From contig JAHHGX010000008.1 of assembly GCA_019359675.1 (NCBI GenBank), positions 1 through 64,000 on the forward strand: DNA of 64,000 nt, written 5' to 3'. Both the position numbers and the translations under genes were made by a program. The DNA is from Calothrix sp. FI2-JRJ7. Its GTDB lineage: Bacteria > Cyanobacteriota > Cyanobacteriia > Cyanobacteriales > Nostocaceae. Positions 1 through 64,000 of the stretch are shown here, in pieces (the stretch's first letter is position 1; the number at the start of each line of letters is the position of its first letter). The notes under the pieces were generated by a model that was not told the DNA's origin, did not search any database, and saw only the letters and a list, made by a program, of their open reading frames with translations.

Positions 1-59
1 TGACTATCTTCTACTATGATTCCAGGTAAATTTAATAACTTAGTTATTAAAGTTTTCAT
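1..59 (-). mobile_element. N-terminal end of a probable ISL3-type transposase, cut by the window edge
   Basis: Read on the minus strand, an ATG at 59 opens a frame MKTLITKLLNLPGIIVEDS that runs off the left edge. The pattern LLxLPGxxVED resembles the first residues of ISL3-family transposases common in cyanobacteria. Only 19 codons are visible, so the family call rests on this short match and is tentative. It would be transcribed in the same direction as the large kinase gene to its right. Confidence 0.45.
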
Positions 60-132
60 AATTCATTAATTATTACTTATTTATAGTTATTATATAATAC
101 TTTAGCCCACTAAGTACGGAAGAGCCTAAAGA

Positions 133-3100
133 TTACTCAATACTTAATGGTAATTGAATAATAAATTCGGCGCCTGCATTTGGTGATGAATATACTTGAA
201 TTGAACCTTTATGTTTTTCAACAATGATTTGACGGACAATTGCTAACCCTAGTCCTGTTCCTTTGCCTACGGGTTTAGTTGTAAATAAATGGTCGAATAT
301 TTTTGCTTTGACATCTTCGGGTATACCAGTGCCATTATCTTTGATACTAATTGAAATCGATTGCTTATCTTGATTTAAATTTGTTGTGATTGTAATGGTA
401 TTTGATTTTTTTTCTATTTCCTCAAATTTTATTCCGGCATTTGATTCTTCTAATGCATCGATTGCATTAGCAATTAAATTCATGAATACCTGATTTAATT
501 GACCAGGGTAACATTCAAATTCTGGTATATTACCATAATTTTTATAGACTTCGATTTGTGGGCGATTTTGTGATGGTTTCAGACGATGTTTGAGAATTAA
601 CAATGTACTATCAATACATTCGTGAATATTACATATAATCGGTTTTTTATTATCTGAACGTGAAAAAGTGCGTAAACTAATGCTAATATCATAAATTATA
701 TCAATACTTTGCTTCATCGATTCTATTAGTTTTGGCAAATCCTTACGAATATATTCTAGGTCTGATTTTTTTATGTAATTAGAAAGTTTTGCACTCGGTT
801 GAAGGTGTTCGCTTTGGTACAAGTCTATAATTTCAAGTAAATCATTTACATACTGTTGTGCTGGTTCTATATTTCCTGTGATACAACCAATTGGATTATT
901 GATTTCGTGAGCAATACCAGCAACTAAACTACCTAACGCGGACATTTTCTCACTTTGTACGAGTTGCAGTTGCATTTGCGTGAGATTTTCAAGTGAAGAT
1001 TCTAACTGTTTTCCATAATCTTGCGCGCGTGCGTAAAGTTGAGCATTTTCAATAGATATTGCCGCTTGCGAACAAATCATTTGTAGTAACTCAAGGCGCG
1101 AGGTTGTAAATACATATGCTGTATTGCGATTTTCTAGGTATAATAACCCTATTAATTCACCTTGCAAATGGATTGGTAGACATAATATACTTTGCGGTTG
1201 TTCGCGTTGAATGTAGCTATCGGTGAGCCAGTTTTTCTGTTTGCTGATATCGTTAATGAGTAAATATTTCGCTGAATTTTTAACATAGTTCAGTATTGAC
1301 ACTGGCGCCACTAAATCATTTACTGCAACCTGTGTTATATTGTTCGTGTGCGTAATTTCTCCTGTCGGCGCCACATATGCTTCGACCTCAACAAACATTT
1401 CTCCTTGTTTGAGTAATATTAATGCACTTTTACTGGCGCCTGCATTTTCTAACACTACTTGCATTAATACTGCCAGCAAACGCTGTAAATCAATTTGACT
1501 CGAAATAGCCTGCGATGCTTTTATGATTGTTGCTAAGTCGAATACCGAAGCGATTAAACTACTACTTGAGCTTATTGTTTGCGCTGTTTTGATTAATAAT
1601 GTTTCAGTTGTTCTGACTTCAGCTCCAGTACGCATTGTAATCGAGATTAGTAAATGTGAGTACTGCTTTTCAAGCTGAATAACTTTAGCTTTGGCGCCCC
1701 AACGCGCATAAGCATAATAAGCATCAATTAAATAAACCTGTGCAATTTTAGGTTTGTGCCAATCGAGGTAAAATTTGGCTGCTAACTCACATGCAAGCGC
1801 TTCTTCTTGAACAAACTCCTGAAGTTTAGCTTTTTCAATTGCCTGGTCGTATAACTCCATCGCTTCAGAGTATTTACCTATAACCCGTAACATTTCAGCT
1901 TCAACTAACAAATATTTGTGTAAAAAGTTCTCTGCACAACTCGAAGCCCAAATTTTCATTTGAGCTTGATTTTTTTCTAGTTGCTCGTAATATTCCGCTT
2001 TCTCCTCTAAGTTATTTGATTTAGCATACTTGCTTACTAATGCTAACGAGTAGTAAAAATTATGTAGCGCAACTGAAATTAGACCTGCTATATACGGAAG
2101 ATAGGCTTTTGATAAGAGCGCACATTGAAAAGCGCTATCATAATCCTCATATATATATAATGCTTGAGATTTCAATACCAAATAGCAGCAAATAGCCATT
2201 ACACTTTGACGCGATTTATATTGATGCAAGTAAACTTCATCACTAATAGCATCAATTGAAAAATCATATTGGCTTGTTGTAATTCCTAACAAGTTTTTAG
2301 TTATTAACTCGAATGCTGTAAAAGTATCAATTATTACTTGATTTTGAGTATTTTTCGCAAAATCCATATAAGCAGGTATGCGAGATGAAATATCACCCAA
2401 ATTTGTACCTTGACATAATAAATTTAATGTTTTACCAAATAGTGCATATCCAGCATTTTGCAATTCTCCAACTTCTAATCCATACTGGTATGCTTCGTCG
2501 TTTATAGTATCTGCTAGACGAATATGTTTATACCAGTGGTTAATAAAACTCCCTAAGATAAAGTATGTACGGCATTTCTGAACTGGATTATTAAGTTTAT
2601 TACTCAGATTTACTGCTAGTACACCAAATTCATATCCTGATTTATAATCCTGGAAAAACGAACCTACAATTACACCATAGTTTGAGTATCCTTTTGCAGA
2701 TTCAGGTGTATTTCCATACTGGAGCGATAATTGGACAAGTTTAAAGGATACAATGGGGTATAACTCTGGAACTGCAATATAAGTTAAGGGGTCTAAAGTC
2801 ATTAGTAATTTTGCAGCCATAATATTTTCCCGTGACTGCATTATTGGTAAATCAATTAAAAATTTAATATCTTTTTCTGCCAAAGATTCTTTTATTTTTG
2901 TGTAATCATTTATAAATTCTTGCTGTAAATTAACCTGGGGTAAGTCAATACCAAATAGATTTAGCGCTTCTCTTCCTATTGCTATGCCATCATTATATTT
3001 GGACTGAAGTGTATAGCTTACCATTAGTATATTATACAAATCAGCTTTATCTATATTGTTCTGTAAATGTGGGATAGCTGTATTTATAGTATTAGTACAC

Positions 3101-5586
3101 TCAGTAAAATTACCGTTTAAATACTCGATTTCTGCCTTTTCACGGTATAGTGAAAAACCTAATTCGTATTTTTCCCAGCAATGTAAAGAAAGCAATTCAA
3201 TTCCTCGCGTTACGTATTCATTTGCTAAAGCAAACGCTGTTGCCTTTTTCGCTTTCTTGGCTGCAACTAAATTTAGCTGTGCTAGTTGTTCTCTTTCTGA
3301 AGCTGCTTCAATTAATTCAACCCCAAGGTTGAGATGATTAACAATATCAAATATTCTTTCTTCTCGTTGTTCATCTGGAGTGTTTTCAAGTATTAACTTA
3401 CCAATTTTTAAATGCGTGTACTTTCTTTGCTTATCTAAAATTAATTCATAAGCTGCTTGCTGTACTCGATCATGCAAAAACTTATATTCAATTGTAATTT
3501 CTTGAAGTTTTTCTACATGAATACTATCTATTTTATTAAATTGGTTGATTTTATTTTCACTATCAAATTGGTCAAAATTATAAGTTTCGTTTACTGGTAA
3601 AATAAAACCTTCTTGCAATGCTAACCATAAATCGGTAGCTGCTTCATTTGGAAGTTTTTTTGAAACTATTGCAATAGTATTTAAATCAAATTTGTTGCCT
3701 ATACATGCAGCTAATTTAATAATATTCTGAGTTGAAAGTGGTAGTTTTCTTAACTGTTGTGTAATTAACTCGACAACATCATCTGTTAACGTTAGCTCTC
3801 GAATTTTAGAAATATTGCACTGCCAATAATGCTTTTCATGATTAAAATTAAGTAGTTTTTCTTCATGTAACATTTTTAAAAATTGTGTACAGAAAAACGA
3901 ATTACCTTGTGTGTTTTTATATATTAAGCTAGTTAATGTGTAAGCTGTTTCTAGCGAACAATTTAAACTTTCCGCTACTAAATGATTGACATGATTTTCT
4001 TGAAGTGGCTTTAGTGTAATTTCATGAACTATGTCATTAGATTTTTTCCGAATATTTTCTAGTGTTAAACTTAATGAATGAGTTGCAAATACTTCGTTAC
4101 TACGATAGGCGCCAATTAATAGCATGTGTTTTGTATTTGCGTTACCCACTAATAATTGTATTAATTTGAGTGACTCTAAATCAGCCCACTGTAAGTCATC
4201 AAGGAAAATCACAAGTGGATGTGTTGCTGTCGCAAAAACTTTAATTAAATTCTGAATCAATAAATTAAAGCGATTTAGAGCGGCGTTACCTTCGAGTATC
4301 ATTACAGGAGGTTGAGACCCAATAACTGCTTCTAGTTCGGGTATTACGTCAATAATAACTTGAGCATTCTCTCCCAATGCTTCTAAAATACTACTTTTCC
4401 AATATTGAATTTGGGAATTATTCTCACTTAATAACTGTGTTATCAAATCGCGTAATGCTTGTACAAACCCGGAGTAGGGTGTTTGACGCTGAAATTGGTC
4501 GTACTTACCTTTTATAAAATACCCGCGTGCTTCAACGATTGGTTTGTGAACTTCGTTAATTACGGCTGTTTTACCGATTCCAGAAACTCCTTTAACTAAC
4601 ATCAATTCGCACTTACCGCTGCTAACCCTTTTAAATGCCGAAAGTAGTTTCGCAACTTCGGTATCGCGACCATAAAGCTTCTCCGGTATGATGAAACACT
4701 GAGGAATGTCGCGTTGCCCTAATTTAAATGGTGCAATTTTGCCACTTGACTTCCAATTTAATTCACACAGTTCTAAGTCGTATTTTATACCTGATGCACT
4801 TTGGTAACGGTCTTCAGCATTTTTTGCCATCAGTTTTGCGACAATATCTGAAAGTGCCTGGGGAATTTCTGGGTTCAGATTAGTAACGCTTACAGGTTGC
4901 TTGGCTATGTGACAGTGTATCAGCTCTACAAGGTCAGTACTTGTAAAAGGCAGTTGCTGTGTAAGTAATTTATAAAATGTCACACCCAAAGAATAAAAAT
5001 CTGTACGGTAATCAATACCACGATTCATTCTTCCAGTTTGTTCTGGGGAAATATACGCAAGCGTTCCTTCTAGAGTGTTGGGGTTTTTAAGTTGTTGCGT
5101 TTCGCGTGGTAGTAGTGACGCAATACTAAAGTCGATTATCTTAACTTGTTTCGTGTGAGGATTAATTAAAATATTTGCTGGTTTGATATCTTTGTGAATA
5201 ATGCGCTTGCCGTGAAGTGACAAGAGTGCTGTTACTATTTGGATTGCAACATCAAAAAAATCATCTATGACTCTTGCCTTCGACTCTTGGAAATACTGGT
5301 CTAGCGAGATTCCACCAAAGTCCTCCATAACTAATGCGTATAAATTTTCATGTGTCAATATATCTAGAGGATGAACTATTCCATCTATGTTTAGATTTTT
5401 ACTAATTATATATTGATTGCGAAACTGCACCAACTCGTTGAAACTCGGATACTCATTTCGCATCAGCTTGACGACAACAGCTTGTCCATCTTTCTGCCGC
5501 AGCGCGCGACAAACAACCGTTCTCGAACCTACGTAAATTTGTTCACCAATCTGATAACCAGGAATATTTATATTTGCGCCCATCAT
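133..5586 (-). CDS. HstK-like giant protein: Ser/Thr kinase, AAA ATPase, GAF and histidine kinase in one chain
   Basis: 1817 residues. Domains in order: Ser/Thr kinase (about 10-275; Lys40, catalytic loop HKDIKPAN at 131-138, DFS instead of DFG at 152-154, SPE at 180-182), AAA_16-type ATPase (Walker A GVSGIGKT at 333-340, Walker B-like IFLDD near 460), a long helical TPR-like middle, GAF (about 1360-1510), and a histidine kinase core (AHEINNP near 1560, then N, G1 and G2 boxes with DNGTGIPED and [10 protein letters not shown]). This is the architecture of the cyanobacterial HstK family, cytoplasmic signalling proteins that combine both phosphorylation chemistries; the ligand is unknown. No response regulator gene is adjacent. 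The start is one of two consecutive ATGs at 5586/5583. HxD Asp and catalytic Lys are kept, so kinase activity is plausible. A partial transposase lies just downstream. Confidence 0.9.
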
Positions 5587-5846
5587 AAATAGTACTACCT
5601 ATACCTGTAACCCTTAGTCTTTACAATATTATTCCCAGCTATTTGGGATTTGTATCATATCTGTTGGCGCCTTTAACAAACTAAATTAAAGCTTCACGAA
5701 AGCTCTTTATTCTTGGCGCCGCACCGTTGTAACTTATACTTGGTTGCCATGCGTGTTTTTGCATCATGTTGATAAGTTCATAATTATGCAGTTACTAGCA
5801 GCATCATCTTTAATATTGTTTTAAATAAAGTTCAGTAATTTTTGTA
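5587..5846. other. Gene-free stretch between the HstK-like gene and the truncated aminotransferase
   Basis: AT-rich spacer holding two GGCGCC palindromes (about 5664 and 5714). I found no trace of the missing 5' part of the aminotransferase gene that follows. It should contain the promoter of the kinase gene on the minus strand. Confidence 0.5.
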
Positions 5847-6707
5847 GGATGTCTTTCCGCTCTACCAGGAAAAAAGGATTTGATTATATTTGACCGTGAA
5901 TGTCATGCATCAATTATTGATGGAGTCAAGTTATCCGGCAAAAAGTGGGTAACATTCAAACACAATAACTTGCGTGATTTAGAACAAAAATTAAGCAAGT
6001 ATTCATGTGAATATGAAAATATATTTGTGGTTGTCGAATCTGCTTATTCAATGAGTGGGGAGCTGGCGCCATTGCAAGAAATAGTTGCTCTTAAGCAAAA
6101 ATATAAATTTTTAATTTATGTTGATGAAGCGCATACTTTTGGGATATATGGCGAAAATGGCGCCGGTTACTGTTCGCATCTAGGAATTGTTGAAGAAATT
6201 GATTTTATTGCTGCAACTCTATCCAAAGCTACCGCATCAATTGGTGGATTTGTTGCAACAAAGTCAAAATACATCCCGTTACTACAATGGCGAGCTAATA
6301 CATATATATTCCAAGCTTGCCTAACTCCAGGTGATGCAGCAGCGATTCTAGCGTCTCTTGAAGAAATTGAAAATAACCCGTACTTGATTAAGTCATTACA
6401 TGATAAAAATCAGTATATGCGGCGTTGTTTAACAAATTTAGGATTTGATTTAGGCACGAGCCAAAGTCCTATTATTCCTATTTTTATACCTGATGTCGAA
6501 AAGCTACAAGCATTTAATAAACAATTATTCGCACGTGGGATATTTTCTGTATCAGTTGTATATCCAGCCGTAAAAGCTAACGAAGGAAGAATTCGCTTTA
6601 TATTAAGCGTAGCGCATAGTATAGAACAAATTGATACTACTGTAAGCGTGCTTCACGAACTAGCTTTAAAGTACGGTGTGATTAAACAGGAACTGGTTGC
6701 TGCGTAA
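5847..6707 (+). pseudogene. 5'-truncated PLP-dependent aminotransferase of the AONS/KBL/serine palmitoyltransferase family
   Basis: The frame encodes the PLP core of an alpha-oxoamine synthase: HASIIDG, DEAHTFGIYG and LSKATASIGG with the Schiff-base lysine. These enzymes condense an amino acid with an acyl-CoA or acyl-ACP. The family is usually about 390 residues; here roughly the first 100 are missing. An in-frame TTG at 5880, behind an AGGAAAAAAGGA stretch, would give 275 residues. Family-like sequence (LSALPGKKDLIIFD) continues upstream of that TTG to about 5847 in the same open frame, and a TAA stands at 5826. So the ORF did not evolve with its start at 5880; it has lost its front. A shortened protein could still be made, but the N-terminal arm that builds the dimer active site would be absent. 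The substrate cannot be told. Confidence 0.7.
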
Positions 6708-6723
6708 TAATACAATGATTAAT

Positions 6724-6766
6724 AGGGGAAAAGGGTGGAAATATTATTTGCCCTTTCCCCTTTTTA
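6724..6766. terminator. Bidirectional terminator-like hairpin
   Basis: An AGGGGAAAAGGG arm (6724-6735) pairs with CCCTTTCCCCT (6751-6761) with one bulged A, followed by five T on the plus strand. It lies between convergent genes, so it could stop transcription from both sides. Confidence 0.75.
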
Positions 6767-7444
6767 TTACTTTTTCTTGGGTGGTAATCTCGATGCATTG
6801 AGTGAGGAGCGCCCATTACGAATGATGCGTGTCATTTCATTTAAATCTTGCTCGATGTGTTCGAGAACACTATCAGCATAATCATCGGCGCCTTGTTCTA
6901 TTTGTTGGGCTTCAGCCATAGCTTCGGCTCGCATTTGTTCTATTTCTTGTTGACATTGACGACGTTTTAGGTCAATTTCTTCGAGAGTTTGCTGCATTAA
7001 CAATTCACACTCTTGCTGAACTTTCCGCTTTAACTCTAAAGCTTCGTGTTCTGCGGAGCGAATAATATCACTTTCTTCTAAAATTTGCGCGCGCTTGGTT
7101 TGAGCAGCATCGACAATACGCTGTCCATACTCTTCTGCTTCAAGCAAAATTTCCTCTCTTTGCTGGGTTATCAGCATTGCTTCGTTAAACGCTGCTGGTA
7201 ACGTCGAACGAATATAATCAAGTAGGTCAAACAGTTTTTCCTCATCTACTACGGTACGTTTAGTAAATGGAATGCGGAAACCAGCAATAATCATTTCCTC
7301 AAAATGGTCGAGTGATTGCTGAATATTTAAACATCCATCTCCGTCTGGTTGTGAATTTCCAACAGTGTGTCCATTGGAGGATTCGTGAGGGATGGGATGT
7401 TTTCCGTTATGCTCTGGTTCGATTGGTATTTGTGGGCGTAGCAT
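6767..7444 (-). CDS. Cyanobacterial coiled-coil protein next to coaD (DivIVA / ATP synthase b-like)
   Basis: 225 residues, soluble. After a polar, Asn/Pro/His-rich N-terminus (1-45) comes a conserved-looking patch ([23 protein letters not shown]) and then a long, charged heptad-like helix rich in Glu, Gln, Arg and Ala up to about 205, ending with PPKKK. Such proteins are often auto-annotated as ATP synthase subunit b-like or DivIVA-like because of the coiled coil; no specific function can be claimed. The ATG at 7444 lies inside coaD, so the genes overlap by 118 bp in different frames. A later start is possible, but it would remove the patch that looks conserved. Likely co-transcribed with coaD. 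Confidence 0.7.
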
Positions 7445-7905
7445 TGGTATATATCTAGGGCAACGTGCGGAGGAACAAGGTGATTGATAGAACCACCAAA
7501 CTTTGCAATCTCTTTTACCACACTACTACTTAAAAAACTATATTCATTTGATGTTGCCAAAAAAACAGTCTCAATTTGGGTCGAGAGCGTTTTGTTGGTA
7601 TGTGCCATCTGAAGTTCTACTTCAAAATCAGAAATCGCGCGCAATCCCCGCAGTAGTACTCCCGCTCTTCTCATTTGGGCATAGTTTACAGTCAGCCCAT
7701 CAAAGCTATCAGCTTCAACGTTTGGTAGATGCTTGGTTGATTTACGAATTTGTTCAATTCGCTCTTGCACTGTAAAAAGAGGTGTTTTGTTCGGGTTACG
7801 CAGCACAGCTACAATAACCTGTTCAAACAGCTTCGCACCACGCTGGATGATATCGAGGTGCCCCAGTGTTACGGGGTCAAAACTTCCGGGATAAATGGCA
7901 ATCAC
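7327..7905 (-). CDS. coaD: Phosphopantetheine adenylyltransferase (CoaD)
   Basis: Catalyses the fourth step of coenzyme A synthesis, transfer of AMP from ATP to 4'-phosphopantetheine to give dephospho-CoA. The nucleotidyltransferase motif [16 protein letters not shown] lies at residues 5-20 (TxGH at 15-18) and the C-terminal SSSVVKE motif near 128-134. Family members are about 160 residues; this one has 192, with a polar tail rich in Asn, Gln and Thr. The extra tail is the part that overlaps the coiled-coil gene downstream. CoA supplies the phosphopantetheine arm that HetI attaches to carrier proteins elsewhere in the window. Confidence 0.95.
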
Positions 7906-8036
7906 AGTTGCAGGCGCCTTTAATTGCTGGAGTGATAATTATACCTAAAGTTTCTTGATTTTGACTCAGGAACTCATGTAAATTTAATCACTCTTCGTAT
8001 AGCTTGACATTTCTGCGTCAAGCATTGGATTTCTCG

Positions 8037-8336
8037 TTAATTACGTAGAATTAAGGATAATTGGTAGTACAAGATATGAAGGCGCCTTTTGGTAGTGTTA
8101 GTTCTATTTTGACCATCTATCGTTTTCCAGTAGTCATCTTTTTCTGGATGACTTGCCCAGTCGTTGAAAAATGGAATATCTTCGACTGCTCGGTCATCTG
8201 CTTTAATTAGGGGAAAACCTTTATATCCTGGTTTTAGAACTTCCTCAAATGCAGGATTATCCTGTTTGCCATAGCTGGTGACTGCCCAATATAAAGCGCT
8301 TTCTAGAGAAAAGGCGCCTACCAAAAGAGCGAACAA
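8037..8336 (-). pseudogene. Fragment of a CocE/NonD-type (X-Pro peptidase S15) hydrolase
   Basis: A 99-codon ORF whose middle (LYWAVTSYGKQDNPAFEEVL and later FFNDWASHPEKDDYW) resembles an internal segment of CocE/NonD family serine hydrolases, normally above 500 residues. Neither the nucleophile segment with the catalytic serine nor the C-terminal jelly-roll domain is present. The N-terminal dozen residues and the last twenty do not fit the family. I read it as a remnant. It lies in a row of three remnants on the same strand. Confidence 0.6.
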
Positions 8337-8510
8337 ATGTGCTTAGTATTATTAATATACTTTTCTAGTATTTCATCTTTAACTTCAATTCCTAGTCCAG
8401 GTTTACGCAATAACCCACCTTTACCACCATTACCAAAACGAATGCTTTCACGACTAATATCTTCGCTGAGTAATAAGTCACCGTAAGAACCCTCAACGAA
8501 AGTTACACAT
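8318..8510 (-). pseudogene. C-terminal remnant of an enolase-superfamily (mandelate racemase/muconate-lactonising type) protein
   Basis: Translating the minus strand in the frame that stops at 8318 gives VTFVEGSYGDLLLSEDISRE followed by an IRFGNGGKGGLLRKPGLGIEVKDEILEKYI-like end, which resembles the tail of mandelate racemase/muconate-lactonising enzymes. About 60 residues survive of an expected 350 or more, and the metal-binding barrel is gone. The frame is entered from the neighbouring truncated gene at about 8505, which looks like a deletion junction. The identification is by eye from motifs. Confidence 0.5.
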
Positions 8511-8864
8511 TTGATGTAATTCTGCTTGTGATGAAGCTTCTATTTGTACTTGCTTGGCATTATCTAGTCCTACTGCACTTGCTAACTTTCGCAATAAATC
8601 AGGATGGCAAATTCCTTCAGCGTCAAGTCCCAGTTCTTCTAGCATATTATGCTGAATGGTATTTGCAACACTCGGAGGCGCCGCTGCGTAAAGAAATGCT
8701 AGTATTTGAGGACTCTTAAGGTGGGTTTTACAAAGGTTGGCGATAAATTCATCATAAAATTTAATATCTGCTACACCTGATACTAAGTGTTGAAAGCCTT
8801 CGGACTGTTCAAAGAACTTACTTTGATTAGCATAGCGCGATTCTATTAAATTACGTATCAACAT
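8493..8864 (-). pseudogene. N-terminal half of a haem-oxygenase-fold / TenA-like iron-containing enzyme
   Basis: 123 residues from an ATG at 8864. The helical sequence with FEQSEGFQHLVSGVADIKFYDEFIANLCKTHLKSPQILAFLYAAAPP and NMLEELG resembles the start of TenA/PqqC-like or iron-containing redox enzymes of the haem-oxygenase fold, usually 220-250 residues. The second half with the remaining metal-ligand helices is missing. The frame ends right where the enolase-like remnant begins, so one deletion probably removed the 3' half of this gene and the 5' part of the next. It may once have headed a small operon on this strand. Confidence 0.55.
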
Positions 8865-9097
8865 AGTTTAATATGTTTTGTAACCTGACAATAATTAATT
8901 ATACTTAAACTAATGTATATGTTGGGTTGCGCTTCACTTCACTCAACCTACGAACTACGAACTACAATCTAACCTGTACAGACCCGAATTAATTGCGTCT
9001 CTACGACTTTTAACCCCTGTACGGGCGGGTTTACCTATATCCTGGTTAATAATAAAAAATTTCGTGAACCCGCCCCTACTACTCCTAACTATTGATT
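8865..9097. repeat. Spacer with two intergenic hairpin repeats
   Basis: Contains a GTTGGGTTG...TCAACCTAC imperfect palindrome (about 8920-8952) and a GGGCGGGTTTAC...GTGAACCCGCCC palindrome (about 9024-9077). Relatives of both recur elsewhere in the window (46.9, 53.1, 54.5 kb and 10.96-11.02 kb). The lgt promoter must lie within or next to the second repeat. Confidence 0.6.
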
Positions 9098-9985
9098 ATG
9101 CTATTAGATTTTTCCATTAGCCCTTTGGCGTTTCAATTCACTTCCCCAGGTCCAATTTGGTTTAAATTTCAAATTGGACCAATACCAATTACGATTCGCT
9201 GGTATGGTTTGTTAATTGCTTCTGCGGTGCTTATTGGTGTTACGCTGTCGCAATATTTAGCGAAGCGTCGCAAGGTAAACCCTGACTTACTCAGTGATTT
9301 ATCAATTTGGCTAGTGATTGGCGCCATTCCAGCCGCGCGTTTATATTACGTAATATTCGAGTGGTCAGAATATGCTAAACATCCTGAGCGTATTTTAGCT
9401 ATATGGCAAGGTGGTATTGCTATTCACGGAGCAATTTTAGGTGGAACGCTGGCTGCACTTATTTTTTGTAAGCTCAGACAAGTTTCGTTCTGGCAAATGG
9501 CTGATTTAGTGGCGCCATCACTTATTTTGGGACAGGCAATAGGACGTTGGGGAAACTTCTTTAACTCCGAAGCTTTTGGTAGTCCTACTAATTTACCTTG
9601 GAAACTCTATATTCCACCCGAAAGGCGCCCAACAGGATTTACTAATGTTGAATATTTCCATCCTACGTTTCTTTACGAGTCGCTTTGGAACTTAGGAGTA
9701 CTTGCTTTATTGTTAACTTTATTCTTTCGAGGTTTGAAGGGTAAACCAAGATTGAAAGTTGGTACATTATTTCTGACGTACTTGCCAGCATACAGTTTAG
9801 GTCGCTTGTGGATAGAAGGACTGCGAACCGATAGCTTGATGCTGGGTCCATTACGAATGGCGCAAGTTATTAGCTTGATAGGAATTGCTATAGGGTTAGC
9901 TGGACTATGGTGGCTTTATATTAAAAATCGTCCTTTACCCGATGTTGTCTCAAATGTAGATGAGGTGGTAGAAAACAGGGAGTAA
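9098..9985 (+). CDS. lgt: Prolipoprotein diacylglyceryl transferase (Lgt)
   Basis: Moves the diacylglyceryl group from phosphatidylglycerol to the lipobox cysteine of prolipoproteins, the first step of lipoprotein maturation in the inner membrane. Polytopic, about seven hydrophobic segments. The signature [13 protein letters not shown] (about residues 148-160) and the later [16 protein letters not shown] block are present. Length (295) is normal. I start at the ATG at 9098; a TTG two codons earlier is in frame but gives no better spacing. It stands alone, followed by terminator-like hairpins. Confidence 0.95.
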
Positions 9986-9990
9986 GAGTT

Positions 9991-10050
9991 AGGGGTCTCG
10001 TCCCCTAAAAATAAAAAATGCCCCAGAGTTTTTTTCTCTAGGGCTTAACC
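9991..10050 (+). terminator. Terminator hairpins behind lgt
   Basis: AGGGG/CCCCT (9991-10006) is followed by GCCCCAGAG...CTCTAGGGC (10020-10044), whose loop is a T-run. Suited to ending lgt transcription and isolating cobM. Confidence 0.6.
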
Positions 10051-10155
10051 AGGGTGCATCTACCAATCACTTCTACTATATATAGGGTCATCATCCGGAA
10101 AGGTACTGAGAATTTCTCAATTTTTTTTTTCTAAAACTTCTATTTTTACAAAAAC

Positions 10156-10959
10156 ATGCGCGAATATACGCTAGATATATGTAACAAAAATAATAATAAA
10201 TACCAAAAAAATACTGTATATATTATTGGCGCCGGACCAGGAGACCCGGAACTGTTAACGATTAGAGCGAAAAATTTATTAGAACACGCTGATGTTGTTT
10301 TATTTGCAGACTCTTTAGTTCCACTTTCTATCCTGCAATTTTGTCGAGAGGATGCTGAAATTATTCCTACCGCGCGTCAAACTTTGGAAGAGATTATCGA
10401 AGTGATGGTTGATAGGGTAAATTCGCAAAAGTTAGTAGTACGCGCACACTCTGGAGACCCCAGTTTGTACAGTGCTATTCATGAACAAATGCAGCTTTTA
10501 GCTGAAGCTCATATTAATTTTGAAATTGTACCGGGTATTAGTGCTTTTCAAGCTGCTGCGGCAAAGTTGAAAGCTGAGTTAACGGTACCTGGTTTGGTAC
10601 AGACTATTATTTTGACGCGCGTTAGTGGGCGTACAGAGGTACCATCATCTGAGGAGTTGGGTTCGTTGGCAGCGCATCAAGCTTCTTTGTGTTTGTATTT
10701 GAGTGCGCGTCATGTTGATGATGCTCAAGCTAAGTTGCTTAAATATTATCCTGCTGATACGCCTGTGGGTATTTGCTATCGGTTGGGATGGGATGATGAG
10801 AAAATATTGGTTGTTCCTTTGGAGCAGATGGCTAGTTGTACGCGCGAGGAGAATTTGATTCGCACGACTTTATATATTGTTAGTGCTGCGCTTGGTTCGG
10901 TTAATGCGCGTTCTCGTCTTTATGATGCTGAATATGGTCGTTTGTTTCGGGATTCGTAA
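10156..10959 (+). CDS. cobM: Precorrin-4 C11-methyltransferase (CobM/CbiF)
   Basis: SAM-dependent methylation of C11 of precorrin-4 (or cobalt-precorrin-4) in corrin ring synthesis. The tetrapyrrole methylase start VYIIGAGPGDPELLTIRAK (about 21-39) and the internal VVRAHSGDPSLYSAIHEQM and VPGISAFQAAAAKL motifs are typical. 267 residues, slightly longer than usual through a polar Asn/Lys-rich N-terminal extension of about 18 residues. No other cobalamin gene is nearby. A repeat with GGGCGGGTTTACGAG/TAACCCGCCCC arms follows the stop. Confidence 0.93.
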   Translation: MREYTLDICNKNNNKYQKNTVYIIGAGPGDPELLTIRAKNLLEHADVVLFADSLVPLSILQFCREDAEIIPTARQTLEEIIEVMVDRVNSQKLVVRAHSGDPSLYSAIHEQMQLLAEAHINFEIVPGISAFQAAAAKLKAELTVPGLVQTIILTRVSGRTEVPSSEELGSLAAHQASLCLYLSARHVDDAQAKLLKYYPADTPVGICYRLGWDDEKILVVPLEQMASCTREENLIRTTLYIVSAALGSVNARSRLYDAEYGRLFRDS

Positions 10960-11031
10960 GGGGGGGGCGGGTTTACGAGATGGTAAGTTCAGTTTTAGGA
11001 TATTGGTTAACCCGCCCCTACGGTAATCGAC

Positions 11032-11385
11032 ATGCCTTTCATTAAAATTCAAACTTCTGTTTCGGCGCCTGAAAATAAGAACGTTGAAATGATGCTCAAG
11101 GGTCTTTCGGCAAAACTGGCAAAACATACGGGTAAACCTGAATCTTATGTTATGACTGCTTTTGAGCCTGATGTGCCTATGACGTTTGCGGGAAATACTG
11201 ACCCTGCTTGTTATATTGAAGTCAAGAGCGTAGGCGCCATGAAATCAGAACAAACACAGGCAATGAGCCAAGATTTTTGTCAAGAAATTTACCAAGCTTT
11301 GGGAGTGCCAAAAAACCGTATATATATTGAATTTGCTGATGCTAAAGGCTATATGTGGGGCTGGAACGGCTCAACATTCGGCTAA
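11032..11385 (+). CDS. Phenylpyruvate tautomerase / MIF-like protein
   Basis: 117 residues of the macrophage-migration-inhibitory-factor fold: begins PFIKIQTSV with the N-terminal Pro2 that serves as catalytic base in tautomerases, and ends with an IYIEFADAKGYMWGWNGSTFG segment typical of MIF homologues. Likely a small cytoplasmic trimer acting on phenylpyruvate or similar enols; the physiological substrate is unknown. It stands between cobM and the H-NOX gene on the same strand, with about 115 bp to the latter. Confidence 0.9.
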   Translation: MPFIKIQTSVSAPENKNVEMMLKGLSAKLAKHTGKPESYVMTAFEPDVPMTFAGNTDPACYIEVKSVGAMKSEQTQAMSQDFCQEIYQALGVPKNRIYIEFADAKGYMWGWNGSTFG

Positions 11386-11501
11386 TTCATGTTCTTTGTA
11401 GCATAGGCATCTTGCCTGTGCAAATAATCTTAATTAATGTTCGTTTTAGCACGAAATTGGGAACCCTGAAGTAGAGAAATGGAACATTTCAGGAAAAACA
11501 T

Positions 11502-12053
11502 ATGTACGGGTTGGTCAACAAAGGTATTCAAGAATTGGTATGTAGCCGTTTTGGTGAAGAAACTTGGCGCCAAATAAAGCAAAAAGCAGAAATTCAAACG
11601 GATACTTTTTTGAGTATGGAAGCTTATGCAGATGATTTAACGCATCGCTTAGTTGTTGCAGCTAGTCAAGTGTTAGGTATATCTACTGCGTCCGTGATGG
11701 AAGCTTTTGGTGAGTTCTGGGTAAGTTATACGGGTAAAGAAGGTTACGGTGAGATGATGGATATGGGTGGGGACACTCTACCTGAATTTTTGGAAAACTT
11801 GGATGAACTGCACGCACGTGTTGGGATAAATTTCCCTAAACTTGTACCTCCTTCGTTTGAGTGTCACGAAGTTGAGGACAATCAACTTGAATTGCATTAT
11901 CATTCTAGTCGCGAAGGTTTGGCGCCGATGGTTACAGGGCTAGTAAAGGGTTTGGGGCAAAAATTTGATACCGAGGTAACGGTTACTCAAACTACTAGTC
12001 GTGAGCAAGGTTCAGAACATGACATTTTTGTGATTGAGTACAAGCCCAACTAG
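11502..12053 (+). CDS. H-NOX haem nitric oxide/oxygen sensor
   Basis: 183-residue stand-alone H-NOX (HNOB) domain binding haem b in the cytosol and sensing NO (some members O2). The proximal haem ligand is His104 in DELHARV, and the haem-propionate motif Y-x-S-x-R is Tyr133-Ser135-Arg137. The histidine kinase gene follows after 14 bp on the same strand, so the two form a sensor-kinase pair as in many bacteria, where ferrous-NO H-NOX inhibits its kinase. No partner response regulator or diguanylate cyclase is encoded next to it. Confidence 0.95.
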   Translation: MYGLVNKGIQELVCSRFGEETWRQIKQKAEIQTDTFLSMEAYADDLTHRLVVAASQVLGISTASVMEAFGEFWVSYTGKEGYGEMMDMGGDTLPEFLENLDELHARVGINFPKLVPPSFECHEVEDNQLELHYHSSREGLAPMVTGLVKGLGQKFDTEVTVTQTTSREQGSEHDIFVIEYKPN

Positions 12054-12067
12054 TATTATTAAAAAAC

Positions 12068-13495
12068 ATGATTGTTCCAGCCTTTAGCTTGGCGCCAGAA
12101 TTGTTTGCGCGCAGTTTTCCCTTTCATATTATTCTTGACTGCGAATGCAAAATTTTGCAGGTTGGAGAGGTATTGCTGCGTATTCATCCAGAAAATTTAA
12201 TTGGTTGCTTTCTTGACCAACATTTCAAAATTATACGTCCTGCTATAAAGGGGGCGCCTGATTTTGCTGCAATTTCTAAACAGTCGCGTTTATTGTTTTT
12301 GCTGGAATCGTTACATAATGGAATACAGCTAAAAGGACAAATGATTCCTGACCAAGAACAGGGTGTCATTTTTTTTCTATGTTCGGTTTGGGTTACAGAA
12401 ACAAATGCACTTGCTAAATTTGGCCTAAAGTTAAAGGATTTTGCAATTCACGACCCAATTGTTGATTTTTTATTTTTGCTGCAAGCTCAAAATACAGCTT
12501 TGGAAGATGCTAAAAAGCTCACTATTGAATTAACTAAAAAACAAGAAGAATTACAAAAAGCACTTACAATTAGAGAAGTATTAGCGCAGACTGCTGAAGC
12601 ACAATCGCAAAAATTAAAACAGTATTTATTAGAATTACAGCGAACTCAATCACAGCTAATTCAAACCGAGAAAATGTCAAGTTTAGGTCAACTAGTAGCT
12701 GGGATTGCCCATGAAATTAATAATCCAGTTAATTTTATTCAAGGTAATCTTAACTACGTAGAAGAGTATATTCAATCTTTACTTAGTTTACTTTCTTTAT
12801 ATCAAAAATATTTTCCTTCGCATCCAGAAATTGAAGAATTTATAGAAGAATTAGATTTAGAATATATGGTTCAGGATTTATTCAAAATTTTGTCTTCAAT
12901 GGAATTAGGAGCGGTTAGAATACGCGATATTGTTTTATCACTAAGAACTTTCTCACGTCTTGATGAAGCTGAGATAAAAAATGTTGATATTCATGAAGGC
13001 ATAGATAGCACATTATTAATTTTCTCACATAAATTTCAGAAACAATTAAATTATTCTGGTATAGAGATAATTAAAGATTATGGTAATTTACCATTAGTTG
13101 AATGTTATGCTTCTGAACTAAATCAGGTGTTTTTCAATATCATAACTAACGCAATTGATGTATTAGAAAACAATATAACTTTAGATTCAGCGAAAATTAT
13201 TATTAAGACTTGGTTAGATAAGAATTTAGTTTGCGTAAGTATCAAAGATAATGGAATTGGAATCGATGAGAAATTGCGCTTGAAAGTATTTGACCCATTT
13301 TTTACGACTAAACCAGTGGGTCAAGGGACAGGTTTAGGATTATCTATTTGTTATCAAATCGTCGTCGATAAACATTATGGTCAACTTGATTGTATTTCAA
13401 AATCTGGGCACGGGGCAGAGTTTATCATCAAAATTCCTTTACGCCAAAGTATTCAAGCAAACCACGTTCATTTTGTGCAAAAAGTTCTACCATAG
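12068..13495 (+). CDS. H-NOX-associated sensor histidine kinase (HNOBA domain)
   Basis: 475 residues. The N-terminal part (about 1-160) looks like the haem-NO-binding-associated (HNOBA) domain, followed by a coiled coil (about 155-205) and a histidine kinase: H box AHEINNPVNF near 217, N box NQVFFNIITNAID, DNGIGIDEK and GQGTGLGLSI. No transmembrane segment, so the kinase is cytosolic and gets its signal from the H-NOX protein encoded 14 bp upstream. The H box is of the same type ([12 protein letters not shown]) as in the HstK-like protein at the left end of the window. The phosphoacceptor is not encoded nearby. Confidence 0.92.
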   Translation: MIVPAFSLAPELFARSFPFHIILDCECKILQVGEVLLRIHPENLIGCFLDQHFKIIRPAIKGAPDFAAISKQSRLLFLLESLHNGIQLKGQMIPDQEQGVIFFLCSVWVTETNALAKFGLKLKDFAIHDPIVDFLFLLQAQNTALEDAKKLTIELTKKQEELQKALTIREVLAQTAEAQSQKLKQYLLELQRTQSQLIQTEKMSSLGQLVAGIAHEINNPVNFIQGNLNYVEEYIQSLLSLLSLYQKYFPSHPEIEEFIEELDLEYMVQDLFKILSSMELGAVRIRDIVLSLRTFSRLDEAEIKNVDIHEGIDSTLLIFSHKFQKQLNYSGIEIIKDYGNLPLVECYASELNQVFFNIITNAIDVLENNITLDSAKIIIKTWLDKNLVCVSIKDNGIGIDEKLRLKVFDPFFTTKPVGQGTGLGLSICYQIVVDKHYGQLDCISKSGHGAEFIIKIPLRQSIQANHVHFVQKVLP

Positions 13496-13525
13496 AATAT
13501 GCAACGTGTTAACTAGTGATTTGTT

Positions 13526-14593
13526 ATGTCTGTCTCGGTAAAAGGTTCTACCCAAGAACAACCACGAACTATTATATCTATTCCACCACTACTCGGCGCC
13601 AATGTGGACGAGTTGACGAATTGGGTGGTTCAACAAGGGCAACCTGCATTTCGTGGTAAGCAGTTGCATGACTGGATTTATAATAAAGGTGTGCGAACGC
13701 TAGCTGATATTTCAGCGTTTCCTAAACAATGGCGTGCAGAACTAGCTAATATTCCCATTGGACGTTCGACGGAACATTTCCGTTCGGTTGCTTCGGATGG
13801 CACAATAAAATATTTACTGCGATTAGATGATGGGCAAATAGTTGAAACCGTTGGTATCCCTTCTGATAATCGTCTCACGGTGTGCGTATCGACTCAAGTC
13901 GGTTGTCCTATGGCGTGTGACTTCTGTGCTACAGGTAAAGGTGGGTTTAAGCGTAACCTTACACGTGCAGAAATTATAGACCAAGTTTTAACGGTACAAC
14001 AAGATTTTCAGCGTCGCGTTAGCAATATAGTATTTATGGGGATGGGTGAACCGCTATTAAATATAGATAATGTTTTAGGCGCCATTCATTCTATAAATAA
14101 AGATATTGGGATTGGACAGCGTAACCTTACAGTATCAACAGTTGGTATTCGTAACCGTATTCGCCAATTTGCCCAAAACAATCTGCAAGTTACTTTAGCA
14201 GTAAGTTTACATGCTCCTAATCAAGAACTACGTACACAATTAATTCCTAGTGCCCATTCGTACCCTATTGAAGATTTACTTGCTGAGTGCCGTGAATATG
14301 TAGAAATAACTGGACGCCGAGCTACGTTTGAATATATATTACTTGCGGAAGTGAATGATTTGCCTGAACACGCATTGGAATTATCAAGGCGCCTGCGCGG
14401 TTTCCAAAGCCATGTAAATTTAATACCTTATAATCCAATTAGTGAAGTAGATTATCAACGTCCGAAAACTGAGCGTATTAATAATTTTGTAAAAGTTTTG
14501 AAAGATAAGCATATTGCTGTGAGTGTTCGTTATTCGCGCGGTTTGGAAGCTGATGCTGCTTGTGGGCAGTTGCGGGTTAATAAGGTTGGTTGA
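13526..14593 (+). CDS. rlmN: Dual-specificity 23S rRNA/tRNA adenine C2 methyltransferase (RlmN)
   Basis: Radical-SAM enzyme that methylates C2 of A2503 in 23S rRNA (and A37 in some tRNAs). The 4Fe-4S motif CxxxCxxC is seen in [15 protein letters not shown], followed by [11 protein letters not shown]. Near the C-terminus [16 protein letters not shown] carries the second catalytic cysteine. 355 residues is normal. The first 25 or so residues are a variable extension. It starts 30 bp after the histidine kinase, perhaps co-transcribed, though the functions are unrelated. Confidence 0.97.
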
Positions 14594-14610
14594 ATATTAA
14601 TATAATTGTG

Positions 14611-14637
14611 TTTGGGACGGGCAGGATGCCCGTTCCA
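14611..14637. repeat. GGGCAGGATGCCC-type intergenic hairpin
   Basis: A GGGACGGGCA/TGCCCGTTCC palindrome with a short loop, followed by CACAAGAG. It is one of at least five relatives in the window (17581, 21560, 41488, 47378). Placed between convergent rlmN and the SDR gene, it may serve as a terminator. Confidence 0.65.
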
Positions 14638-14670
14638 CAAGAGATTCCACACATTCCACATTATGTTTCA

Positions 14671-15636
14671 TTAGCTTGTCATTTCTAATAGTCCTTGTTG
14701 GCGTGAGATAACTGCTTTGTAGCCAAGTTCGCGTCGTGCTTTTGTATCATCTACGGTAACTTCAGAACCAATCATAGATAAGGCTGTTCGGGTTATGGAA
14801 GGTGAACCTTTGAGGTTTAACAAGTTCCAAGCTGTCTCTAAGCTCCATGCCAATTTCCAAACTAACCAATGTGGTATGCTACGTGTTCCTGGCTCAACTC
14901 CTTGAGTTCTGACTAGCTCTGTAATAAAGCTGCGGAACTCTACAGGTACACCGTCGGTAATAAAGTAAATTTCACCTCCCTTTCCTCGCTCTGCTACACA
15001 AATAAGTCCTTCACACAAGTTTTTGACGTGGCAGGTAGAAATAGGATAGCGACCTCCAGATATCCAAGCAAAGTCACCATTACGCATAGCTTTGACAAAG
15101 CGTGCCATTAATGTTGTGTCTCCTTTTCCCCAGACAAAACGGGGACGAACTACCATTGTTGTGAGTTCATCTGAATTTGCTTCAACAACCTTTTTTTCTG
15201 CAATTGCTTTGGTGAGTGCGTAATAACCTAATTGTTTTGCGGGAAGAGGGTGAGTTTCCGAGGCATTGATGATTGGTTTTCCTCCTATCAAAACAGCGTC
15301 GCTACTCACATAGACAAGACGTGGTACACCTGTGGCTCTTGCTGCTGCAATGGTTTGCTCTGTTCCATTGATATTGACTTTCTGGAAATCTTCTAGAACT
15401 CCCCAATCATCTACCTTTGCAGCTGCGTGAAAGACTATTGCACATCCAGACATTCCAGACTTCAGTGCTTGTAAGTCATTAATATCCCCGCTTATGGGAG
15501 TGGCGCCACAATCCAAGAGGATAGGAATTTCTGACTCCCATTTGACGAGCGCGCGCACTTCAACACCTTGTTGAACAAGATTTCTAATTAGGTTACGTCC
15601 AACAAATCCAGAACCACCAGTTACAAAAACACGCAT
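14671..15636 (-). CDS. Extended short-chain dehydrogenase (NAD-dependent epimerase / 3-beta-HSD-like)
   Basis: 321 residues. Rossmann motif TGGSGFVG at 6-13, VYVSSDAV with the catalytic Ser/Thr, and YALTK as YxxxK (near 178). The C-terminal half (MIGSEVTVDDTKARRELGYKAVISRQQGL) is typical of the extended SDR family that includes 3-beta-hydroxysteroid dehydrogenase-like and dihydroflavonol reductase-like enzymes. The substrate is unknown; a nucleotide sugar, sterol/hopanoid-like or phenolic ketone would all fit. Convergent with rlmN. A GGAG-like site (TAGGAGAT) precedes the ATG. Confidence 0.85.
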   Translation of the reverse strand: MRVFVTGGSGFVGRNLIRNLVQQGVEVRALVKWESEIPILLDCGATPISGDINDLQALKSGMSGCAIVFHAAAKVDDWGVLEDFQKVNINGTEQTIAAARATGVPRLVYVSSDAVLIGGKPIINASETHPLPAKQLGYYALTKAIAEKKVVEANSDELTTMVVRPRFVWGKGDTTLMARFVKAMRNGDFAWISGGRYPISTCHVKNLCEGLICVAERGKGGEIYFITDGVPVEFRSFITELVRTQGVEPGTRSIPHWLVWKLAWSLETAWNLLNLKGSPSITRTALSMIGSEVTVDDTKARRELGYKAVISRQQGLLEMTS

Positions 15637-16074
15637 TATTTTATCTCCTAAAATTTAATATGCTTACTTTTTTGAACTTATTTTTTACAATTTATTGCCC
15701 ACCTACTTACATGAAAGTTATTTCACGGTTATTGCTCCCCAACGCAATTAGCCGTAAAATCAATTTAAATTCTAGAAAATCGGTTTCTTCGTTGAAATGT
15801 TGTAATCAAAATGAATATTTTGCGTAGAAACCGGGTTTCTATATTTGAGTAGTAGGAAATTGTTCCTATATAAAAACAGCTAGAATTTTGTATGAAGTTA
15901 AAGTCTATCTCAACACTACTTATTACGACCGCAGCTATTGTTACAATTGAATAATTAATACATGTACGAATATAACAAAGTAATTGTGAATTGTCTGGAA
16001 ATAGCCTTTTCCAGGCGTTGGCTATACTAAAAATTACTGAGTATTACTTTGAATCTTGTATTTGATTGAAAAAT
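15637..16074. repeat. Gene-poor spacer with one 67-bp paired-palindrome repeat and a signal-peptide-like remnant
   Basis: 15774-15840 is a member of the 67-bp family bounded by two AGAAACC-type palindromes. At 15892-15954 a 20-codon frame MKLKSISTLLITTAAIVTIE stops at TAA; it reads like the front of a secreted protein whose body is lost. A CTGGAAATAG...TTTTCCAGG imperfect palindrome is near 15996-16014. Confidence 0.55.
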
Positions 16075-16662
16075 ATGACGCAAAACTCCAAATTAACATC
16101 TCGTTTTGAAGCTGCATTAGTATATGCAACCCAACTTCATGCAACTCAAGTACGTAAAGGTAGTGGTATTCCTTATATCAGTCATTTGTTAAGTGTAGCA
16201 GCATTGGTACTAGAAAACGGTGGTGATGAAGATGAAGCTATCGGCGCCTTGCTTCATGATGCAGTTGAAGACCAAGGTGGCGCCAAAACTCGTGAAGAAA
16301 TTCGTCTTCGTTTTGGTGATGAAGTAGTAAATATCGTGGATGGATGTACTGATGCGGAAGTAATACCAAAACCACCTTGGTTTGAACGTAAACAAAAATA
16401 TATTGATAACTTACGGTATGCTTCACCGTCGGTGAGAAGAGTCTCGCTTGCAGATAAATTACACAATGCGCGTTCGATATTAGCAGATTGGTATAAAACA
16501 GGGGAAGCAGTATGGAGTAAATTTAAAGGTGGTAAAGAAGGAACGCTTTGGTACTACCGTAGCTTGCTAACTATTTATAAAGAAGCTCAACCAGGTTTTT
16601 TAACTGATGAACTGGAGAGAATAGTGACGCAGTTAGAAAAAGTTAGTGGTTTGTGTAATTAG
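16075..16662 (+). CDS. HD-domain phosphohydrolase of the RelA/SpoT hydrolase type
   Basis: About 195 residues. HD signature: H near 39 (YISHLLSVAAL), LLHDAVEDQGG with the metal-binding His-Asp, and SLADKLHNARSI. These match the Mn-dependent (p)ppGpp hydrolase half of SpoT-like proteins; synthetase and regulatory domains are absent. It could be a small alarmone hydrolase (Mesh1-like) or another nucleotide phosphohydrolase. I place the start at the ATG 16075; a TTG at 16066 would add three residues. Single gene with its own spacers. Confidence 0.85.
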   Translation: MTQNSKLTSRFEAALVYATQLHATQVRKGSGIPYISHLLSVAALVLENGGDEDEAIGALLHDAVEDQGGAKTREEIRLRFGDEVVNIVDGCTDAEVIPKPPWFERKQKYIDNLRYASPSVRRVSLADKLHNARSILADWYKTGEAVWSKFKGGKEGTLWYYRSLLTIYKEAQPGFLTDELERIVTQLEKVSGLCN

Positions 16663-16869
16663 AAAGAATGAAACGAGGTGAAATTGATAGATGCTCACAA
16701 AGTTTGACTTAATTCAATAAATTAGCTAATACTTTTGATGTATATATTTAATATATAAATATCACTGCAGACAGAGGATTAAAGTTTATATTTTTAGTCA
16801 AATGGAATGCGAGTTTAGTCAATTTTAACTGATTTTTCTTCACGACAGTACACGCATAGGAATGTAGGC

Positions 16870-17574
16870 ATGTTTTTTCATAAGAAAGACCCGATTCATA
16901 CTGTAAAGATTGATGAACCAAACCCTCGTTTTGCTCAATTACTTTTAGAGCAATTTGGTGGTGCCACTGGAGAATTAACAGCAGCTTTGCAATATTGGAC
17001 ACAATCGTTCCACTGCGAAAATGCAGGGATTCGGGATATGCTACAAGATATTGCATTAGAAGAGTTTGGACATTTAGAAATGGTGGGCAGAATGATTGAA
17101 GCTCATACCAAGAATGTTGACCAAACCGAAGCATATAAAAGTACTCTATTTGCGGTGCGCGGTGTAGGACCTCATTTGCTAGATAGTCAAGGTAATACTT
17201 GGACTGCCAGCTACGTTAACGAAGGTGGTGATGTAGTGCGTGATTTACGAGCTAACATTGCCGCTGAAGCTGGCGCCCGTCAAACTTATGAAGAGTTGAT
17301 TAAGCTATCTACCGATGAAGGTAGTAAGAAAACATTAGTGCATTTGTTGACACGAGAAATTTCTCACACGCAGATGTTTATGAAGGCACTAGATTCTTTA
17401 GGTAAGCTAACTGACCCGATGTTTGGTAATATTCAACCTGATAATACAGTTGATATTTACTATAATTTGTCTTCTGGGAGTCAGGAGAATGGTGTAAACC
17501 AAGATGAACGCGGTCCTTGGAACTCTGAGCCAACATTTAAGTACATCGCTGACCCAGTTAAGGCTGGTTCGTAA
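16870..17574 (+). CDS. Manganese catalase
   Basis: 234-residue dimanganese catalase that disproportionates H2O2 without haem. Ligand residues are recognisable: Glu35 (GATGE), Glu65 and His68 (LEEFGHLE), a Glu in AAEAGARQTYEEL and a His in REISHTQMF. The compact length matches cyanobacterial KatA/KatB-type enzymes. Metal ligands complete, so probably active in the cytoplasm against peroxide, useful for a nitrogen-fixing cyanobacterium. A purine-rich GGAATG stretch precedes the start. Downstream lies a hairpin repeat. Confidence 0.95.
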   Translation: MFFHKKDPIHTVKIDEPNPRFAQLLLEQFGGATGELTAALQYWTQSFHCENAGIRDMLQDIALEEFGHLEMVGRMIEAHTKNVDQTEAYKSTLFAVRGVGPHLLDSQGNTWTASYVNEGGDVVRDLRANIAAEAGARQTYEELIKLSTDEGSKKTLVHLLTREISHTQMFMKALDSLGKLTDPMFGNIQPDNTVDIYYNLSSGSQENGVNQDERGPWNSEPTFKYIADPVKAGS

Positions 17575-17580
17575 GTTAAT

Positions 17581-17642
17581 TGTGGAATGGGCATCTTTGC
17601 TTGTTCCATATTTAAGGGCGGGCAAGGATGCCCACCCCACAA
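17581..17642. repeat. GGGCGGGCAAGGATGCCCACCC-family hairpin (two arms)
   Basis: GTGGAATGGGCA...TTGTTCCA followed by GGGCGGGCAAGGATGCCCACCC and CACAAGA, the same family as at 14611 and 21560. Sits between the convergent catalase and WG-repeat genes. Confidence 0.65.
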
Positions 17643-17662
17643 GATAAAAATTTTAGCAACCT

Positions 17663-18709
17663 TTAATTGGTGGGGTTCCAAATGAATTCACCTTGCTTAT
17701 TAATGTAACCGGCGCCACCACGGGCGTACACTAAAGCTAATTCATCTGTGAATGCGAGTGCTAAATCAAATTGCGGTGAAATAACCATTTTTCCGGTTTT
17801 GTCAATAAAGCCATATTTATCGTTGACTTTCACTGCTGCTAACCCTTGCGAGAAATTTGTGGTTTTATCATATTGTGCTGGAACTACCATTTCACCCAAG
17901 GCATTGACAAAACCCCATTTTTGCCCAACTTGTACTGCTGCTAAACCTTCGGTAAATTCCCAAGCATCGTTGAACAGAGGTTTTATAACATATTTACCTG
18001 ATTGGTTAATATATCCGTATTTATCGTTTACTTGTACTGCTGCTAAACCTTCGGTAAATCTCAAAGTGCTTTCAAACTCAGGTTGAATGACTATTTGACC
18101 ATCAACATTAATATATCCCCATTTATTACCTATTTGCACAGCAGCTAGTCCTTCGTTAAAATGCAAAGCTGCTTCAAACTGCGGTTTAATTACTGTTTTA
18201 CCTGTGTAATCAATATATCCCCATTTATCGTCTATTTGTACTGCTGCCATTCCATTTCTAAAAGCTAAGGCGCCGTCATATTGCGGTTGAATTACAACTT
18301 TTCCTTCAGAATTAATAAATCCGTATTTATCTTTAATTAAAACTAATGCTACACCGTTTGCAAAAGCATATGACAAACGGTATTTTGGCGAAATTACTTT
18401 TTTACCCTTCGTATCTATATAACCATATTGTTCGCCAACTTTTACTTGTGCTAACCCATCAATAAAACCCCAAGCTAAATCATACTGTGGAGGGATGACT
18501 ATTTTTCCATTTTGGTTTATAAAACCGTATTTACCATTTTGGACAATACGATATAGCGGGAATGACGCTTTATTATTTCTTGATGAGTAACTGGTTTTAT
18601 TTTCATAGTTGTTTTTGAGAGTCGATGCTGTTACTTGCTGGTCGTAGCAGCTAATATTTATGGCGCCGAAAACAGCCATATATATTGATAATGCCCTAAT
18701 TTGCTTCAT
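17663..18709 (-). CDS. Secreted WG-repeat protein
   Basis: 348 residues. An N-terminal hydrophobic stretch (about 5-25, IYMAVFGAINISCY) acts as signal peptide or lipoprotein signal. From about residue 52 run some eight to nine copies of a roughly 35-residue WG repeat (pattern KYGFINxxGKxVIxPQYDxAxxFxxGLAAVQ), probably forming a beta-rich barrel or propeller-like domain. Function of WG-repeat proteins is mostly unknown; they are common in cyanobacterial envelopes. Some repeats are close copies, hinting at internal duplication. Convergent with the catalase gene. Confidence 0.9.
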   Translation of the reverse strand: MKQIRALSIYMAVFGAINISCYDQQVTASTLKNNYENKTSYSSRNNKASFPLYRIVQNGKYGFINQNGKIVIPPQYDLAWGFIDGLAQVKVGEQYGYIDTKGKKVISPKYRLSYAFANGVALVLIKDKYGFINSEGKVVIQPQYDGALAFRNGMAAVQIDDKWGYIDYTGKTVIKPQFEAALHFNEGLAAVQIGNKWGYINVDGQIVIQPEFESTLRFTEGLAAVQVNDKYGYINQSGKYVIKPLFNDAWEFTEGLAAVQVGQKWGFVNALGEMVVPAQYDKTTNFSQGLAAVKVNDKYGFIDKTGKMVISPQFDLALAFTDELALVYARGGAGYINKQGEFIWNPTN

Positions 18710-18809
18710 AATTAATTACACCAGTCCAGAGATACTAAGATATTGATTCTGCTTCTCAACAGTGACATGATGTGTAAAAAATTTGTTTCTCACGGAAGAA
18801 AAAAGAACA

Positions 18810-18847
18810 GTCTGACATTAGCACAGGTGAAGAAGGCCTGTGCTACA
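18810..18847. terminator. Hairpin between the binding-protein gene and the WG-repeat gene
   Basis: AGCACAGGTG/GGCCTGTGCT palindrome with a short loop, just after the stop of the substrate-binding protein (minus strand). Possibly a terminator; one of very few GGCC sites in the window is here. Confidence 0.45.
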
Positions 18848-18855
18848 TAATTTTC

Positions 18856-19833
18856 TTACAAATCGTTTTTGGGAATTTCTTGACGTGACTCGATGATTAG
18901 CTGCATTGTCTCTATTGCTAAATCACGTAAGTCCTGATTGATAAAAATTGTACCTTTGGCGCCAAATGAGCGGTCAAATATTGCTACGTTACGAGGATTA
19001 CCGTTTATGACTCCTTGCATAAATTTAATTAGCGCAAAGTTCACAGAGTCCAGAAATCTCGAATTGTTCTCTGGTACCATACACGCAATACCTTCACGCG
19101 AGAAAGGACGGTCGGGTACTATTTTAAAAGCATCATGATTTTTCTGCAATTGCAGCCACCCTTCAGAGAGAATACCATCCGATGCAAAAGCGTCTATTTT
19201 TCCTTGTTGCAATGCTGTGTATGCTTCGTCGCGACTTTTGAAGTTTACAAGCTGTGCTTTAGGTTGCACTTTACGAATTACCTGTTCGTTTGTAGTTTGC
19301 GGCAATACTCCAACCCGCTTACCTAACAATGACTCAGGTGTACCCAGTGTGCTATCTTTTTTTACTAGTAGCTGTGTACCTGTGACGGCATAACTGACGG
19401 AAAAATCTACTAGCTTGTCACGTTCCCAGGTAAAGCTGCTAGCGTCGCACACTATATCGACTTTACGAGTTTGAATTTGCGGGATTCGCTCTCGCGGAGT
19501 CAGTTTAACTAGTTTGAGTTGAATTTTTCTGCCTAGTTGTTTTTGCAATTGTTCCTTAACCATTACCAGCATGTCTATCGAGTAACCCACTGATTGCCCT
19601 TTGCTATCTACATAAGCAAAGGGAATTGCGTCTCTGCTAGTACCTGCTGTTAATACTCCTGTGCGCTTAACTCTTTCCATGACTGTTTCTGCTTGTGCTG
19701 GACTCGCTACAACAGTACCGCTAACCAGACTCAGTAATGTGACGGCGCCAAGAAATAGCGATTTATGTTTATGCATCCGCATCTCGGACATACTATATGT
19801 CGCTCCTGTGAGTGTTTTTTGTTGATGATGCAT
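18856..19833 (-). CDS. Periplasmic substrate-binding protein of an amino-acid-type ABC transporter (family 3)
   Basis: SBP_bac_3 family, 325 residues if the first ATG is used. A typical Sec signal (HKHKSLFLGAVTLLSLVSG...SPAQAE) begins only near Met20, so translation may start at 19776 (Met20) or 19791. Mature domain motifs: VLTAGTSRDAIPFAYVD, GYSIDMLV, LVDFSVSYAVTGTQLLV, KRVGVLPQTTNEQ and DAFASDGILSEG, as in glutamate/aspartate-type binding proteins. No permease or ATPase gene is next to it, so it must work with components encoded elsewhere. Confidence 0.88.
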   Translation of the reverse strand: MHHQQKTLTGATYSMSEMRMHKHKSLFLGAVTLLSLVSGTVVASPAQAETVMERVKRTGVLTAGTSRDAIPFAYVDSKGQSVGYSIDMLVMVKEQLQKQLGRKIQLKLVKLTPRERIPQIQTRKVDIVCDASSFTWERDKLVDFSVSYAVTGTQLLVKKDSTLGTPESLLGKRVGVLPQTTNEQVIRKVQPKAQLVNFKSRDEAYTALQQGKIDAFASDGILSEGWLQLQKNHDAFKIVPDRPFSREGIACMVPENNSRFLDSVNFALIKFMQGVINGNPRNVAIFDRSFGAKGTIFINQDLRDLAIETMQLIIESRQEIPKNDL

Positions 19834-20294
19834 TAAAATACCGCATTTTTACTCGTTTAGTACATCACAATCTGATACAGATTATCTACACTCGCTCGTG
19901 AAGGCGCCTATTTCTCTAGTAGCCCATCGCTTTACATATCAAGGAAACTATTTATTGATTATGCTTTTATCAATGCACTTGCTAATACTTTTTACTGATA
20001 TTTACATATTACCTATAAATCGATTTATAAGATGTTTTAAAACTATACAGTGTTTATTAACTTGTAGAGGTATGTTACCAAATAAAATCAATTTAATTGT
20101 TTTTATTTCAGATTTTCATAACTTTTTCCCTTTACTTTCACATAAAAGTAATTACAATAGAGAGTTAACAGCGGTATGAAGCATCAATAACTATTTTTAG
20201 CTCAACTGACAGGAGAGTTGCTACACAATTGGAATAGTTAGTGTTGCATGACCTAAGTGCTAGCTAAAATTAGTCTAATTATCATTTATATGCT

Positions 20295-20316
20295 TCTGTA
20301 CGTGTAAATGTACAGA
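20295..20316. promoter_or_regulatory. Perfect inverted repeat TCTGTAC-N8-GTACAGA, possible operator
   Basis: Seven-base arms around GTGTAAAT. It resembles an NtcA site (GTA-N8-TAC) but the spacing is ten, so it does not fit that consensus. It lies almost 470 bp before hetI, so any role is speculative; other DNA-binding proteins may recognise it. Confidence 0.3.
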
Positions 20317-20582
20317 GACATTTGTTGTGTAGAACTAAATTATCTAGATAGATATTATTACGTTAATTTTTTTGAGGATGTCTGAAAAATACTCGGCTAG
20401 TAATATAGATTGTTGTAATCTCCTAAAGTTCCCATTAAAAAGGGAATTGCGTATTAAATCTCATAGTCCCCCTTGTCGGGAGTATTCCAATTTCTGCGTA
20501 GATTTTAAGTGAACAAGAGCAGAACAGACAATTTTGGCTTTAAAAAATCTATTATTCCTTAATTAGAGGATTAAAAGATTCA

Positions 20583-20709
20583 AGAAACCTGGTTTCTACG
20601 CAAAATTGTTGTTGTGATTCGGATATATCGGTAAAGAAACCAGGTTTCTACGGTTTCTACGCAAAGTTGTTGTTGTGATTGCGGTTATCGATAAAGAAAC
20701 CCGGTTTCT
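20583..20709. repeat. Two tandem copies of the 67-bp paired-palindrome repeat
   Basis: Copy one spans 20583-20650 and copy two the rest to 20709. Each is bounded by AGAAACCnGGTTTCT-like palindromes with a CGCAAAATTGTTGTTGTGATT-like middle and an ATCGGTAAAG/ATCGATAAAG stretch before the last palindrome. Same family as 15774, 35154 and 41154. Confidence 0.8.
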
Positions 20710-20781
20710 GGTGTGAGAGTAAGTATCAGGTTGCCGTTCCCTATTGCCAATTCCCTCAAGTATCAATAATCTAAAATAGAC

Positions 20782-21531
20782 ATGCAAAATTCTAAACTGC
20801 GTACCTTGGTGACAGATAGCAATTCTCAGTGGCTAACTGCTCCGGCTGAATTATCCTTGTTGCAAGACGAGATTCATGTTTGGCGAATGGAGCTTGACCA
20901 GCCAGAGTCTAAGTTGAAACAATTTGGTAAGCTTCTTTCTGAAGACGAACTCGCGCGCGCTGAACGTTTGTACTTTCAACAGCACCGACAACGTTTTACA
21001 GTTGGTCGCGGTATGTTGCGAACCATATTAAGCCGTTATTTAAATGTCACACCACAAGAAATACAGTTTGCTTATGAAGCATTTGGTAAACCAGTACTAG
21101 CAGAACCATTTAAAGACAGCCAAATTTGGTTTAATTTGTCTCATTGTCAAGGGATGGCACTGTGTGCTGTATCTCTTAACCGACCAATTGGGATAGATTT
21201 AGAGTATATTCGACCAGTAACAGATGTTTTAGTACTTGCTCAACAATTTTTCTCAGCAAATGAGTTCGCGGTGATGAAGTCGCTTCCTCCCAACCAAAAG
21301 CAAGAAGTATTTTTCCGTTACTGGACTTGTAAAGAAGCGTATCTTAAAGCTACTGGCGCCGGAATATCCCAGTTACAACAAATAGAAGTTTCGTTAACTC
21401 CTAACGAAGGAGCAAAAATTAACACTGCTTCAGATTGGAGTTTGCTGGAATTAGTACCCGCACGCGGTTCTGTTGCTGCTATCGCTGTACAGGGCGCCAA
21501 GGGTCATCTAAAGCGCTGGCTGTATAATTAG
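20782..21531 (+). CDS. hetI: 4'-Phosphopantetheinyl transferase HetI (Sfp type)
   Basis: 249 residues, Sfp/Gsp-type PPTase that moves phosphopantetheine from CoA to the serine of acyl carrier domains. Motifs: IWFNLSHCQGMALCAVS, IGIDLEYIRP (Mg-binding Asp-Glu, near residue 135) and FFRYWTCKEAYLKATGAG (WxxKEA). In Anabaena hetI lies next to hglB and hetN. Here it is separated from hglB by three minus-strand genes and no hetN is seen. It is the expected activator of the two ACPs of HglE and the ACP of HglB, and as usual in cyanobacteria may be the general PPTase of the cell. Confidence 0.92.
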   Translation: MQNSKLRTLVTDSNSQWLTAPAELSLLQDEIHVWRMELDQPESKLKQFGKLLSEDELARAERLYFQQHRQRFTVGRGMLRTILSRYLNVTPQEIQFAYEAFGKPVLAEPFKDSQIWFNLSHCQGMALCAVSLNRPIGIDLEYIRPVTDVLVLAQQFFSANEFAVMKSLPPNQKQEVFFRYWTCKEAYLKATGAGISQLQQIEVSLTPNEGAKINTASDWSLLELVPARGSVAAIAVQGAKGHLKRWLYN

Positions 21532-21559
21532 CAACTCCCAAAATTAAATTAACCATCTG

Positions 21560-21725
21560 GTGGAATGGGCTATCTTGTGGAATGGGCATCCTTGCCCGTT
21601 CCAAACTGCTTGTCTTATTCCAAAGGGCGGCTCGTTCCAAGCTGCTTGTTTTATTTCAAGGCAGGCAAGGATGCCCACCCCACAAGAAAAACCCACCCCA
21701 CAAGAAAAAACCACAAGAAAAATTT
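21560..21725. repeat. Degenerating block of GGGCAAGGATGCCC-family repeats
   Basis: Several pieces in a row: TGGAATGGGC, GGAATGGGCATCCTTGCCCGTTCC, two CCAA..CTGCTTGT..TT stretches, GGCAGGCAAGGATGCCCACCCC, then three short CCCCACAAGAAAA-like tandem copies. It separates the convergent hetI and DUF4058 genes and probably acts as terminator DNA. Confidence 0.65.
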
Positions 21726-21731
21726 TGCCTT

Positions 21732-22511
21732 TTACCTTAATCCTTGCGTGCGTAAAAGTGTATCTAGCCAATCAAAATCTGTTTTAGACAAGCCAGGTAT
21801 AGGTTCTTGATGATAATCAATAACTAAATCATAGCTAGCACGGTCGTATAATTCGTTTAATATAGTTTGTAAATCAAGTATCGGTTCTACATCTCCAGTA
21901 CGTAAAGGTAGCAAAAAAGATGGAATAGAATTTTGGATATTAAAGACATATAAATCAGCTTGGGGACGGCGCTCACTGCGACTAACTAAAATCCGATAAT
22001 GGCTTTTAATCGTAGTTTCCATAATTGGTAATGGTACTCCACCGCGTAATAAGTCTATCTCCACTAAATGCGTATTACTACTTAATACTCGTTGCCGTTT
22101 AGTTTCATAACTTATACGCTCTTCATCCAGTCGTTTGTTTTTGGAAGATAAAATCTCAATTGTAGTGACTACTTCTTTAGTTTCTACTTGTTTTACTTCT
22201 AAATATCTTTCCTTCACTTCTTCAATAATAGGAAGGGTAACATTTGTTGGTTGAATTGTAGGTGTAGCAACGGTAGTATTAGTTGTGTTTGTGCCTGTCG
22301 TTTGACGTTGGATTGAAACATCTGGAATACCTACAAGAATCCTATCATTAGGCGCTGATTCATAAATTCGCTCTTCAACTGCCACAAAATACTTTGGACG
22401 TAATAGCGGTGAAAGAATATCCGCTATAGCTACAATTAGGCGCCCATGTAACCCTGACCATAAATCAGCAGCTTCAAGATAAGGATTCATTCCTGGAAAT
22501 GGTGAAGGCAT
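21732..22511 (-). CDS. DUF4058 family protein
   Basis: 259 residues starting with the family hallmark MPSPFPGMNPYLE. The core includes RPKYFVAVEERIYE, a Thr/Asn-rich low-complexity loop (about 70-95), VVTTIEILSSKNK and HLVEIDLLRGG, and RPQADLYVF. The IEILSxxNK...E-D-LLRGG pattern recalls PD-(D/E)XK nuclease-like folds, but this is only a resemblance. Many paralogues exist in cyanobacteria; function unknown. It sits within the hetI-hglB interval and has no evident link to glycolipids. Confidence 0.85.
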   Translation of the reverse strand: MPSPFPGMNPYLEAADLWSGLHGRLIVAIADILSPLLRPKYFVAVEERIYESAPNDRILVGIPDVSIQRQTTGTNTTNTTVATPTIQPTNVTLPIIEEVKERYLEVKQVETKEVVTTIEILSSKNKRLDEERISYETKRQRVLSSNTHLVEIDLLRGGVPLPIMETTIKSHYRILVSRSERRPQADLYVFNIQNSIPSFLLPLRTGDVEPILDLQTILNELYDRASYDLVIDYHQEPIPGLSKTDFDWLDTLLRTQGLR

Positions 22512-22572
22512 AGCAGTAACCAGAATTACTATAAATATATATTAGTAACGAATTACCATAACTAACTTTATC

Positions 22573-22821
22573 ATGTTTAATATATCAAAAATTACAGAAC
22601 AACATCCGTGGTTATTAAATAGTTGTTATAACCGAAACGTAGATTTTTGTGTTTGGGTTTTGCAAGTTGCTGGTTTAGATGCCCAAGCGTGGTTAACCTG
22701 GCTGACTTTGGTTGTAGCTACTCAGGACAATCGATTACACTGGCATGTAGAAAATGTCTCTGGTGAGGTGGAAAGGCAATTATCCCGAACTGTAGAATTG
22801 AGGAATTTTTCAAGCTACTGA
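22573..22821 (+). CDS. Small uncharacterised protein (82 aa)
   Basis: Not recognised. Trp-rich (HPWLLN, FCVWVLQVAGLDAQAWLTWL, LHWHVENV), probably a small globular protein; the hydrophobic middle (about 25-50) is too polar for a clear membrane span. It is divergent from the DUF4058 gene with 61 bp between the starts and ends before a clear terminator hairpin, which supports that it is expressed. Confidence 0.45.
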   Translation: MFNISKITEQHPWLLNSCYNRNVDFCVWVLQVAGLDAQAWLTWLTLVVATQDNRLHWHVENVSGEVERQLSRTVELRNFSSY

Positions 22822-22863
22822 TACCTTAGCATCATTTAATTAAGCTCTAAACACAAAACTAAA

Positions 22864-22893
22864 AAAGCGGGCAATTTTTTATATACCCGCTTT
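22864..22893. terminator. Bidirectional terminator hairpin
   Basis: AAAGCGGG (22864-22871) pairs with CCCGCTTT (22886-22893) around a T-rich loop. Lies between the small plus-strand gene and the end of the leucine-rich-repeat-variant gene on the minus strand. Confidence 0.7.
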
Positions 22894-22902
22894 AATATAA
22901 TT

Positions 22903-23961
22903 CTATGCAGTAATTGCCTGAGATTGCATTTGTGATATTTCTAAAACTCTTGATAGCCATTCCTCTGTTTGTTGAATGACTTTAGTTTTTTCTGTAGCAT
23001 CAGACCAAATTTTTTCCCAACTAGATAGCCATCGCGTCAAAACACGCTGTAAATCAATATCAGTCGCCAAGTACTCAAGAATATTCAACGGTGTATTTGG
23101 GTTTGTAGCAATTTTTTCAATAACTGTTATATCATCTGACTCTCTAGCTAAACTTTCTAATATGTCAGAGGGTGTAGCTGGATTACCTGCAAGGGCAGAT
23201 TTAACGCTTCCCCATTCAGGTTGTTCTTGCTCAGTTGCTAGTTGTCTTAATATCAATACAGGTGTATTAGGATGTTCCGCTACTTTAAAACGTACAAAAT
23301 TACTTGGATGGTTAGCTAGCAACTCTAAAATACTTGGTAATGTAGCTGGTAATTGGACAATTGTTCTACAAAAATCTTGATAACTCGACTCTTGCATCCA
23401 AAATTTCACAATGTATTCCGGAATTGGGCAAATTTGAGCAAGAGCTATGTAACTGCGGATATCAACCTTGTGGATAGAAGGAATTATTTTTAAAATTAGC
23501 TTTTGTGCTTTCTCCTCATACCCTTGTGTTAGCTCCCCAGCTACATTCACATGTAACCCTGCTGCTTCTACAACTTGAAAATGTGTGCTTTTGGTTAACC
23601 GTTCCAGAATTTTTCTCTCAGTTTGAGGATTTATGGTGAGCGCTAGCTGTAGCTCCACATCTGCTTTGTCTGCTGCCTGTTCTAGAATAAAACTCGGCAC
23701 ATTGTCTAGCTTTAAAACACTTTGCAATGTTGGTAAAGGAATTTCTTCAAGTAAAGCGGGATTTTCTAACAGTAGCAATGAAAATACAGGATTTTCAATT
23801 AGCTGCCCTGGAAATTCGGCGCCTAATTTCAAAAGCACGTCAGTTGGAGTATTTGGGTTAGCTGCTACTGCTTCGCGCGTTGCTTTATATGCCGAAAATG
23901 ATAACGCACGTAGTAGTTCAGGGTCAGCGTTGATGTCCTGCGCTGAAATTAATTCATCCAT
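22903..23961 (-). CDS. Leucine-rich repeat variant (LRV) protein
   Basis: 352 residues of helical repeats with the pattern A-x-NPNTPxxxLxxLAxx: AANPNTPTDVLLKLG, EHPNTPVLILRQLAT, AGNPATPSDILESLA, ATNPNTPLNILEYLA. This is the LRV type of repeat (first seen in an Azotobacter iron-sulphur protein), forming a right-handed solenoid for protein binding. No Cys-rich Fe-S cluster motif is seen. No signal peptide or membrane segment. It lies two genes from hetI and directly downstream of hglB on the same strand, about 470 bp apart; a role in heterocysts is unproven. Confidence 0.75.
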   Translation of the reverse strand: MDELISAQDINADPELLRALSFSAYKATREAVAANPNTPTDVLLKLGAEFPGQLIENPVFSLLLLENPALLEEIPLPTLQSVLKLDNVPSFILEQAADKADVELQLALTINPQTERKILERLTKSTHFQVVEAAGLHVNVAGELTQGYEEKAQKLILKIIPSIHKVDIRSYIALAQICPIPEYIVKFWMQESSYQDFCRTIVQLPATLPSILELLANHPSNFVRFKVAEHPNTPVLILRQLATEQEQPEWGSVKSALAGNPATPSDILESLARESDDITVIEKIATNPNTPLNILEYLATDIDLQRVLTRWLSSWEKIWSDATEKTKVIQQTEEWLSRVLEISQMQSQAITA

Positions 23962-24434
23962 TGTCGAAAATAAGTTTTTATGATAGATGCTAGCTTATGA
24001 AGAAGCTATTGCTACTTAGAATAGATTTTTGTCTAAACAATGTGTATCCTATTTTACAGATGCTTTGAGATAAATCATAACCATATAAATACTGAAATTA
24101 TATTTTATAATATCTTTGTTTTATACAGAGTGCGACGTTATATTAAAAAAGGGTTACGATTTTACTTTTAAAATAAATGAAATTCTTAAAGATGCTTCGT
24201 TTCTGGGCATGACATTATAGAGATGCTTCGTTTCTGGGCATGACATTATAGAGATGCTTCGTTTCTGGGCATGACATTATAGAGATGCTTTGTTCCTGGG
24301 CATGACATTATAAAGATGCTTTGTTCCTGGGCATGACATGAGTCCGTATTTGATCTGTTTGCAGTATACGTGTTAATGGATGTAGAGACGTTACATGTAA
24401 CGTCTCTACATGGTGGGTTGTTTTTGTGTGAATT
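23962..24434. repeat. Spacer behind hglB with 31-bp tandem repeats and a perfect palindrome
   Basis: Five head-to-tail copies of a 31-bp unit (starts 24191, 24222, 24253, 24284, 24315; pattern GATGCTTCGTTTCTGGGCAT..ATTATAGA), the last shortened. The first three copies are essentially identical and the last two share TTTGTTCC. After it, 24380-24411 is a perfect 32-bp palindrome. No coding frame is convincing in this stretch. Confidence 0.85.
24380..24411. terminator. Perfect 32-bp palindrome at the end of the hgl operon
   Basis: Arms ATGTAGAGACGTTACA and its exact complement, no loop. It starts 24 bp past the hglB stop (minus strand) and could fold into a strong terminator or RNA-stabilising hairpin. 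Related TGTAGAGACG palindromes occur at 25962 and 63786. Confidence 0.65.
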
Positions 24435-25931
24435 TTAAGCCAAGCTTAGGAAACCAGATTGAATTAAGTAACTTGCGTAGGTCATAAATAACTTTGAATC
24501 AACTGGCGCACAAGTTATTGAACTATCTGCAAGTGCTTTTTGTGTTGCTTCGCAGCTAATTATTGGTCGGTTTTGTTTTAAGTATAAATCGGGTATAGTG
24601 AGTTGTTTTTCTGACCAGCGTTCAAGTAGAAATGGTCGCAGTGTATATAGGGGGTTGTCGGGAGAATTTATGTTTAATAGTTGGTTTTGCCATTCTTGGT
24701 AAGGAACGAATTTGATGGGGATACCAAATTGGCTAATCCAGTTTACCAAGTCTTTTAACGGCGCCGGTTCGGGATGTTGTAAGTTAAATGCTTTGCCGAG
24801 TGATTCTTTTTGCAGTGAGAGATAGACGATAGCTTTACTTACATAGTCTACAGGGGACATATCCATCATGTAATCGACATCGGGGAAACACCCCATTTGG
24901 ATACAACCTTTTGCCATTAAATTAATGAAGTCATCTGTGTTGCCGACACCTGTTTGGCTATGTCCTGCAATTAATGGGGGACGATGGATTGTTACGGGAA
25001 GTCCACGGTCACGGGCAATTTTGACAAGTTTTTCTGCTACCCATTTAGTTTGTGAGTAGCCAAGAAAGATTCCTTTTGATTCGTTAAATTCGTCGTCTTC
25101 TTTGACAACTTTACCCGCGTATGCTGGAGATTCAAAGACTGCAACACTTGAAACATAGTGCAGTGGTTTGGTTTTTATTATGCTTGCCAAGCGTATTACT
25201 TCTTGAGTACCAAGTACGTTGGCTGTTTTTAGCGCTGAATATGGATATACATAATTGAGTGTTGCTGCACTGTGGTAAACAGCATCCATGTTTGCCGCGA
25301 GCATTTCAAACCCTTCTCGGCTAATTCCTAGTAGCGGTTGTGATAAGTCTCCTAGAATGGGTGTGATTCTGCTGTCAAAGTCATCTGACCAGATTGCATA
25401 TTTTTGTAAATTTTGCTTGAGTTTATTCTTTCCTGCTGATTCATCTGCCGCGCGCACTAAGCAGTAAACGTCAGCATCTGTTTGTGTTAATAGTTCATAA
25501 ATTAAAAAGGCGCCTAAAAAGCCAGTACCACCTGTTAAAAATACGTTGTCTGGGTAGGATATAAAATCACTAATGTAAGGTGAAGCTGGGTAAATACGCG
25601 GGTCTAGTACTACTTCTGCTTGTAAATCTACAGTTACGCTTTGTGTTGCACTACCTGAATCTTCAGTATTTTCTTGGCAATCTTCGGCTAAACGTTCTGC
25701 TAATGCTTCAATTGTTGGGTAGTGCCATAATAATACGGGTGATATTTCTACACCAAACACTTCTTGTGCTTGTGTGACTAACATCATCGCGCGGGATGAG
25801 TCTAAACCGTAATTCTCTAAAGGTAGCTGTACATCAATTGTATCTGGCGCCACTGATAGCAACTCAGCGAGTTTCGACACCATCCATTCTTGAATACCTT
25901 CTGCGGTAAACAACTTGTTGGGAGTAACCAT
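24435..25931 (-). CDS. hglB: HglB (HetM): ACP-thioester reductase, reductive release of the HGL chain
   Basis: 498 residues. An acyl carrier domain occupies about 10-85 with the phosphopantetheine serine in YGLDSS (Ser45), followed by an extended-SDR thioester reductase: [10 protein letters not shown] at 131-140, [13 protein letters not shown], and [11 protein letters not shown] carrying the YxxxK pair. This domain order releases thioester-bound chains with NAD(P)H to aldehyde or alcohol. In Anabaena hglB is required for heterocyst glycolipids. It is the last gene of the minus-strand operon, 91 bp after the PfaD-like gene, so it likely yields the C1 alcohol of the aglycone. Palindromic repeats flank it on both sides. 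Confidence 0.92.
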
Positions 25932-25961
25932 TTATTTGCCTCTGTTTAAAATGTTTTTTTT

Positions 25962-26016
25962 AGTAGAGACGTGATTAATCCCTGCGGAAAATCCTCCGGA
26001 TTACACGTCTCTACGG
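25962..26016. repeat. GTAGAGACGTG palindrome between the PfaD-like gene and hglB
   Basis: Arms AGTAGAGACGTG.ATTAATCC and GGATTACACGTCTCTAC with CTGCGGAAAATCC as loop. It lies inside the operon and could modulate the relative amount of hglB message. Confidence 0.6.
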
Positions 26017-26022
26017 AGATAT

Positions 26023-27687
26023 TTAATTTAAAGTTGAATTGACTGGATAGTATTGAGTGTAGGAGTCGTGGAGTTGTAGACCTTGTAGTTTTAGGCTTTG
26101 GATACGGTATAAGTAGCCTGCTCCTATCATGATATGGTTGGCTATATCGACTACATGACGGTTTTTGACTTCTTCTAAGTAAGAACCTCTTACCCAGTCG
26201 TTGAAACCACCCATTGCTGGTCCACACCAAATTTGATAGTCTGCTTCGCGTCCTTTTTCTCCTGAGTTTGACCAGCGTGAAGATAACCCTAAGTACCAAC
26301 GGAATATCAATGCCATTTTAAATTTGGGATTGTTTACCGCTTTGGCTAGTTTCTCTGGGTTGCGTTGTGTTAAGTATGTAACAGTTCCTTCCCAAACTTC
26401 GGCGATACTTTTGCGGAAGACTTGCTTTTCTAATTTTTCACGTTCGGCAAGGGGTATTTCTTCGATTGAGTTATAAGCTCTATATAGTTCATAAAGCTTT
26501 TGCGCGCGCATGGGAAACATTGTGCCGCGTTTGAGTACTTGTAGTTTGACGCCCATTTCAAACATGTCTGCTGCTGGCGCCATCATTACGTCTGCCATTT
26601 CTGCTTGGGCAAGTAGTTTTTTTGTATACTCACAACTACCTGATTCTACGCATGATTGATTGATGGAACCTGTGACGACGTAAGCGGCGCCCATCATGAA
26701 ACCTGCTAGTGCTGATTGGGGATTGGCAATTCCACCAGCTACTCCAATCCGAATTGGTTGTTTGTAGTTATACTGCGCTTGAATTTCATCGCGTAAAGCT
26801 AACATTGAAGGCAGTAAACATACTAATGGTCTATTATCTGTATGACCACCTGAGTCTGCTTCGACGGTAATGTCATCTGCAACAGGTACTTTTTCGGCGA
26901 GTAATGCTTGATGTTCGGTGATTAAGCCTTGTTCAACTAGCTGTTTGAGTATACGTTGAGGTGCAGGTTGCAGAAATTTGCTTGCTACTTCTCGACGTGA
27001 TACTTTCGCTATAATTTTGTTTTTGATTTCAATTTCGTTATTAGTATTTAATCCTAATCCGGCTGCACGGTAATGAATAATATTAGGAGTTAAATCTAGA
27101 AATGCTGAAGCTTCGATGGTTCGTACACCGTATTTGAGGTATAACTCTACAGCGCGACGTTCAATAGAAGGTTCGTTAGGACTATGAATTAAATTAAATG
27201 CGTAGGGGCCATTCGGTAATGCGGTTTGAATGGTGTTAATAGCTGCTTCTAGTCGGTCGGGAGTTAAACCTCCGGCGCCAAATGAGGCTAGTATTTTTGC
27301 TTTACCTAATGCTATTATCATTTCTTCGGATGCAATACCACCTGCCATTGCACCAGTGCTATAGGCATATTTGACACCGTGAAATGATAGAAAGTTGGGG
27401 TCTCCTAGGTTTGATGTTGTAGTAGGCGCCACTACTGCAAGTAATTCTATTGATTTATCAGTGTTGTCTGTGGCGTAGGTGTAGCCATCATTTGTAACGC
27501 CTATTTTCCCCTCATGTCTAATAATATAACAAGGTTGATTTAAGCTTAAGAGTTTATTTCTAATGCTTTGAGGGTCAAACGATACGCACGAAAGTGAACC
27601 TTTCCATGTTTGGTTTTGATAAAAGGAAAAGGCGTGAAAGTTTAAGCCGTTATCGTGTAAATTTGTGACTGTCTCTACAGTTTTCAC
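26023..27687 (-). CDS. PfaD-family enoyl reductase of the HGL synthase
   Basis: 554 residues of the FMN-dependent PfaD/2-nitropropane-dioxygenase-like TIM barrel: ASFGAGGLTPDRLEAAI, VEASAFLDLTP (here TIEASAFLDLTP), ADSGGHTDNRP, GVAGGIANPQSALAGFMMGAAYVVTGS, and AADMFEMGVKLQVLKRGTMFP. In PUFA synthases PfaD acts in trans to reduce enoyl-thioesters. Its place between hglC and hglB means the HGL line has its own reductase and can make a saturated chain. In Anabaena a gene of this kind occupies the same relative position; I do not assign its symbol with certainty (hglA is a candidate). Confidence 0.9.
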   Translation of the reverse strand: MKTVETVTNLHDNGLNFHAFSFYQNQTWKGSLSCVSFDPQSIRNKLLSLNQPCYIIRHEGKIGVTNDGYTYATDNTDKSIELLAVVAPTTTSNLGDPNFLSFHGVKYAYSTGAMAGGIASEEMIIALGKAKILASFGAGGLTPDRLEAAINTIQTALPNGPYAFNLIHSPNEPSIERRAVELYLKYGVRTIEASAFLDLTPNIIHYRAAGLGLNTNNEIEIKNKIIAKVSRREVASKFLQPAPQRILKQLVEQGLITEHQALLAEKVPVADDITVEADSGGHTDNRPLVCLLPSMLALRDEIQAQYNYKQPIRIGVAGGIANPQSALAGFMMGAAYVVTGSINQSCVESGSCEYTKKLLAQAEMADVMMAPAADMFEMGVKLQVLKRGTMFPMRAQKLYELYRAYNSIEEIPLAEREKLEKQVFRKSIAEVWEGTVTYLTQRNPEKLAKAVNNPKFKMALIFRWYLGLSSRWSNSGEKGREADYQIWCGPAMGGFNDWVRGSYLEEVKNRHVVDIANHIMIGAGYLYRIQSLKLQGLQLHDSYTQYYPVNSTLN

Positions 27688-27726
27688 GTATTTATTCCTT
27701 TGAGGTATTCAAATTGACGCAGAGGG

Positions 27727-27932
27727 GTAGGGTGTGTGACGCCTTGCAAAAATTCCACTCTTTACGAAAGAACTTGTAGCGTCACGCACCGGCATTTGTC
27801 GTGGGTGGTGCGTGAAAGCAGCGATTTATGTTTCATTTCATTGTAGTAGGGTGCGTGAAAGCAGTTTATTATTTCCTTTGATTGTAGATTGTAATAGCTT
27901 TCACGCACCGTACAGCTTTCACACACCCTACC
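27727..27932. repeat. GTGTGTGACGC/GCGTCACGCACC hairpin array between hglC and the PfaD-like gene
   Basis: First pair: GGTGTGTGACGC (27731) with GCGTCACGCACC (27779). Second set: GGTGCGTGAAAGC twice (about 27807 and 27850) with GCTTTCACGCACC and GCTTTCACACACCC (about 27897-27929). The last arm runs into the hglC stop codon. Related elements occur at 34467 and 44721. Confidence 0.8.
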
Positions 27933-30900
27933 CTTTCAATAAATTTTGAGCGCAAGCAATTTGTAATTCGATTATTTCGCTCATTTGCTTGCTAAATTGT
28001 TGTCTGGATTGTAAGAAGGCTGCGTGATTTTTGCTGATGCTGGAGTTGTTTGTATTGAGCTTGGATAAGTGCTGCGACATGCGCTGTGTTGTAATGTTAG
28101 AACAAGGTGTTATTTGCTCTAATTTCTGTATGGTAATGGGTTGGTTATAAGATGGTTCTGGAGCTTGTTTGGTTGCTTCAGTTAACTTTTCAAATTCTAT
28201 TGCGGGGGTGGAATTTAAACTGTTATTCGTAACCTTTTCCATTATGAATTCCTTTTGTGTTATTTGAGGCAATTTTGGAGGTTGGTTAGTGATGGGGTAA
28301 TTTTGGAATTTTTGACGGTTTTGTGGGTCGAGAATTTTTTCGATGATGTTTTGTCCACCCGTGGTGACGGTTTTCATGGTGACTTTATTGGTTTTGGCGG
28401 TTTCTTGGGTGTAGAGGGGTTCGAGGTTGAGTTGGACTTGATGGGAGAGTAGTTTTGCTAATGCTCTAACTATGGATGTGTGGTCGTCTACTCCCCGACG
28501 GTTTAGGGGAATGGTGATGTGGGGTTTGTTTTCTAATATCTTGTCTATCCAGCGTGAGCATACATTCCCTGAACCTGTTTCTAAGAAGATTTTGGCGCCG
28601 TTATTATAGACTTGGTTAACAAGACGGGGAAAATCAAGTGGTTCGCACAAACATTTGCCAATACTTTGAGCAATTGTATCGGTGTTTAATGCTATTTCTT
28701 GGTAGCTAGCACTTGAATAGAATTTTACATTTGGTAGTTGTTGCGCTGGTAGAGTGTTGAGTTTGACGATTTCTGAATATTCCGAACGCATTGCTTCGTT
28801 GTGAATGGCATGGTTAAATGGCGCCTTAAATGCGTTACAACCAAGTGCTTTGATGGTGCGTTCTATAGCTTGGGTATCACCTGCTATTACAACTTCTTCG
28901 GGTGTATTAATTTGTGTTAAATAAACGCGCGGTTCGTTTTTGAGGTATTCGCGCACTTTATTCGGGTCTGCCATTAATAGGTAAGTACTCCAGAAACTGT
29001 CATCGTTTGCTTGGTGTACTGTGGGCATTCCCCAATATTCACGCACGGCATTTTTGGCGCCTGATACTCTATCACTAAATAATGATGAAGTGTGAAAAGC
29101 GTTGATACCTTTACTAAAGTCACTCCATACTCCAGAAGATGACATCATACTTGTTTCACCCAAGCTATAGCCAAATACATGCTTTGGTTTCACCTGAAAT
29201 TCGTCGCACATTATTGTTGTCATTAAGCGCGCGAACCCCATATCTGTCTCGAAAATAGCAAGTGAGTCTTCGAGAAATTGCTTTTCGAGGGTTTCAAGTT
29301 GACGGGTGGTAAGTTTGTTGAGACTACGTGGAAAGACTAATTGAGCAATATCAGCTACGAGACTATAAAGACTTTTGATTACTTTGTCTTCGTGAACGTG
29401 CGGAAACAAACGGAATAAATTGCGACTAATCCCAATATAAGAATTAATTGCAGCCGGGTAAATATAGGCTACTTCACCGTGTTTACCGAGTGGTTTTGGA
29501 GTAAAATAACTACCTAGAGGGGTTTGCCAATCTTCCCCGGTTTCAAATGCTTTTTTAAGTCCTGTAATCGCGTTGTCTATTTCTTTGCTTACTTCTACTT
29601 GGTTACGTCCAACTATTGCGAGAGTGTAGTCTGGGTTGTTGCTGGTTTTAAAGGTTGTGAAAGTTTGACTAGCAAGTTTTGCGAGATTGATAGAATTATT
29701 GCCAATTTGGTTTTGCAGATGATTGAGTTTTTCAAGTAAGTCGCTTGAATTAGTTCCTGCGATTGGGAATAAGTAAAATGGCGTTTGTTCTAAATACTTA
29801 CTTGGACGCTCTACTTGTTCGGGTTCTTCAGATAAGATAACGTGAGCATAAGTACCATCTATGCCAATACTGTTAACGGCAGCAACTCGCTTTTTGACAT
29901 CTTTGTTTAAAAACCAAGGACGTGATTCGGGAGCTACATAAAAAGGACTTCCTTGCCATACTGCTTGATTTTTCACACCCGTCCATTTGGGTGTTCCAGG
30001 AATGTATCTATGATATAGACATAACGCTGTTTTGATTAAGCTGGCAATTCCCGATGCTACAAACGTATGACCAATATTAGATTTGACGCTTCCCAAAGCA
30101 CAGTTCAATCCATGCTTACCACTATACGCTTGTAGTAACCCGTCAATTTCTGCTTCGTCTTCCTGTGCTACACCACTACCGTAAACTTCTACATACTCAA
30201 CTTCGTTTGGTTGAACGTTAGCTATTTGTAGTGCTTGCTGTGAGACTTTTTGTACTTGTGTTGCATCTGGAGTAGTAAGACGCTTGTCTAAAATATCTGT
30301 TGTGGTGGTGTGCTGCTGGCAAAGACTAACTGCATCAATTACTGCATAAGTACGATGTTTTTCTTTACTATCATGACGCATTAGTACCACGGCGCCTGCA
30401 CCTTCACCAACATTCCAACCGTTGGCTTTTTGGTCGTAGCTTAGAGTATTTGCACCTGTGTTAATTGGCGCCATCTTGTTGCGTAACAATACATGCTCTA
30501 AACCACCAGCTAAATCAACTGCTCCTACCAATACTGCATCAACTTCCCCAGTTGTTAATAAATGCTGGGCAATCTCCAATACTTTGAACGTGGAATTTTC
30601 ACCCGCAGTTATAGTAAAAGTTGGACCCGTAAAATCCCACATAGCACTAATTCGACTTGCCATGATGTTAGATATGTAACTAACATGCTCGCTGATTTCG
30701 ACGGGGTGGTGAACTGCGTCTTTAACAACTGTTTCAAGCTCATTAACTGTATCTTTATGTAAGCAAATGTCACTTGCTGCTAAACCATCTTTAACTTGCC
30801 AGTCTAAATTCCACCTTTGCTGCAACTGATGCACAGAATATTCGGTTTCCGTGGCAATTAACACCGCAACATTGGCGCCTTCAGAGATTTTCGCATCTTG

Positions 30901-32592
30901 TAACGCCCGGTCAGCGACTTTCAACAGTAATAGTTGCTGCGGATTCAATTTTGCTAATTCATTGGGTGGTATTTTATACCCTAATGTATCAACATCAAAA
31001 TTCTGAATATATGCTCCCTGTGGTGCTTTGCCATCAGTTAGACCGTATTGAGACAACAAATCATGTTGCTGTTCGATACCATGCCAGCGCTCTTGAGGCA
31101 AAGGAACAAACTGCTGCGTACAGTCATAGATACTGCGGTCAAATGCATCTAAACCGTTACAATTACCGAAAATGCCATCCATTCCCACAATTGCCATCTT
31201 CGTAAGTGGAAGTGGTTCAGAAGAATTTGCTGGATGTGTAGTCATTCCTTGTTCGAGAATGATATGGGCATTTGTACCGCCAAACCCAAATGCACTAATT
31301 GCCGCACGCTTAATATTTGCTTTACTCGACCAATTAGTAGCACTACGAACAACATTTTTGGCAGAAATGACGTTATTTGCTGTTCCCGTCGGTTCTTTAA
31401 CATTAATAGTGGCAGGAATGACACCTTTGGACATACTCAAAAGTACCTTAGCCAAACTAGGAGCTGCTGCTGCTGTTAAAAGGTGTCCAATATTAGCTTT
31501 CACCGAACCTACAAGCGGTGAAGCTTGATGCTTACCGAAAAAAGTTTCAACTGAATTAAACTCTGTTGTGTCACCAAGTAAAGTACCTGTAGCATGACAC
31601 TCCATATAATCAATATCGCGTGGGTTTAAATTCGCTTCACGATATGCGCGCTCGAAAGCTAAAACTTGACCTTTGGAATTTGGACTTAAAAGATGTTTAC
31701 CACGTCCATCATTAGATAAACCATTTCCAGCAATAACCGCATAAATTCTGTCACCATCTCTTACAGCATCACTATAACGTTTGAGTACAAACATTCCAGA
31801 GCCTTCAGCAGTAATCAACCCGCGCGATGACTTATCAAGCGGACGACTAATATCATTATTTTCGGGATAACCTTGAATAGTCGAAAACAACATCCTGATA
31901 AATAGTGGGTCAGCAGCACTAATACCACCAGCCAGCATCATATCTGCTTTATGCGTCCATAGATAATGCGATGCTAACCGTATCGAATATAAAGGTGAAG
32001 AACAAGCTGCGTCTATACTCATATGAATATTCGATAAAGATAGCGCTTGGGCGATCACAGCCGCTGGCAAACCCGATATCATGGCATTATGAGTTGAGGC
32101 GCCACCGTTACCAAGTGAAGGTAAATCGAAGTCTGTTTTCAGCAACTCACCAACAGCGGGCGCCAAAATTTGCTTATAAATAGGAGCAAACAAACGATTG
32201 GAATACTTCGTAGGTAAAGAAAGAGTGCCTAATATGACTCCGCACTTTGCGAGTATTTCAGAATTATTTAAATAACCACTATCTCGGAGTGCTTGCTGTG
32301 CAACATAAAGCGACCATTTAAAAGTGTTGTCGAGACTGTCAAGAAAAGCTGGAGGAAGTTTGTAACCTTTGCTATCAAACTTAAAATCGCGAATAAAGGC
32401 GCCTCGCAATGAGTAAAATTTATCAGGATTACCTTTTACTGGGTTATAAAATACACTTGGCTCTACACCAAGTTCTTCAGCAGTAATTGTTGAAGTAGAG
32501 TCTTTTTGCTCAATTAAATTATGCCAAAACTCATCAGGGTTTTTGGCATCGGGAAATAGGCAAGAGTATCCGACAATAGCAATTTTTTCCAC
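27928..32592 (-). CDS. hglC: HglC: ketosynthase - chain-length-factor-like KS - acyltransferase
   Basis: 1554 residues. KS1 (about 1-455) has a complete site: Cys197 in DAACSSPLYS, ECHATGTLLGD and NIGHLLTAAAA. KS2 (about 470-935) is KS-shaped but lacks Cys (TAGENSTF replaces TACSSS) and the first His (EVYGSGV replaces EAHGTGT), as in the chain length factor of PfaC-type PUFA synthases; NIGHTFVASG is kept. An AT domain follows with GYSLGETS (Ser near 1141). The C-terminal tail is Gln/Asn/Pro-rich and ends in a helix HAAFLQSRQQFSKQM. HglC should elongate the chain with HglE's ACPs. Third synthase protein of the operon. Confidence 0.92.
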   Translation of the reverse strand: MEKIAIVGYSCLFPDAKNPDEFWHNLIEQKDSTSTITAEELGVEPSVFYNPVKGNPDKFYSLRGAFIRDFKFDSKGYKLPPAFLDSLDNTFKWSLYVAQQALRDSGYLNNSEILAKCGVILGTLSLPTKYSNRLFAPIYKQILAPAVGELLKTDFDLPSLGNGGASTHNAMISGLPAAVIAQALSLSNIHMSIDAACSSPLYSIRLASHYLWTHKADMMLAGGISAADPLFIRMLFSTIQGYPENNDISRPLDKSSRGLITAEGSGMFVLKRYSDAVRDGDRIYAVIAGNGLSNDGRGKHLLSPNSKGQVLAFERAYREANLNPRDIDYMECHATGTLLGDTTEFNSVETFFGKHQASPLVGSVKANIGHLLTAAAAPSLAKVLLSMSKGVIPATINVKEPTGTANNVISAKNVVRSATNWSSKANIKRAAISAFGFGGTNAHIILEQGMTTHPANSSEPLPLTKMAIVGMDGIFGNCNGLDAFDRSIYDCTQQFVPLPQERWHGIEQQHDLLSQYGLTDGKAPQGAYIQNFDVDTLGYKIPPNELAKLNPQQLLLLKVADRALQDAKISEGANVAVLIATETEYSVHQLQQRWNLDWQVKDGLAASDICLHKDTVNELETVVKDAVHHPVEISEHVSYISNIMASRISAMWDFTGPTFTITAGENSTFKVLEIAQHLLTTGEVDAVLVGAVDLAGGLEHVLLRNKMAPINTGANTLSYDQKANGWNVGEGAGAVVLMRHDSKEKHRTYAVIDAVSLCQQHTTTTDILDKRLTTPDATQVQKVSQQALQIANVQPNEVEYVEVYGSGVAQEDEAEIDGLLQAYSGKHGLNCALGSVKSNIGHTFVASGIASLIKTALCLYHRYIPGTPKWTGVKNQAVWQGSPFYVAPESRPWFLNKDVKKRVAAVNSIGIDGTYAHVILSEEPEQVERPSKYLEQTPFYLFPIAGTNSSDLLEKLNHLQNQIGNNSINLAKLASQTFTTFKTSNNPDYTLAIVGRNQVEVSKEIDNAITGLKKAFETGEDWQTPLGSYFTPKPLGKHGEVAYIYPAAINSYIGISRNLFRLFPHVHEDKVIKSLYSLVADIAQLVFPRSLNKLTTRQLETLEKQFLEDSLAIFETDMGFARLMTTIMCDEFQVKPKHVFGYSLGETSMMSSSGVWSDFSKGINAFHTSSLFSDRVSGAKNAVREYWGMPTVHQANDDSFWSTYLLMADPNKVREYLKNEPRVYLTQINTPEEVVIAGDTQAIERTIKALGCNAFKAPFNHAIHNEAMRSEYSEIVKLNTLPAQQLPNVKFYSSASYQEIALNTDTIAQSIGKCLCEPLDFPRLVNQVYNNGAKIFLETGSGNVCSRWIDKILENKPHITIPLNRRGVDDHTSIVRALAKLLSHQVQLNLEPLYTQETAKTNKVTMKTVTTGGQNIIEKILDPQNRQKFQNYPITNQPPKLPQITQKEFIMEKVTNNSLNSTPAIEFEKLTEATKQAPEPSYNQPITIQKLEQITPCSNITTQRMSQHLSKLNTNNSSISKNHAAFLQSRQQFSKQMSEIIELQIACAQNLLKG

Positions 32593-32639
32593 GATTTATA
32601 GCTCTGTTAAATAATAGTGAAATGACAAGTTGATTAACC

Positions 32640-32722
32640 TAACCCCCCAACCCCCTTCCCTACTAGGGAAGGGGGAGTATTATTTGCTCCCCTCTCCTTG
32701 CAGGAGAGGGGTCGGGGGAGAG
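32640..32722. repeat. Two adjacent C/G-rich hairpins between hglD and hglC
   Basis: CCCCTTCCCT/AGGGAAGGGG with a 3-nt loop, then CCCCTCTCC/GGAGAGGGG with a 5-nt loop. This type of repeat is widespread between cyanobacterial genes. In the operon it may attenuate or stabilise the message. Confidence 0.75.
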
Positions 32723-32726
32723 GTTT

Positions 32727-34451
32727 TTAACCTAACAATTTAGGCAAAATAATTCCTTTTGTTCCAAGCAATCGCAGGAATACTTTACCATTAGCATCAT
32801 GAATGATAAAATCAGCACTTATTCCTGTTGCTGTTTTTTGCTTAACTTCGCAGGAGACATAATATAGTTGATTGACAGGAATTTCTGCAAACTGTTCAAA
32901 TTTATCCATTTGGCCAGGTAAACAGATTTGATTATGGTAGTGATATAACCAAATCCATAAGGGATGTGTACTTAAGTCAGTTGCATAAGGATTAAGCCAA
33001 TCAATTGGAAATTGACCAGTAACTTCGCGACTAATGGGTTTCCATAGACATTCAGCGGTAATTTTTTCAGGGGAGATATTTAGTATACGTTGGATTTCTT
33101 GGAAAGTGGCGCCATGAAACAACGATGATGGGTCTTGCTGGTAAAATTCTTTACCACGCAATGTAATTATATTGTCTTCCTCAAAGTTGAAATTATTATA
33201 GATAGGACAAGGAGGAAGTTCACGAACTAACTTGATTGCTGCACTAAAGTGATAGTTAAGTTTGCCATTGGGAAGTTCGCTGACAATTTGGGCTTGTAGA
33301 TTAACTTCTTGCCCGTCTACCTTGCTAATTTCTTTTAATTCTACAATATGGGATGGCGCCATAGCTGGGTTAAAAGTTATACCCTTTAGCACCTTGAAAT
33401 TAGAGTCATTAAAAAATATATATCCTGGATAAAGTTCCTTACAAACATTAGAAATCCAAGATACAGCACAAGTTGCAGGTAAAACTAAATTACCAGAAAT
33501 TGTATGGTCGAGTAAAAACGGATTAGCTTCAGCTAGTAGACGACGACGTACTTTATAACTGCGTAACTCTGAACCAAGAGGTACAGGAGGTAAAATCATT
33601 GGACTACCAATAACCACCTGAGTACTATCGTGATAAATGGGGTTAAGTTCATTAACCAACATTTGAGTACCCGCATCTACAGGGATAATATCAATACCTC
33701 GACGTGCAAATTCTTTCTTTAACTCCGGTGTCACCATACCGCTATCCCAACCACCCCAGTTTATAGCAACAACATGACATTCAGGATTTTGCTGTTTAAC
33801 TAAATGAGCAGACTTATTGAGAATTTCATTTGCAATAGCGTAATCAGACTGTCCGATGTTTCCATAAAAACCCGTTACAGACGAAAACAACACCAAATGC
33901 TGTAACTGACTCGCTGGAATACTATTAAGGAGATTTTCTAAACCTTGAACCTTAGCAGTATAAACCTTCTCAAAATCCTCGCTAGTCTTTTTCTCAATCA
34001 ACTTATCAGCTAAATTACCCGCACCGTGAATAATACCAGTAACAGCACCAACCCTAGCTGCTGCTTGCGGAATCTTCGCTTTCAAAGCTGCAACATCAGT
34101 TACATCTACACTTAAATAGTCAGCATTGCCACCAGCTTGTTTAATAGCAGCTAAAGTCTCCTTAATTTCGCGACTCGAAGCAATCTCGTTATATGACTTC
34201 TGAATACTCATTGGAGTCGGTTTACCACCAGTGGCAATAAAATCCTCCATAATGCGCTTCTTCAAAACAGCCTCATCAAAACAACCCTTGGCAAAATCAG
34301 GTTCATTTTCAATTAACTCAGACCGACCCAACAAAATAAACTTACAACGGTGCTGTTGTGCCAACTTAATCACGCATTTAGCAGTAATACCCTTGGCGCC
34401 ACCACTAACAACAAAAACAGAAGAAGGATTTACCTGAACAAGTGTTGTCAT
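32727..34451 (-). CDS. hglD: HglD: catalytic half of a ketoreductase fused to a dehydratase
   Basis: 574 residues. The N-terminus starts straight with the NADPH-binding KR subdomain: FVVSGGAKGITAKCVIKLAQ, LSVDVTD, GIIHGAGNLAD, VLFSSVTGFYGNIGQSDYAIAN (Ser and Tyr of the active site) and INWGGWDSGM. From about 285 comes a hotdog-type dehydratase-like domain with PFLLDHTISGNLVLPATCAV (catalytic-type His). No KR structural subdomain precedes it. That half seems to be at the C-terminus of HglE. The symbol follows gene order and domain content of the Anabaena HGL island. The product sets keto to hydroxyl and enoyl states of the growing chain. Confidence 0.8.
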   Translation of the reverse strand: MTTLVQVNPSSVFVVSGGAKGITAKCVIKLAQQHRCKFILLGRSELIENEPDFAKGCFDEAVLKKRIMEDFIATGGKPTPMSIQKSYNEIASSREIKETLAAIKQAGGNADYLSVDVTDVAALKAKIPQAAARVGAVTGIIHGAGNLADKLIEKKTSEDFEKVYTAKVQGLENLLNSIPASQLQHLVLFSSVTGFYGNIGQSDYAIANEILNKSAHLVKQQNPECHVVAINWGGWDSGMVTPELKKEFARRGIDIIPVDAGTQMLVNELNPIYHDSTQVVIGSPMILPPVPLGSELRSYKVRRRLLAEANPFLLDHTISGNLVLPATCAVSWISNVCKELYPGYIFFNDSNFKVLKGITFNPAMAPSHIVELKEISKVDGQEVNLQAQIVSELPNGKLNYHFSAAIKLVRELPPCPIYNNFNFEEDNIITLRGKEFYQQDPSSLFHGATFQEIQRILNISPEKITAECLWKPISREVTGQFPIDWLNPYATDLSTHPLWIWLYHYHNQICLPGQMDKFEQFAEIPVNQLYYVSCEVKQKTATGISADFIIHDANGKVFLRLLGTKGIILPKLLG

Positions 34452-34466
34452 ATTTAAAAGTTAGGA

Positions 34467-34623
34467 GTAGGGTGTGTGACGCTGCTAAAGAATCTCAAAC
34501 AAAACTAGTGAACTGGTGGCGTCACGCACCAGCGCAAGAAGTTGTCACAATTAATCGTCGGTGCGTGACGCTACAAGTTTTATCACTGAAGTGAATTTTT
34601 TTCATAGCGTCACACACCCTACC
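34467..34623. repeat. GTGTGTGACGC/GCGTCACACACC hairpin array before hglD
   Basis: AGGGTGTGTGACGCTG (34469) with GTGGCGTCACGCACC (34517), then GGTGCGTGACGCT (34560) with AGCGTCACACACCCTACC (34606). The last arm overlaps the stop region of the upstream 163-residue gene. Same family as 27727 and 44721. Confidence 0.8.
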
Positions 34624-35110
34624 TTCTTAAATCATCAAATGAATCACTACGGGGAGTTCTATCATAAACAGGACTACGACGAGGAGAACTTCTAAGGGAC
34701 AGCGAAAGCAAAACGAAAAATGCTATTATAATTACAGCAATAACAGGCGTTAAATTACTATCACTTTTACTTTGCCGACTACTTGATTGATTAGTTTGTT
34801 GATTAGTTTGTTGAGTACTTTGTTGATTATTCGGCGCCCCCAATCGAATATCCCCTAAATCTTTCTTATCGGGCGCCAAATTAATAAAACCCCCATAAGA
34901 TTTATGCCCAGAAGCTTCAACAAAAATCTCAGCGCGTACATTTTTAGATTTATCAGGACTAATCTGAAATTTATAAATCCCTTCCAAATCAGTGTAAGAA
35001 GTCAGAGAAATATCATCAGTTCTCAGAGAAACTTTGGCGCCGCGAATTGGAGCTTCTTTTTGATAGTCGATAACTCGACCAATGTAATTGATTACATTTT
35101 TCTTAGACAT
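34619..35110 (-). CDS. Membrane-anchored carboxypeptidase-regulatory-like (Ig-fold) protein in the hgl operon
   Basis: About 163 residues from the ATG at 35110 (a GTG three codons earlier is the first in-frame start). Residues about 8-90 form a CarboxypepD_reg-like beta domain (GRVIDYQKEAPIRGAKVSL, YTDLEGIYKFQI). A low-complexity Gln/Asn/Ser linker follows (TQQTNQQTNQ), then one transmembrane helix (VIAVIIIAFFVLLSLSL, near 126-142) and a short basic Arg/Ser-rich tail. No N-terminal signal is seen, so it may be tail-anchored with the beta domain in the cytosol, next to the synthase. Located between hglE and hglD, co-directional. Its role is unknown; a membrane tether for the synthase is a guess. 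Confidence 0.75.
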   Translation of the reverse strand: MSKKNVINYIGRVIDYQKEAPIRGAKVSLRTDDISLTSYTDLEGIYKFQISPDKSKNVRAEIFVEASGHKSYGGFINLAPDKKDLGDIRLGAPNNQQSTQQTNQQTNQSSSRQSKSDSNLTPVIAVIIIAFFVLLSLSLRSSPRRSPVYDRTPRSDSFDDLRR

Positions 35111-35153
35111 GTCACACACCGGAAGAGAAAATGTAGAGACCGAATAAAATCTT

Positions 35154-35220
35154 AGAAACCGGGTTTCTTAATCGATAACTTGTGATAAATACAACGATTT
35201 TGCGTAGAAACCCGGTTTCT
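35154..35220. repeat. 67-bp paired-palindrome repeat between hglE and the small membrane-protein gene
   Basis: Bounded by AGAAACCGGGTTTCT and AGAAACCCGGTTTCT, with an ATCGATAAC...TTTTGCGT middle. Same family as 15774, 20583 and 41154. Confidence 0.8.
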
Positions 35221-35232
35221 TTGCTCCCAGAT

Positions 35233-38200
35233 TTATTTAGCAATTAACGTCACGCGACCCTGACTACCATAAGCGACTTCAGTAAGATAACGATTTGGGT
35301 CATGCAGTTCAGCAATAATGCAACGTGCTGATGTATCAGCATCTAGTTGAGGACTAAGGTCAATTGCTCTACAAAAAACATTTGCCCATTCCCAAATCAT
35401 TGTTTTGGTTAGTCCAAATAAACCGGAACCAACGGCGCCAAAGTTTACTTGGTTAGTTAGTCCAAATGCTCCATCAAGACGGGCAACAGTGCAAAAACAA
35501 GCGCGTTCAACTTGTGCTGCGGACGTTAGCGATTTCTTCAAGTATTTTGCTATAAAGAAAATATGTTTGACGATTGCTTTTTCTCGTGGACTGTAGAAAA
35601 CACCTTGGGAATTACTAGTTTGAAACAGTGGGTGAATATGAATGAAGGCGCCAACAGAACCGTATGTAGTTGCGATTTCGTGCAGCTTTTGTTGTAAGTG
35701 CAGTTCGCAAACGTCTGTCAGCATTACTCTGTCGATACCTTCTGGTAAAACCGATTTTTCGGGGACGAGTGTGGGAGGAAGGTTTAAGACTACAACCTTC
35801 CATCCCTTCTCGTTTAAGCTTTGAGCAACTTTTGCTGTTGTCGCTGAACCATCATCAGTAATTAGAGCTACATACCCCTGTGGTAAGTTAAAATCTAACC
35901 AATCTGGCTCGTTCAACTTTTTGAGTTGAGCAGGTAGTCGTTTAATACCTACGTCAACTACGTCTACTACTACTACATCGGTTCGTCGGTCAATCGTATC
36001 AAACTGATACTTTTTTTTTTCACTTCCAGATAGCTTCTGGAGATACTCAACTATTTGACCTATCGTTCGGAGTTCCGCCATTTCCTCCATGTTACTTGGT
36101 TTGGGCAAGTCGGGTAATTGTTCTTGTAAGGCGCCCATTATTTCTACCCGTTTAATCGAGTCAATCCCTAGGTCAGCTTCCATATCCATGTCGAGTTCAA
36201 GCATTTCTATGGGATAACCTGTTTTTTCACTTGTAATGGCAAGTAATGTTTGGTCGAGACTTTCAAATTTAAATTCAAACTCAGATTTTGTGCTTGATAT
36301 TGTTTCTAGTTCTAAAGTTGGAACTGCAACTTCTTGGATTGTTGTTTGGGTTTGAGTTTGAATTAAAACGTTACTTGGCGCCTCCTTTAGAACTTCTGAG
36401 ATAGTAGGTGCTGTTACGGGGGTAATATCTGCGGTGGTTCGCAGTTCGACTTTAGCAACTTCTACTGATGCTGTTTTGGAAGAATTAGATTGTAAGTATT
36501 CGACGATTTGACCTATGGTGCGTTTTTCGCTCAGTTCTTCGAGGTTTGGTTGAGGTAGTTCGGGATACGCTTCTTGTAAGGCGCCCATTATTTCTACCCG
36601 TTTAATCGAATCAATCCCTAGGTCAGCTTCCATATCCATGTCGAGTTCGAGCATTTCTATGGGATAACCTGTTTTTTCACTCGTAATAGTTAGTAATTTG
36701 TTGCTCAGGTTTGATAGGTCAGGTGTAGCTGCTACAGAAATAGGGGCTGTTACTTGCTGCTCTACTACCTGATTAATAATTGCTGGTTCTTGTTTTGGTT
36801 GTACTGGTGGTGTTGGAATTTCGGGAATAGTTACTTTTGGTGCAACTGGTTCTACTATTTTAGTTACAGGTGCGACAGGTGTTTCGATGCGGGCAACTTC
36901 TGGTTTTGTTGAAGGCGCCAATATAGGTTGAACTTTGGCGGAGCTTACCTGTTTAACATCACCTTCTACAACAGCCGCATATTCTTGCTGGATGAGTTGG
37001 AAGAAGTTTTTGCTATGCTCAACTTGATGTTGAAGGTATTGTTCGTGAATACGTAGGGTTTCACTTTGCTGTGAGTGGAACTGCATCATGCTTCGCTCTA
37101 AGCTTTCCATGATGACAGGTTTCATTTCTGGGTTAGGGTTGGAAGTTGATGGTGCAAATAATGTGTTTTGTTGTTGCATCAGTTGGAAGAAGGTTTGTGC
37201 ATATTCCTTCTGATGGTTCAAGTACAGTCCGTGAACTTGTAAGTTTTCACTTTGGTTTTGTTGGAATTGTCCCAGGACATATTCTAAGCTTTCTAAAACC
37301 CGTTGGTAATAAGCAAGGTTGTTTGCTGTTGGTTGGATTGGTAATAAGCTTGCCTCTTTAGCAACGGGTGGTGTTGATTGTACTGGCTCTTGTTTTGGTT
37401 GTGGAATGGGGGATGAGGCGCCATTATTAGTAATGGGTTCCATTTGTGGTTTGTGGTGATGCCCATTGGTTTCGGGTAAGGAAATTTCTGTTATTGCCAT
37501 ACTCTTTGTGTCGATAGTTGCTGGTTTAGGAAGTGATACTTGATGTTTGTCTTGCAGTGCTTCGATACGACTTTTTTGGGTTTTCTCTGATAAGTAGTTA
37601 ACGCCGTTGATGCGAATGTTTAAACCTTTGTTGGTTTCGGTTGTTAACTGTTTTGGAATTTGATATGGGTCGAGGTCTTTAAGTGGCATTCCTGCTACGC
37701 GCAATTGTACGGCAGCTTCGCGTAGAGTTCGGTAACTATTTTTTTGAGGTGAACCGTTGAGGGCAATAGCTAGGTGAGGACGGTTGCCAAGAATATCTTT
37801 AACAAGATTGGTAAGAATTTTCTTGGGTCCAAATTCAACGAAGCAGTAACCACCAGCAGTATAGATATTTTCGATTTCTTGTTTAAAGAGTACCGAGTTG
37901 GCAAGGTGGGTTTCTAATAGACGTTGAATTGTCTTTGGTTCGTTTGAGTAAATATTACCAGTCACATTGCTGTAAACTGGAATTTTGGGAGTTTGGAAGT
38001 TTACAGATTTTAGTGCTATTGCAAATGCTTTCTGTGCGAAGGCTATTTGCGATGTATGGAATGCCGCTGATACTGGTAGTAAGATTGCACTGTAACCTTG
38101 GTCTTGCAAAGCTTGTCTAACTTTGCCTATTTCTACCGTTGGCCCTGCTAGTACAATTTGATTTTGAGAGTTGTAATTAGCAATGCTTACGTGTGGATGT

Positions 38201-40566
38201 TGTTTGAGTATTGCTTCGACTTTAGATAATTCTTCTCTTACAGCTAGCATGGCGCCTGCATCGTAGTCAGGGTCTTGTGGTGGAGACATTGCCCGACCGC
38301 GCGCTTTGACTAAGAAGCAGTAATCTTCATCGCTAAATACACCTGCTGCCCATAAAGCTGTTAATTCACCAAAGCTATGTCCAGCAGTAAAGTCAGATTT
38401 AAAGCCAGCTTGAGTGAGAATTTTATACATCCCCGCACTTAACATACCAATTGCTGGTTGAGTATATTCGGTGCGTTGCAGTGTAGCAATTTGAGTTTCC
38501 TTCTCTGTAGCATCAAATACAGGATGAGGGAAAACGATTTCCGACAGTGGTTGACAGTTGTCTTTTAGTAATAAACTATCCATGTAGCCATAAAGACGCT
38601 GCATTTGGGGGAAGTTCATTACTAGTTCGCGTCCCATCTCTAAGTATTGCGAACCCTGTCCAGAAAACAGTGCTACAACCTTACCGTTTAATTCCATCCC
38701 TGTTGCACGGTAGTAAATACCTTGGGGATGTTCCCATGCTGGTGTTGCTTTGGAACGTAGTAAATCTACAGTTTGTTGTAATAACTTAATTGCTTCTGCA
38801 CGTGACTCAGCAACAAATCCAACTCGTGCCGCATTTAGAGGAATTTCTTTGGTTTTACATTCCTCAACTAATTCGAGATACTGTTTTTCTCCAGCTTCTG
38901 ATTGTAATTTAGTTAATACTTCTTTGCAATGTGTAAGTAACTGTGCTGGGTTTGGCGCCGAAAGTAATATTTCTGCTGGTGTTGTATGAATACGGAAAGG
39001 AGATGCTATAGGTATATTTTCAGGTGTTACCGAGGCGCCTGTATATTCTTCAAGAACAACGTGATAGTTAGTACCGCCAAATCCAAACGAACTTACACCC
39101 GCGCGTCGAGGAGGTGTACCTTCTGCACGTACCCAAGGACGAGTTTCAGCGTTAAGGTAAAATGGCGAATTTTTGATATTTAATTTGGGGTTCGGTTCGG
39201 TGATGTTAATTGTAGGTGGCAATACTTTGTGGTGCAGTGCTAATGCTGTTTTGATTAAACTCGCGGCGCCTGCAGCAGCTTTAGTATGTCCAATTTGTGA
39301 TTTAACGCTACCAATAGCAATATACTGTTTTCTGGTATTGTCTTCGCCGAAGAAGTCGCGTAAAGAGCCGAACTCCGTCGGGTCTCCTGCCATTGTGCCC
39401 GTACCGTGTGCTTCAATTAAACTAACGGTAGCAGGGTTAAAGCCAGCATCATCATACGCGCGTTGTAGTGCTTTGACTTGTCCTTCTTTGCGAGGTGCAT
39501 AAATACTCTTATAGCGTCCATCACTCGAAGTACCAATGCCTTTAATTACCGCGTAGATTTTATCACCGTCGCGCTCGGCATCTGCCAGACGCTTAAGAAC
39601 ATACATTCCAATACCTTCGCCCAGCATCATCCCGTCTGATTTAGCATCAAAGGGTCTAACATTATCGCTAGGTGAAACTGCTGGAGTTTTGCTAAACGAG
39701 ATGTAAGCCATGATGGAGTTGTCGGTATCTACCCCACCTGTGAGCATCATATCGCTACGCCCTTCGGTTAATTCGCTAATCGCCATTTTGAGGGCGCCGA
39801 ACGAACTCGCACAAGCTGCATCAACAACGCAGTTAATACCACCAAAGTTAAGACGGTTAGCAATGCGTCCAGCTACAACGTTTGCTAACATTCCTGGAAA
39901 AGCGTTTTCATCCCACTTGATGTAAGCACTTTTAAACTTTTCGATGATTTTTTGCGTATCTTCTTCAGATAACCCGCAACTTTTGAGTACCCTTTCCCAT
40001 ACAGGATATTCCAAACGGGCAGCGAGGGGAGTTGCGAGTTGTTTTGAAGCAGCAACACCGAGTATTACTCCAACGTTATCGCGGTTAAATTCACGGGATG
40101 CACTATAACCCGCGTCTTCCATCGCTTCTTTGGCTACTAGCAAACTTAATAACTGCGAAACATCAGTTACTTCGAGGATATTTGGCGGTAGCCCAAATTC
40201 CATCGGGTTAAAATCAACATAAGGAATAAAACCACCGCGTTTACAGTAAGTTTTGTCTTCTGTTGTGCGCGGATTTGGGTCATAATAATCTTCGACATTC
40301 CAATGTGAATCTGGAATATCAGTAATACAGTCAACTTTATTAATAATATTTTCCCAGTACTCGCGCAGAGTTCTTGCCTGTGGAAACAGACTAGCCATGC
40401 CGATAATAGCAATAGGATTATCTTGCAGCTTTCTGTTTAAATGTATCGGCGTAGTTTGAGCTGTCATCCTCTTTTTATCCTCAATAAACTTGAACAATAC
40501 CTTTTCACAATTACTTATTTCGTCGTTTAACTGTGACAAGGCTGTATCTATCCAAGAAGCAGACAT
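35233..40566 (-). CDS. hglE: HglE: ketosynthase - acyltransferase - two ACPs - ketoreductase structural half
   Basis: 1777 residues. KS (about 45-510: Cys near 249 in DAACASSFG, EAHGTGTMAGD near 387, QIGHTKAAAGAAS), malonyl-type AT (about 650-950, GHSFGELTALW near 730), a linker with two related helical repeats (about 1105-1180, QSENLQVHGLYLNHQKEY and QSETLRIHEQYLQHQVEH), ACP1 (near 1312) and ACP2 (near 1465), each with LGIDSIKRVEIMGAL, then the noncatalytic KR subdomain (about 1560-1777). The ACPs match along 110 bp with two differences. Starter and elongation module of the HGL aglycone. The ATG at 40566 has no Shine-Dalgarno; Met34 (40467) has GAGGA about ten bases ahead and also deserves thought as start. 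Confidence 0.93.
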   Translation of the reverse strand: MSASWIDTALSQLNDEISNCEKVLFKFIEDKKRMTAQTTPIHLNRKLQDNPIAIIGMASLFPQARTLREYWENIINKVDCITDIPDSHWNVEDYYDPNPRTTEDKTYCKRGGFIPYVDFNPMEFGLPPNILEVTDVSQLLSLLVAKEAMEDAGYSASREFNRDNVGVILGVAASKQLATPLAARLEYPVWERVLKSCGLSEEDTQKIIEKFKSAYIKWDENAFPGMLANVVAGRIANRLNFGGINCVVDAACASSFGALKMAISELTEGRSDMMLTGGVDTDNSIMAYISFSKTPAVSPSDNVRPFDAKSDGMMLGEGIGMYVLKRLADAERDGDKIYAVIKGIGTSSDGRYKSIYAPRKEGQVKALQRAYDDAGFNPATVSLIEAHGTGTMAGDPTEFGSLRDFFGEDNTRKQYIAIGSVKSQIGHTKAAAGAASLIKTALALHHKVLPPTINITEPNPKLNIKNSPFYLNAETRPWVRAEGTPPRRAGVSSFGFGGTNYHVVLEEYTGASVTPENIPIASPFRIHTTPAEILLSAPNPAQLLTHCKEVLTKLQSEAGEKQYLELVEECKTKEIPLNAARVGFVAESRAEAIKLLQQTVDLLRSKATPAWEHPQGIYYRATGMELNGKVVALFSGQGSQYLEMGRELVMNFPQMQRLYGYMDSLLLKDNCQPLSEIVFPHPVFDATEKETQIATLQRTEYTQPAIGMLSAGMYKILTQAGFKSDFTAGHSFGELTALWAAGVFSDEDYCFLVKARGRAMSPPQDPDYDAGAMLAVREELSKVEAILKQHPHVSIANYNSQNQIVLAGPTVEIGKVRQALQDQGYSAILLPVSAAFHTSQIAFAQKAFAIALKSVNFQTPKIPVYSNVTGNIYSNEPKTIQRLLETHLANSVLFKQEIENIYTAGGYCFVEFGPKKILTNLVKDILGNRPHLAIALNGSPQKNSYRTLREAAVQLRVAGMPLKDLDPYQIPKQLTTETNKGLNIRINGVNYLSEKTQKSRIEALQDKHQVSLPKPATIDTKSMAITEISLPETNGHHHKPQMEPITNNGASSPIPQPKQEPVQSTPPVAKEASLLPIQPTANNLAYYQRVLESLEYVLGQFQQNQSENLQVHGLYLNHQKEYAQTFFQLMQQQNTLFAPSTSNPNPEMKPVIMESLERSMMQFHSQQSETLRIHEQYLQHQVEHSKNFFQLIQQEYAAVVEGDVKQVSSAKVQPILAPSTKPEVARIETPVAPVTKIVEPVAPKVTIPEIPTPPVQPKQEPAIINQVVEQQVTAPISVAATPDLSNLSNKLLTITSEKTGYPIEMLELDMDMEADLGIDSIKRVEIMGALQEAYPELPQPNLEELSEKRTIGQIVEYLQSNSSKTASVEVAKVELRTTADITPVTAPTISEVLKEAPSNVLIQTQTQTTIQEVAVPTLELETISSTKSEFEFKFESLDQTLLAITSEKTGYPIEMLELDMDMEADLGIDSIKRVEIMGALQEQLPDLPKPSNMEEMAELRTIGQIVEYLQKLSGSEKKKYQFDTIDRRTDVVVVDVVDVGIKRLPAQLKKLNEPDWLDFNLPQGYVALITDDGSATTAKVAQSLNEKGWKVVVLNLPPTLVPEKSVLPEGIDRVMLTDVCELHLQQKLHEIATTYGSVGAFIHIHPLFQTSNSQGVFYSPREKAIVKHIFFIAKYLKKSLTSAAQVERACFCTVARLDGAFGLTNQVNFGAVGSGLFGLTKTMIWEWANVFCRAIDLSPQLDADTSARCIIAELHDPNRYLTEVAYGSQGRVTLIAK

Positions 40567-40599
40567 AGGCTAATCTTTGGTAGTGTTGATAAAAAATTG

Positions 40600-40613
40600 G
40601 TAATGTCTGTTAC
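40600..40613 (-). promoter_or_regulatory. NtcA-type box GTA-N8-TAC upstream of hglE
   Basis: Perfect consensus GTAATGTCTGTTAC, extended to a GGTAA/TTACC inverted repeat, centred 40 bp before the hglE ATG at 40566. NtcA is the global nitrogen regulator of cyanobacteria and class II sites lie near -41.5; this predicts a transcript start at about 40565. That would be leaderless for the first ATG or leave a roughly 98-nt leader for a start at 40467. A weak AAGATT stands at the place of the -10 box. Confidence 0.55.
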
Positions 40614-41153
40614 CAACCAAAAACGAGCTATCTGTTCTTTACAGCAGCTATTTATTTGCAATGACCAAAGTTTTTCGCGTCAACAGAATCGTCATTTGTT
40701 AATGTTACCTACTAATAAGTAATAATTAATAAGTAAAAACTCCTAACTAATGACGACTAACTTTTAACGCTGTTTAAGTTCAATCTAACAGCAATTGTAA
40801 TACCATTTGGTTGAAAATTGACACAGATTTTTGTATTGAAGAGTTGTCGAACTATTCTACTTTATATTTACTACATAATAAATAATGATAATGTTACCCA
40901 ATAACTAAGCGGACGAAAATAACTTGCACTAAGTAAATGATTTTGGAATAGTGATAAACTATTTACAATCGGCATTTTTTTGGCAAAGTTAAATAATCTC
41001 ATACATCCCTAATATATTGGTGTACATCTATCTAAAATTGAAAATAGTAAAACTACTCCAGCACCTGTTACAAGCTTCAAACAAAATGATATTAATCACA
41101 GAGCGTGTTAAATAACACTTTTTTGATATTGCGGTAACAAGTCAATTACACTA

Positions 41154-41219
41154 AGAAACCGGGTTTCTATGTAAAATCATTATTTTTTTGCGAGATTTCA
41201 ATAAAGAAACTCGGTTTCT
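41154..41219. repeat. 67-bp paired-palindrome repeat upstream of hglE
   Basis: AGAAACCGGGTTTCT at the left, AGAAACTCGGTTTCT at the right, middle TGCGAGATTTCAATAA. One mismatch breaks the right palindrome. Confidence 0.75.
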
Positions 41220-41487
41220 AGGATTCGCGCGTGTTCATAATTACATACTCTTCACTAATTAGCATATAGCTATATCTGGTTTTGAGCTTTACAATTACTT
41301 CAAACACTAACACATATATAAAATTTCGGATAAGAGTTTTAGAAAATTTATAAAAATGTGTAATAGTTATTATGCGAATGTTAAGGATAATAAAGCTGTA
41401 TATCTAGTAACTATTTATTGATATATATTTAGGTTTGTTCGGTTATATATAGACACAATTTGTTACTGGGGTATTCATATCAAATAT

Positions 41488-41513
41488 GGGAGCGGACATC
41501 CTTGCCCGCTCCA
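41488..41513. terminator. Hairpin of the GGGCAAGGATGTCC family
   Basis: GGAGCGGACA/TGCCCGCTCC stem just downstream of the ParB-like gene (minus strand), followed by CACAAGAG as in the other members. Confidence 0.6.
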
Positions 41514-41538
41514 CAAGAGGGTTAATTGTGTTGTTAGG

Positions 41539-42870
41539 TTACAAGCTGGTTTTTCTGGCTTGTTTATTAGTGAATTTTTGCCAGCGCGCGATTCCGCGAT
41601 TAATTAAGTCAGGACTTTCATCACCGACAAAGCAAATACGTCCTAACCTTTCACAAGCAATGAGTGTTTCGCCATGTCCCATGAATGGAGATATCACAAA
41701 ACTGTTGGGATTTGTGTACATGTTTAACAAATAACTAATAGCTGCTTCGATACCTTCGATACAAATTGTTGGCTCTGGCTTGGTAATTGTGTGATGAGAA
41801 AAAACACTTATATAAAGTTGATTAAGCACTAATTCATACTGGAAAGGCATTTTGTTGTTACGACAAAAATTATTGATGTGTCCTTGAGAACGTAATACTG
41901 CGACAACACGCGCTTCGTTGATAAGATAATCATGTTCCCAAAACGGTGATAGGGTAGCAATTGCCAGCGCTGCATCTGATGGTAATAAGTTAATAAACTG
42001 CTTGCCTGTAGTTTTGCCACGGTAAACTAAATGCTTGTGAAGCATCCATTTTTCACCTGTGTCTATACTGATTTCACGCTTGGTAATGATAGGTTTGATA
42101 ATCGGTTTATCGTTTTTGCTGCTTGTGGTTGATTTGTTTGATATTGCTTCTTCGAGTGCTTGTAGCTGTAGTTCTTTTTGTTTGTCTCTAGCTTGTTTTG
42201 CTAGTTGAGCTTGATGTTCTGCTTCGGTTTTATCTCCTTTTGCCATTGCTTCAGAGAATGCTTTTTCTGCTATTTCGGCACAATTACGCTCCGAAGTGGC
42301 AATTCTGGCTATTTTGAGTTGAACGGTACGACTTTTTTTGAACGGAGTCGTAATAATTTTCTGTTTGACATCGGGGTGAATATCTCTTGCGATTTGTTTA
42401 CCTTGTTGAAAAGAGCGTTCGCTGTATCCAAATCCTCTGGCTAGTTCCAATGTTGTTCTGGGAGGTAGCGAAACCGTTTCACCACCTTTTTTTGTGTATT
42501 GGTTATCCCCTGGTTTGAAGCGTAGACCCATACGCTCAAGAATTCTATCGCGTTCTAACCAGAGTTCATACCGCTCTAAAGGTTCCAGCTCATTACGAAT
42601 AAAGTTCTCATCGATTTCTGCCAGTCGCGCTTGGTCTGCGTCTTCATAACTTACGACTTTACACTCTACATGCTTATAAGAAAGCATTTTACAAGCTGTG
42701 AGTCGATGTAACCCCGCAATTAAATTAAAGTTTTGGTCAATTGTAATTGGGTTCAACAATCCGTTGGCTCGAATTGATTGCATCAACTCAACTACTTTGT
42801 CATCCTTGACTGGACGACGATTGGCGCCAACGTTTATTTGGTCGATTAATACTGCTAGCACTTTAGGCAT
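41539..42870 (-). CDS. ParB N-domain protein with a degenerate DNA-methyltransferase-like C-terminus
   Basis: 443 residues. ParB/Srx nuclease-like N-domain (about 8-105: NRRPVKDDKVVELMQSIRANGLLNPI, LIAGLHRLTACKML, ENFIRNELEPLER), a helix-turn-helix-type middle (RTTLELARGFGYSERSF), a charged coiled coil (about 215-260, then Ser/Lys-rich linker) and a C-terminal block SPFMGHGETLIACERLGRICF...INRGIARWQKF. The last block mirrors the SAM-binding motif DPFMGSGTT...R.GIE and the RW tail of N6/N4 methyltransferases, but the Asp is Ser and no DPPY catalytic motif is present. Possibly a DNA-binding regulator or an inactive modification partner. It lies divergent from hgdB and 970 bp from hglE. Confidence 0.75.
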   Translation of the reverse strand: MPKVLAVLIDQINVGANRRPVKDDKVVELMQSIRANGLLNPITIDQNFNLIAGLHRLTACKMLSYKHVECKVVSYEDADQARLAEIDENFIRNELEPLERYELWLERDRILERMGLRFKPGDNQYTKKGGETVSLPPRTTLELARGFGYSERSFQQGKQIARDIHPDVKQKIITTPFKKSRTVQLKIARIATSERNCAEIAEKAFSEAMAKGDKTEAEHQAQLAKQARDKQKELQLQALEEAISNKSTTSSKNDKPIIKPIITKREISIDTGEKWMLHKHLVYRGKTTGKQFINLLPSDAALAIATLSPFWEHDYLINEARVVAVLRSQGHINNFCRNNKMPFQYELVLNQLYISVFSHHTITKPEPTICIEGIEAAISYLLNMYTNPNSFVISPFMGHGETLIACERLGRICFVGDESPDLINRGIARWQKFTNKQARKTSL

Positions 42871-43505
42871 AATTCTTTTTCTTTCATAGTGCTAAATTCT
42901 GATTGACATGTTTTAGAAGCTAGAAACTTTCTGTTCCCTACTCTGATACAGTATGTATATTTTGATGTTTAAATTCTACTGTACAGTTGTTTGCTGGTTA
43001 AATAACTGTATTAGCAGCAAATATAATTACTGCTTTTAATCAGAAATATTGGCAATTACAGTAGAAATTCTGTAATTAACCTAACGCTTTGTTAAGCTAT
43101 TTCTGAATAAAGTAAACAAATGAGTATTAAATCAAGTGTTTACCATGATTTGTTGATTATCTCATGAAACACATGGTTTTTACAATCAAGTATTTCATGA
43201 TAACTTTATACTTGCAACAAGAAATGGTATACCAATAACATTTACTTACATTTACTTTACATTTGCTTGACAATATTTAAATTGTTTGCAATATTTAAAA
43301 ATAGGTTTATTAGCTTACTGCTATTGATGCTTTATTAATTGACGACAAGCCTCTACATTTGTAGTCATTTACAGCAAACCTCAATTATTTGTCTTGTGGG
43401 TCAGGCATCCCTGCCTGACATTGTATTATTCTTTGACAGGTTACACAGGCTTTCTATGCCTGTGTCACATTAATAATTCTTTGCGTACTTTACATAGAGA
43501 ACAAT
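42871..43505. other. Spacer between the ParB-like gene and hgdB with two hairpins
   Basis: AT-rich, contains repeated ACATTTACTTTACATTT runs (about 43236-43266), GTCAGGCA/TGCCTGAC (43400-43419) and ACACAGGC/GCCTGTGT (43445-43467). No GTA-N8-TAC was found here. Both hairpins precede hgdB and must lie in its leader or promoter. Confidence 0.55.
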
Positions 43506-44720
43506 ATGACTGTAGATAACGACAGCCAGTTTTACACGAAGCCTCGTTCTCGTGTTCCGATAATTTTAGCTATTTCTTTGGGAATTAGTGCGGCACTTAT
43601 CTCTTTTTATGCAGTTACGCGGTACGTGATGTCGCAAGGTGAAAAACAGGTAGTCCGACCTGTTAAAACTACTCCTGCTAGAGTTGCTGTTACTGCATTA
43701 GGTCGTATTGAACCATTAGGTGAAGTCAGAAAGTTATCGGCGCCAAGTTCATTAAGTGGAGTGAGAGTTGAGAGAATTTTTGTAAAAGAGGGTGATGCTG
43801 TACGAGCAGGACAAGTTATTGGTTGGCTGGAAGGATATGCCAGAACATCAGCAGCATTTCAACAAGCATTAGATAAAGTCGAAGTTGCGCGTGCCAAACT
43901 AGTTCAGACCTCTTCAGGCGCCAAAATTAGTGATGTAAATGCTCAAAAAGCCACAATTTCACGCTTACGGGCTACTATTAGGGGCGAAATTGCAACGACA
44001 CAAGCTACTATTGCCCGTTTACAAGCACAATTAAATAATGCACGTACTGAGAATAATAGATACCAACAGTTATATCGACAAGGCGCCGTTTCTGCATCTG
44101 TAGCAGATGATAAACGATTACAATCACAAACTGTCACTCAACAAATTCGCGAAGCTCAAGCTAGTCTAAATCGCACAACCAGTACACTTAACGACCAAAT
44201 TAAGGAAGCAGAAGCAAAATTAGCAAGTCTTAACGAAGTACGTCCTGCTGATGTTCAACTAGCTATTGCTGAAGTTAAAAGCGCAACAAGTGCCGCAACT
44301 CAATCGAAAGCAGAACACGAATTAACTTACATAAAATCTCCTATTAGTGCCAAAGTTTTGAAAATTCATGCCAAAACAGGAGAAGTGATTGGTAGTGATG
44401 GAATTGCAGAAATTGGCACTATATCACAGATGTACGTATCAGCAGAAGTTTATCAAACTGACATTAAAAAAGTTCAGATAGGACAAAAAGCAAAAATTAC
44501 TAGCACAGCATTCAACGGTGCAATTCAAGGAACCGTTAGCGAAATTGGTTTACAAGTAGAGCGTCAAAGTATTTTGAGCGTCAATCCTTCTGCGGATACA
44601 GACCGGAGAGTAGTTGAAGTAAAAATTCGGCTCGATAACCCTGTTGATAGTCAAAGAGTAGCAGGTTTAACTAACCTACAAGTTGATGTTGCCATTCAAA
44701 TCCAAAATCCTAACTCGTAA
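43506..44720 (+). CDS. hgdB: HgdB: membrane-fusion (DevB-type) subunit of the glycolipid exporter
   Basis: 404 residues. One N-terminal transmembrane helix (about 17-40), a lipoyl-like half (VRVERIFVKEGDAVRAGQVIGWLEG), a long coiled-coil hairpin (about 120-255, Gln/Ala/Glu-rich), the second lipoyl half and beta-barrel (YIKSPISAKVLKIHAKTGEVIG, VSAEVYQTDIKKVQIGQKA). This is the DevB class of adaptor that links an inner-membrane ABC permease to TolC (HgdD in Anabaena) for heterocyst glycolipid export. The named HgdB/HgdC system of Anabaena is followed by hgdA in the same order as here. Starts an apparent operon; a GTGCGTGACGC hairpin separates it from hgdC. Confidence 0.82.
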   Translation: MTVDNDSQFYTKPRSRVPIILAISLGISAALISFYAVTRYVMSQGEKQVVRPVKTTPARVAVTALGRIEPLGEVRKLSAPSSLSGVRVERIFVKEGDAVRAGQVIGWLEGYARTSAAFQQALDKVEVARAKLVQTSSGAKISDVNAQKATISRLRATIRGEIATTQATIARLQAQLNNARTENNRYQQLYRQGAVSASVADDKRLQSQTVTQQIREAQASLNRTTSTLNDQIKEAEAKLASLNEVRPADVQLAIAEVKSATSAATQSKAEHELTYIKSPISAKVLKIHAKTGEVIGSDGIAEIGTISQMYVSAEVYQTDIKKVQIGQKAKITSTAFNGAIQGTVSEIGLQVERQSILSVNPSADTDRRVVEVKIRLDNPVDSQRVAGLTNLQVDVAIQIQNPNS

Positions 44721-44779
44721 GGTGCGTGACGCTACTAGATTACTCGTTTTGTTTCACAATTGTTATAGCGTCACGCACC
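44721..44779. repeat. GGTGCGTGACGC/GCGTCACGCACC hairpin between hgdB and hgdC
   Basis: 12-bp perfect arms around a T-rich loop, starting right at the hgdB stop. Same family as the two arrays in the hgl operon. Confidence 0.8.
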
Positions 44780-44814
44780 CTACCTCCGCTCCTCAATACT
44801 CCTAACTTCAAATA

Positions 44815-45993
44815 ATGGTTTTTAAAACTCCTCTAGCTTGGCTACAGCTAATTCAGCAGAAAGGACGTTTCACCGTAGCTGTTGCGGGTATGGCATTTAT
44901 TGTATTATTGATGTTCGTACAACTCGGTTTTCAAGACGCACTTTATTCGAGCGCTACCGCAGTTCATCAACGCTTACAAGGTGATTTATTCCTAGTTAGT
45001 TCTCAGTATAAAGCACTAACATCAAATCAAAGTTTTCCCCGCGCGCGTTTGTATCAAGCATTAGGATTTGATACCATTGAATCTGTCAGTCCAATGTATT
45101 TGGAGTTTGCCAAATTTAGAAATGAAGTGACTGGGGAAAAATACCCAATATATGTTATAGGAGTAGAGCCAGGAAAATCCGTAATTAACCTTCCTGAAGT
45201 TGAAGGTAATATGGATAAGTTAAAAATTCCTGATGTGATACTTTTTGACAGAGACTCGCGTCCTTACTTTGGTAATATACCAGAACAGTTTGCAAGCGAC
45301 AAAACTAACCCAGTGATGGTAGAAGTTTTTCCTTTCAATAACTCTACTGGTTATCGAGTTAGGGTTGGAGGTTTATTTAGCATTGGTCCTTCGTTCGGAG
45401 TTGATGGAAATTTAATTGTTAGCGACTCAACCTTTTTGAGGATTTTTGCTAGTCGTCCATCTGATAGAATTGATTTAGGTGTAATTACTTTAAAACCAGG
45501 CGCCGACCCCGAAAAAGCATTGAAAAACCTACGTCAAAACCTTCCTAGTGATGTAAGGGTTTTCACAAAACTTGGATTTAATAGCTACGAAAAGCAATAT
45601 TGGGCTGCAAGAACACCTATAGGCTTTATTTTAAACCTAATGTTAACAATGGGTTCAGTAGTTGGGGTAGTAATAGTCTATCAAATTCTTTACAGCAATA
45701 TTTCTAGCCAATTTGTTGCTTATGCGACTTTAAAAGCTATTGGTTACGAGAATAATTATTTATTAACGGTAGTTTTGCAGCAAGCAATAATCTTAGCTAT
45801 TTTAGGTTATCTTCCAGGCTTCATATTTTCTCTCGGCTTATATGACTTTGCAATGGATACAACCAAATTACCAATAATGATGACCTTTGAAAATGCGGTA
45901 ATTGTGTTCGTTTCCACAATTTTAATGTGTCTCATCTCTGGTATTTTAGCCATTAACAAACTACGTCTAGCTGACCCTGCCGATATCTTCTAA
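44815..45993 (+). CDS. hgdC: HgdC: DevC-type permease of the glycolipid exporter
   Basis: 392 residues of the DevC/MacB-like permease family: one transmembrane helix near 23-42 (VAVAGMAFIVLLMFVQLGFQDAL), a large periplasmic domain, then three helices (FILNLMLTMGSVVGVVIVYQIL, ILAILGYLPGFIFSLGLY, VIVFVSTILMCLISGIL) with a VAYATLKAIGYENNYL coupling segment. No ATPase (DevA-like) gene lies in the cluster, so the ATPase must come from elsewhere. Starts 95 bp after hgdB. Confidence 0.82.
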   Translation: MVFKTPLAWLQLIQQKGRFTVAVAGMAFIVLLMFVQLGFQDALYSSATAVHQRLQGDLFLVSSQYKALTSNQSFPRARLYQALGFDTIESVSPMYLEFAKFRNEVTGEKYPIYVIGVEPGKSVINLPEVEGNMDKLKIPDVILFDRDSRPYFGNIPEQFASDKTNPVMVEVFPFNNSTGYRVRVGGLFSIGPSFGVDGNLIVSDSTFLRIFASRPSDRIDLGVITLKPGADPEKALKNLRQNLPSDVRVFTKLGFNSYEKQYWAARTPIGFILNLMLTMGSVVGVVIVYQILYSNISSQFVAYATLKAIGYENNYLLTVVLQQAIILAILGYLPGFIFSLGLYDFAMDTTKLPIMMTFENAVIVFVSTILMCLISGILAINKLRLADPADIF

Positions 45994-46009
45994 CAACTCA
46001 CTCTTTTTT

Positions 46010-46978
46010 ATGAATCAAACCATACTTATCACTGGCATCAACGAATGTATTGGTCAGCGTGCCGCAGAACTCGCAATTCAGCGAGGAATGAAAGTCAAAG
46101 GATTTCAATTAACACCAGATAAAAATAAACAAAACCAACTAGGAATTGACGTAATTACTGGTGATATTAATGACTCAGCAATACTTGAAAAAGCTTGTCA
46201 GGGTGTAGATATAGTTTTACACGCAGCCGAAATTACCAAAGAAGGAGGTAAGCTCAAAGATTTTCAGAAAGTGAACGTCGATGGTACCGTGACTTTAGCA
46301 CGTGCAGCTTTAAAAGCTGGCGCCAAAACCTTTATTCACATGTCGAGCGTTTTAGTGTATGGGTTCGACTACTCGAATAACATCGCTGAAGACGGCAAAT
46401 TAAAAGGTGATAATAACCCCTACTGCCAAACCAAAATCGAAGCGGAAGATGCCATTCTCAAATTTAACGACCCATCATTTGGGGTCATCATCATTCGTGC
46501 AGGAGATGTATATGGCCCAGGCAGTATACCTTGGGTAGTTCGTCCTGTCACAATGATGCGTCAAAACATGTTCGCTTGCGTCAACGATGGCAAGGGTGTA
46601 ATGAACCACGTATATATAGATAACCTTGTGGAAGCTGTATTTCTTGCCATCGAAAAACAACCATATGGCGAAATCTTTAACATCACCGATGGAAGTGAAA
46701 CCACCTGGAAAGAATATTTTACCCGTTTGGCTGCAACAGTAAACTTGGCGCCTCCATATTCACTACCCAAAGACGAAATCAAATTATTCTTACAACTGCG
46801 TCACCAAGGACAAAAACTCTTCCGTAAAGAAGCTGACATATTACCAGAGTCAGTAGACTTTATGACTCGTCCCTATGCTTACTCAATAGCCAAAGCGAAA
46901 AACATTCTAAATTACCAACCCAAAATCAACCTCGACGAGGGTATGCAGCTAACCAAACAATGGTTACAACAACAATAA
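46010..46978 (+). CDS. hgdA: HgdA: NAD-dependent sugar epimerase/dehydratase of the HGL pathway
   Basis: 322 residues, extended SDR. HMSSVLVYG and PYCQTKIEAE (YxxxK) give the catalytic residues, and AGDVYGPGS and HVYIDNLVEAVFLAI fit nucleotide-sugar epimerases. In Anabaena HgdA is a UDP-galactose 4-epimerase needed for correct HGL composition. Odd: the Rossmann motif reads TGINECIG, with Glu where the middle Gly of TGxxGxxG is expected. The gene starts 17 bp after hgdC, so it should be co-expressed with the exporter. It is related to, but clearly distinct from, the SDR at 14671. Confidence 0.75.
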   Translation: MNQTILITGINECIGQRAAELAIQRGMKVKGFQLTPDKNKQNQLGIDVITGDINDSAILEKACQGVDIVLHAAEITKEGGKLKDFQKVNVDGTVTLARAALKAGAKTFIHMSSVLVYGFDYSNNIAEDGKLKGDNNPYCQTKIEAEDAILKFNDPSFGVIIIRAGDVYGPGSIPWVVRPVTMMRQNMFACVNDGKGVMNHVYIDNLVEAVFLAIEKQPYGEIFNITDGSETTWKEYFTRLAATVNLAPPYSLPKDEIKLFLQLRHQGQKLFRKEADILPESVDFMTRPYAYSIAKAKNILNYQPKINLDEGMQLTKQWLQQQ

Positions 46979-46989
46979 GTAAAAAAACG

Positions 46990-47134
46990 TAGGTTGGGTG
47001 TAAGCGTAAACGTAAACGTAAACGTAAACGTAAACGAAGTTTTCCCGCAGGGTAGTTTTCCCGTAGGGTAGTTTTCCCGCAGGGTAGTTTTCCCGTAGGG
47101 TAGCTTTCCCGCAGGGTAGCGCAGCGGAACCCAA
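46990..47134. repeat. Short tandem repeats: CGTAAA hexamers and a TTTCCCGCAGGGTAG array
   Basis: About five CGTAAA units (47003-47036) are followed by five copies of an approximately 17-bp unit, alternating CCCGCAGGG and CCCGTAGGG. The ensemble is enclosed by GTAGGTTGGGT and AACCCAACACA as in the GTAGGTTGGGT palindrome family; it looks as if the tandem repeats expanded inside one such element. A single TTTTCCCGCAGGGTAG recurs at about 49420. Confidence 0.8.
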
Positions 47135-47181
47135 CACACATTTCAAACTCTGGGAATCTCTACAATCCGAAATCATTAAAT

Positions 47182-47370
47182 ATGAATAACCAACCTAAAC
47201 TCAGCATTGGACTACCAGTATACAATGGTGAAAAATTCTTGGCTTTCTCATTAGATTCACTTCTATCACAGACATTTCAAGACTTTGAACTCATCATGTC
47301 AGATAATGCATCAACCAATAGGACGCAAGATATATGTAGAGCATATATACAAAAAGACCAGCGTTCTTAA
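47182..47370 (+). pseudogene. N-terminal stub of a family 2 glycosyltransferase
   Basis: 62 codons: KLSIGLPVYNGEKFLAFSLDSLLSQTFQDFELIMSDNAS is the classic GT2 start (with the first Asp of nucleotide binding), but the frame ends at a TAA after about 60 residues. GT2 enzymes are about 250-350 residues, and the DxD motif and acceptor half are gone. A GGCGGGCA/TGCCCGCC repeat occupies the place where the gene breaks off. Probably a glycosyltransferase lost from this sugar cluster. Confidence 0.75.
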
Positions 47371-47377
47371 ATTTTAA

Positions 47378-47399
47378 GGCGGGCAGGGATGCCCGCTCC
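47378..47399. repeat. GGCGGGCAGGGATGCCCGCTCC hairpin at the GT2 break
   Basis: GCGGGCA/TGCCCGC arms with a short loop, then CACAAGAG as in the other family members. It directly follows the GT2 stub stop codon. Confidence 0.65.
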
Positions 47400-47435
47400 A
47401 CAAGAGAAAATATTTTAATAAAAGTGTGATTAATT

Positions 47436-49340
47436 ATGGATTCAAATAAAATCAAAGTTGTGATGTGTGCTGATTATCTTGGGACAGGCGCCGTTGAAGG
47501 TAGTACTACTGGTTTCCAACAAATGGTCAATGACTGGATTAACCAATCAGCAAAAGATATTGATATTGAGTTAATAGTTTATTGTCTTGGTACAAAGACA
47601 CAGCAATATCATCCATTTCCTAACGTTACTATTAAACAAAGTAAACCTAATATTACTAGTCGCGCGCTTTTTCCATTATCTCCACCCAGTGTTTTCCCCT
47701 TCTTAGTTGATTTAATTCCAATTCATGCCAGTTTAATTCAAGATATTATTAAAGAGAATCCTGATATAATTCATACATTTGGAACTTTTACAGCTACCGA
47801 AACTTCAGGATATATAGCTGCTAAAATCATGAAATCTAAAGGGAAAAAAGTAAAATTAGTTAATACAGTATTCACTGAAGTCGATACTTATTTTCCTAAT
47901 TATCTTAAAAGTATTATTTTTGACTTTTATAAGCTTATAGATTCAAAATTTATATTAAAAATAATTATAGAAAGTGCGAGAGGTGGTATTTATGCATCAA
48001 CCAAGTTAAAATACTTAAGTATAACATTCTTGTTGAAATTTTGGACTTACTTACAATCTGGTTTATCTGCATTTTTGTTCTTTAGATTATTTGAAATACT
48101 GGGAATACTGCAAGACTCAATAGTCAAAGCTATAAAAATTATACTCAAACTTATATTTCCTGATAAGTATAAGCAGTTAGAAGTAGAAATTGGTAAGTAT
48201 GTAAATCATCTTAGACACTCAAGGTCGCATAATTTAATACAACTAACATACGATTTTATTAGAAGAGGTGATGAATGTCCAAAAAGCCCATTAGTCGGTA
48301 TTGGTGGTCTTCTAGCTAATATTTTAAGATTTTTTCTCAAACGACAGGTATCTCTTTTTGTTAACCGTTGTGATGCTGTGACTATTTCACGGCCAGAGGA
48401 TATAGCTAGATATTGTATCAAGGCGCCTGTTTGGGAGTTACCATTAGGATGTGATTTATCGCGGTTTAAGGTTTATCAACCATCTGTAGAGACTTTTGTC
48501 GAACGAGTCAACTACGCACACGAATTAGAAATGCTTTCTAATAAAAGCGCTTTGGCATTAATAGATATTGCCACGAACCCAGAGAAAATATCTAAAAGAT
48601 GTATTTTATACGTCGGTCGGTTAAGCGACGAGAAGAATATTTCGATTTTGATGGATGTTTATGAACAGTTGCTTCAGTGTAAAGGCATGAAAGATAAAGT
48701 TCATTTTATCTTTATCGGCGCCGGATATGCTGCATCTGAGTTAGAAAAAAGATTTGGAGACAGCGTAACAGTTACAGGACTAGTACCAAATCATCTCTTA
48801 CCAAGCATATATAACTTTGTTCGTTTACGTCATGGTTTCTTTGTCAGCGCTTCAGACACAGAAACATATGGCATTACACACGAAGAAGCAGCAGCTTGTG
48901 GAGTCCCATTAGTCGCAATGGAAAAAGGAACTAGGAGACATTTTTACTGTCCAGGAGACAGAATTGGCAACTTCAAGATTGAAAAAGACGAACAAATAGC
49001 TAGAACAATCGAAGATTTAATTGTAAACGCTACTAATAACTTCACTGTTGCCCTCAACGGTTTGTGTATTCCTGATTATTCTGAAGATAGAGGTTTATCA
49101 ACGTTATTTACAAATAATACAGTTATAGAATCCGTACAAAAATCTTTACTGTGTGCAATGTATTGTATGGCAGTTATACCAGAATCTACTTCAATAAAAA
49201 TGTCAGAATACGCATCTGAGTTAGCACAACTAGGTCAATTTGGCTCAGAAGGAACATGGCAGTTGCTACGTTATATATATATCAATGATTGGAAATCATT
49301 CTATACCTCATATAACAAAAAACAGCACTCCTACTTTTAA
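47436..49340 (+). CDS. Large GT-B glycosyltransferase (GT4-like) with a hydrophobic insertion
   Basis: 634 residues. N-terminal GT-B half (about 1-150, CADYLGTGAVEGSTTGFQQMV), a segment about 155-300 rich in hydrophobic and aromatic residues (SIIFDFYKLIDSKFILKIII, LSITFLLKFWTYLQSGLSAFLFFRLFEILG) that looks like membrane-associated helices, and a standard GT4 C-half: ILYVGRLSDEKNISILMDVY, HFIFIGAGYA and SDTETYGITHEEAAACGVPLV (E-x7-E). About 200 residues longer than usual GT4 proteins. Placed downstream of hgdA and upstream of the SDR/GMC pair, so it may glycosylate HGL or a related lipid. It is not a close match to the HglT candidate at 53214. Confidence 0.75.
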   Translation: MDSNKIKVVMCADYLGTGAVEGSTTGFQQMVNDWINQSAKDIDIELIVYCLGTKTQQYHPFPNVTIKQSKPNITSRALFPLSPPSVFPFLVDLIPIHASLIQDIIKENPDIIHTFGTFTATETSGYIAAKIMKSKGKKVKLVNTVFTEVDTYFPNYLKSIIFDFYKLIDSKFILKIIIESARGGIYASTKLKYLSITFLLKFWTYLQSGLSAFLFFRLFEILGILQDSIVKAIKIILKLIFPDKYKQLEVEIGKYVNHLRHSRSHNLIQLTYDFIRRGDECPKSPLVGIGGLLANILRFFLKRQVSLFVNRCDAVTISRPEDIARYCIKAPVWELPLGCDLSRFKVYQPSVETFVERVNYAHELEMLSNKSALALIDIATNPEKISKRCILYVGRLSDEKNISILMDVYEQLLQCKGMKDKVHFIFIGAGYAASELEKRFGDSVTVTGLVPNHLLPSIYNFVRLRHGFFVSASDTETYGITHEEAAACGVPLVAMEKGTRRHFYCPGDRIGNFKIEKDEQIARTIEDLIVNATNNFTVALNGLCIPDYSEDRGLSTLFTNNTVIESVQKSLLCAMYCMAVIPESTSIKMSEYASELAQLGQFGSEGTWQLLRYIYINDWKSFYTSYNKKQHSYF

Positions 49341-49538
49341 TTTGTAATTTTACTTGTAATTGTAATCGTATAACATAAAATTACAACTATATATGTCATT
49401 CTGAGCGTAGCGTAAACGGAGTTTTCCCGCAGGGTAGAACCTTATAAATTTCGATACTTTTGAGATGCTTCACTACGTTCAGGATGACGTGTTGTTAAGT
49501 TATTAAGTAATTAAGTAATTAAGTTAAAGGTGAAAAGT
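49341..49538. repeat. Spacer with a GTCATTCTGAGCG...TTCAGGATGAC element
   Basis: 49396-49492 has GTCATTCTGAGCGTAGCG at the left and GAGATGCTTCACTACGTTCAGGATGAC-type arms at the right, interrupted by a TTTTCCCGCAGGGTAG unit. TTAAGTAA tandem pieces follow just upstream of the DUF2141 gene. Confidence 0.65.
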
Positions 49539-50000
49539 ATGAAAATAATTATATGGAGTCTTTATTCGTTAGTCACCATAGCAGCGTTTAACGTTACTAA
49601 TATTGCGAATGCTTTGGAAACTCCAACGCTAACAGTAGTAGTAAATGGAGTACGTCAACATAAAAGTCGTGTTTGTTTGCGAGTTTTTTCTAACGAACAA
49701 GGATTTCCTTTAGATAAAAAAGGTGAAGTACAAAGTGGTTGTACTCCAATTACAGGTAATGTCGTGAAAAAACAGTTCCACGGTTTAAAACCAGGAAAAT
49801 ACGCTGTAGCTGTAATAGACGATGAAAATGGAGACGCTAAACTTCATACAGATTGGTTAGGCATTCCTACAGAAGGATTTGGTATTTCTCGTAACCCAAC
49901 CGTATCAGTCACAACAGGTATACCAAAATTTAAAGATGCTAGCTTTACACTCGATAAAAGCACAACCATTAATATTAAAATGAAGTATTCGCTAGATTAG
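49539..50000 (+). CDS. Secreted DUF2141 protein
   Basis: About 153 residues. Signal peptide (KIIIWSLYSLVTIAAFNVTNIANA) then a beta-sandwich-like DUF2141 domain: VVNGVRQHKSRVCLRVFSNEQGFP, KKQFHGLKPGKYAVAVIDDENGDAKLHTDWLGIPTEGFGIS, TINIKMKY. I start at the ATG 49539 (AAAGG about nine bases upstream); a GTG at 49530 is also in frame. The function of this family is unknown; it is exported to the periplasm or beyond. Its location among glycolipid genes could reflect envelope work. Confidence 0.85.
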   Translation: MKIIIWSLYSLVTIAAFNVTNIANALETPTLTVVVNGVRQHKSRVCLRVFSNEQGFPLDKKGEVQSGCTPITGNVVKKQFHGLKPGKYAVAVIDDENGDAKLHTDWLGIPTEGFGISRNPTVSVTTGIPKFKDASFTLDKSTTINIKMKYSLD

Positions 50001-50238
50001 GCAACGGTTGAGCGGATTAACAAATGATTTATTTGGAGTAAGCAAGTTAGGTGGGTACTGCCCACCTAAAATTATGGGAAATAAAACCGTTATCATTTTT
50101 TGTAGGTTTTAAATGTGTTAGGCGTCTAGGAGTCAATGCTGTATAATAATTCGTTAGTCAAATCGATTAACTTCGAGTCGGTGAAGACTTATACCTTCCA
50201 CAGGTTATTACAGTCATTGTTAAAGAAGCATTAAGCAA
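50001..50238. other. Spacer with a GTGGGTACTGCCCAC hairpin
   Basis: TAGGTGGG/CCCACCTA around TACTG (about 50039-50058), likely a terminator for the DUF2141 gene. The rest is AT-rich with no frame of note. Confidence 0.5.
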
Positions 50239-50451
50239 ATGACCACAAACCCACCAGAATCAATTAATGACCGCTTCAACGGTTTCCCCATCGAAATTAA
50301 ATTAGGGGATTTACTTGAATTTTTCAATGAGGAATTGCGTGAGTTTGATGTTACCGATTATGGTTATGTTTCAGGTGACGCGCGCAAGAAGCCATTGAAG
50401 CAAAAAGATAAAGATGCTCCGGTTTCGGAGGATGGTAAAATTGCGGCGTGA
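50239..50451 (+). CDS. Small acidic/basic protein of unknown function (70 aa)
   Basis: Not recognised. The first 45 residues look folded (FPIEIKLGDLLEFFNEELREFDVTDYGYVSGDA), and the rest is a Lys/Asp-rich tail. Soluble, no signal. It ends 16 bp before the convergent GMC oxidoreductase stop. The regular codon use and amphipathic part make it more likely real than chance. Confidence 0.5.
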   Translation: MTTNPPESINDRFNGFPIEIKLGDLLEFFNEELREFDVTDYGYVSGDARKKPLKQKDKDAPVSEDGKIAA

Positions 50452-50466
50452 TTGTAATCAAAGGTT

Positions 50467-52002
50467 TTATCTTAATCTAGTAAGTAAATGCTCACCGACA
50501 CGCAGAGCATTTGCCATAATAGTTAATGATGGATTTATTGCAGTACTCGATGGGAAAAAGCTGCTATCTACAACATACAAATTATCAATATCATGTGTGC
50601 GGCAATTAATATCGAGTACCGAAGTTTTAGGGTCTTCCCCAAATCTACATGTACCACATTGATGTCCGACTTCTTTTATAGACATTTTTTCTGCATGATA
50701 TATAGATAATTGTTTTGATTTATATCTGTCCTTAATAGATTTTAAAACTTCAACCCAGCGTTTGATCAAACGATTAAATGCTTTATCATTATTACTGGTA
50801 TAGTCCAAACGTATTTTGCCATTTTTAAGATAAACACGATTCTTAGAATTAGGTAAGTCTTCTGTCATCAGTAACCAAGGGACACAATGATTTGCAATTT
50901 TTTCTGCTACAAAGCGAGGTAGAAATGAAGCATTTGCCAGCACTCTTTCTTTATGAATGTTACCTAGCATCTGTACGCTACCCATTGGATATGGAAAATC
51001 TTTTTCACCCCAGTAAAAATCATTGAATCCCATTGTTTTTTGAAATACTGCCGGATTCGGTTGTGTTGATAATGCTAAAACGACTCCAAATTTATGTGCC
51101 ATGTAATTCCGTCCAACCAAACCTGAGCTATTCGCTAACCCATTGGGGTGTTGGTGGTTAGCAGATTTTAACAGCAAAATCGCACTATTAACGGCGCCGC
51201 AAGCAAGTACAACTATATTGGCTGAGTAATATATTCGTTCTCCGGCAACTTCTACATTCACACCAGTAACTTCTTTCCCGGATGCACTAGTATGTAAGTG
51301 TGTAACTTTTGCACGAGTTATTAAAGTTACATTTGAATGTTTCATTGCTGGACGCATACAGTTAATATCCGCGTCAGCTTTGGCATTAAGAAAACACGGA
51401 AAACCATCGCATGTGTCACAGCGAATACAAGCACTTTGTAACGGATTGGTTTGATTAAGTTTGATTGATAGGGGTAAATAAAAAGGATGAAAGTTTTTAT
51501 CTTTTAAACCTTCATAGATAGCTTGAATATGAGGTTCATGGGTAATCGCAGGAAAGGGGTAAGCTTCTTGTAATGGTTCAGTTGGGTCTAAACCGCGCTG
51601 TCCATGTACTTCATAGAGTTTTTCTGCAATCGTATAGTAAGGCGCCAAATCACGATATTTCAATATCCACTCTGGGGAAATACCACCGTGGTGAGTGACT
51701 TGCTCAAAATCTTTTTCCCGAAATCTAAATAAGGCGCCACCGTAAAACTTGGTATTTCCACCAACATAATAATGTGTATTGGTGTTTATAGGTTTACCAT
51801 GTTTATCATACCAAATATCACCGTTACGATAAGTAGCTGCTTGTAAAACTTGTTGCGGATTCCAGTTTGCTTTTTCTCTCGGTAAAAAATCACCACGTTC
51901 GAGTACTAAAATTTTTTTACCGCTTGGCGCCAGCTGATATGCTAAAGTAGCTCCACCGGCGCCTGTACCAACAATAATTACATCATAATGATTATTGTTC
52001 AT
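50467..52002 (-). CDS. GMC-type FAD oxidoreductase
   Basis: 511 residues from the ATG at 52002, eight bases past the SDR stop at 52010, so the two are probably translationally coupled; an in-frame start at 52041 would overlap the SDR. FAD motif VGTGAGGATLAYQLA, a cluster CIRCDTCDGFPCFLNAKADAD, C-terminal HQCGTCRFGEDPKTSVLD and VVDSSFFPSSTAINPSLTIMANALR. GMC enzymes oxidise alcohols (choline, cholesterol, sugars); the CxxCxxxxC cluster suggests a cyanobacterial subgroup. With the SDR upstream and HglT-type gene nearby, oxidation of an HGL alcohol to keto-HGL is a reasonable guess. Confidence 0.85.
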   Translation of the reverse strand: MNNNHYDVIIVGTGAGGATLAYQLAPSGKKILVLERGDFLPREKANWNPQQVLQAATYRNGDIWYDKHGKPINTNTHYYVGGNTKFYGGALFRFREKDFEQVTHHGGISPEWILKYRDLAPYYTIAEKLYEVHGQRGLDPTEPLQEAYPFPAITHEPHIQAIYEGLKDKNFHPFYLPLSIKLNQTNPLQSACIRCDTCDGFPCFLNAKADADINCMRPAMKHSNVTLITRAKVTHLHTSASGKEVTGVNVEVAGERIYYSANIVVLACGAVNSAILLLKSANHQHPNGLANSSGLVGRNYMAHKFGVVLALSTQPNPAVFQKTMGFNDFYWGEKDFPYPMGSVQMLGNIHKERVLANASFLPRFVAEKIANHCVPWLLMTEDLPNSKNRVYLKNGKIRLDYTSNNDKAFNRLIKRWVEVLKSIKDRYKSKQLSIYHAEKMSIKEVGHQCGTCRFGEDPKTSVLDINCRTHDIDNLYVVDSSFFPSSTAINPSLTIMANALRVGEHLLTRLR

Positions 52003-52009
52003 ATGCTTT

Positions 52010-52831
52010 TTAACCTTTAGTTCCCATCCGGTTAGTAGCACATGTTTGATTAAGTTTAGTTAAGCCAATCCATCTATAAAGTCTGTCACCAAAATCAGGA
52101 ACAAGCTGTATATACGCAAAAAGTATTTTAGTCAAAAACCCATCTAGCATGACTTCACCATAATTTCGCTCAATTGCGTGTAATATTGCATTTGCTACAT
52201 CGGTTGGCTCAGAAACGCGCGCCATTTTTGGTGCAGACAAACCGAATGCCAAAAACATTCCCGCATTCGTATATCCAGGACAAACTACTGTTGCACGAAC
52301 ATTGCTACCCGCAAGTTCTTGACGTAAAGAATCTGTCCACATAATTAACCCAGCTTTAGTCGCTGAGTAAATGCTGTTATATGGCGCCCCTTTTTTACCC
52401 GAACCTGAAGATATATTCACTACATGACCGCTATCACGCGCTATCATTCCAGGTAGTAATAACCGCGTTAACTCCATGCCAGCCATTAAATTGGTTGTTA
52501 AAATTGAACGAATATCATCTAAGCAATAATTCTGAAATGCAGAGTACTTTTCGATAGCAGCATTATTAATCAAAATATCGACTCCCCCGACAGTTTGAGT
52601 AATTTGCTCGATTAATTTAGGTAATTCTTCGAGTTTACTAATATCAAATGGAAAACTAGTTGCTTTACCACCATTGAGCTTTATTTCTGTAACTACTTTT
52701 GAGAGTGCAGCTTCTGAACGCGCTACGCAGATGACATTAGCTCCTTGTTTGGCTAATGCACGCGCTATATATACACCGATACCTCCAGAGGCGCCTGTCA
52801 AGAGTACGTTTTTCCCGGCTATGCTTGTCAT
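52010..52831 (-). CDS. Classical short-chain dehydrogenase in the glycolipid cluster
   Basis: 273 residues. TGASGGIGVYIARALA at 12-27, NNAAIE, VVNISSGSGKKG with the catalytic Ser, YSATKAG (YxxxK), and a longer tail. Closest in type to ketoacyl reductase-like or 3-oxo-lipid reductases. It is not HetN: no RGSGR pentapeptide was seen. The gene is the first of a two-gene operon with the GMC oxidoreductase. Likely roles are reduction or oxidation of a keto/hydroxyl group of HGL. Confidence 0.85.
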   Translation of the reverse strand: MTSIAGKNVLLTGASGGIGVYIARALAKQGANVICVARSEAALSKVVTEIKLNGGKATSFPFDISKLEELPKLIEQITQTVGGVDILINNAAIEKYSAFQNYCLDDIRSILTTNLMAGMELTRLLLPGMIARDSGHVVNISSGSGKKGAPYNSIYSATKAGLIMWTDSLRQELAGSNVRATVVCPGYTNAGMFLAFGLSAPKMARVSEPTDVANAILHAIERNYGEVMLDGFLTKILFAYIQLVPDFGDRLYRWIGLTKLNQTCATNRMGTKG

Positions 52832-53213
52832 AATTATCAGTTTTGTTTACGCTCAAAGTTTTCATTCAATTTAATAGCTAATTTAACTTATGCAAATATT
52901 ATTTCTGTGATGAAATATACTTTATTTGACCAATCAAATTGAAACAAATTATGAACAGTTAATCACTAACTATATAAGTTTCGTAAAATATAAATATTGT
53001 TGCTAATAATTCAATTCTTTTTTAGCTAACAATTAATATATCAGTAGGGTGGAATGTTACTTAATTAAGAGTTGTAGGTTGGGTGAAGGCTTTGCGTTCA
53101 CTTAGTGTTCCGTAGGAAAACCCAACGCTTCAGTAAGAAAATTTGTTGGGTTCCGTTCCTCCACCCAACCTACGAACCTACGTTATATTTATACACGGAA
53201 ATTTTGTTGATAT
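52832..53213. repeat. Divergent promoter region with a GTAGGTTGGGTG palindrome
   Basis: The AT-rich half next to the SDR gene should hold its promoter. 53073-53173 is a hairpin element with GTAGGTTGGGTGAAGG, AAAACCCAACGC, TTGTTGGGTTCC and CCACCCAACCTAC arms. No GTA-N8-TAC site is visible. Confidence 0.6.
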
Positions 53214-54464
53214 ATGAATAGCGTTAATATTATGAGTAAGCGACCACTTAGAATTGCAATAATTACTAGTTTGTATGCTCCTTTTTTAACGGGAGTTTCA
53301 ATTGGTGTACACCACCGAGTTCATTGGTTACTCAAGCAAGGACACAGTGTTTTTCTTATACATCCAGAGTGTAATGATAAATATCCGCAAAAGTTATCTA
53401 AGCGTTCAATGCCGGGACTCGATGATGTAAAATCTTTCCCAAACTTTTCACATTATGCTTTTCCTACTCAACCTCTCATATTTTATAAATCGCTTCCTCA
53501 AGCATTAAGTTATCGGTATTGGAGTGATACTGAGTTATTAAAAGAGTTTAAACCTGATGTTGTCGTAATTGAAGAAGCTGCACAGTTACGAGGGTTTTAT
53601 TCGCTATATCTTCAAGGTTATGGTCGTCCAATAGGCGCCGAATATGGTAAGTTAACAGGTACACCAACAGTCTCATTATTCCATACTGATATAGTCGCTT
53701 ATATCAAATATTACTTAGGTGATAAATTCTTTAACTTAGTGCGCCCAATTCTACCAATAACCATCAAGAAATTTAGTGAAGCTTACGACTATAATTTTTT
53801 CTCATCGCGTGAACAGTTAGCTCGCTACCAAGAATTTAAATCACAGCGCAGCGAATATGTACCTTATCAAGGTGTTGACTGTCAAAAGTTTCAACCTGCA
53901 AATATTGCTCACGACCCGATACCTGACGACAAACGACCCACATTATTATTCGTCGGTAGAATTACCGCAGAAAAGAACGTCACCCAACTTATTGAAGCAT
54001 TTCCACATATAGCTGCAAAAATCCCTGATGTTCATTTGGTAATAATTGGTAGTGGTCCACTAGACGAACAAGTTCGCACCCTAGCAGAAAAGTACGATAG
54101 TATCACCATTTGGGGTGAATCATACGGTGCCGAATTACTGGGATGGTACGCACGCGCGGATGTATTCGTCAACCCATCAACTACCGAAAACTTCTGTACT
54201 TCCAATAACGAAGCACTCGCATCGGGAACACCTGTTGTTTTAGCAAAAGCTCCTTCAACATCCGAACAGGTATCTCCAGGAGTTAATGGTTTTCTTGCAG
54301 AAGCGAATGACCCTGTAGACTTTGCCAACAAAGTGATTACCATTCTCTCTAACCTAGAGTTAAAAGCGCAAATGAAACAACAAGCACGCGAGTCTATACT
54401 CAAATTTGATTGGCCAGCTTGTATGCAAAAATTTGAAGACAAACTCTACGAAATCCTCAAGTAG
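53214..54464 (+). CDS. hglT: GT4 glycosyltransferase, candidate HglT (glucosylation of the HGL aglycone)
   Basis: 416 residues, GT-B fold. N-half: RIAIITSLYAPFLTGVSIGVHHRVHWLLKQGHSV; C-half: LLFVGRITAEKNVTQLIEAF, VIIGSGPLDEQV, TENFCTSNNEALASGTPVV (E-x7-E type). Similar in layout to sulfolipid and diglycosyl-lipid synthases. In Anabaena the GT gene hglT lies at the far end of the same hgd-SDR-GMC neighbourhood and adds glucose to the fatty alcohol; order and size fit here. The two-strand order differs slightly and a second large GT (47436) is present, so the symbol is provisional. Met7 (53232) is an alternative start. Confidence 0.65.
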   Translation: MNSVNIMSKRPLRIAIITSLYAPFLTGVSIGVHHRVHWLLKQGHSVFLIHPECNDKYPQKLSKRSMPGLDDVKSFPNFSHYAFPTQPLIFYKSLPQALSYRYWSDTELLKEFKPDVVVIEEAAQLRGFYSLYLQGYGRPIGAEYGKLTGTPTVSLFHTDIVAYIKYYLGDKFFNLVRPILPITIKKFSEAYDYNFFSSREQLARYQEFKSQRSEYVPYQGVDCQKFQPANIAHDPIPDDKRPTLLFVGRITAEKNVTQLIEAFPHIAAKIPDVHLVIIGSGPLDEQVRTLAEKYDSITIWGESYGAELLGWYARADVFVNPSTTENFCTSNNEALASGTPVVLAKAPSTSEQVSPGVNGFLAEANDPVDFANKVITILSNLELKAQMKQQARESILKFDWPACMQKFEDKLYEILK

Positions 54465-54539
54465 GTTGGGTGGAGCGACAGCGCAACCCAACATATCAAT
54501 GTGGACAATGTTGGGTTCCGTTCCTCCACCCAACCTACA
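54461..54539. repeat. GTAGGTTGGGTGGAG palindrome between hglT and the TPR gene
   Basis: GTAGGTTGGGTGGAGCG and CCTCCACCCAACCTAC are outer arms; AACCCAACAT and ATGTTGGGTT are inner arms. The element overlaps the stop codon of the glycosyltransferase and likely serves as a shared terminator. Confidence 0.75.
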
Positions 54540-54541
54540 TA

Positions 54542-55756
54542 TTAATTTGTGGGGATTTTTTGAATTTGCTCTGAGAAGTAACCATCTTCGTATTGTAGCT
54601 GTCGGGCAATTTTGAGTCCTTCTTCAAATGCACTCCGAGCTTGAGGAAACTGCTTACGCTGCAAATACATTTGTCCAATTTGGTCGTAAGCAGTCATCAT
54701 TCCATAAAAATTACCAGCAAGTTCTTCGCTTTGAAGTAAAATTTGGCTCGTTTGCAGTGCTTCATCGATTTGCCCTTGCGAGCGGTATAATGCTACTAAC
54801 TTTTGTAACGCTTCACCCGCACGCACGAATTGCTCTTGTTCCCAAGCGATGGTATAAGCTTGTTGGTAATTTTGAAATGCATTCTCTAATTGACTAGGGT
54901 CTTGTTTCGCTAAAGCTTCGTAACTATTAGCTATAGCCATCTTTAATGTCGGTAGTTCTGCTAAATTATTATCTTTCGTGTAAATTGCTGCCAGTTTGTT
55001 GCGAACAGTAACTGACTGCTGCGGTAGTCTCGCTTGGTCATATATATAAGCAAGCTGTTCTAGGTATGTTATTTCATTGGTTCGGTCATTTCTAGTTGAA
55101 GCCAAACTCAACAACTCCTCATAATTCGCTGCTGCTTGAGGATAATCAAACCAACTCATATGAATTGATGCAATTGTAGTTAAAGTTTCTACTTCTGCTG
55201 TAGTATTTTGCTGTTGTCGCACTTGTGTTAGCACTTGGTTGTAAACTTCAATTGCTAGTTTAGGCGCCCGCACATTTTGGTAAGCTTGACCTAGCGCTCG
55301 TAGCACTTCTAAGTCAGTAAGAGGTTGTAATTTCTTCGGTTTTTGAATCGACTGTAACCGTTGTGTAATATATTGCACTTGTGGACGGTCATTTTCTCGC
55401 CAAGCAATTTCACCAACTCTTGACAAAGCTTGTACTTCTGCCAAATTTCCTAAATATCGACGTAAACGTAGCTCTCGGTTCCAAGTATCAAAAGCTTCTT
55501 CCCTATTACCTGCTTGAAGTTTAGCATTAGCTTCTTGGTTAAGATTATTTAGTGCTGCTTCTAACTGCTGTTGTTCACTAGGAGTTAAAGGTTGTTGGTC
55601 GAGCTTGCGTGCAGGTAGTAATGGGTCAGAAACTCTTATTTCTAAGGGGTTGGGAGGAAACTTATCAGGTGACTGCGGTTTTTTAGTTTGTGCCAGTACA
55701 GAAGAAGTTGATATTAAAGATAAAGCCAAGGCAGCGATAATACTTAAACGACGCAT
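54542..55756 (-). CDS. Secreted TPR-repeat protein
   Basis: 404 residues. Signal peptide MRRLSIIAALALSLISTSSVLAQ, a Pro-rich stretch (26-60), then helix pairs of TPR type across the rest (RNEAFDTWNRELRLRRYLGNLAEVQALSRVGEIAW-like, AYDQIGQMYLQRKQFPQARSAFEEGLKIARQLQ). Predicted periplasmic or envelope scaffold. Convergent with the glycosyltransferase; no direct link to glycolipid synthesis is seen. Confidence 0.88.
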   Translation of the reverse strand: MRRLSIIAALALSLISTSSVLAQTKKPQSPDKFPPNPLEIRVSDPLLPARKLDQQPLTPSEQQQLEAALNNLNQEANAKLQAGNREEAFDTWNRELRLRRYLGNLAEVQALSRVGEIAWRENDRPQVQYITQRLQSIQKPKKLQPLTDLEVLRALGQAYQNVRAPKLAIEVYNQVLTQVRQQQNTTAEVETLTTIASIHMSWFDYPQAAANYEELLSLASTRNDRTNEITYLEQLAYIYDQARLPQQSVTVRNKLAAIYTKDNNLAELPTLKMAIANSYEALAKQDPSQLENAFQNYQQAYTIAWEQEQFVRAGEALQKLVALYRSQGQIDEALQTSQILLQSEELAGNFYGMMTAYDQIGQMYLQRKQFPQARSAFEEGLKIARQLQYEDGYFSEQIQKIPTN

Positions 55757-55903
55757 AATTAGTTTCCCTTATTTTTAACTATATATAGTCAATGACGGCA
55801 TTAATGCAAAAATTCTCCTGCCCTGGAAGTAGCCACAAGCTCTACAATAAAAGTAGCAATATGAATCAATTTTGACCTGATTATATTATCCGAAACTGGC
55901 ATA

Positions 55904-56494
55904 ATGACACATTCTACAGATGTTGCATCTTTAGCGCGCTTGATGGCAGCGGACTTTAGCAACCAAGAACAAGCTTACGAAAACCCGCCTTTTTTTGCTC
56001 ACATCCGTGTTTGCATCCGCCCTTTGCCCCAAGAACTTTTATCTGGGGTAACATTGTTTCTTGAACAAGCTTATCATTTTGCCCTAAATCAACCTTACCG
56101 AATGCGGGTAATGAAGTTGATACCATCTGATAACCATATTCAGATTGAACACTATACCCTTAAAAACGAAGAAAAATATTACGGTGCCTCGCGCGAACCA
56201 GAACGTTTACAATCACTAACACAAGACGAACTCGTAAAAATGCCCGGTTGCAACATGATAGTTGAGTGGACAGGTACAAGCTTTAAAGGTAAAGTCGAAC
56301 CAGGCAAAGGTTGTGTAGTCGAACGTGACGGCAAAAAAACCTATCTAGACAACGAATTTGAAATTAGCGAAAAAGAATTTTTCAGCCTAGACCGAGGACG
56401 AGACTTTGAAACCAACGAACACGCATGGGGTTCCATCGCAGGCGCCTTCCACTTCGTGCGTTGGGCTAATTTTGCGGATGAAGTAAAAGTTTAA
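55904..56494 (+). CDS. cpcT: CpcT/CpeT-type phycobiliprotein chromophore lyase
   Basis: 196 residues of the CpcT family, T-type lyase that attaches phycocyanobilin to Cys155-equivalent of beta-phycocyanin (or phycoerythrocyanin). Motifs: ADFSNQEQAYENPPFFAHIRVCIRPLP, QAYHFALNQPYRMRVMKL, MPGCNMIVEWTGTSFKG and DRGRDFETNEHAWGSIAGAFHF. Cytosolic. Full length, single gene, a marker of a phycobilisome-bearing cyanobacterium. CpeT paralogues act on phycoerythrin; the subtype is assigned by overall resemblance. Confidence 0.92.
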   Translation: MTHSTDVASLARLMAADFSNQEQAYENPPFFAHIRVCIRPLPQELLSGVTLFLEQAYHFALNQPYRMRVMKLIPSDNHIQIEHYTLKNEEKYYGASREPERLQSLTQDELVKMPGCNMIVEWTGTSFKGKVEPGKGCVVERDGKKTYLDNEFEISEKEFFSLDRGRDFETNEHAWGSIAGAFHFVRWANFADEVKV

Positions 56495-56848
56495 CCCTAT
56501 TAAGCTGCTGCACACCCAAAAACAACATTTGTCATCTGAACGCAGCGAAGAATCTCAAGGTCTCAAAATTTAAACAAGACTGACGAGATGCTTCACTACG
56601 TTCAGCATGACATGCTTTATAGAGCCATATCAGGAATTGTATCTATGATTAAATCAATTTACGGGTACTCAAACAATAAGTCAAATTGTCAATATCCGTG
56701 TGCAAATTATTACAATGGTTTAATATAAACTTTACTAAATAGGTGCCTTACTAAGCTGCTCGCATTTAAGGGTAAAAGCCCAAGCTGGTATTAACAGGCG
56801 CCTGTAAATCCAACAGTGCCGCTTGTATAAAGGCTCTCTATTATAAAA
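56495..56848. repeat. Spacer with a GTCATCTGAACGCAGCG...GTTCAGCATGAC element
   Basis: 56533-56611 is an imperfect 80-bp palindrome (GTCATCTGAACGCAGCGAAGAATCTC at the left, GAGATGCTTCACTACGTTCAGCATGAC-like at the right), the same class as at 49396. The remainder is AT-rich and holds one CAGGCGCCTG site. Confidence 0.65.
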
Positions 56849-57433
56849 TTAATCACTACTGCTTTGTTTATGCCAGTAGTTTTTTGCGAGACTTGCTAAA
56901 TTAACCGCTGCAAATTTTTGTACACTTGCATCTGGGTCATTATTTTTTAATTCTTCTAGAGGTTCTCGAAATTGAAGCCAACCTAAATAAGTAGTAGAAA
57001 AAATTGCTGCTTTTCTAACATCTACGTCGCTAGCATACATCATAGTTTTCAAGTCATGAAAAATTTTTGGATCATAATCTTGAGTACTTGCAGCAGATAG
57101 ACGAAGAATGACATTAATACATTCATTTTTTTCTGTGACTTTTTCTAATTTCTCTTGTAGCTCATAAGTACTGTAAGTTTCTAAAGACGCACGAATTTTT
57201 TCAGCTATTTTCTCTTGATTTTTTCCTTGAATCAGTATGTACCGTGCATTAATGTAAAAATCTTCAATATAGTGAATGCCTGTTTGTTCATCTGGGGTTG
57301 TCCAAATTTTGGTTAGAGGCGTTTTTTCGGTACGAGGACAAATATCATCTAGTTCCCAGCTTTGTTGCCAAGCCAAGCGGCTAATATCATCATTGGAAAC
57401 AGACTCTTTAAGTACAATTCGTAAGTCACTCAT
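56849..57433 (-). CDS. HEAT-repeat-like protein of unknown function
   Basis: 194 residues. The C-terminal half (about 100-185) has alpha-helical HEAT-like repeats (KTMMYASDVDVRKAAIFSTTYLGWLQFREPLEELKNNDPDASVQKFAAVNLASLAKNY). The N-terminal half is mixed alpha/beta (LAWQQSWELDDICPR, IHYIEDFYINARYILIQG). Likely a protein-interaction factor in the cytosol. It begins 15 bp after the 318-residue gene, so they form a two-gene operon. Confidence 0.75.
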   Translation of the reverse strand: MSDLRIVLKESVSNDDISRLAWQQSWELDDICPRTEKTPLTKIWTTPDEQTGIHYIEDFYINARYILIQGKNQEKIAEKIRASLETYSTYELQEKLEKVTEKNECINVILRLSAASTQDYDPKIFHDLKTMMYASDVDVRKAAIFSTTYLGWLQFREPLEELKNNDPDASVQKFAAVNLASLAKNYWHKQSSSD

Positions 57434-57447
57434 TTTTTGCTATCCTT

Positions 57448-58404
57448 CTACTCAAGAGTAAAGAATTTTTTCGCATCTATTATAAGTATATCTGGCAAGT
57501 TATCGAGCGCGCGTTGCAAGTCGGCTTCACTTTTGATTAAAGGATTATCTCCTTGGCTCTTCGATAATAAATAACGAACTAACCATTCTCTTTCATTGCT
57601 GAGAAACCTTTGTACTTGCTGGTCGGTTGCTTTTTGTTGATATTCTCCAACTCTTACAAACCCTAAATATATATCGGCTTCATGTGCGACTTTGGCTATT
57701 TTTTTAGGTGACATCAGGTTGAGGGTGACAAATGCTTCTTCTGGCGTAATCGCTCCTTGCTTCATTAACTCAAGGTTAATTGGAATTGTAACTGTTGCTG
57801 CTAATCCCCGTCCTGGTTCTACATCGAACATTAGCCTGGTAATAGCTTTTACTTTCTCTTTGTACTGTGGATATTTTGCAAAAGCTTTCGGAACGCGTCC
57901 TATTTGAATAAGCATCTCCATTGCTTGTACAACATCAATCGGAGTTAAACCTGTGTCTTCTTCCAACTGCCTCAATTCTGACATTAATTCTTGATATTTA
58001 CCTCCTTGAGTTACGAAAATACTACCTGGAAGCTTACTTCCAGTTTGTACCTCTCTTACTGGTTTATCATCTGGAGAATTTTCTCCAAAGGCAAAATACT
58101 CATTAGTCCAAGGCAAACGCTCTGCTGAAGCTACGTCTATTTGTGCAGCAAAATGACCTTCTTGATTGGGAATAATGATGGGTTCATCTAGCGTACCAGC
58201 TTGTTGTCTTTTTTGTCGCTGCTGTTGTGGTGTTTCAAATTTTTCTTGTTCATCTTCACTTGCTTCAAGTTTTCGCTTGTAAAGTTCTTGTAAGCCTTTA
58301 CTACGAAGTAATTGTGCAGCTTGCCGTAGTTGTCGGTTGGGTTGTTCTCCCCGTGCATTAACAAATTTTCTAATTGCACTTTCTTCCATTCCATCAACTA
58401 CCAC
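57448..58404 (-). CDS. Uncharacterised protein upstream of the HEAT-like gene (318 aa)
   Basis: Not recognised. Charged N-terminal region (about 20-70, EDEQEKFETPQQQRQKRQQAG), a middle with TQGGKYQELMSELRQLEEDTGLTPIDVVQAMEMLIQIGRVPKAFAKYPQYKEKVKAITRLMFD, then ATVTIPINLELMKQGAITPEEAFVTLNLMSPKKIA. Soluble, mostly helical. Starts at GTG 58404 or ATG 58389; I cannot choose. Co-transcribed with the HEAT-like gene, which may bind it. Confidence 0.65.
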   Translation of the reverse strand: MVVDGMEESAIRKFVNARGEQPNRQLRQAAQLLRSKGLQELYKRKLEASEDEQEKFETPQQQRQKRQQAGTLDEPIIIPNQEGHFAAQIDVASAERLPWTNEYFAFGENSPDDKPVREVQTGSKLPGSIFVTQGGKYQELMSELRQLEEDTGLTPIDVVQAMEMLIQIGRVPKAFAKYPQYKEKVKAITRLMFDVEPGRGLAATVTIPINLELMKQGAITPEEAFVTLNLMSPKKIAKVAHEADIYLGFVRVGEYQQKATDQQVQRFLSNEREWLVRYLLSKSQGDNPLIKSEADLQRALDNLPDILIIDAKKFFTLE

Positions 58405-58914
58405 AAACGCTTGAGAAGTTTTGCCAGCCGCAAATCAACAATTTTAGGCAATTTTTCTATCTTACCAAATCACAGCAGAAAATTAGCATTCGGGAGCAAA
58501 CCTGTTTTTTAGACCTTGGAGACTATATTTTAAACGCGGAACGGTGCCTGTAAATAAAACGACTTTATAAAAATAATATTATAGTTTATATCACGGGGGC
58601 TTATACTACTGGCGCCAAAACTTAATTATTAACGGTACTACTTGTTAGCTTAACCAGTAGTACTATCTAAATTACGCATAAACCGTATATTAATTTGTTG
58701 TAAATATAACTAACTATTACAGTCCTCTAAAGAGGACTTTGATTATTAGCATTGGGTTCGCAACCCGATGCGGGTAGGAACGCTGAGTTGATTTATAACA
58801 TTATATTTCACCACAGAGACGCAGAGAACACAGAGGAGGGGAGTATAAGCATACGATTGGGAATAAGAGTGTTAAAATCCAAATAATTTTTAGTTAATAT
58901 TCATACACAACTAT
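58405..58914. other. Spacer upstream of the ABC ATPase gene with small hairpins
   Basis: AGTCCTCT/AGAGGACT (58731-58748) and GCATTGGGTT/AACCCGATGC (58759-58780) hairpins. CACAGAGACGCAGAG follows near 58812, a repeat often seen in bacterial spacers. No plausible gene. Confidence 0.6.
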
Positions 58915-60786
58915 ATGAGTGATACTATATTATCCGTTCGCAACCTACGTGTTGAGTTTCCAGGCGATGGTAAAACCGTCAAAGCTGTTGATGATATATC
59001 GTTTGACCTGCGTCGTGGCGAAACTCTCGGCATTGTAGGAGAATCAGGAAGCGGCAAATCTGTTACTTCGTTTGCTGTTATGGGTTTGTTACAGTCTCCG
59101 GGACGGGTAACTAAGGGTGAAATTTTGTTTTCTGCCCAGCCAAATACCCCACCTGTTAATTTGGTGGAACTACCTGCGAAGCAAATGCAGCTTTACCGGG
59201 GTGGTGATATTGCTATGATTTTCCAAGAACCGATGAGTTCGCTTAACCCTGTATTTACTATTGGTTATCAGCTTATTGAAGCTATTTTACGTCACCAAAA
59301 TATTTCTGCTGGTGAAGCTAAACAAAAAGCTATCGCTGGTTTGCAAGAAGTTAAGCTTCTCCCTAGCGATGAGCAGTTACGTGAGCAGTATTTGGAAACA
59401 GCAAAGCAAACTGGTTCATCTGTGGAACCTCAAAAAATTTCTGAGCTAATTAACCTGCACAAAGATTCAATGCTCCAACGTTACCCCCATCAACTTTCGG
59501 GGGGACAACTGCAACGGGTGATGATAGCGATGGCTATTTCTTGTAACCCGTTATTACTAATTGCCGATGAACCTACTACTGCGCTTGATGTTACTGTACA
59601 AGCAACAATTATTGATTTGCTACGCGAGTTACAACAAACGCGCGATATGGCGTTGATTTTTATTACTCACGATTTAGGCTTAATATCAGAAGTTGCTGAT
59701 AATATCGCTGTAATGTATAAAGGTAATGTTGTTGAGCAAGGCGCCTCTAATCAAATTTTTAACAATCCTCAGCATCCATATACTAAGGGATTAGTCGCTT
59801 GTCGTCCAACACTTAATAGTCGTCCTGTGAAGCTTCTTACCGTTTCTGACTATATGAGTGTTGAAGAAACACCAACAGGAGAAATGGTTATTCAAGGTAA
59901 ATCACCCTCGGAACCTATCGAAATTAGTTTTGAAGAAATTAATCGGCGCCTAGATAACCTTGACAAAGAACCAGCACTCGTACAAATCAAAAATCTGAAA
60001 GTCGGTTTTCCCATCAAAGGAGTATTTGGTGCTACTAAACGCTACTTCTGGGCGGTAAATGATGTATCGTTTGATATCAAACACGGCGAAACCTTGGGAC
60101 TTGTGGGTGAGTCGGGATGTGGAAAAAGTACGCTCGCTCGTACATTGTTAAGACTTATTGAACCAACTAGTGGGCAAATTATCTTTGAAAATAAGGATAT
60201 AACTGGACTTAAAGGTGAAGAATTACAAAAATTGCGGCGCCAGATGCAAATTGTATTCCAAAATCCATTTAGTGCCCTCGACCCACGCATGAAAGTTGGG
60301 GAAGCAATAATGGAACCGTTAGTAATTCACAGTATCGGTAAAAGCAAAAAAGAACAGCGCGAACGTGCAGCATACCTTCTCGAACGAGTTGGACTTAGTG
60401 CTGACGCAATGAACCGCTACCCGCACCAATTTTCTGGAGGACAACGGCAACGGGTTTGTATAGCACGCGCTCTAGCTTTAAATCCTAAGTTTATTATTTG
60501 CGATGAGTCAGTGTCCGCACTCGATGTATCTGTACAAGCACAGGTATTAAACTTGCTCAAAGAACTGCAAGAAGAATTTGGCTTGACTTACATATTTATT
60601 TCCCACGATTTAAGCGTAGTCAAATTTATGAGTGATAGAATTATGGTCATGAACCGTGGTCAAATTGTCGAAGAAGGCAGAGCCGAAGAAATTTACCGCG
60701 AACCCAAACAAGAATATACGCAAAAGCTTATTGCATCAATTCCTACAGGTAGTGCTGAAAGAATTAAGCAACGCCAAGCCTCATAA
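58915..60786 (+). CDS. Fused DppD-DppF-like ABC transporter ATP-binding protein
   Basis: 623 residues with two complete ABC ATPase units of the oligopeptide/glutathione (OppD/OppF, GsiA) type. Unit 1: GESGSGKS at 42-49, LSGGQLQRV near 197, DEPTTALD. Unit 2 (from about 350): GESGCGKST near 399, [27 protein letters not shown]. Each unit carries the extra C-terminal oligopeptide-transporter segment ([26 protein letters not shown]). It would energise a peptide or nickel-like importer whose permeases and binding protein are encoded elsewhere; none is adjacent. Uncommonly for this family both ATPases are in one chain, as in GsiA. Confidence 0.95.
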
Positions 60787-60799
60787 AATTTAATACAGT

Positions 60800-60827
60800 A
60801 GTAGGGTGGGCACTGCCCACCCTACTA
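60800..60827. terminator. GTAGGGTGGGCACTGCCCACCCTAC hairpin behind the ABC gene
   Basis: AGTAGGGTGGGCA/TGCCCACCCTACT arms with almost no loop, 15 bp past the stop. Suits a terminator, and also marks DNA just left of the IscB element. Confidence 0.7.
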
Positions 60828-60845
60828 TCTAGTATGTGACAACTC

Positions 60846-61100
60846 CACACACTGACACCCTACGGGGTACAGTGTGGGCTTCCTTGCGAAATTAAGGAGC
60901 GTGTCATTAGTCTGAGTAGCTCGTTATACCAGAGTTACTACGTTTTTTGAGAATACATAGGCACTTCAATGTGTAGGTCTGGTAAACCGTTTTCTAGCAT
61001 TGAACACTGCGGGTAGTAATTAAACATGGTTCTGGAGTTAAGGACAAAGTGTTGCTACTTTAAAACCTCAAAAAACATTGACAAAGAAAACCACCCACAA
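60846..61100 (+). ncRNA. Probable omega RNA (OMEGA guide RNA scaffold) of the IscB system
   Basis: About 250 nt of noncoding DNA directly upstream of iscB, where the family encodes its omega RNA. It starts with a stem CACACTG (60848-60854)/CAGTGTG (60870-60876) capped by ACCC-TACG-GGGT, followed by TCCTT/AAGGA (60881-60898), AGTAGCTC/GAGTTACT (about 60917-60943) and a long-range pair TTCAATG (60965-60971)/CATTGAA (60998-61004). This succession of paired elements, with no ORF, fits a structured scaffold. The guide would be the 15-20 nt just 5' of about 60846, that is DNA flanking the element. Exact ends are unknown. Confidence 0.6.
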
Positions 61101-61137
61101 GGGATGAACTCTTTATTAGTTCAACAACGACAAAACA

Positions 61138-62463
61138 ATGAAAGTATTAGTTATCAACAAACATGGTCAACCATTAATGCCAACATCACCTCGAAGAGCT
61201 AGGTTACTTTTATCTTCAGGAAAAGCCAAAATTGTTGGGCGTGACCCTTTTACTATTCAATTAAATTACGGTTCTAGCGGTTACAAACAAGAAGTAACAC
61301 TTGGACTTGATGCTGGTTATCAACATATAGGATTTAGTGCAATTACTGAATCACATGAATTGATTGGTGGAGAATTAGAATTATTAGACGGAGTGTCAGA
61401 ACGTATTACAGAGCGTTCAAAATATCGTAGACAAAGAAGAAGTAGATTAAGACATCGCGCACCTAGATTTGACAATCGTATACGTAATTTGGGGTGGCTG
61501 GCTCCATCAATTCAACATAAACTTGATGTTCATTTAAAGATTGTTGAACGAATTAAGTCAAGATTACCAGTAACAAAAATTATTGTTGAAACAGCAAACT
61601 TTGATATTCAAAAAATAAAAAATCCAGAAATAGAAGGCAAGCAATATCAAGAAGGCGAGCAACTAGGTTATTGTAACTTAACATGTTATATTAGACATCG
61701 TGATGGTTATAAATGTCAAAATCCCAACTGTAAAGGTAAGTCAGAAGTTTTACAAATTCATCATATTGGATATTGGTTTACGAGACCAGACAGAAGTAAT
61801 AGACCAGGAAATTTAATTACGCTTTGTGAGAAATGTCATGTTCCAGCTAACCATGAAAAAGGTAAATTTTTATTTGGTTGGGAACCAAAGGTTAAATCTT
61901 TTAAAGCAGAAAGTTTTATGTGTACAATTTATAAAAAGCTTTTAGACATCTTAAACGCAGAACAAGCTTATGGTTATGAGACTAAGTTTAATCGAGAACA
62001 GCTTGAACTACCAAAGAGCCACCACAATGATGCTTTTATAATAGCAGGTGGACAAAATCAAGTTAGAATTAAGCCTTTAATATTAGAACAAATACGTAGA
62101 AATAAACGTTCAATGGAGCAATTTTATGATGCAAAATATATTGATACTAGAACAGGTAAAAAAGAATCAGGAAGCATACTATTTTCTGGTAGACGCACAA
62201 GAAATAAAAACTTAAATGCTGAAAATTTAAGAGTTTATCGTGGTCAAAAATTGTCAAAAGGTTCTAGACGTATTAAGAAACAAAGATACCCATATAACCC
62301 AAATGATTATGTTGAGTTTGAGAATAAAAAATATCGAGTTATTGGTATGCAAAATCTTGGCACTGGTGTTAAAATTGCAAATTATCCAGGTGTGGCGAAT
62401 AAAGTAGTAAGTGTTTCCAAGGTTAAACCAATTAAACGTAGGTCAGGAATATGCGGAAAATAA
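61138..62463 (+). CDS. iscB: IscB RNA-guided nuclease (PLMP - RuvC - HNH)
   Basis: 441 residues, apparently intact. PLMP at 12-15; RuvC-I LGLDAG with Asp58; arginine-rich bridge helix about 93-110; RuvC-II VETANFD with Glu151; HNH domain about 180-235 with CxxxxC at 193/198, HH at 208-209 and CEKC at 230-233; RuvC-III SHHNDAF with His295/296 and Asp298; basic C-terminal domain (about 305-441). IscB is the IS605-like transposon nuclease ancestral to Cas9 that uses an omega RNA and nicks each strand with RuvC and HNH. No TnpA gene is adjacent, as usual for this class. No obvious Shine-Dalgarno; the preceding region looks like the omega RNA. Confidence 0.93.
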   Translation: MKVLVINKHGQPLMPTSPRRARLLLSSGKAKIVGRDPFTIQLNYGSSGYKQEVTLGLDAGYQHIGFSAITESHELIGGELELLDGVSERITERSKYRRQRRSRLRHRAPRFDNRIRNLGWLAPSIQHKLDVHLKIVERIKSRLPVTKIIVETANFDIQKIKNPEIEGKQYQEGEQLGYCNLTCYIRHRDGYKCQNPNCKGKSEVLQIHHIGYWFTRPDRSNRPGNLITLCEKCHVPANHEKGKFLFGWEPKVKSFKAESFMCTIYKKLLDILNAEQAYGYETKFNREQLELPKSHHNDAFIIAGGQNQVRIKPLILEQIRRNKRSMEQFYDAKYIDTRTGKKESGSILFSGRRTRNKNLNAENLRVYRGQKLSKGSRRIKKQRYPYNPNDYVEFENKKYRVIGMQNLGTGVKIANYPGVANKVVSVSKVKPIKRRSGICGK

Positions 62464-62781
62464 ATAAGAAGAGGGTTTGTTTTACAGGCGCGAACACTGG
62501 GATCTGCGACTTCGGGATAAGATGGAAATTCAAACCTTGACCCAAACCGAATAAGTTATAATAGATACGGTTTTAAATACCTATATGAAAAAGTTTGAAT
62601 AAATTGATGTCGAAGTTTATTGATAAATATTTTGGTAAAAACTCAAATAAAGAAACTATCTTTTTCTGCAGAGCAGAAATTTGATAGTTCCAAGGTTTCT
62701 TTTTTACCTCGCATTCATCTTAACACCAAGCGGAGTACCGCTATGGTGTAAGGCTTCTGCTGTTCCAGCTAAAATAAAATA
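62464..62781. terminator. 3' flank of iscB: a rho-independent-type terminator and a right-end-like hairpin
   Basis: AACTATC (62654-62660) pairs with GATAGTT (62683-62689), and inside it TTCTGC pairs with GCAGAA; a TTTCTTTTTT run follows (62696-62705). Further on, ACACCAAGCGG/CCGCTATGGTGT (62733-62758) forms a hairpin with one bulge, like the subterminal hairpins of IS200/IS605 right ends, 23 bp before the hydrolase ATG. The left and right element limits cannot be fixed by eye. Confidence 0.6.
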
Positions 62782-63642
62782 ATGTTTGCCAAAATTAGAG
62801 ACACAGAAATATTCTTTGATATTGAAGGGTGTAGTGTAGTAGTTGAAAATAACCGTACCTACACAAAGCCCACTGCTTTTTTAATTCACGGTGGCCCTGG
62901 CGCCGACCATACTGGTTATAAGCCGACTTTTTCAGCTTTAACACGTAGATTGCAATTAGTATATTTTGACCACCGTGGACAAGGACGTTCTAAACGTGGC
63001 GCCAAGGAAACTTACACTCTCGATAATAATGTCGAGGATATGGAAGCTTTGCGTCAATATTTAGGACTTGACAAAATTGTCGTTATCGGCACTTCGTATG
63101 GTGGTATGGTTGGGTTGTCCTATGCTATCTGTTATCCTCAAAATGTCTCGCATCTTATTATTATTGTTAGCACTGCGAGTTATAAATTCTTGGAGCGGGC
63201 AAAGCAAATTTTAGCTGAACGCGGAACTGAAGCACAAAATATTATTGCCCAGCGACTTTGGGATGGTAATTTTGAGAATGAAGAACAATTGCGCGATTAC
63301 TTTAAAATTCTGGCGCCGATGTATTCACTCAAACATGACCCAAATACATCTGTAAAAGTTTGGGATAATAAAATTCTTTCTATTGATGCGATTAATGAAG
63401 CATTTGGTGGATTTCTACGAACTTACGATGTGCGTGACCAATTATACAAGATTACCGCACCTACATTGGTAATCGGTGGGCGCCATGATTGGATATGCGC
63501 TCCTGAATTTTCAGAAGAAATTGCTAAAGGTATTAAAAACGCTGACTTAAGAATTTTTGAGAATAGTAGTCATTTAATCCGTGCAGATGAACCAGAAGCG
63601 CTCTTTGACGCAATAAATGGATTCTTAGTTTACAAGAATTAA
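62782..63642 (+). CDS. Alpha/beta hydrolase of the proline iminopeptidase type
   Basis: 286 residues. HGGPGADHTG (oxyanion loop), VYFDHRGQGRS and GTSYGGMVGL with the nucleophile Ser (about residue 110), catalytic Asp and His in the GGRHDWICAPEF and NSSHLIRADEPE stretches. HGGPG plus DQRG-like DHRGQGRS is typical of prolyl aminopeptidases and related lactonases; the substrate is not determined. It starts right after the IscB element. The stop overlaps by three bases the end of the DUF2283 remnant on the other strand. Confidence 0.9.
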   Translation: MFAKIRDTEIFFDIEGCSVVVENNRTYTKPTAFLIHGGPGADHTGYKPTFSALTRRLQLVYFDHRGQGRSKRGAKETYTLDNNVEDMEALRQYLGLDKIVVIGTSYGGMVGLSYAICYPQNVSHLIIIVSTASYKFLERAKQILAERGTEAQNIIAQRLWDGNFENEEQLRDYFKILAPMYSLKHDPNTSVKVWDNKILSIDAINEAFGGFLRTYDVRDQLYKITAPTLVIGGRHDWICAPEFSEEIAKGIKNADLRIFENSSHLIRADEPEALFDAINGFLVYKN

Positions 63643-63743
63643 TCAAGACGTTTGGAAGCTTCTAATATCTCTAAACCAACAACATTTCCATGAGAGTCGT
63701 TAAATATAATTCTCAGTATATCTACTTCTGGGTCATACAGCAA
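63639..63743 (-). pseudogene. Remnant of a DUF2283 protein
   Basis: The minus strand reads LLYDPEVDILRIIFNDSHGN, then VVGLEILEASKRLD and a stop. This is the second half of the DUF2283 pattern (Y-DPEVD-L-I ... GxEILxAS). The N-terminal part and a good start are missing; a TGA stands just upstream. DUF2283 genes often accompany toxin-antitoxin-like genes, but nothing of this kind is seen here. Identified by eye, about 34 codons. Confidence 0.55.
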
Positions 63744-64000
63744 ATTTCAGGTACGCGGAGTGTGCATAAATAATGCCCAAACCCTTGTAGAGACGCGACA
63801 TGTCGCGTCTCTACATGTACTGTATGTAATTTTCATTCTGGTTGCCTTCGTTAACAGCACATTTTTATTATTAATTTATACCTTTCACTAGATGACTTAG
63901 TTTATAAAAATCACCTTTAAGCTAGGTGGTTAAGTTAGTCGTATTCTGCTAACTTTTTCTAAGCAGTGTTGTTGAGTTTTAAACACATTGCTGTAAAGGA
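63744..64000. repeat. Right-end spacer with a perfect 30-bp palindrome
   Basis: 63786-63815 is an exact TGTAGAGACGCGACA palindrome, related to 24380 and 25962. The remainder is AT-rich without a recognisable gene. Confidence 0.65.

What the first reader, a model, noticed from the sequence alone, without database searches (positions are those of the whole stretch)
60800..62770. Complete IscB OMEGA locus with a folded guide-RNA region in a heterocystous cyanobacterium
Seen: a 441-residue IscB with PLMP, intact RuvC (Asp58, Glu151, His/Asp 295-298) and HNH residues, and a 250-nt upstream region made of successive stems (60848-60876 stem with internal ACCC/GGGT; 60965-61004 long-range stem). Known: IscB uses omega RNA encoded just upstream, with the guide from the flanking DNA. 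Inference: the element is active or recently active, and its guide lies at about 60825-60846. The palindrome GGCGCC that marks the host genome is absent from 60242 to 62898, which supports foreign origin.
Basis: partly seen in the sequence, partly recalled or inferred. Interest (0 to 1): 0.8.

Follow-up and report, generated by a model that had tools for sequence, protein, structure and literature searches.

The report
Intact IscB element in a cyanobacterium
This is a real, complete copy of a well-known kind of mobile DNA that carries a small RNA-guided DNA-cutting enzyme (IscB, from the family that gave rise to Cas9); its exact ends, guide and probable target motif could be read from related strains that lack it, but the thing itself is ordinary and common in this family of cyanobacteria.

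Summary
61138-62463 encodes a 441-aa IscB (NCBIfam guided_IscB, 319 bits, cut-off 175) whose RuvC and HNH residues align with OgeuIscB. Rfam HEARO (the omega-RNA family) matches 60836-61096 (86.8 bits, cut-off 83), and the fold covaries strongly over 17 homologues. The guide is therefore the flank ending at 60835 (about 60816/60820-60835), not 60825-60846. Empty sites of three independent insertions and 12 right junctions predict a target-adjacent motif CTAA(A), matching published NTAAA/NWRRNA motifs. The gene is under purifying selection (dN/dS 0.08-0.13). No intact IS200/IS605-type TnpA was found in the assembly, so 'active' is supported for the nuclease gene, not for present transposition. 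A second, internally deleted copy in the genome keeps its omega-RNA; the window copy's guide lies inside a REP-like hairpin. HEARO matches occur in 39 of 60 sampled genomes of the family: a new member of a known kind, modest interest. The GGCGCC argument is weak (second largest of 106 gaps).

The parts
60836..62768 (+). whole IscB element, 1933 bp, starts GTGAC, ends CCAG, no target-site duplication
   Evidence: uninterrupted site in G005: 60601-60835 joined to 62769-63000; 12 copies share the same terminal motifs with unrelated left flanks
60820..60835 (+). predicted guide, 16 nt (CCCTACTATCTAGTAT); 60816-60835 if 20 nt
   Evidence: flank abutting the mapped left end; matches the empty allele of G005 exactly, followed by CTAA; guide lengths 16 and 20 nt from PMC13180657 and PMC9581776
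60836..61096 (+). omega-RNA scaffold (HEARO RNA); may extend toward the start codon at 61138
   Evidence: RF02033, 86.8 bits, full-length match; covariation over 17 sequences
   Evidence: helix 1: 7 of 12 pairs with changes on both sides
   Evidence: helix 5: 6 of 12 pairs with changes on both sides
61138..62463 (+). iscB, 441 aa; PLMP, split RuvC (D58, E151, H295, D298), HNH (H208-H209)
   Evidence: NF040563 319 bits > 175; PF14239, PF01844; alignment to OgeuIscB; dN/dS 0.08-0.13
62562..62597 (+). possible remnant of a small ORF tail (VLNTYMKKFE, stop) between iscB and the right end
   Evidence: also in the contig-78 copy with more of the frame; elements with the same end carry a small ribbon-helix-helix-like ORF there; the link is tentative
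62724..62748 (+). right-end hairpin, followed by GGCTTCTGCTGTTCCAG
   Evidence: conserved in copies and shared with ends of TnpB elements L031, L032, L035
62769..62774 (+). predicted target-adjacent motif CTAAAA, host sequence on the right flank
   Evidence: present in the uninterrupted site of G005; CTAA in 11 and CTGA in 1 of 12 right junctions
60793..60835 (+). REP-like palindrome in the host flank whose 3' arm is the guide
   Evidence: predicted hairpin; palindrome dispersed in this and other genomes

Best explanation
An IscB OMEGA element with IS200/IS605-like anatomy, inserted between an ABC-transporter gene (58915-60786) and an alpha/beta-hydrolase gene (62782-63642) in a Calothrix/Dulcicalothrix-type cyanobacterium. 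A transcript that reads from the host flank into the element gives an RNA of 16-20 nt of flank (the guide) followed by the HEARO scaffold. IscB binds this RNA and cuts DNA that matches the flank and is followed by CTAA(A), that is, the same locus without the element. The cut copy is repaired from a sister copy that carries the element, so the element is kept after excision or spreads across the chromosome copies of the cell. Shown here: protein, RNA fold, ends, empty sites, motif, selection. Inferred from the family: transcription, binding, cutting, repair.
For: IscB equivalog score and catalytic residues; HEARO match and covariation; exact empty site in G005 and two further insertions with precise empty sites; 12 consistent junctions; perfect target plus CTAA in G005 and no other target in the own genome; dN/dS 0.08-0.13; motif agrees with NTAAA and NWRRNA of tested IscBs; TnpB shown to act as a gene drive for its insertion sequence (PMC11870625).
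Against: No expression or cleavage data. No intact TnpA found. The guide would be hidden in a hairpin if the transcript starts upstream of about 60800. HEARO score is only just above the cut-off.
Confidence: 0.85

Rival explanations
1. A recently stranded relic: the nuclease is intact because the insertion is young, but it is not mobile now (no TnpA) and its guide is hidden by the REP hairpin, so it does nothing at present.
For: No intact IS200/IS605-type TnpA; guide unpaired probability 0.16-0.17 for long transcripts; the sister copy on contig 78 has already lost most of the protein.
Against: No lesion in protein or RNA; dN/dS about 0.1, though much of that history precedes this insertion; a 5' end at 60816-60820 frees the guide.
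Confidence: 0.25
2. A domesticated IscB kept for a host function, such as regulation or defence, rather than for retention of the element.
For: Purifying selection; no transposase beside it.
Against: The locus is empty in the six other same-genus genomes examined, the ends are intact, and the guide matches the insertion site rather than a foreign target.
Confidence: 0.03
3. An unrelated HNH homing endonuclease gene with a chance upstream structure.
For: The Pfam HNH hit alone would allow it.
Against: HEARO match, covariation far above both controls, RRXRR and split RuvC, IscB equivalog score.
Confidence: 0.01

Closest known systems
IscB/HEARO OMEGA nucleases (OgeuIscB, OrufIscB, TbaIscB; NF040563; RF02033)
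   Same: domain order, catalytic residues, HEARO RNA upstream, guide from the left flank, motif compatible with NTAAA/NWRRNA
   Different: shorter than OgeuIscB, about 30 residues fewer between bridge helix and RuvC-II in the alignment; divergent scaffold that scores just above the HEARO cut-off; untested clade
IscB elements of Calothrix sp. NIES-4105 and Dulcicalothrix desertica PCC 7102 (L077, L083)
   Same: 88% identical protein, same ends GTGAC...AG before CTAA, same RNA fold
   Different: different insertion sites and so different guides; the window element carries about 155 extra bases between iscB and the right end compared with NIES-4105
IS200/IS605-type TnpB elements of cyanobacteria (L031, L032, L035)
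   Same: share the terminal hairpin of this element's right end
   Different: they carry TnpB, in the opposite orientation relative to that end
IsrB
   Same: PLMP, RuvC, omega-RNA
   Different: IsrB lacks HNH; this protein has it

Membership tests
IscB OMEGA system | PLMP domain, split RuvC with bridge helix and intact D/E/H/D residues | tested here: met
   alignment to OgeuIscB, 16 homologues, NF040563
IscB OMEGA system | HNH domain between RuvC-II and RuvC-III | tested here: met
   PF01844 at residues 193-235; H208-H209 invariant
IscB OMEGA system | structured omega-RNA (HEARO) immediately upstream | tested here: met
   RF02033 above gathering score; covariation
IscB OMEGA system | guide taken from DNA flanking the element's left end | tested here: met
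   left end mapped at 60836 by the empty site; flank differs in every copy. That the flank acts as a guide is inferred
IscB OMEGA system | target-adjacent motif 3' of the target | tested here: inconclusive
   CTAA(A) found at the right junctions and in empty sites; cleavage not tested
IscB OMEGA system | RNA-guided DNA cleavage | not testable with these tools
   needs biochemistry
IS200/IS605 superfamily element | subterminal hairpin ends and insertion without target duplication | tested here: met
   right-end hairpin shared with TnpB elements; no duplication
IS200/IS605 superfamily element | TnpA transposase in the element (autonomous form) | tested here: not met
   none in the element; Y1 hits elsewhere in the genome are broken, REP-type or weak. 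So at most a non-autonomous member
IsrB | lacks HNH | tested here: not met
   HNH present

The most novel reading that the evidence does not exclude
One IscB serves two guides: the deleted copy on contig 78 (62406-63415) has lost HNH, RuvC-III and the C-terminal domain but keeps a full-length omega-RNA (with a compensatory C-G to U-A change in its first hairpin) and its own flank guide, so the window's IscB could guard both insertion sites in trans. On a polyploid chromosome this would be a two-locus drive by an element family that has lost its transposase.
Probability: 0.2. Interest if true: 0.55.

Novelty: new member of a known kind. Interest (0 to 1): 0.32.

Why it matters
It adds an untested IscB clade with precisely mapped ends, a predicted motif CTAA(A), and a natural matched pair: one strain with the element and a sister strain (G005) with the perfect empty target. 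That pair makes the retention or gene-drive model for IscB directly testable on a real chromosomal site. It is not a new system: RefSeq already names such proteins IscB, and HEARO matches are found in 39 of 60 sampled genomes of the same family.

Tried and rejected
GGCGCC depletion as evidence of foreign origin: rejected as weak. AlphaFold model: mean pLDDT 54, pTM 0.34 on a 16-sequence alignment, too poor to use, so no fold search was run. Promoter and terminator scan: no more hits than in shuffles. Search for the right-end hairpin elsewhere in the own genome with a strict pattern: only the window copy fits; the other 10 matches look unrelated and the backwards control gave 6. Search for a partner TnpA in the own genome: none intact of the IS200/IS605 type. 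Two founding IscB papers are not held, so nothing is cited from them.

Full report
What is there. The ORF at 61138-62463 (441 aa) is an IscB: NCBIfam guided_IscB 319 bits against a cut-off of 175, Pfam RRXRR and HNH, PDB relatives TbaIscB and OgeuIscB. In the alignment with OgeuIscB chain 7xht, Asp58, Glu151, His208-His209, His295 and Asp298 fall on D61, E193, H246-H247, H340 and D343. D58, E151, H208, H209 and H295 are invariant, and D298 nearly so, in 16 homologues. No lesion was found. dN/dS against four close homologues is 0.08-0.13, so the gene has been under purifying selection.

The RNA. Rfam RF02033 HEARO, whose associated proteins belong to the IscB family (PMC9755519), matches 60836-61096 over its full length at 86.8 bits (gathering 83). 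On an alignment of 17 upstream regions the consensus fold has 54 pairs, 26 with changes on both sides. 97.5% of cells pair; double-change cells are 102 against 28.6 +/- 4.1 in shuffles, and sliding the partners by one column drops pairing to 42-45%. The structure was derived from the same alignment, so the percentage paired leans towards it; the double changes are the stronger evidence. The window sequence alone folds 3.2 standard deviations better than shuffles.

The ends. In the same-genus genome G005, window 60601-60835 is joined directly to 62769-63000. The element is therefore 60836-62768, starting GTGAC and ending CCAG, without target duplication. The same ABC-transporter/hydrolase junction also lacks the element in the other same-genus genomes examined, G001-G004 and G006. 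Two further insertions have uninterrupted sites in relatives: the own-genome copy on contig 78 (empty in G005 and G006; a contiguous match also in G002) and the Dulcicalothrix desertica copy (uninterrupted homologues in G002, G003 and on own-genome contig 70). In the D. desertica case the joined flanks read through in frame (E V L S P K N K R A G, my translation of the junction). These sites keep CTAA, or once CTGA, on the right. Twelve copies compared all begin GTGA and end AG before CTAA (11) or CTGA (1), with unrelated left flanks.

Guide and motif. The guide should be the flank ending at 60835: CCCTACTATCTAGTAT if 16 nt (the optimum reported for OgeuIscB, PMC13180657), or 60816-60835 if 20 nt (as in the DtIsrB structure, PMC9581776). 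The predicted motif CTAA(A) fits NTAAA of OrufIscB and NWRRNA of the 496-residue IscB. A search of seven same-genus genomes with up to three mismatches finds the 16-nt target plus CTAA perfectly only in G005, with one mismatch in G003 and three in two other G003 sites; in the own genome only the element junction itself is found. So the guide addresses the empty allele and has no other close target in the host.

A quirk of this copy. The element landed at the foot of a dispersed REP-like palindrome (60793-60835), and the guide is its 3' arm. A transcript that includes the other arm would hide the guide in a long hairpin: mean unpaired probability of the guide is 0.16-0.17 for 5' ends at or before 60790, against 0.61-0.69 for 5' ends at 60816-60820. 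Whether the guide works thus depends on where the RNA starts or is trimmed. This is a prediction, not a measurement.

Mobility. The element has no transposase. The five Y1 transposase hits in the assembly are two frames with stops, two REP-type proteins (one below that family's cut-off) and one weak unresolved hit. The right-end hairpin is shared with TnpB elements in other cyanobacteria (L031, L032, L035), where TnpB lies in the opposite orientation. I infer that a TnpA acting on such ends moved this element in trans.

The second copy. On contig 78 a relative with 90% identity has lost the sequence corresponding to about 61622-62561. It encodes only residues 1-162 plus a few codons (167 aa) but keeps the whole omega-RNA (HEARO 74.6 bits, below the cut-off), with a compensatory C-G to U-A change in the first hairpin. 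It could lend its guide to the window's IscB in trans; this is untested.

Mechanism. The most likely role, by analogy with TnpB acting as a gene drive for insertion sequences on plasmids (PMC11870625), is retention: cutting of element-free sister copies followed by repair from a copy with the element. Heterocystous cyanobacteria are polyploid (own knowledge), which would make such a drive useful on the chromosome. Shown: anatomy, ends, motif, selection. Inferred: expression, cleavage, repair.

Novelty. HEARO matches occur in 39 of 60 sampled genomes of the family, 29 above the cut-off, some with more than 30 copies, and RefSeq already labels such proteins IscB. The nearest named relatives are in Calothrix sp. 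NIES-4105 and Dulcicalothrix desertica PCC 7102, each 88% identical. It is a new member of a known kind.

Noticed in passing
G000 contig 78, 62406-63415 (L007, L008): Internally deleted copy of the same element: full omega-RNA, IscB cut to 167 aa, altered right terminus; possible guide donor in trans.
   Followed up: partly
L003:940-2049 (G000 contig 36): A 369-aa IsrB-like protein (PLMP and RuvC motifs, no evident HNH) in the same genome; two further distant IscB-like fragments in L004 (one TGA) and L005.
   Followed up: no
L032:1304-1597 and L035:1298-1559: TnpB elements with a small ribbon-helix-helix-like ORF beside the end hairpin that the IscB element also uses; the window has a possible tail of such an ORF at 62562-62597, hinting that the IscB element's right end came from a TnpB element.
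   Followed up: partly
window 60793-60835: REP-like palindrome GTAGGGTGGGCACTGCCCACCCTAC, dispersed in this and many other cyanobacterial genomes; the genome also encodes REP-associated tyrosine transposases (L102).
   Followed up: partly
window 10012-10065 (-): NsiR1 nitrogen-stress-induced RNA match (Rfam RF02399, 52 bits, cut-off 39).
   Followed up: no
window, whole: GGCGCC occurs 105 times in 64 kb where about 3 are expected from base composition, while the usual cyanobacterial palindrome GCGATCGC occurs 0 times.
   Followed up: no
L085, L089-L091: IscBs 53-61% identical to this one in Desulfobacter, a Euryarchaeota MAG and a Methanosarcinaceae MAG, with HEARO upstream in L085 and L089, pointing to wide horizontal spread of this clade.
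   Followed up: no
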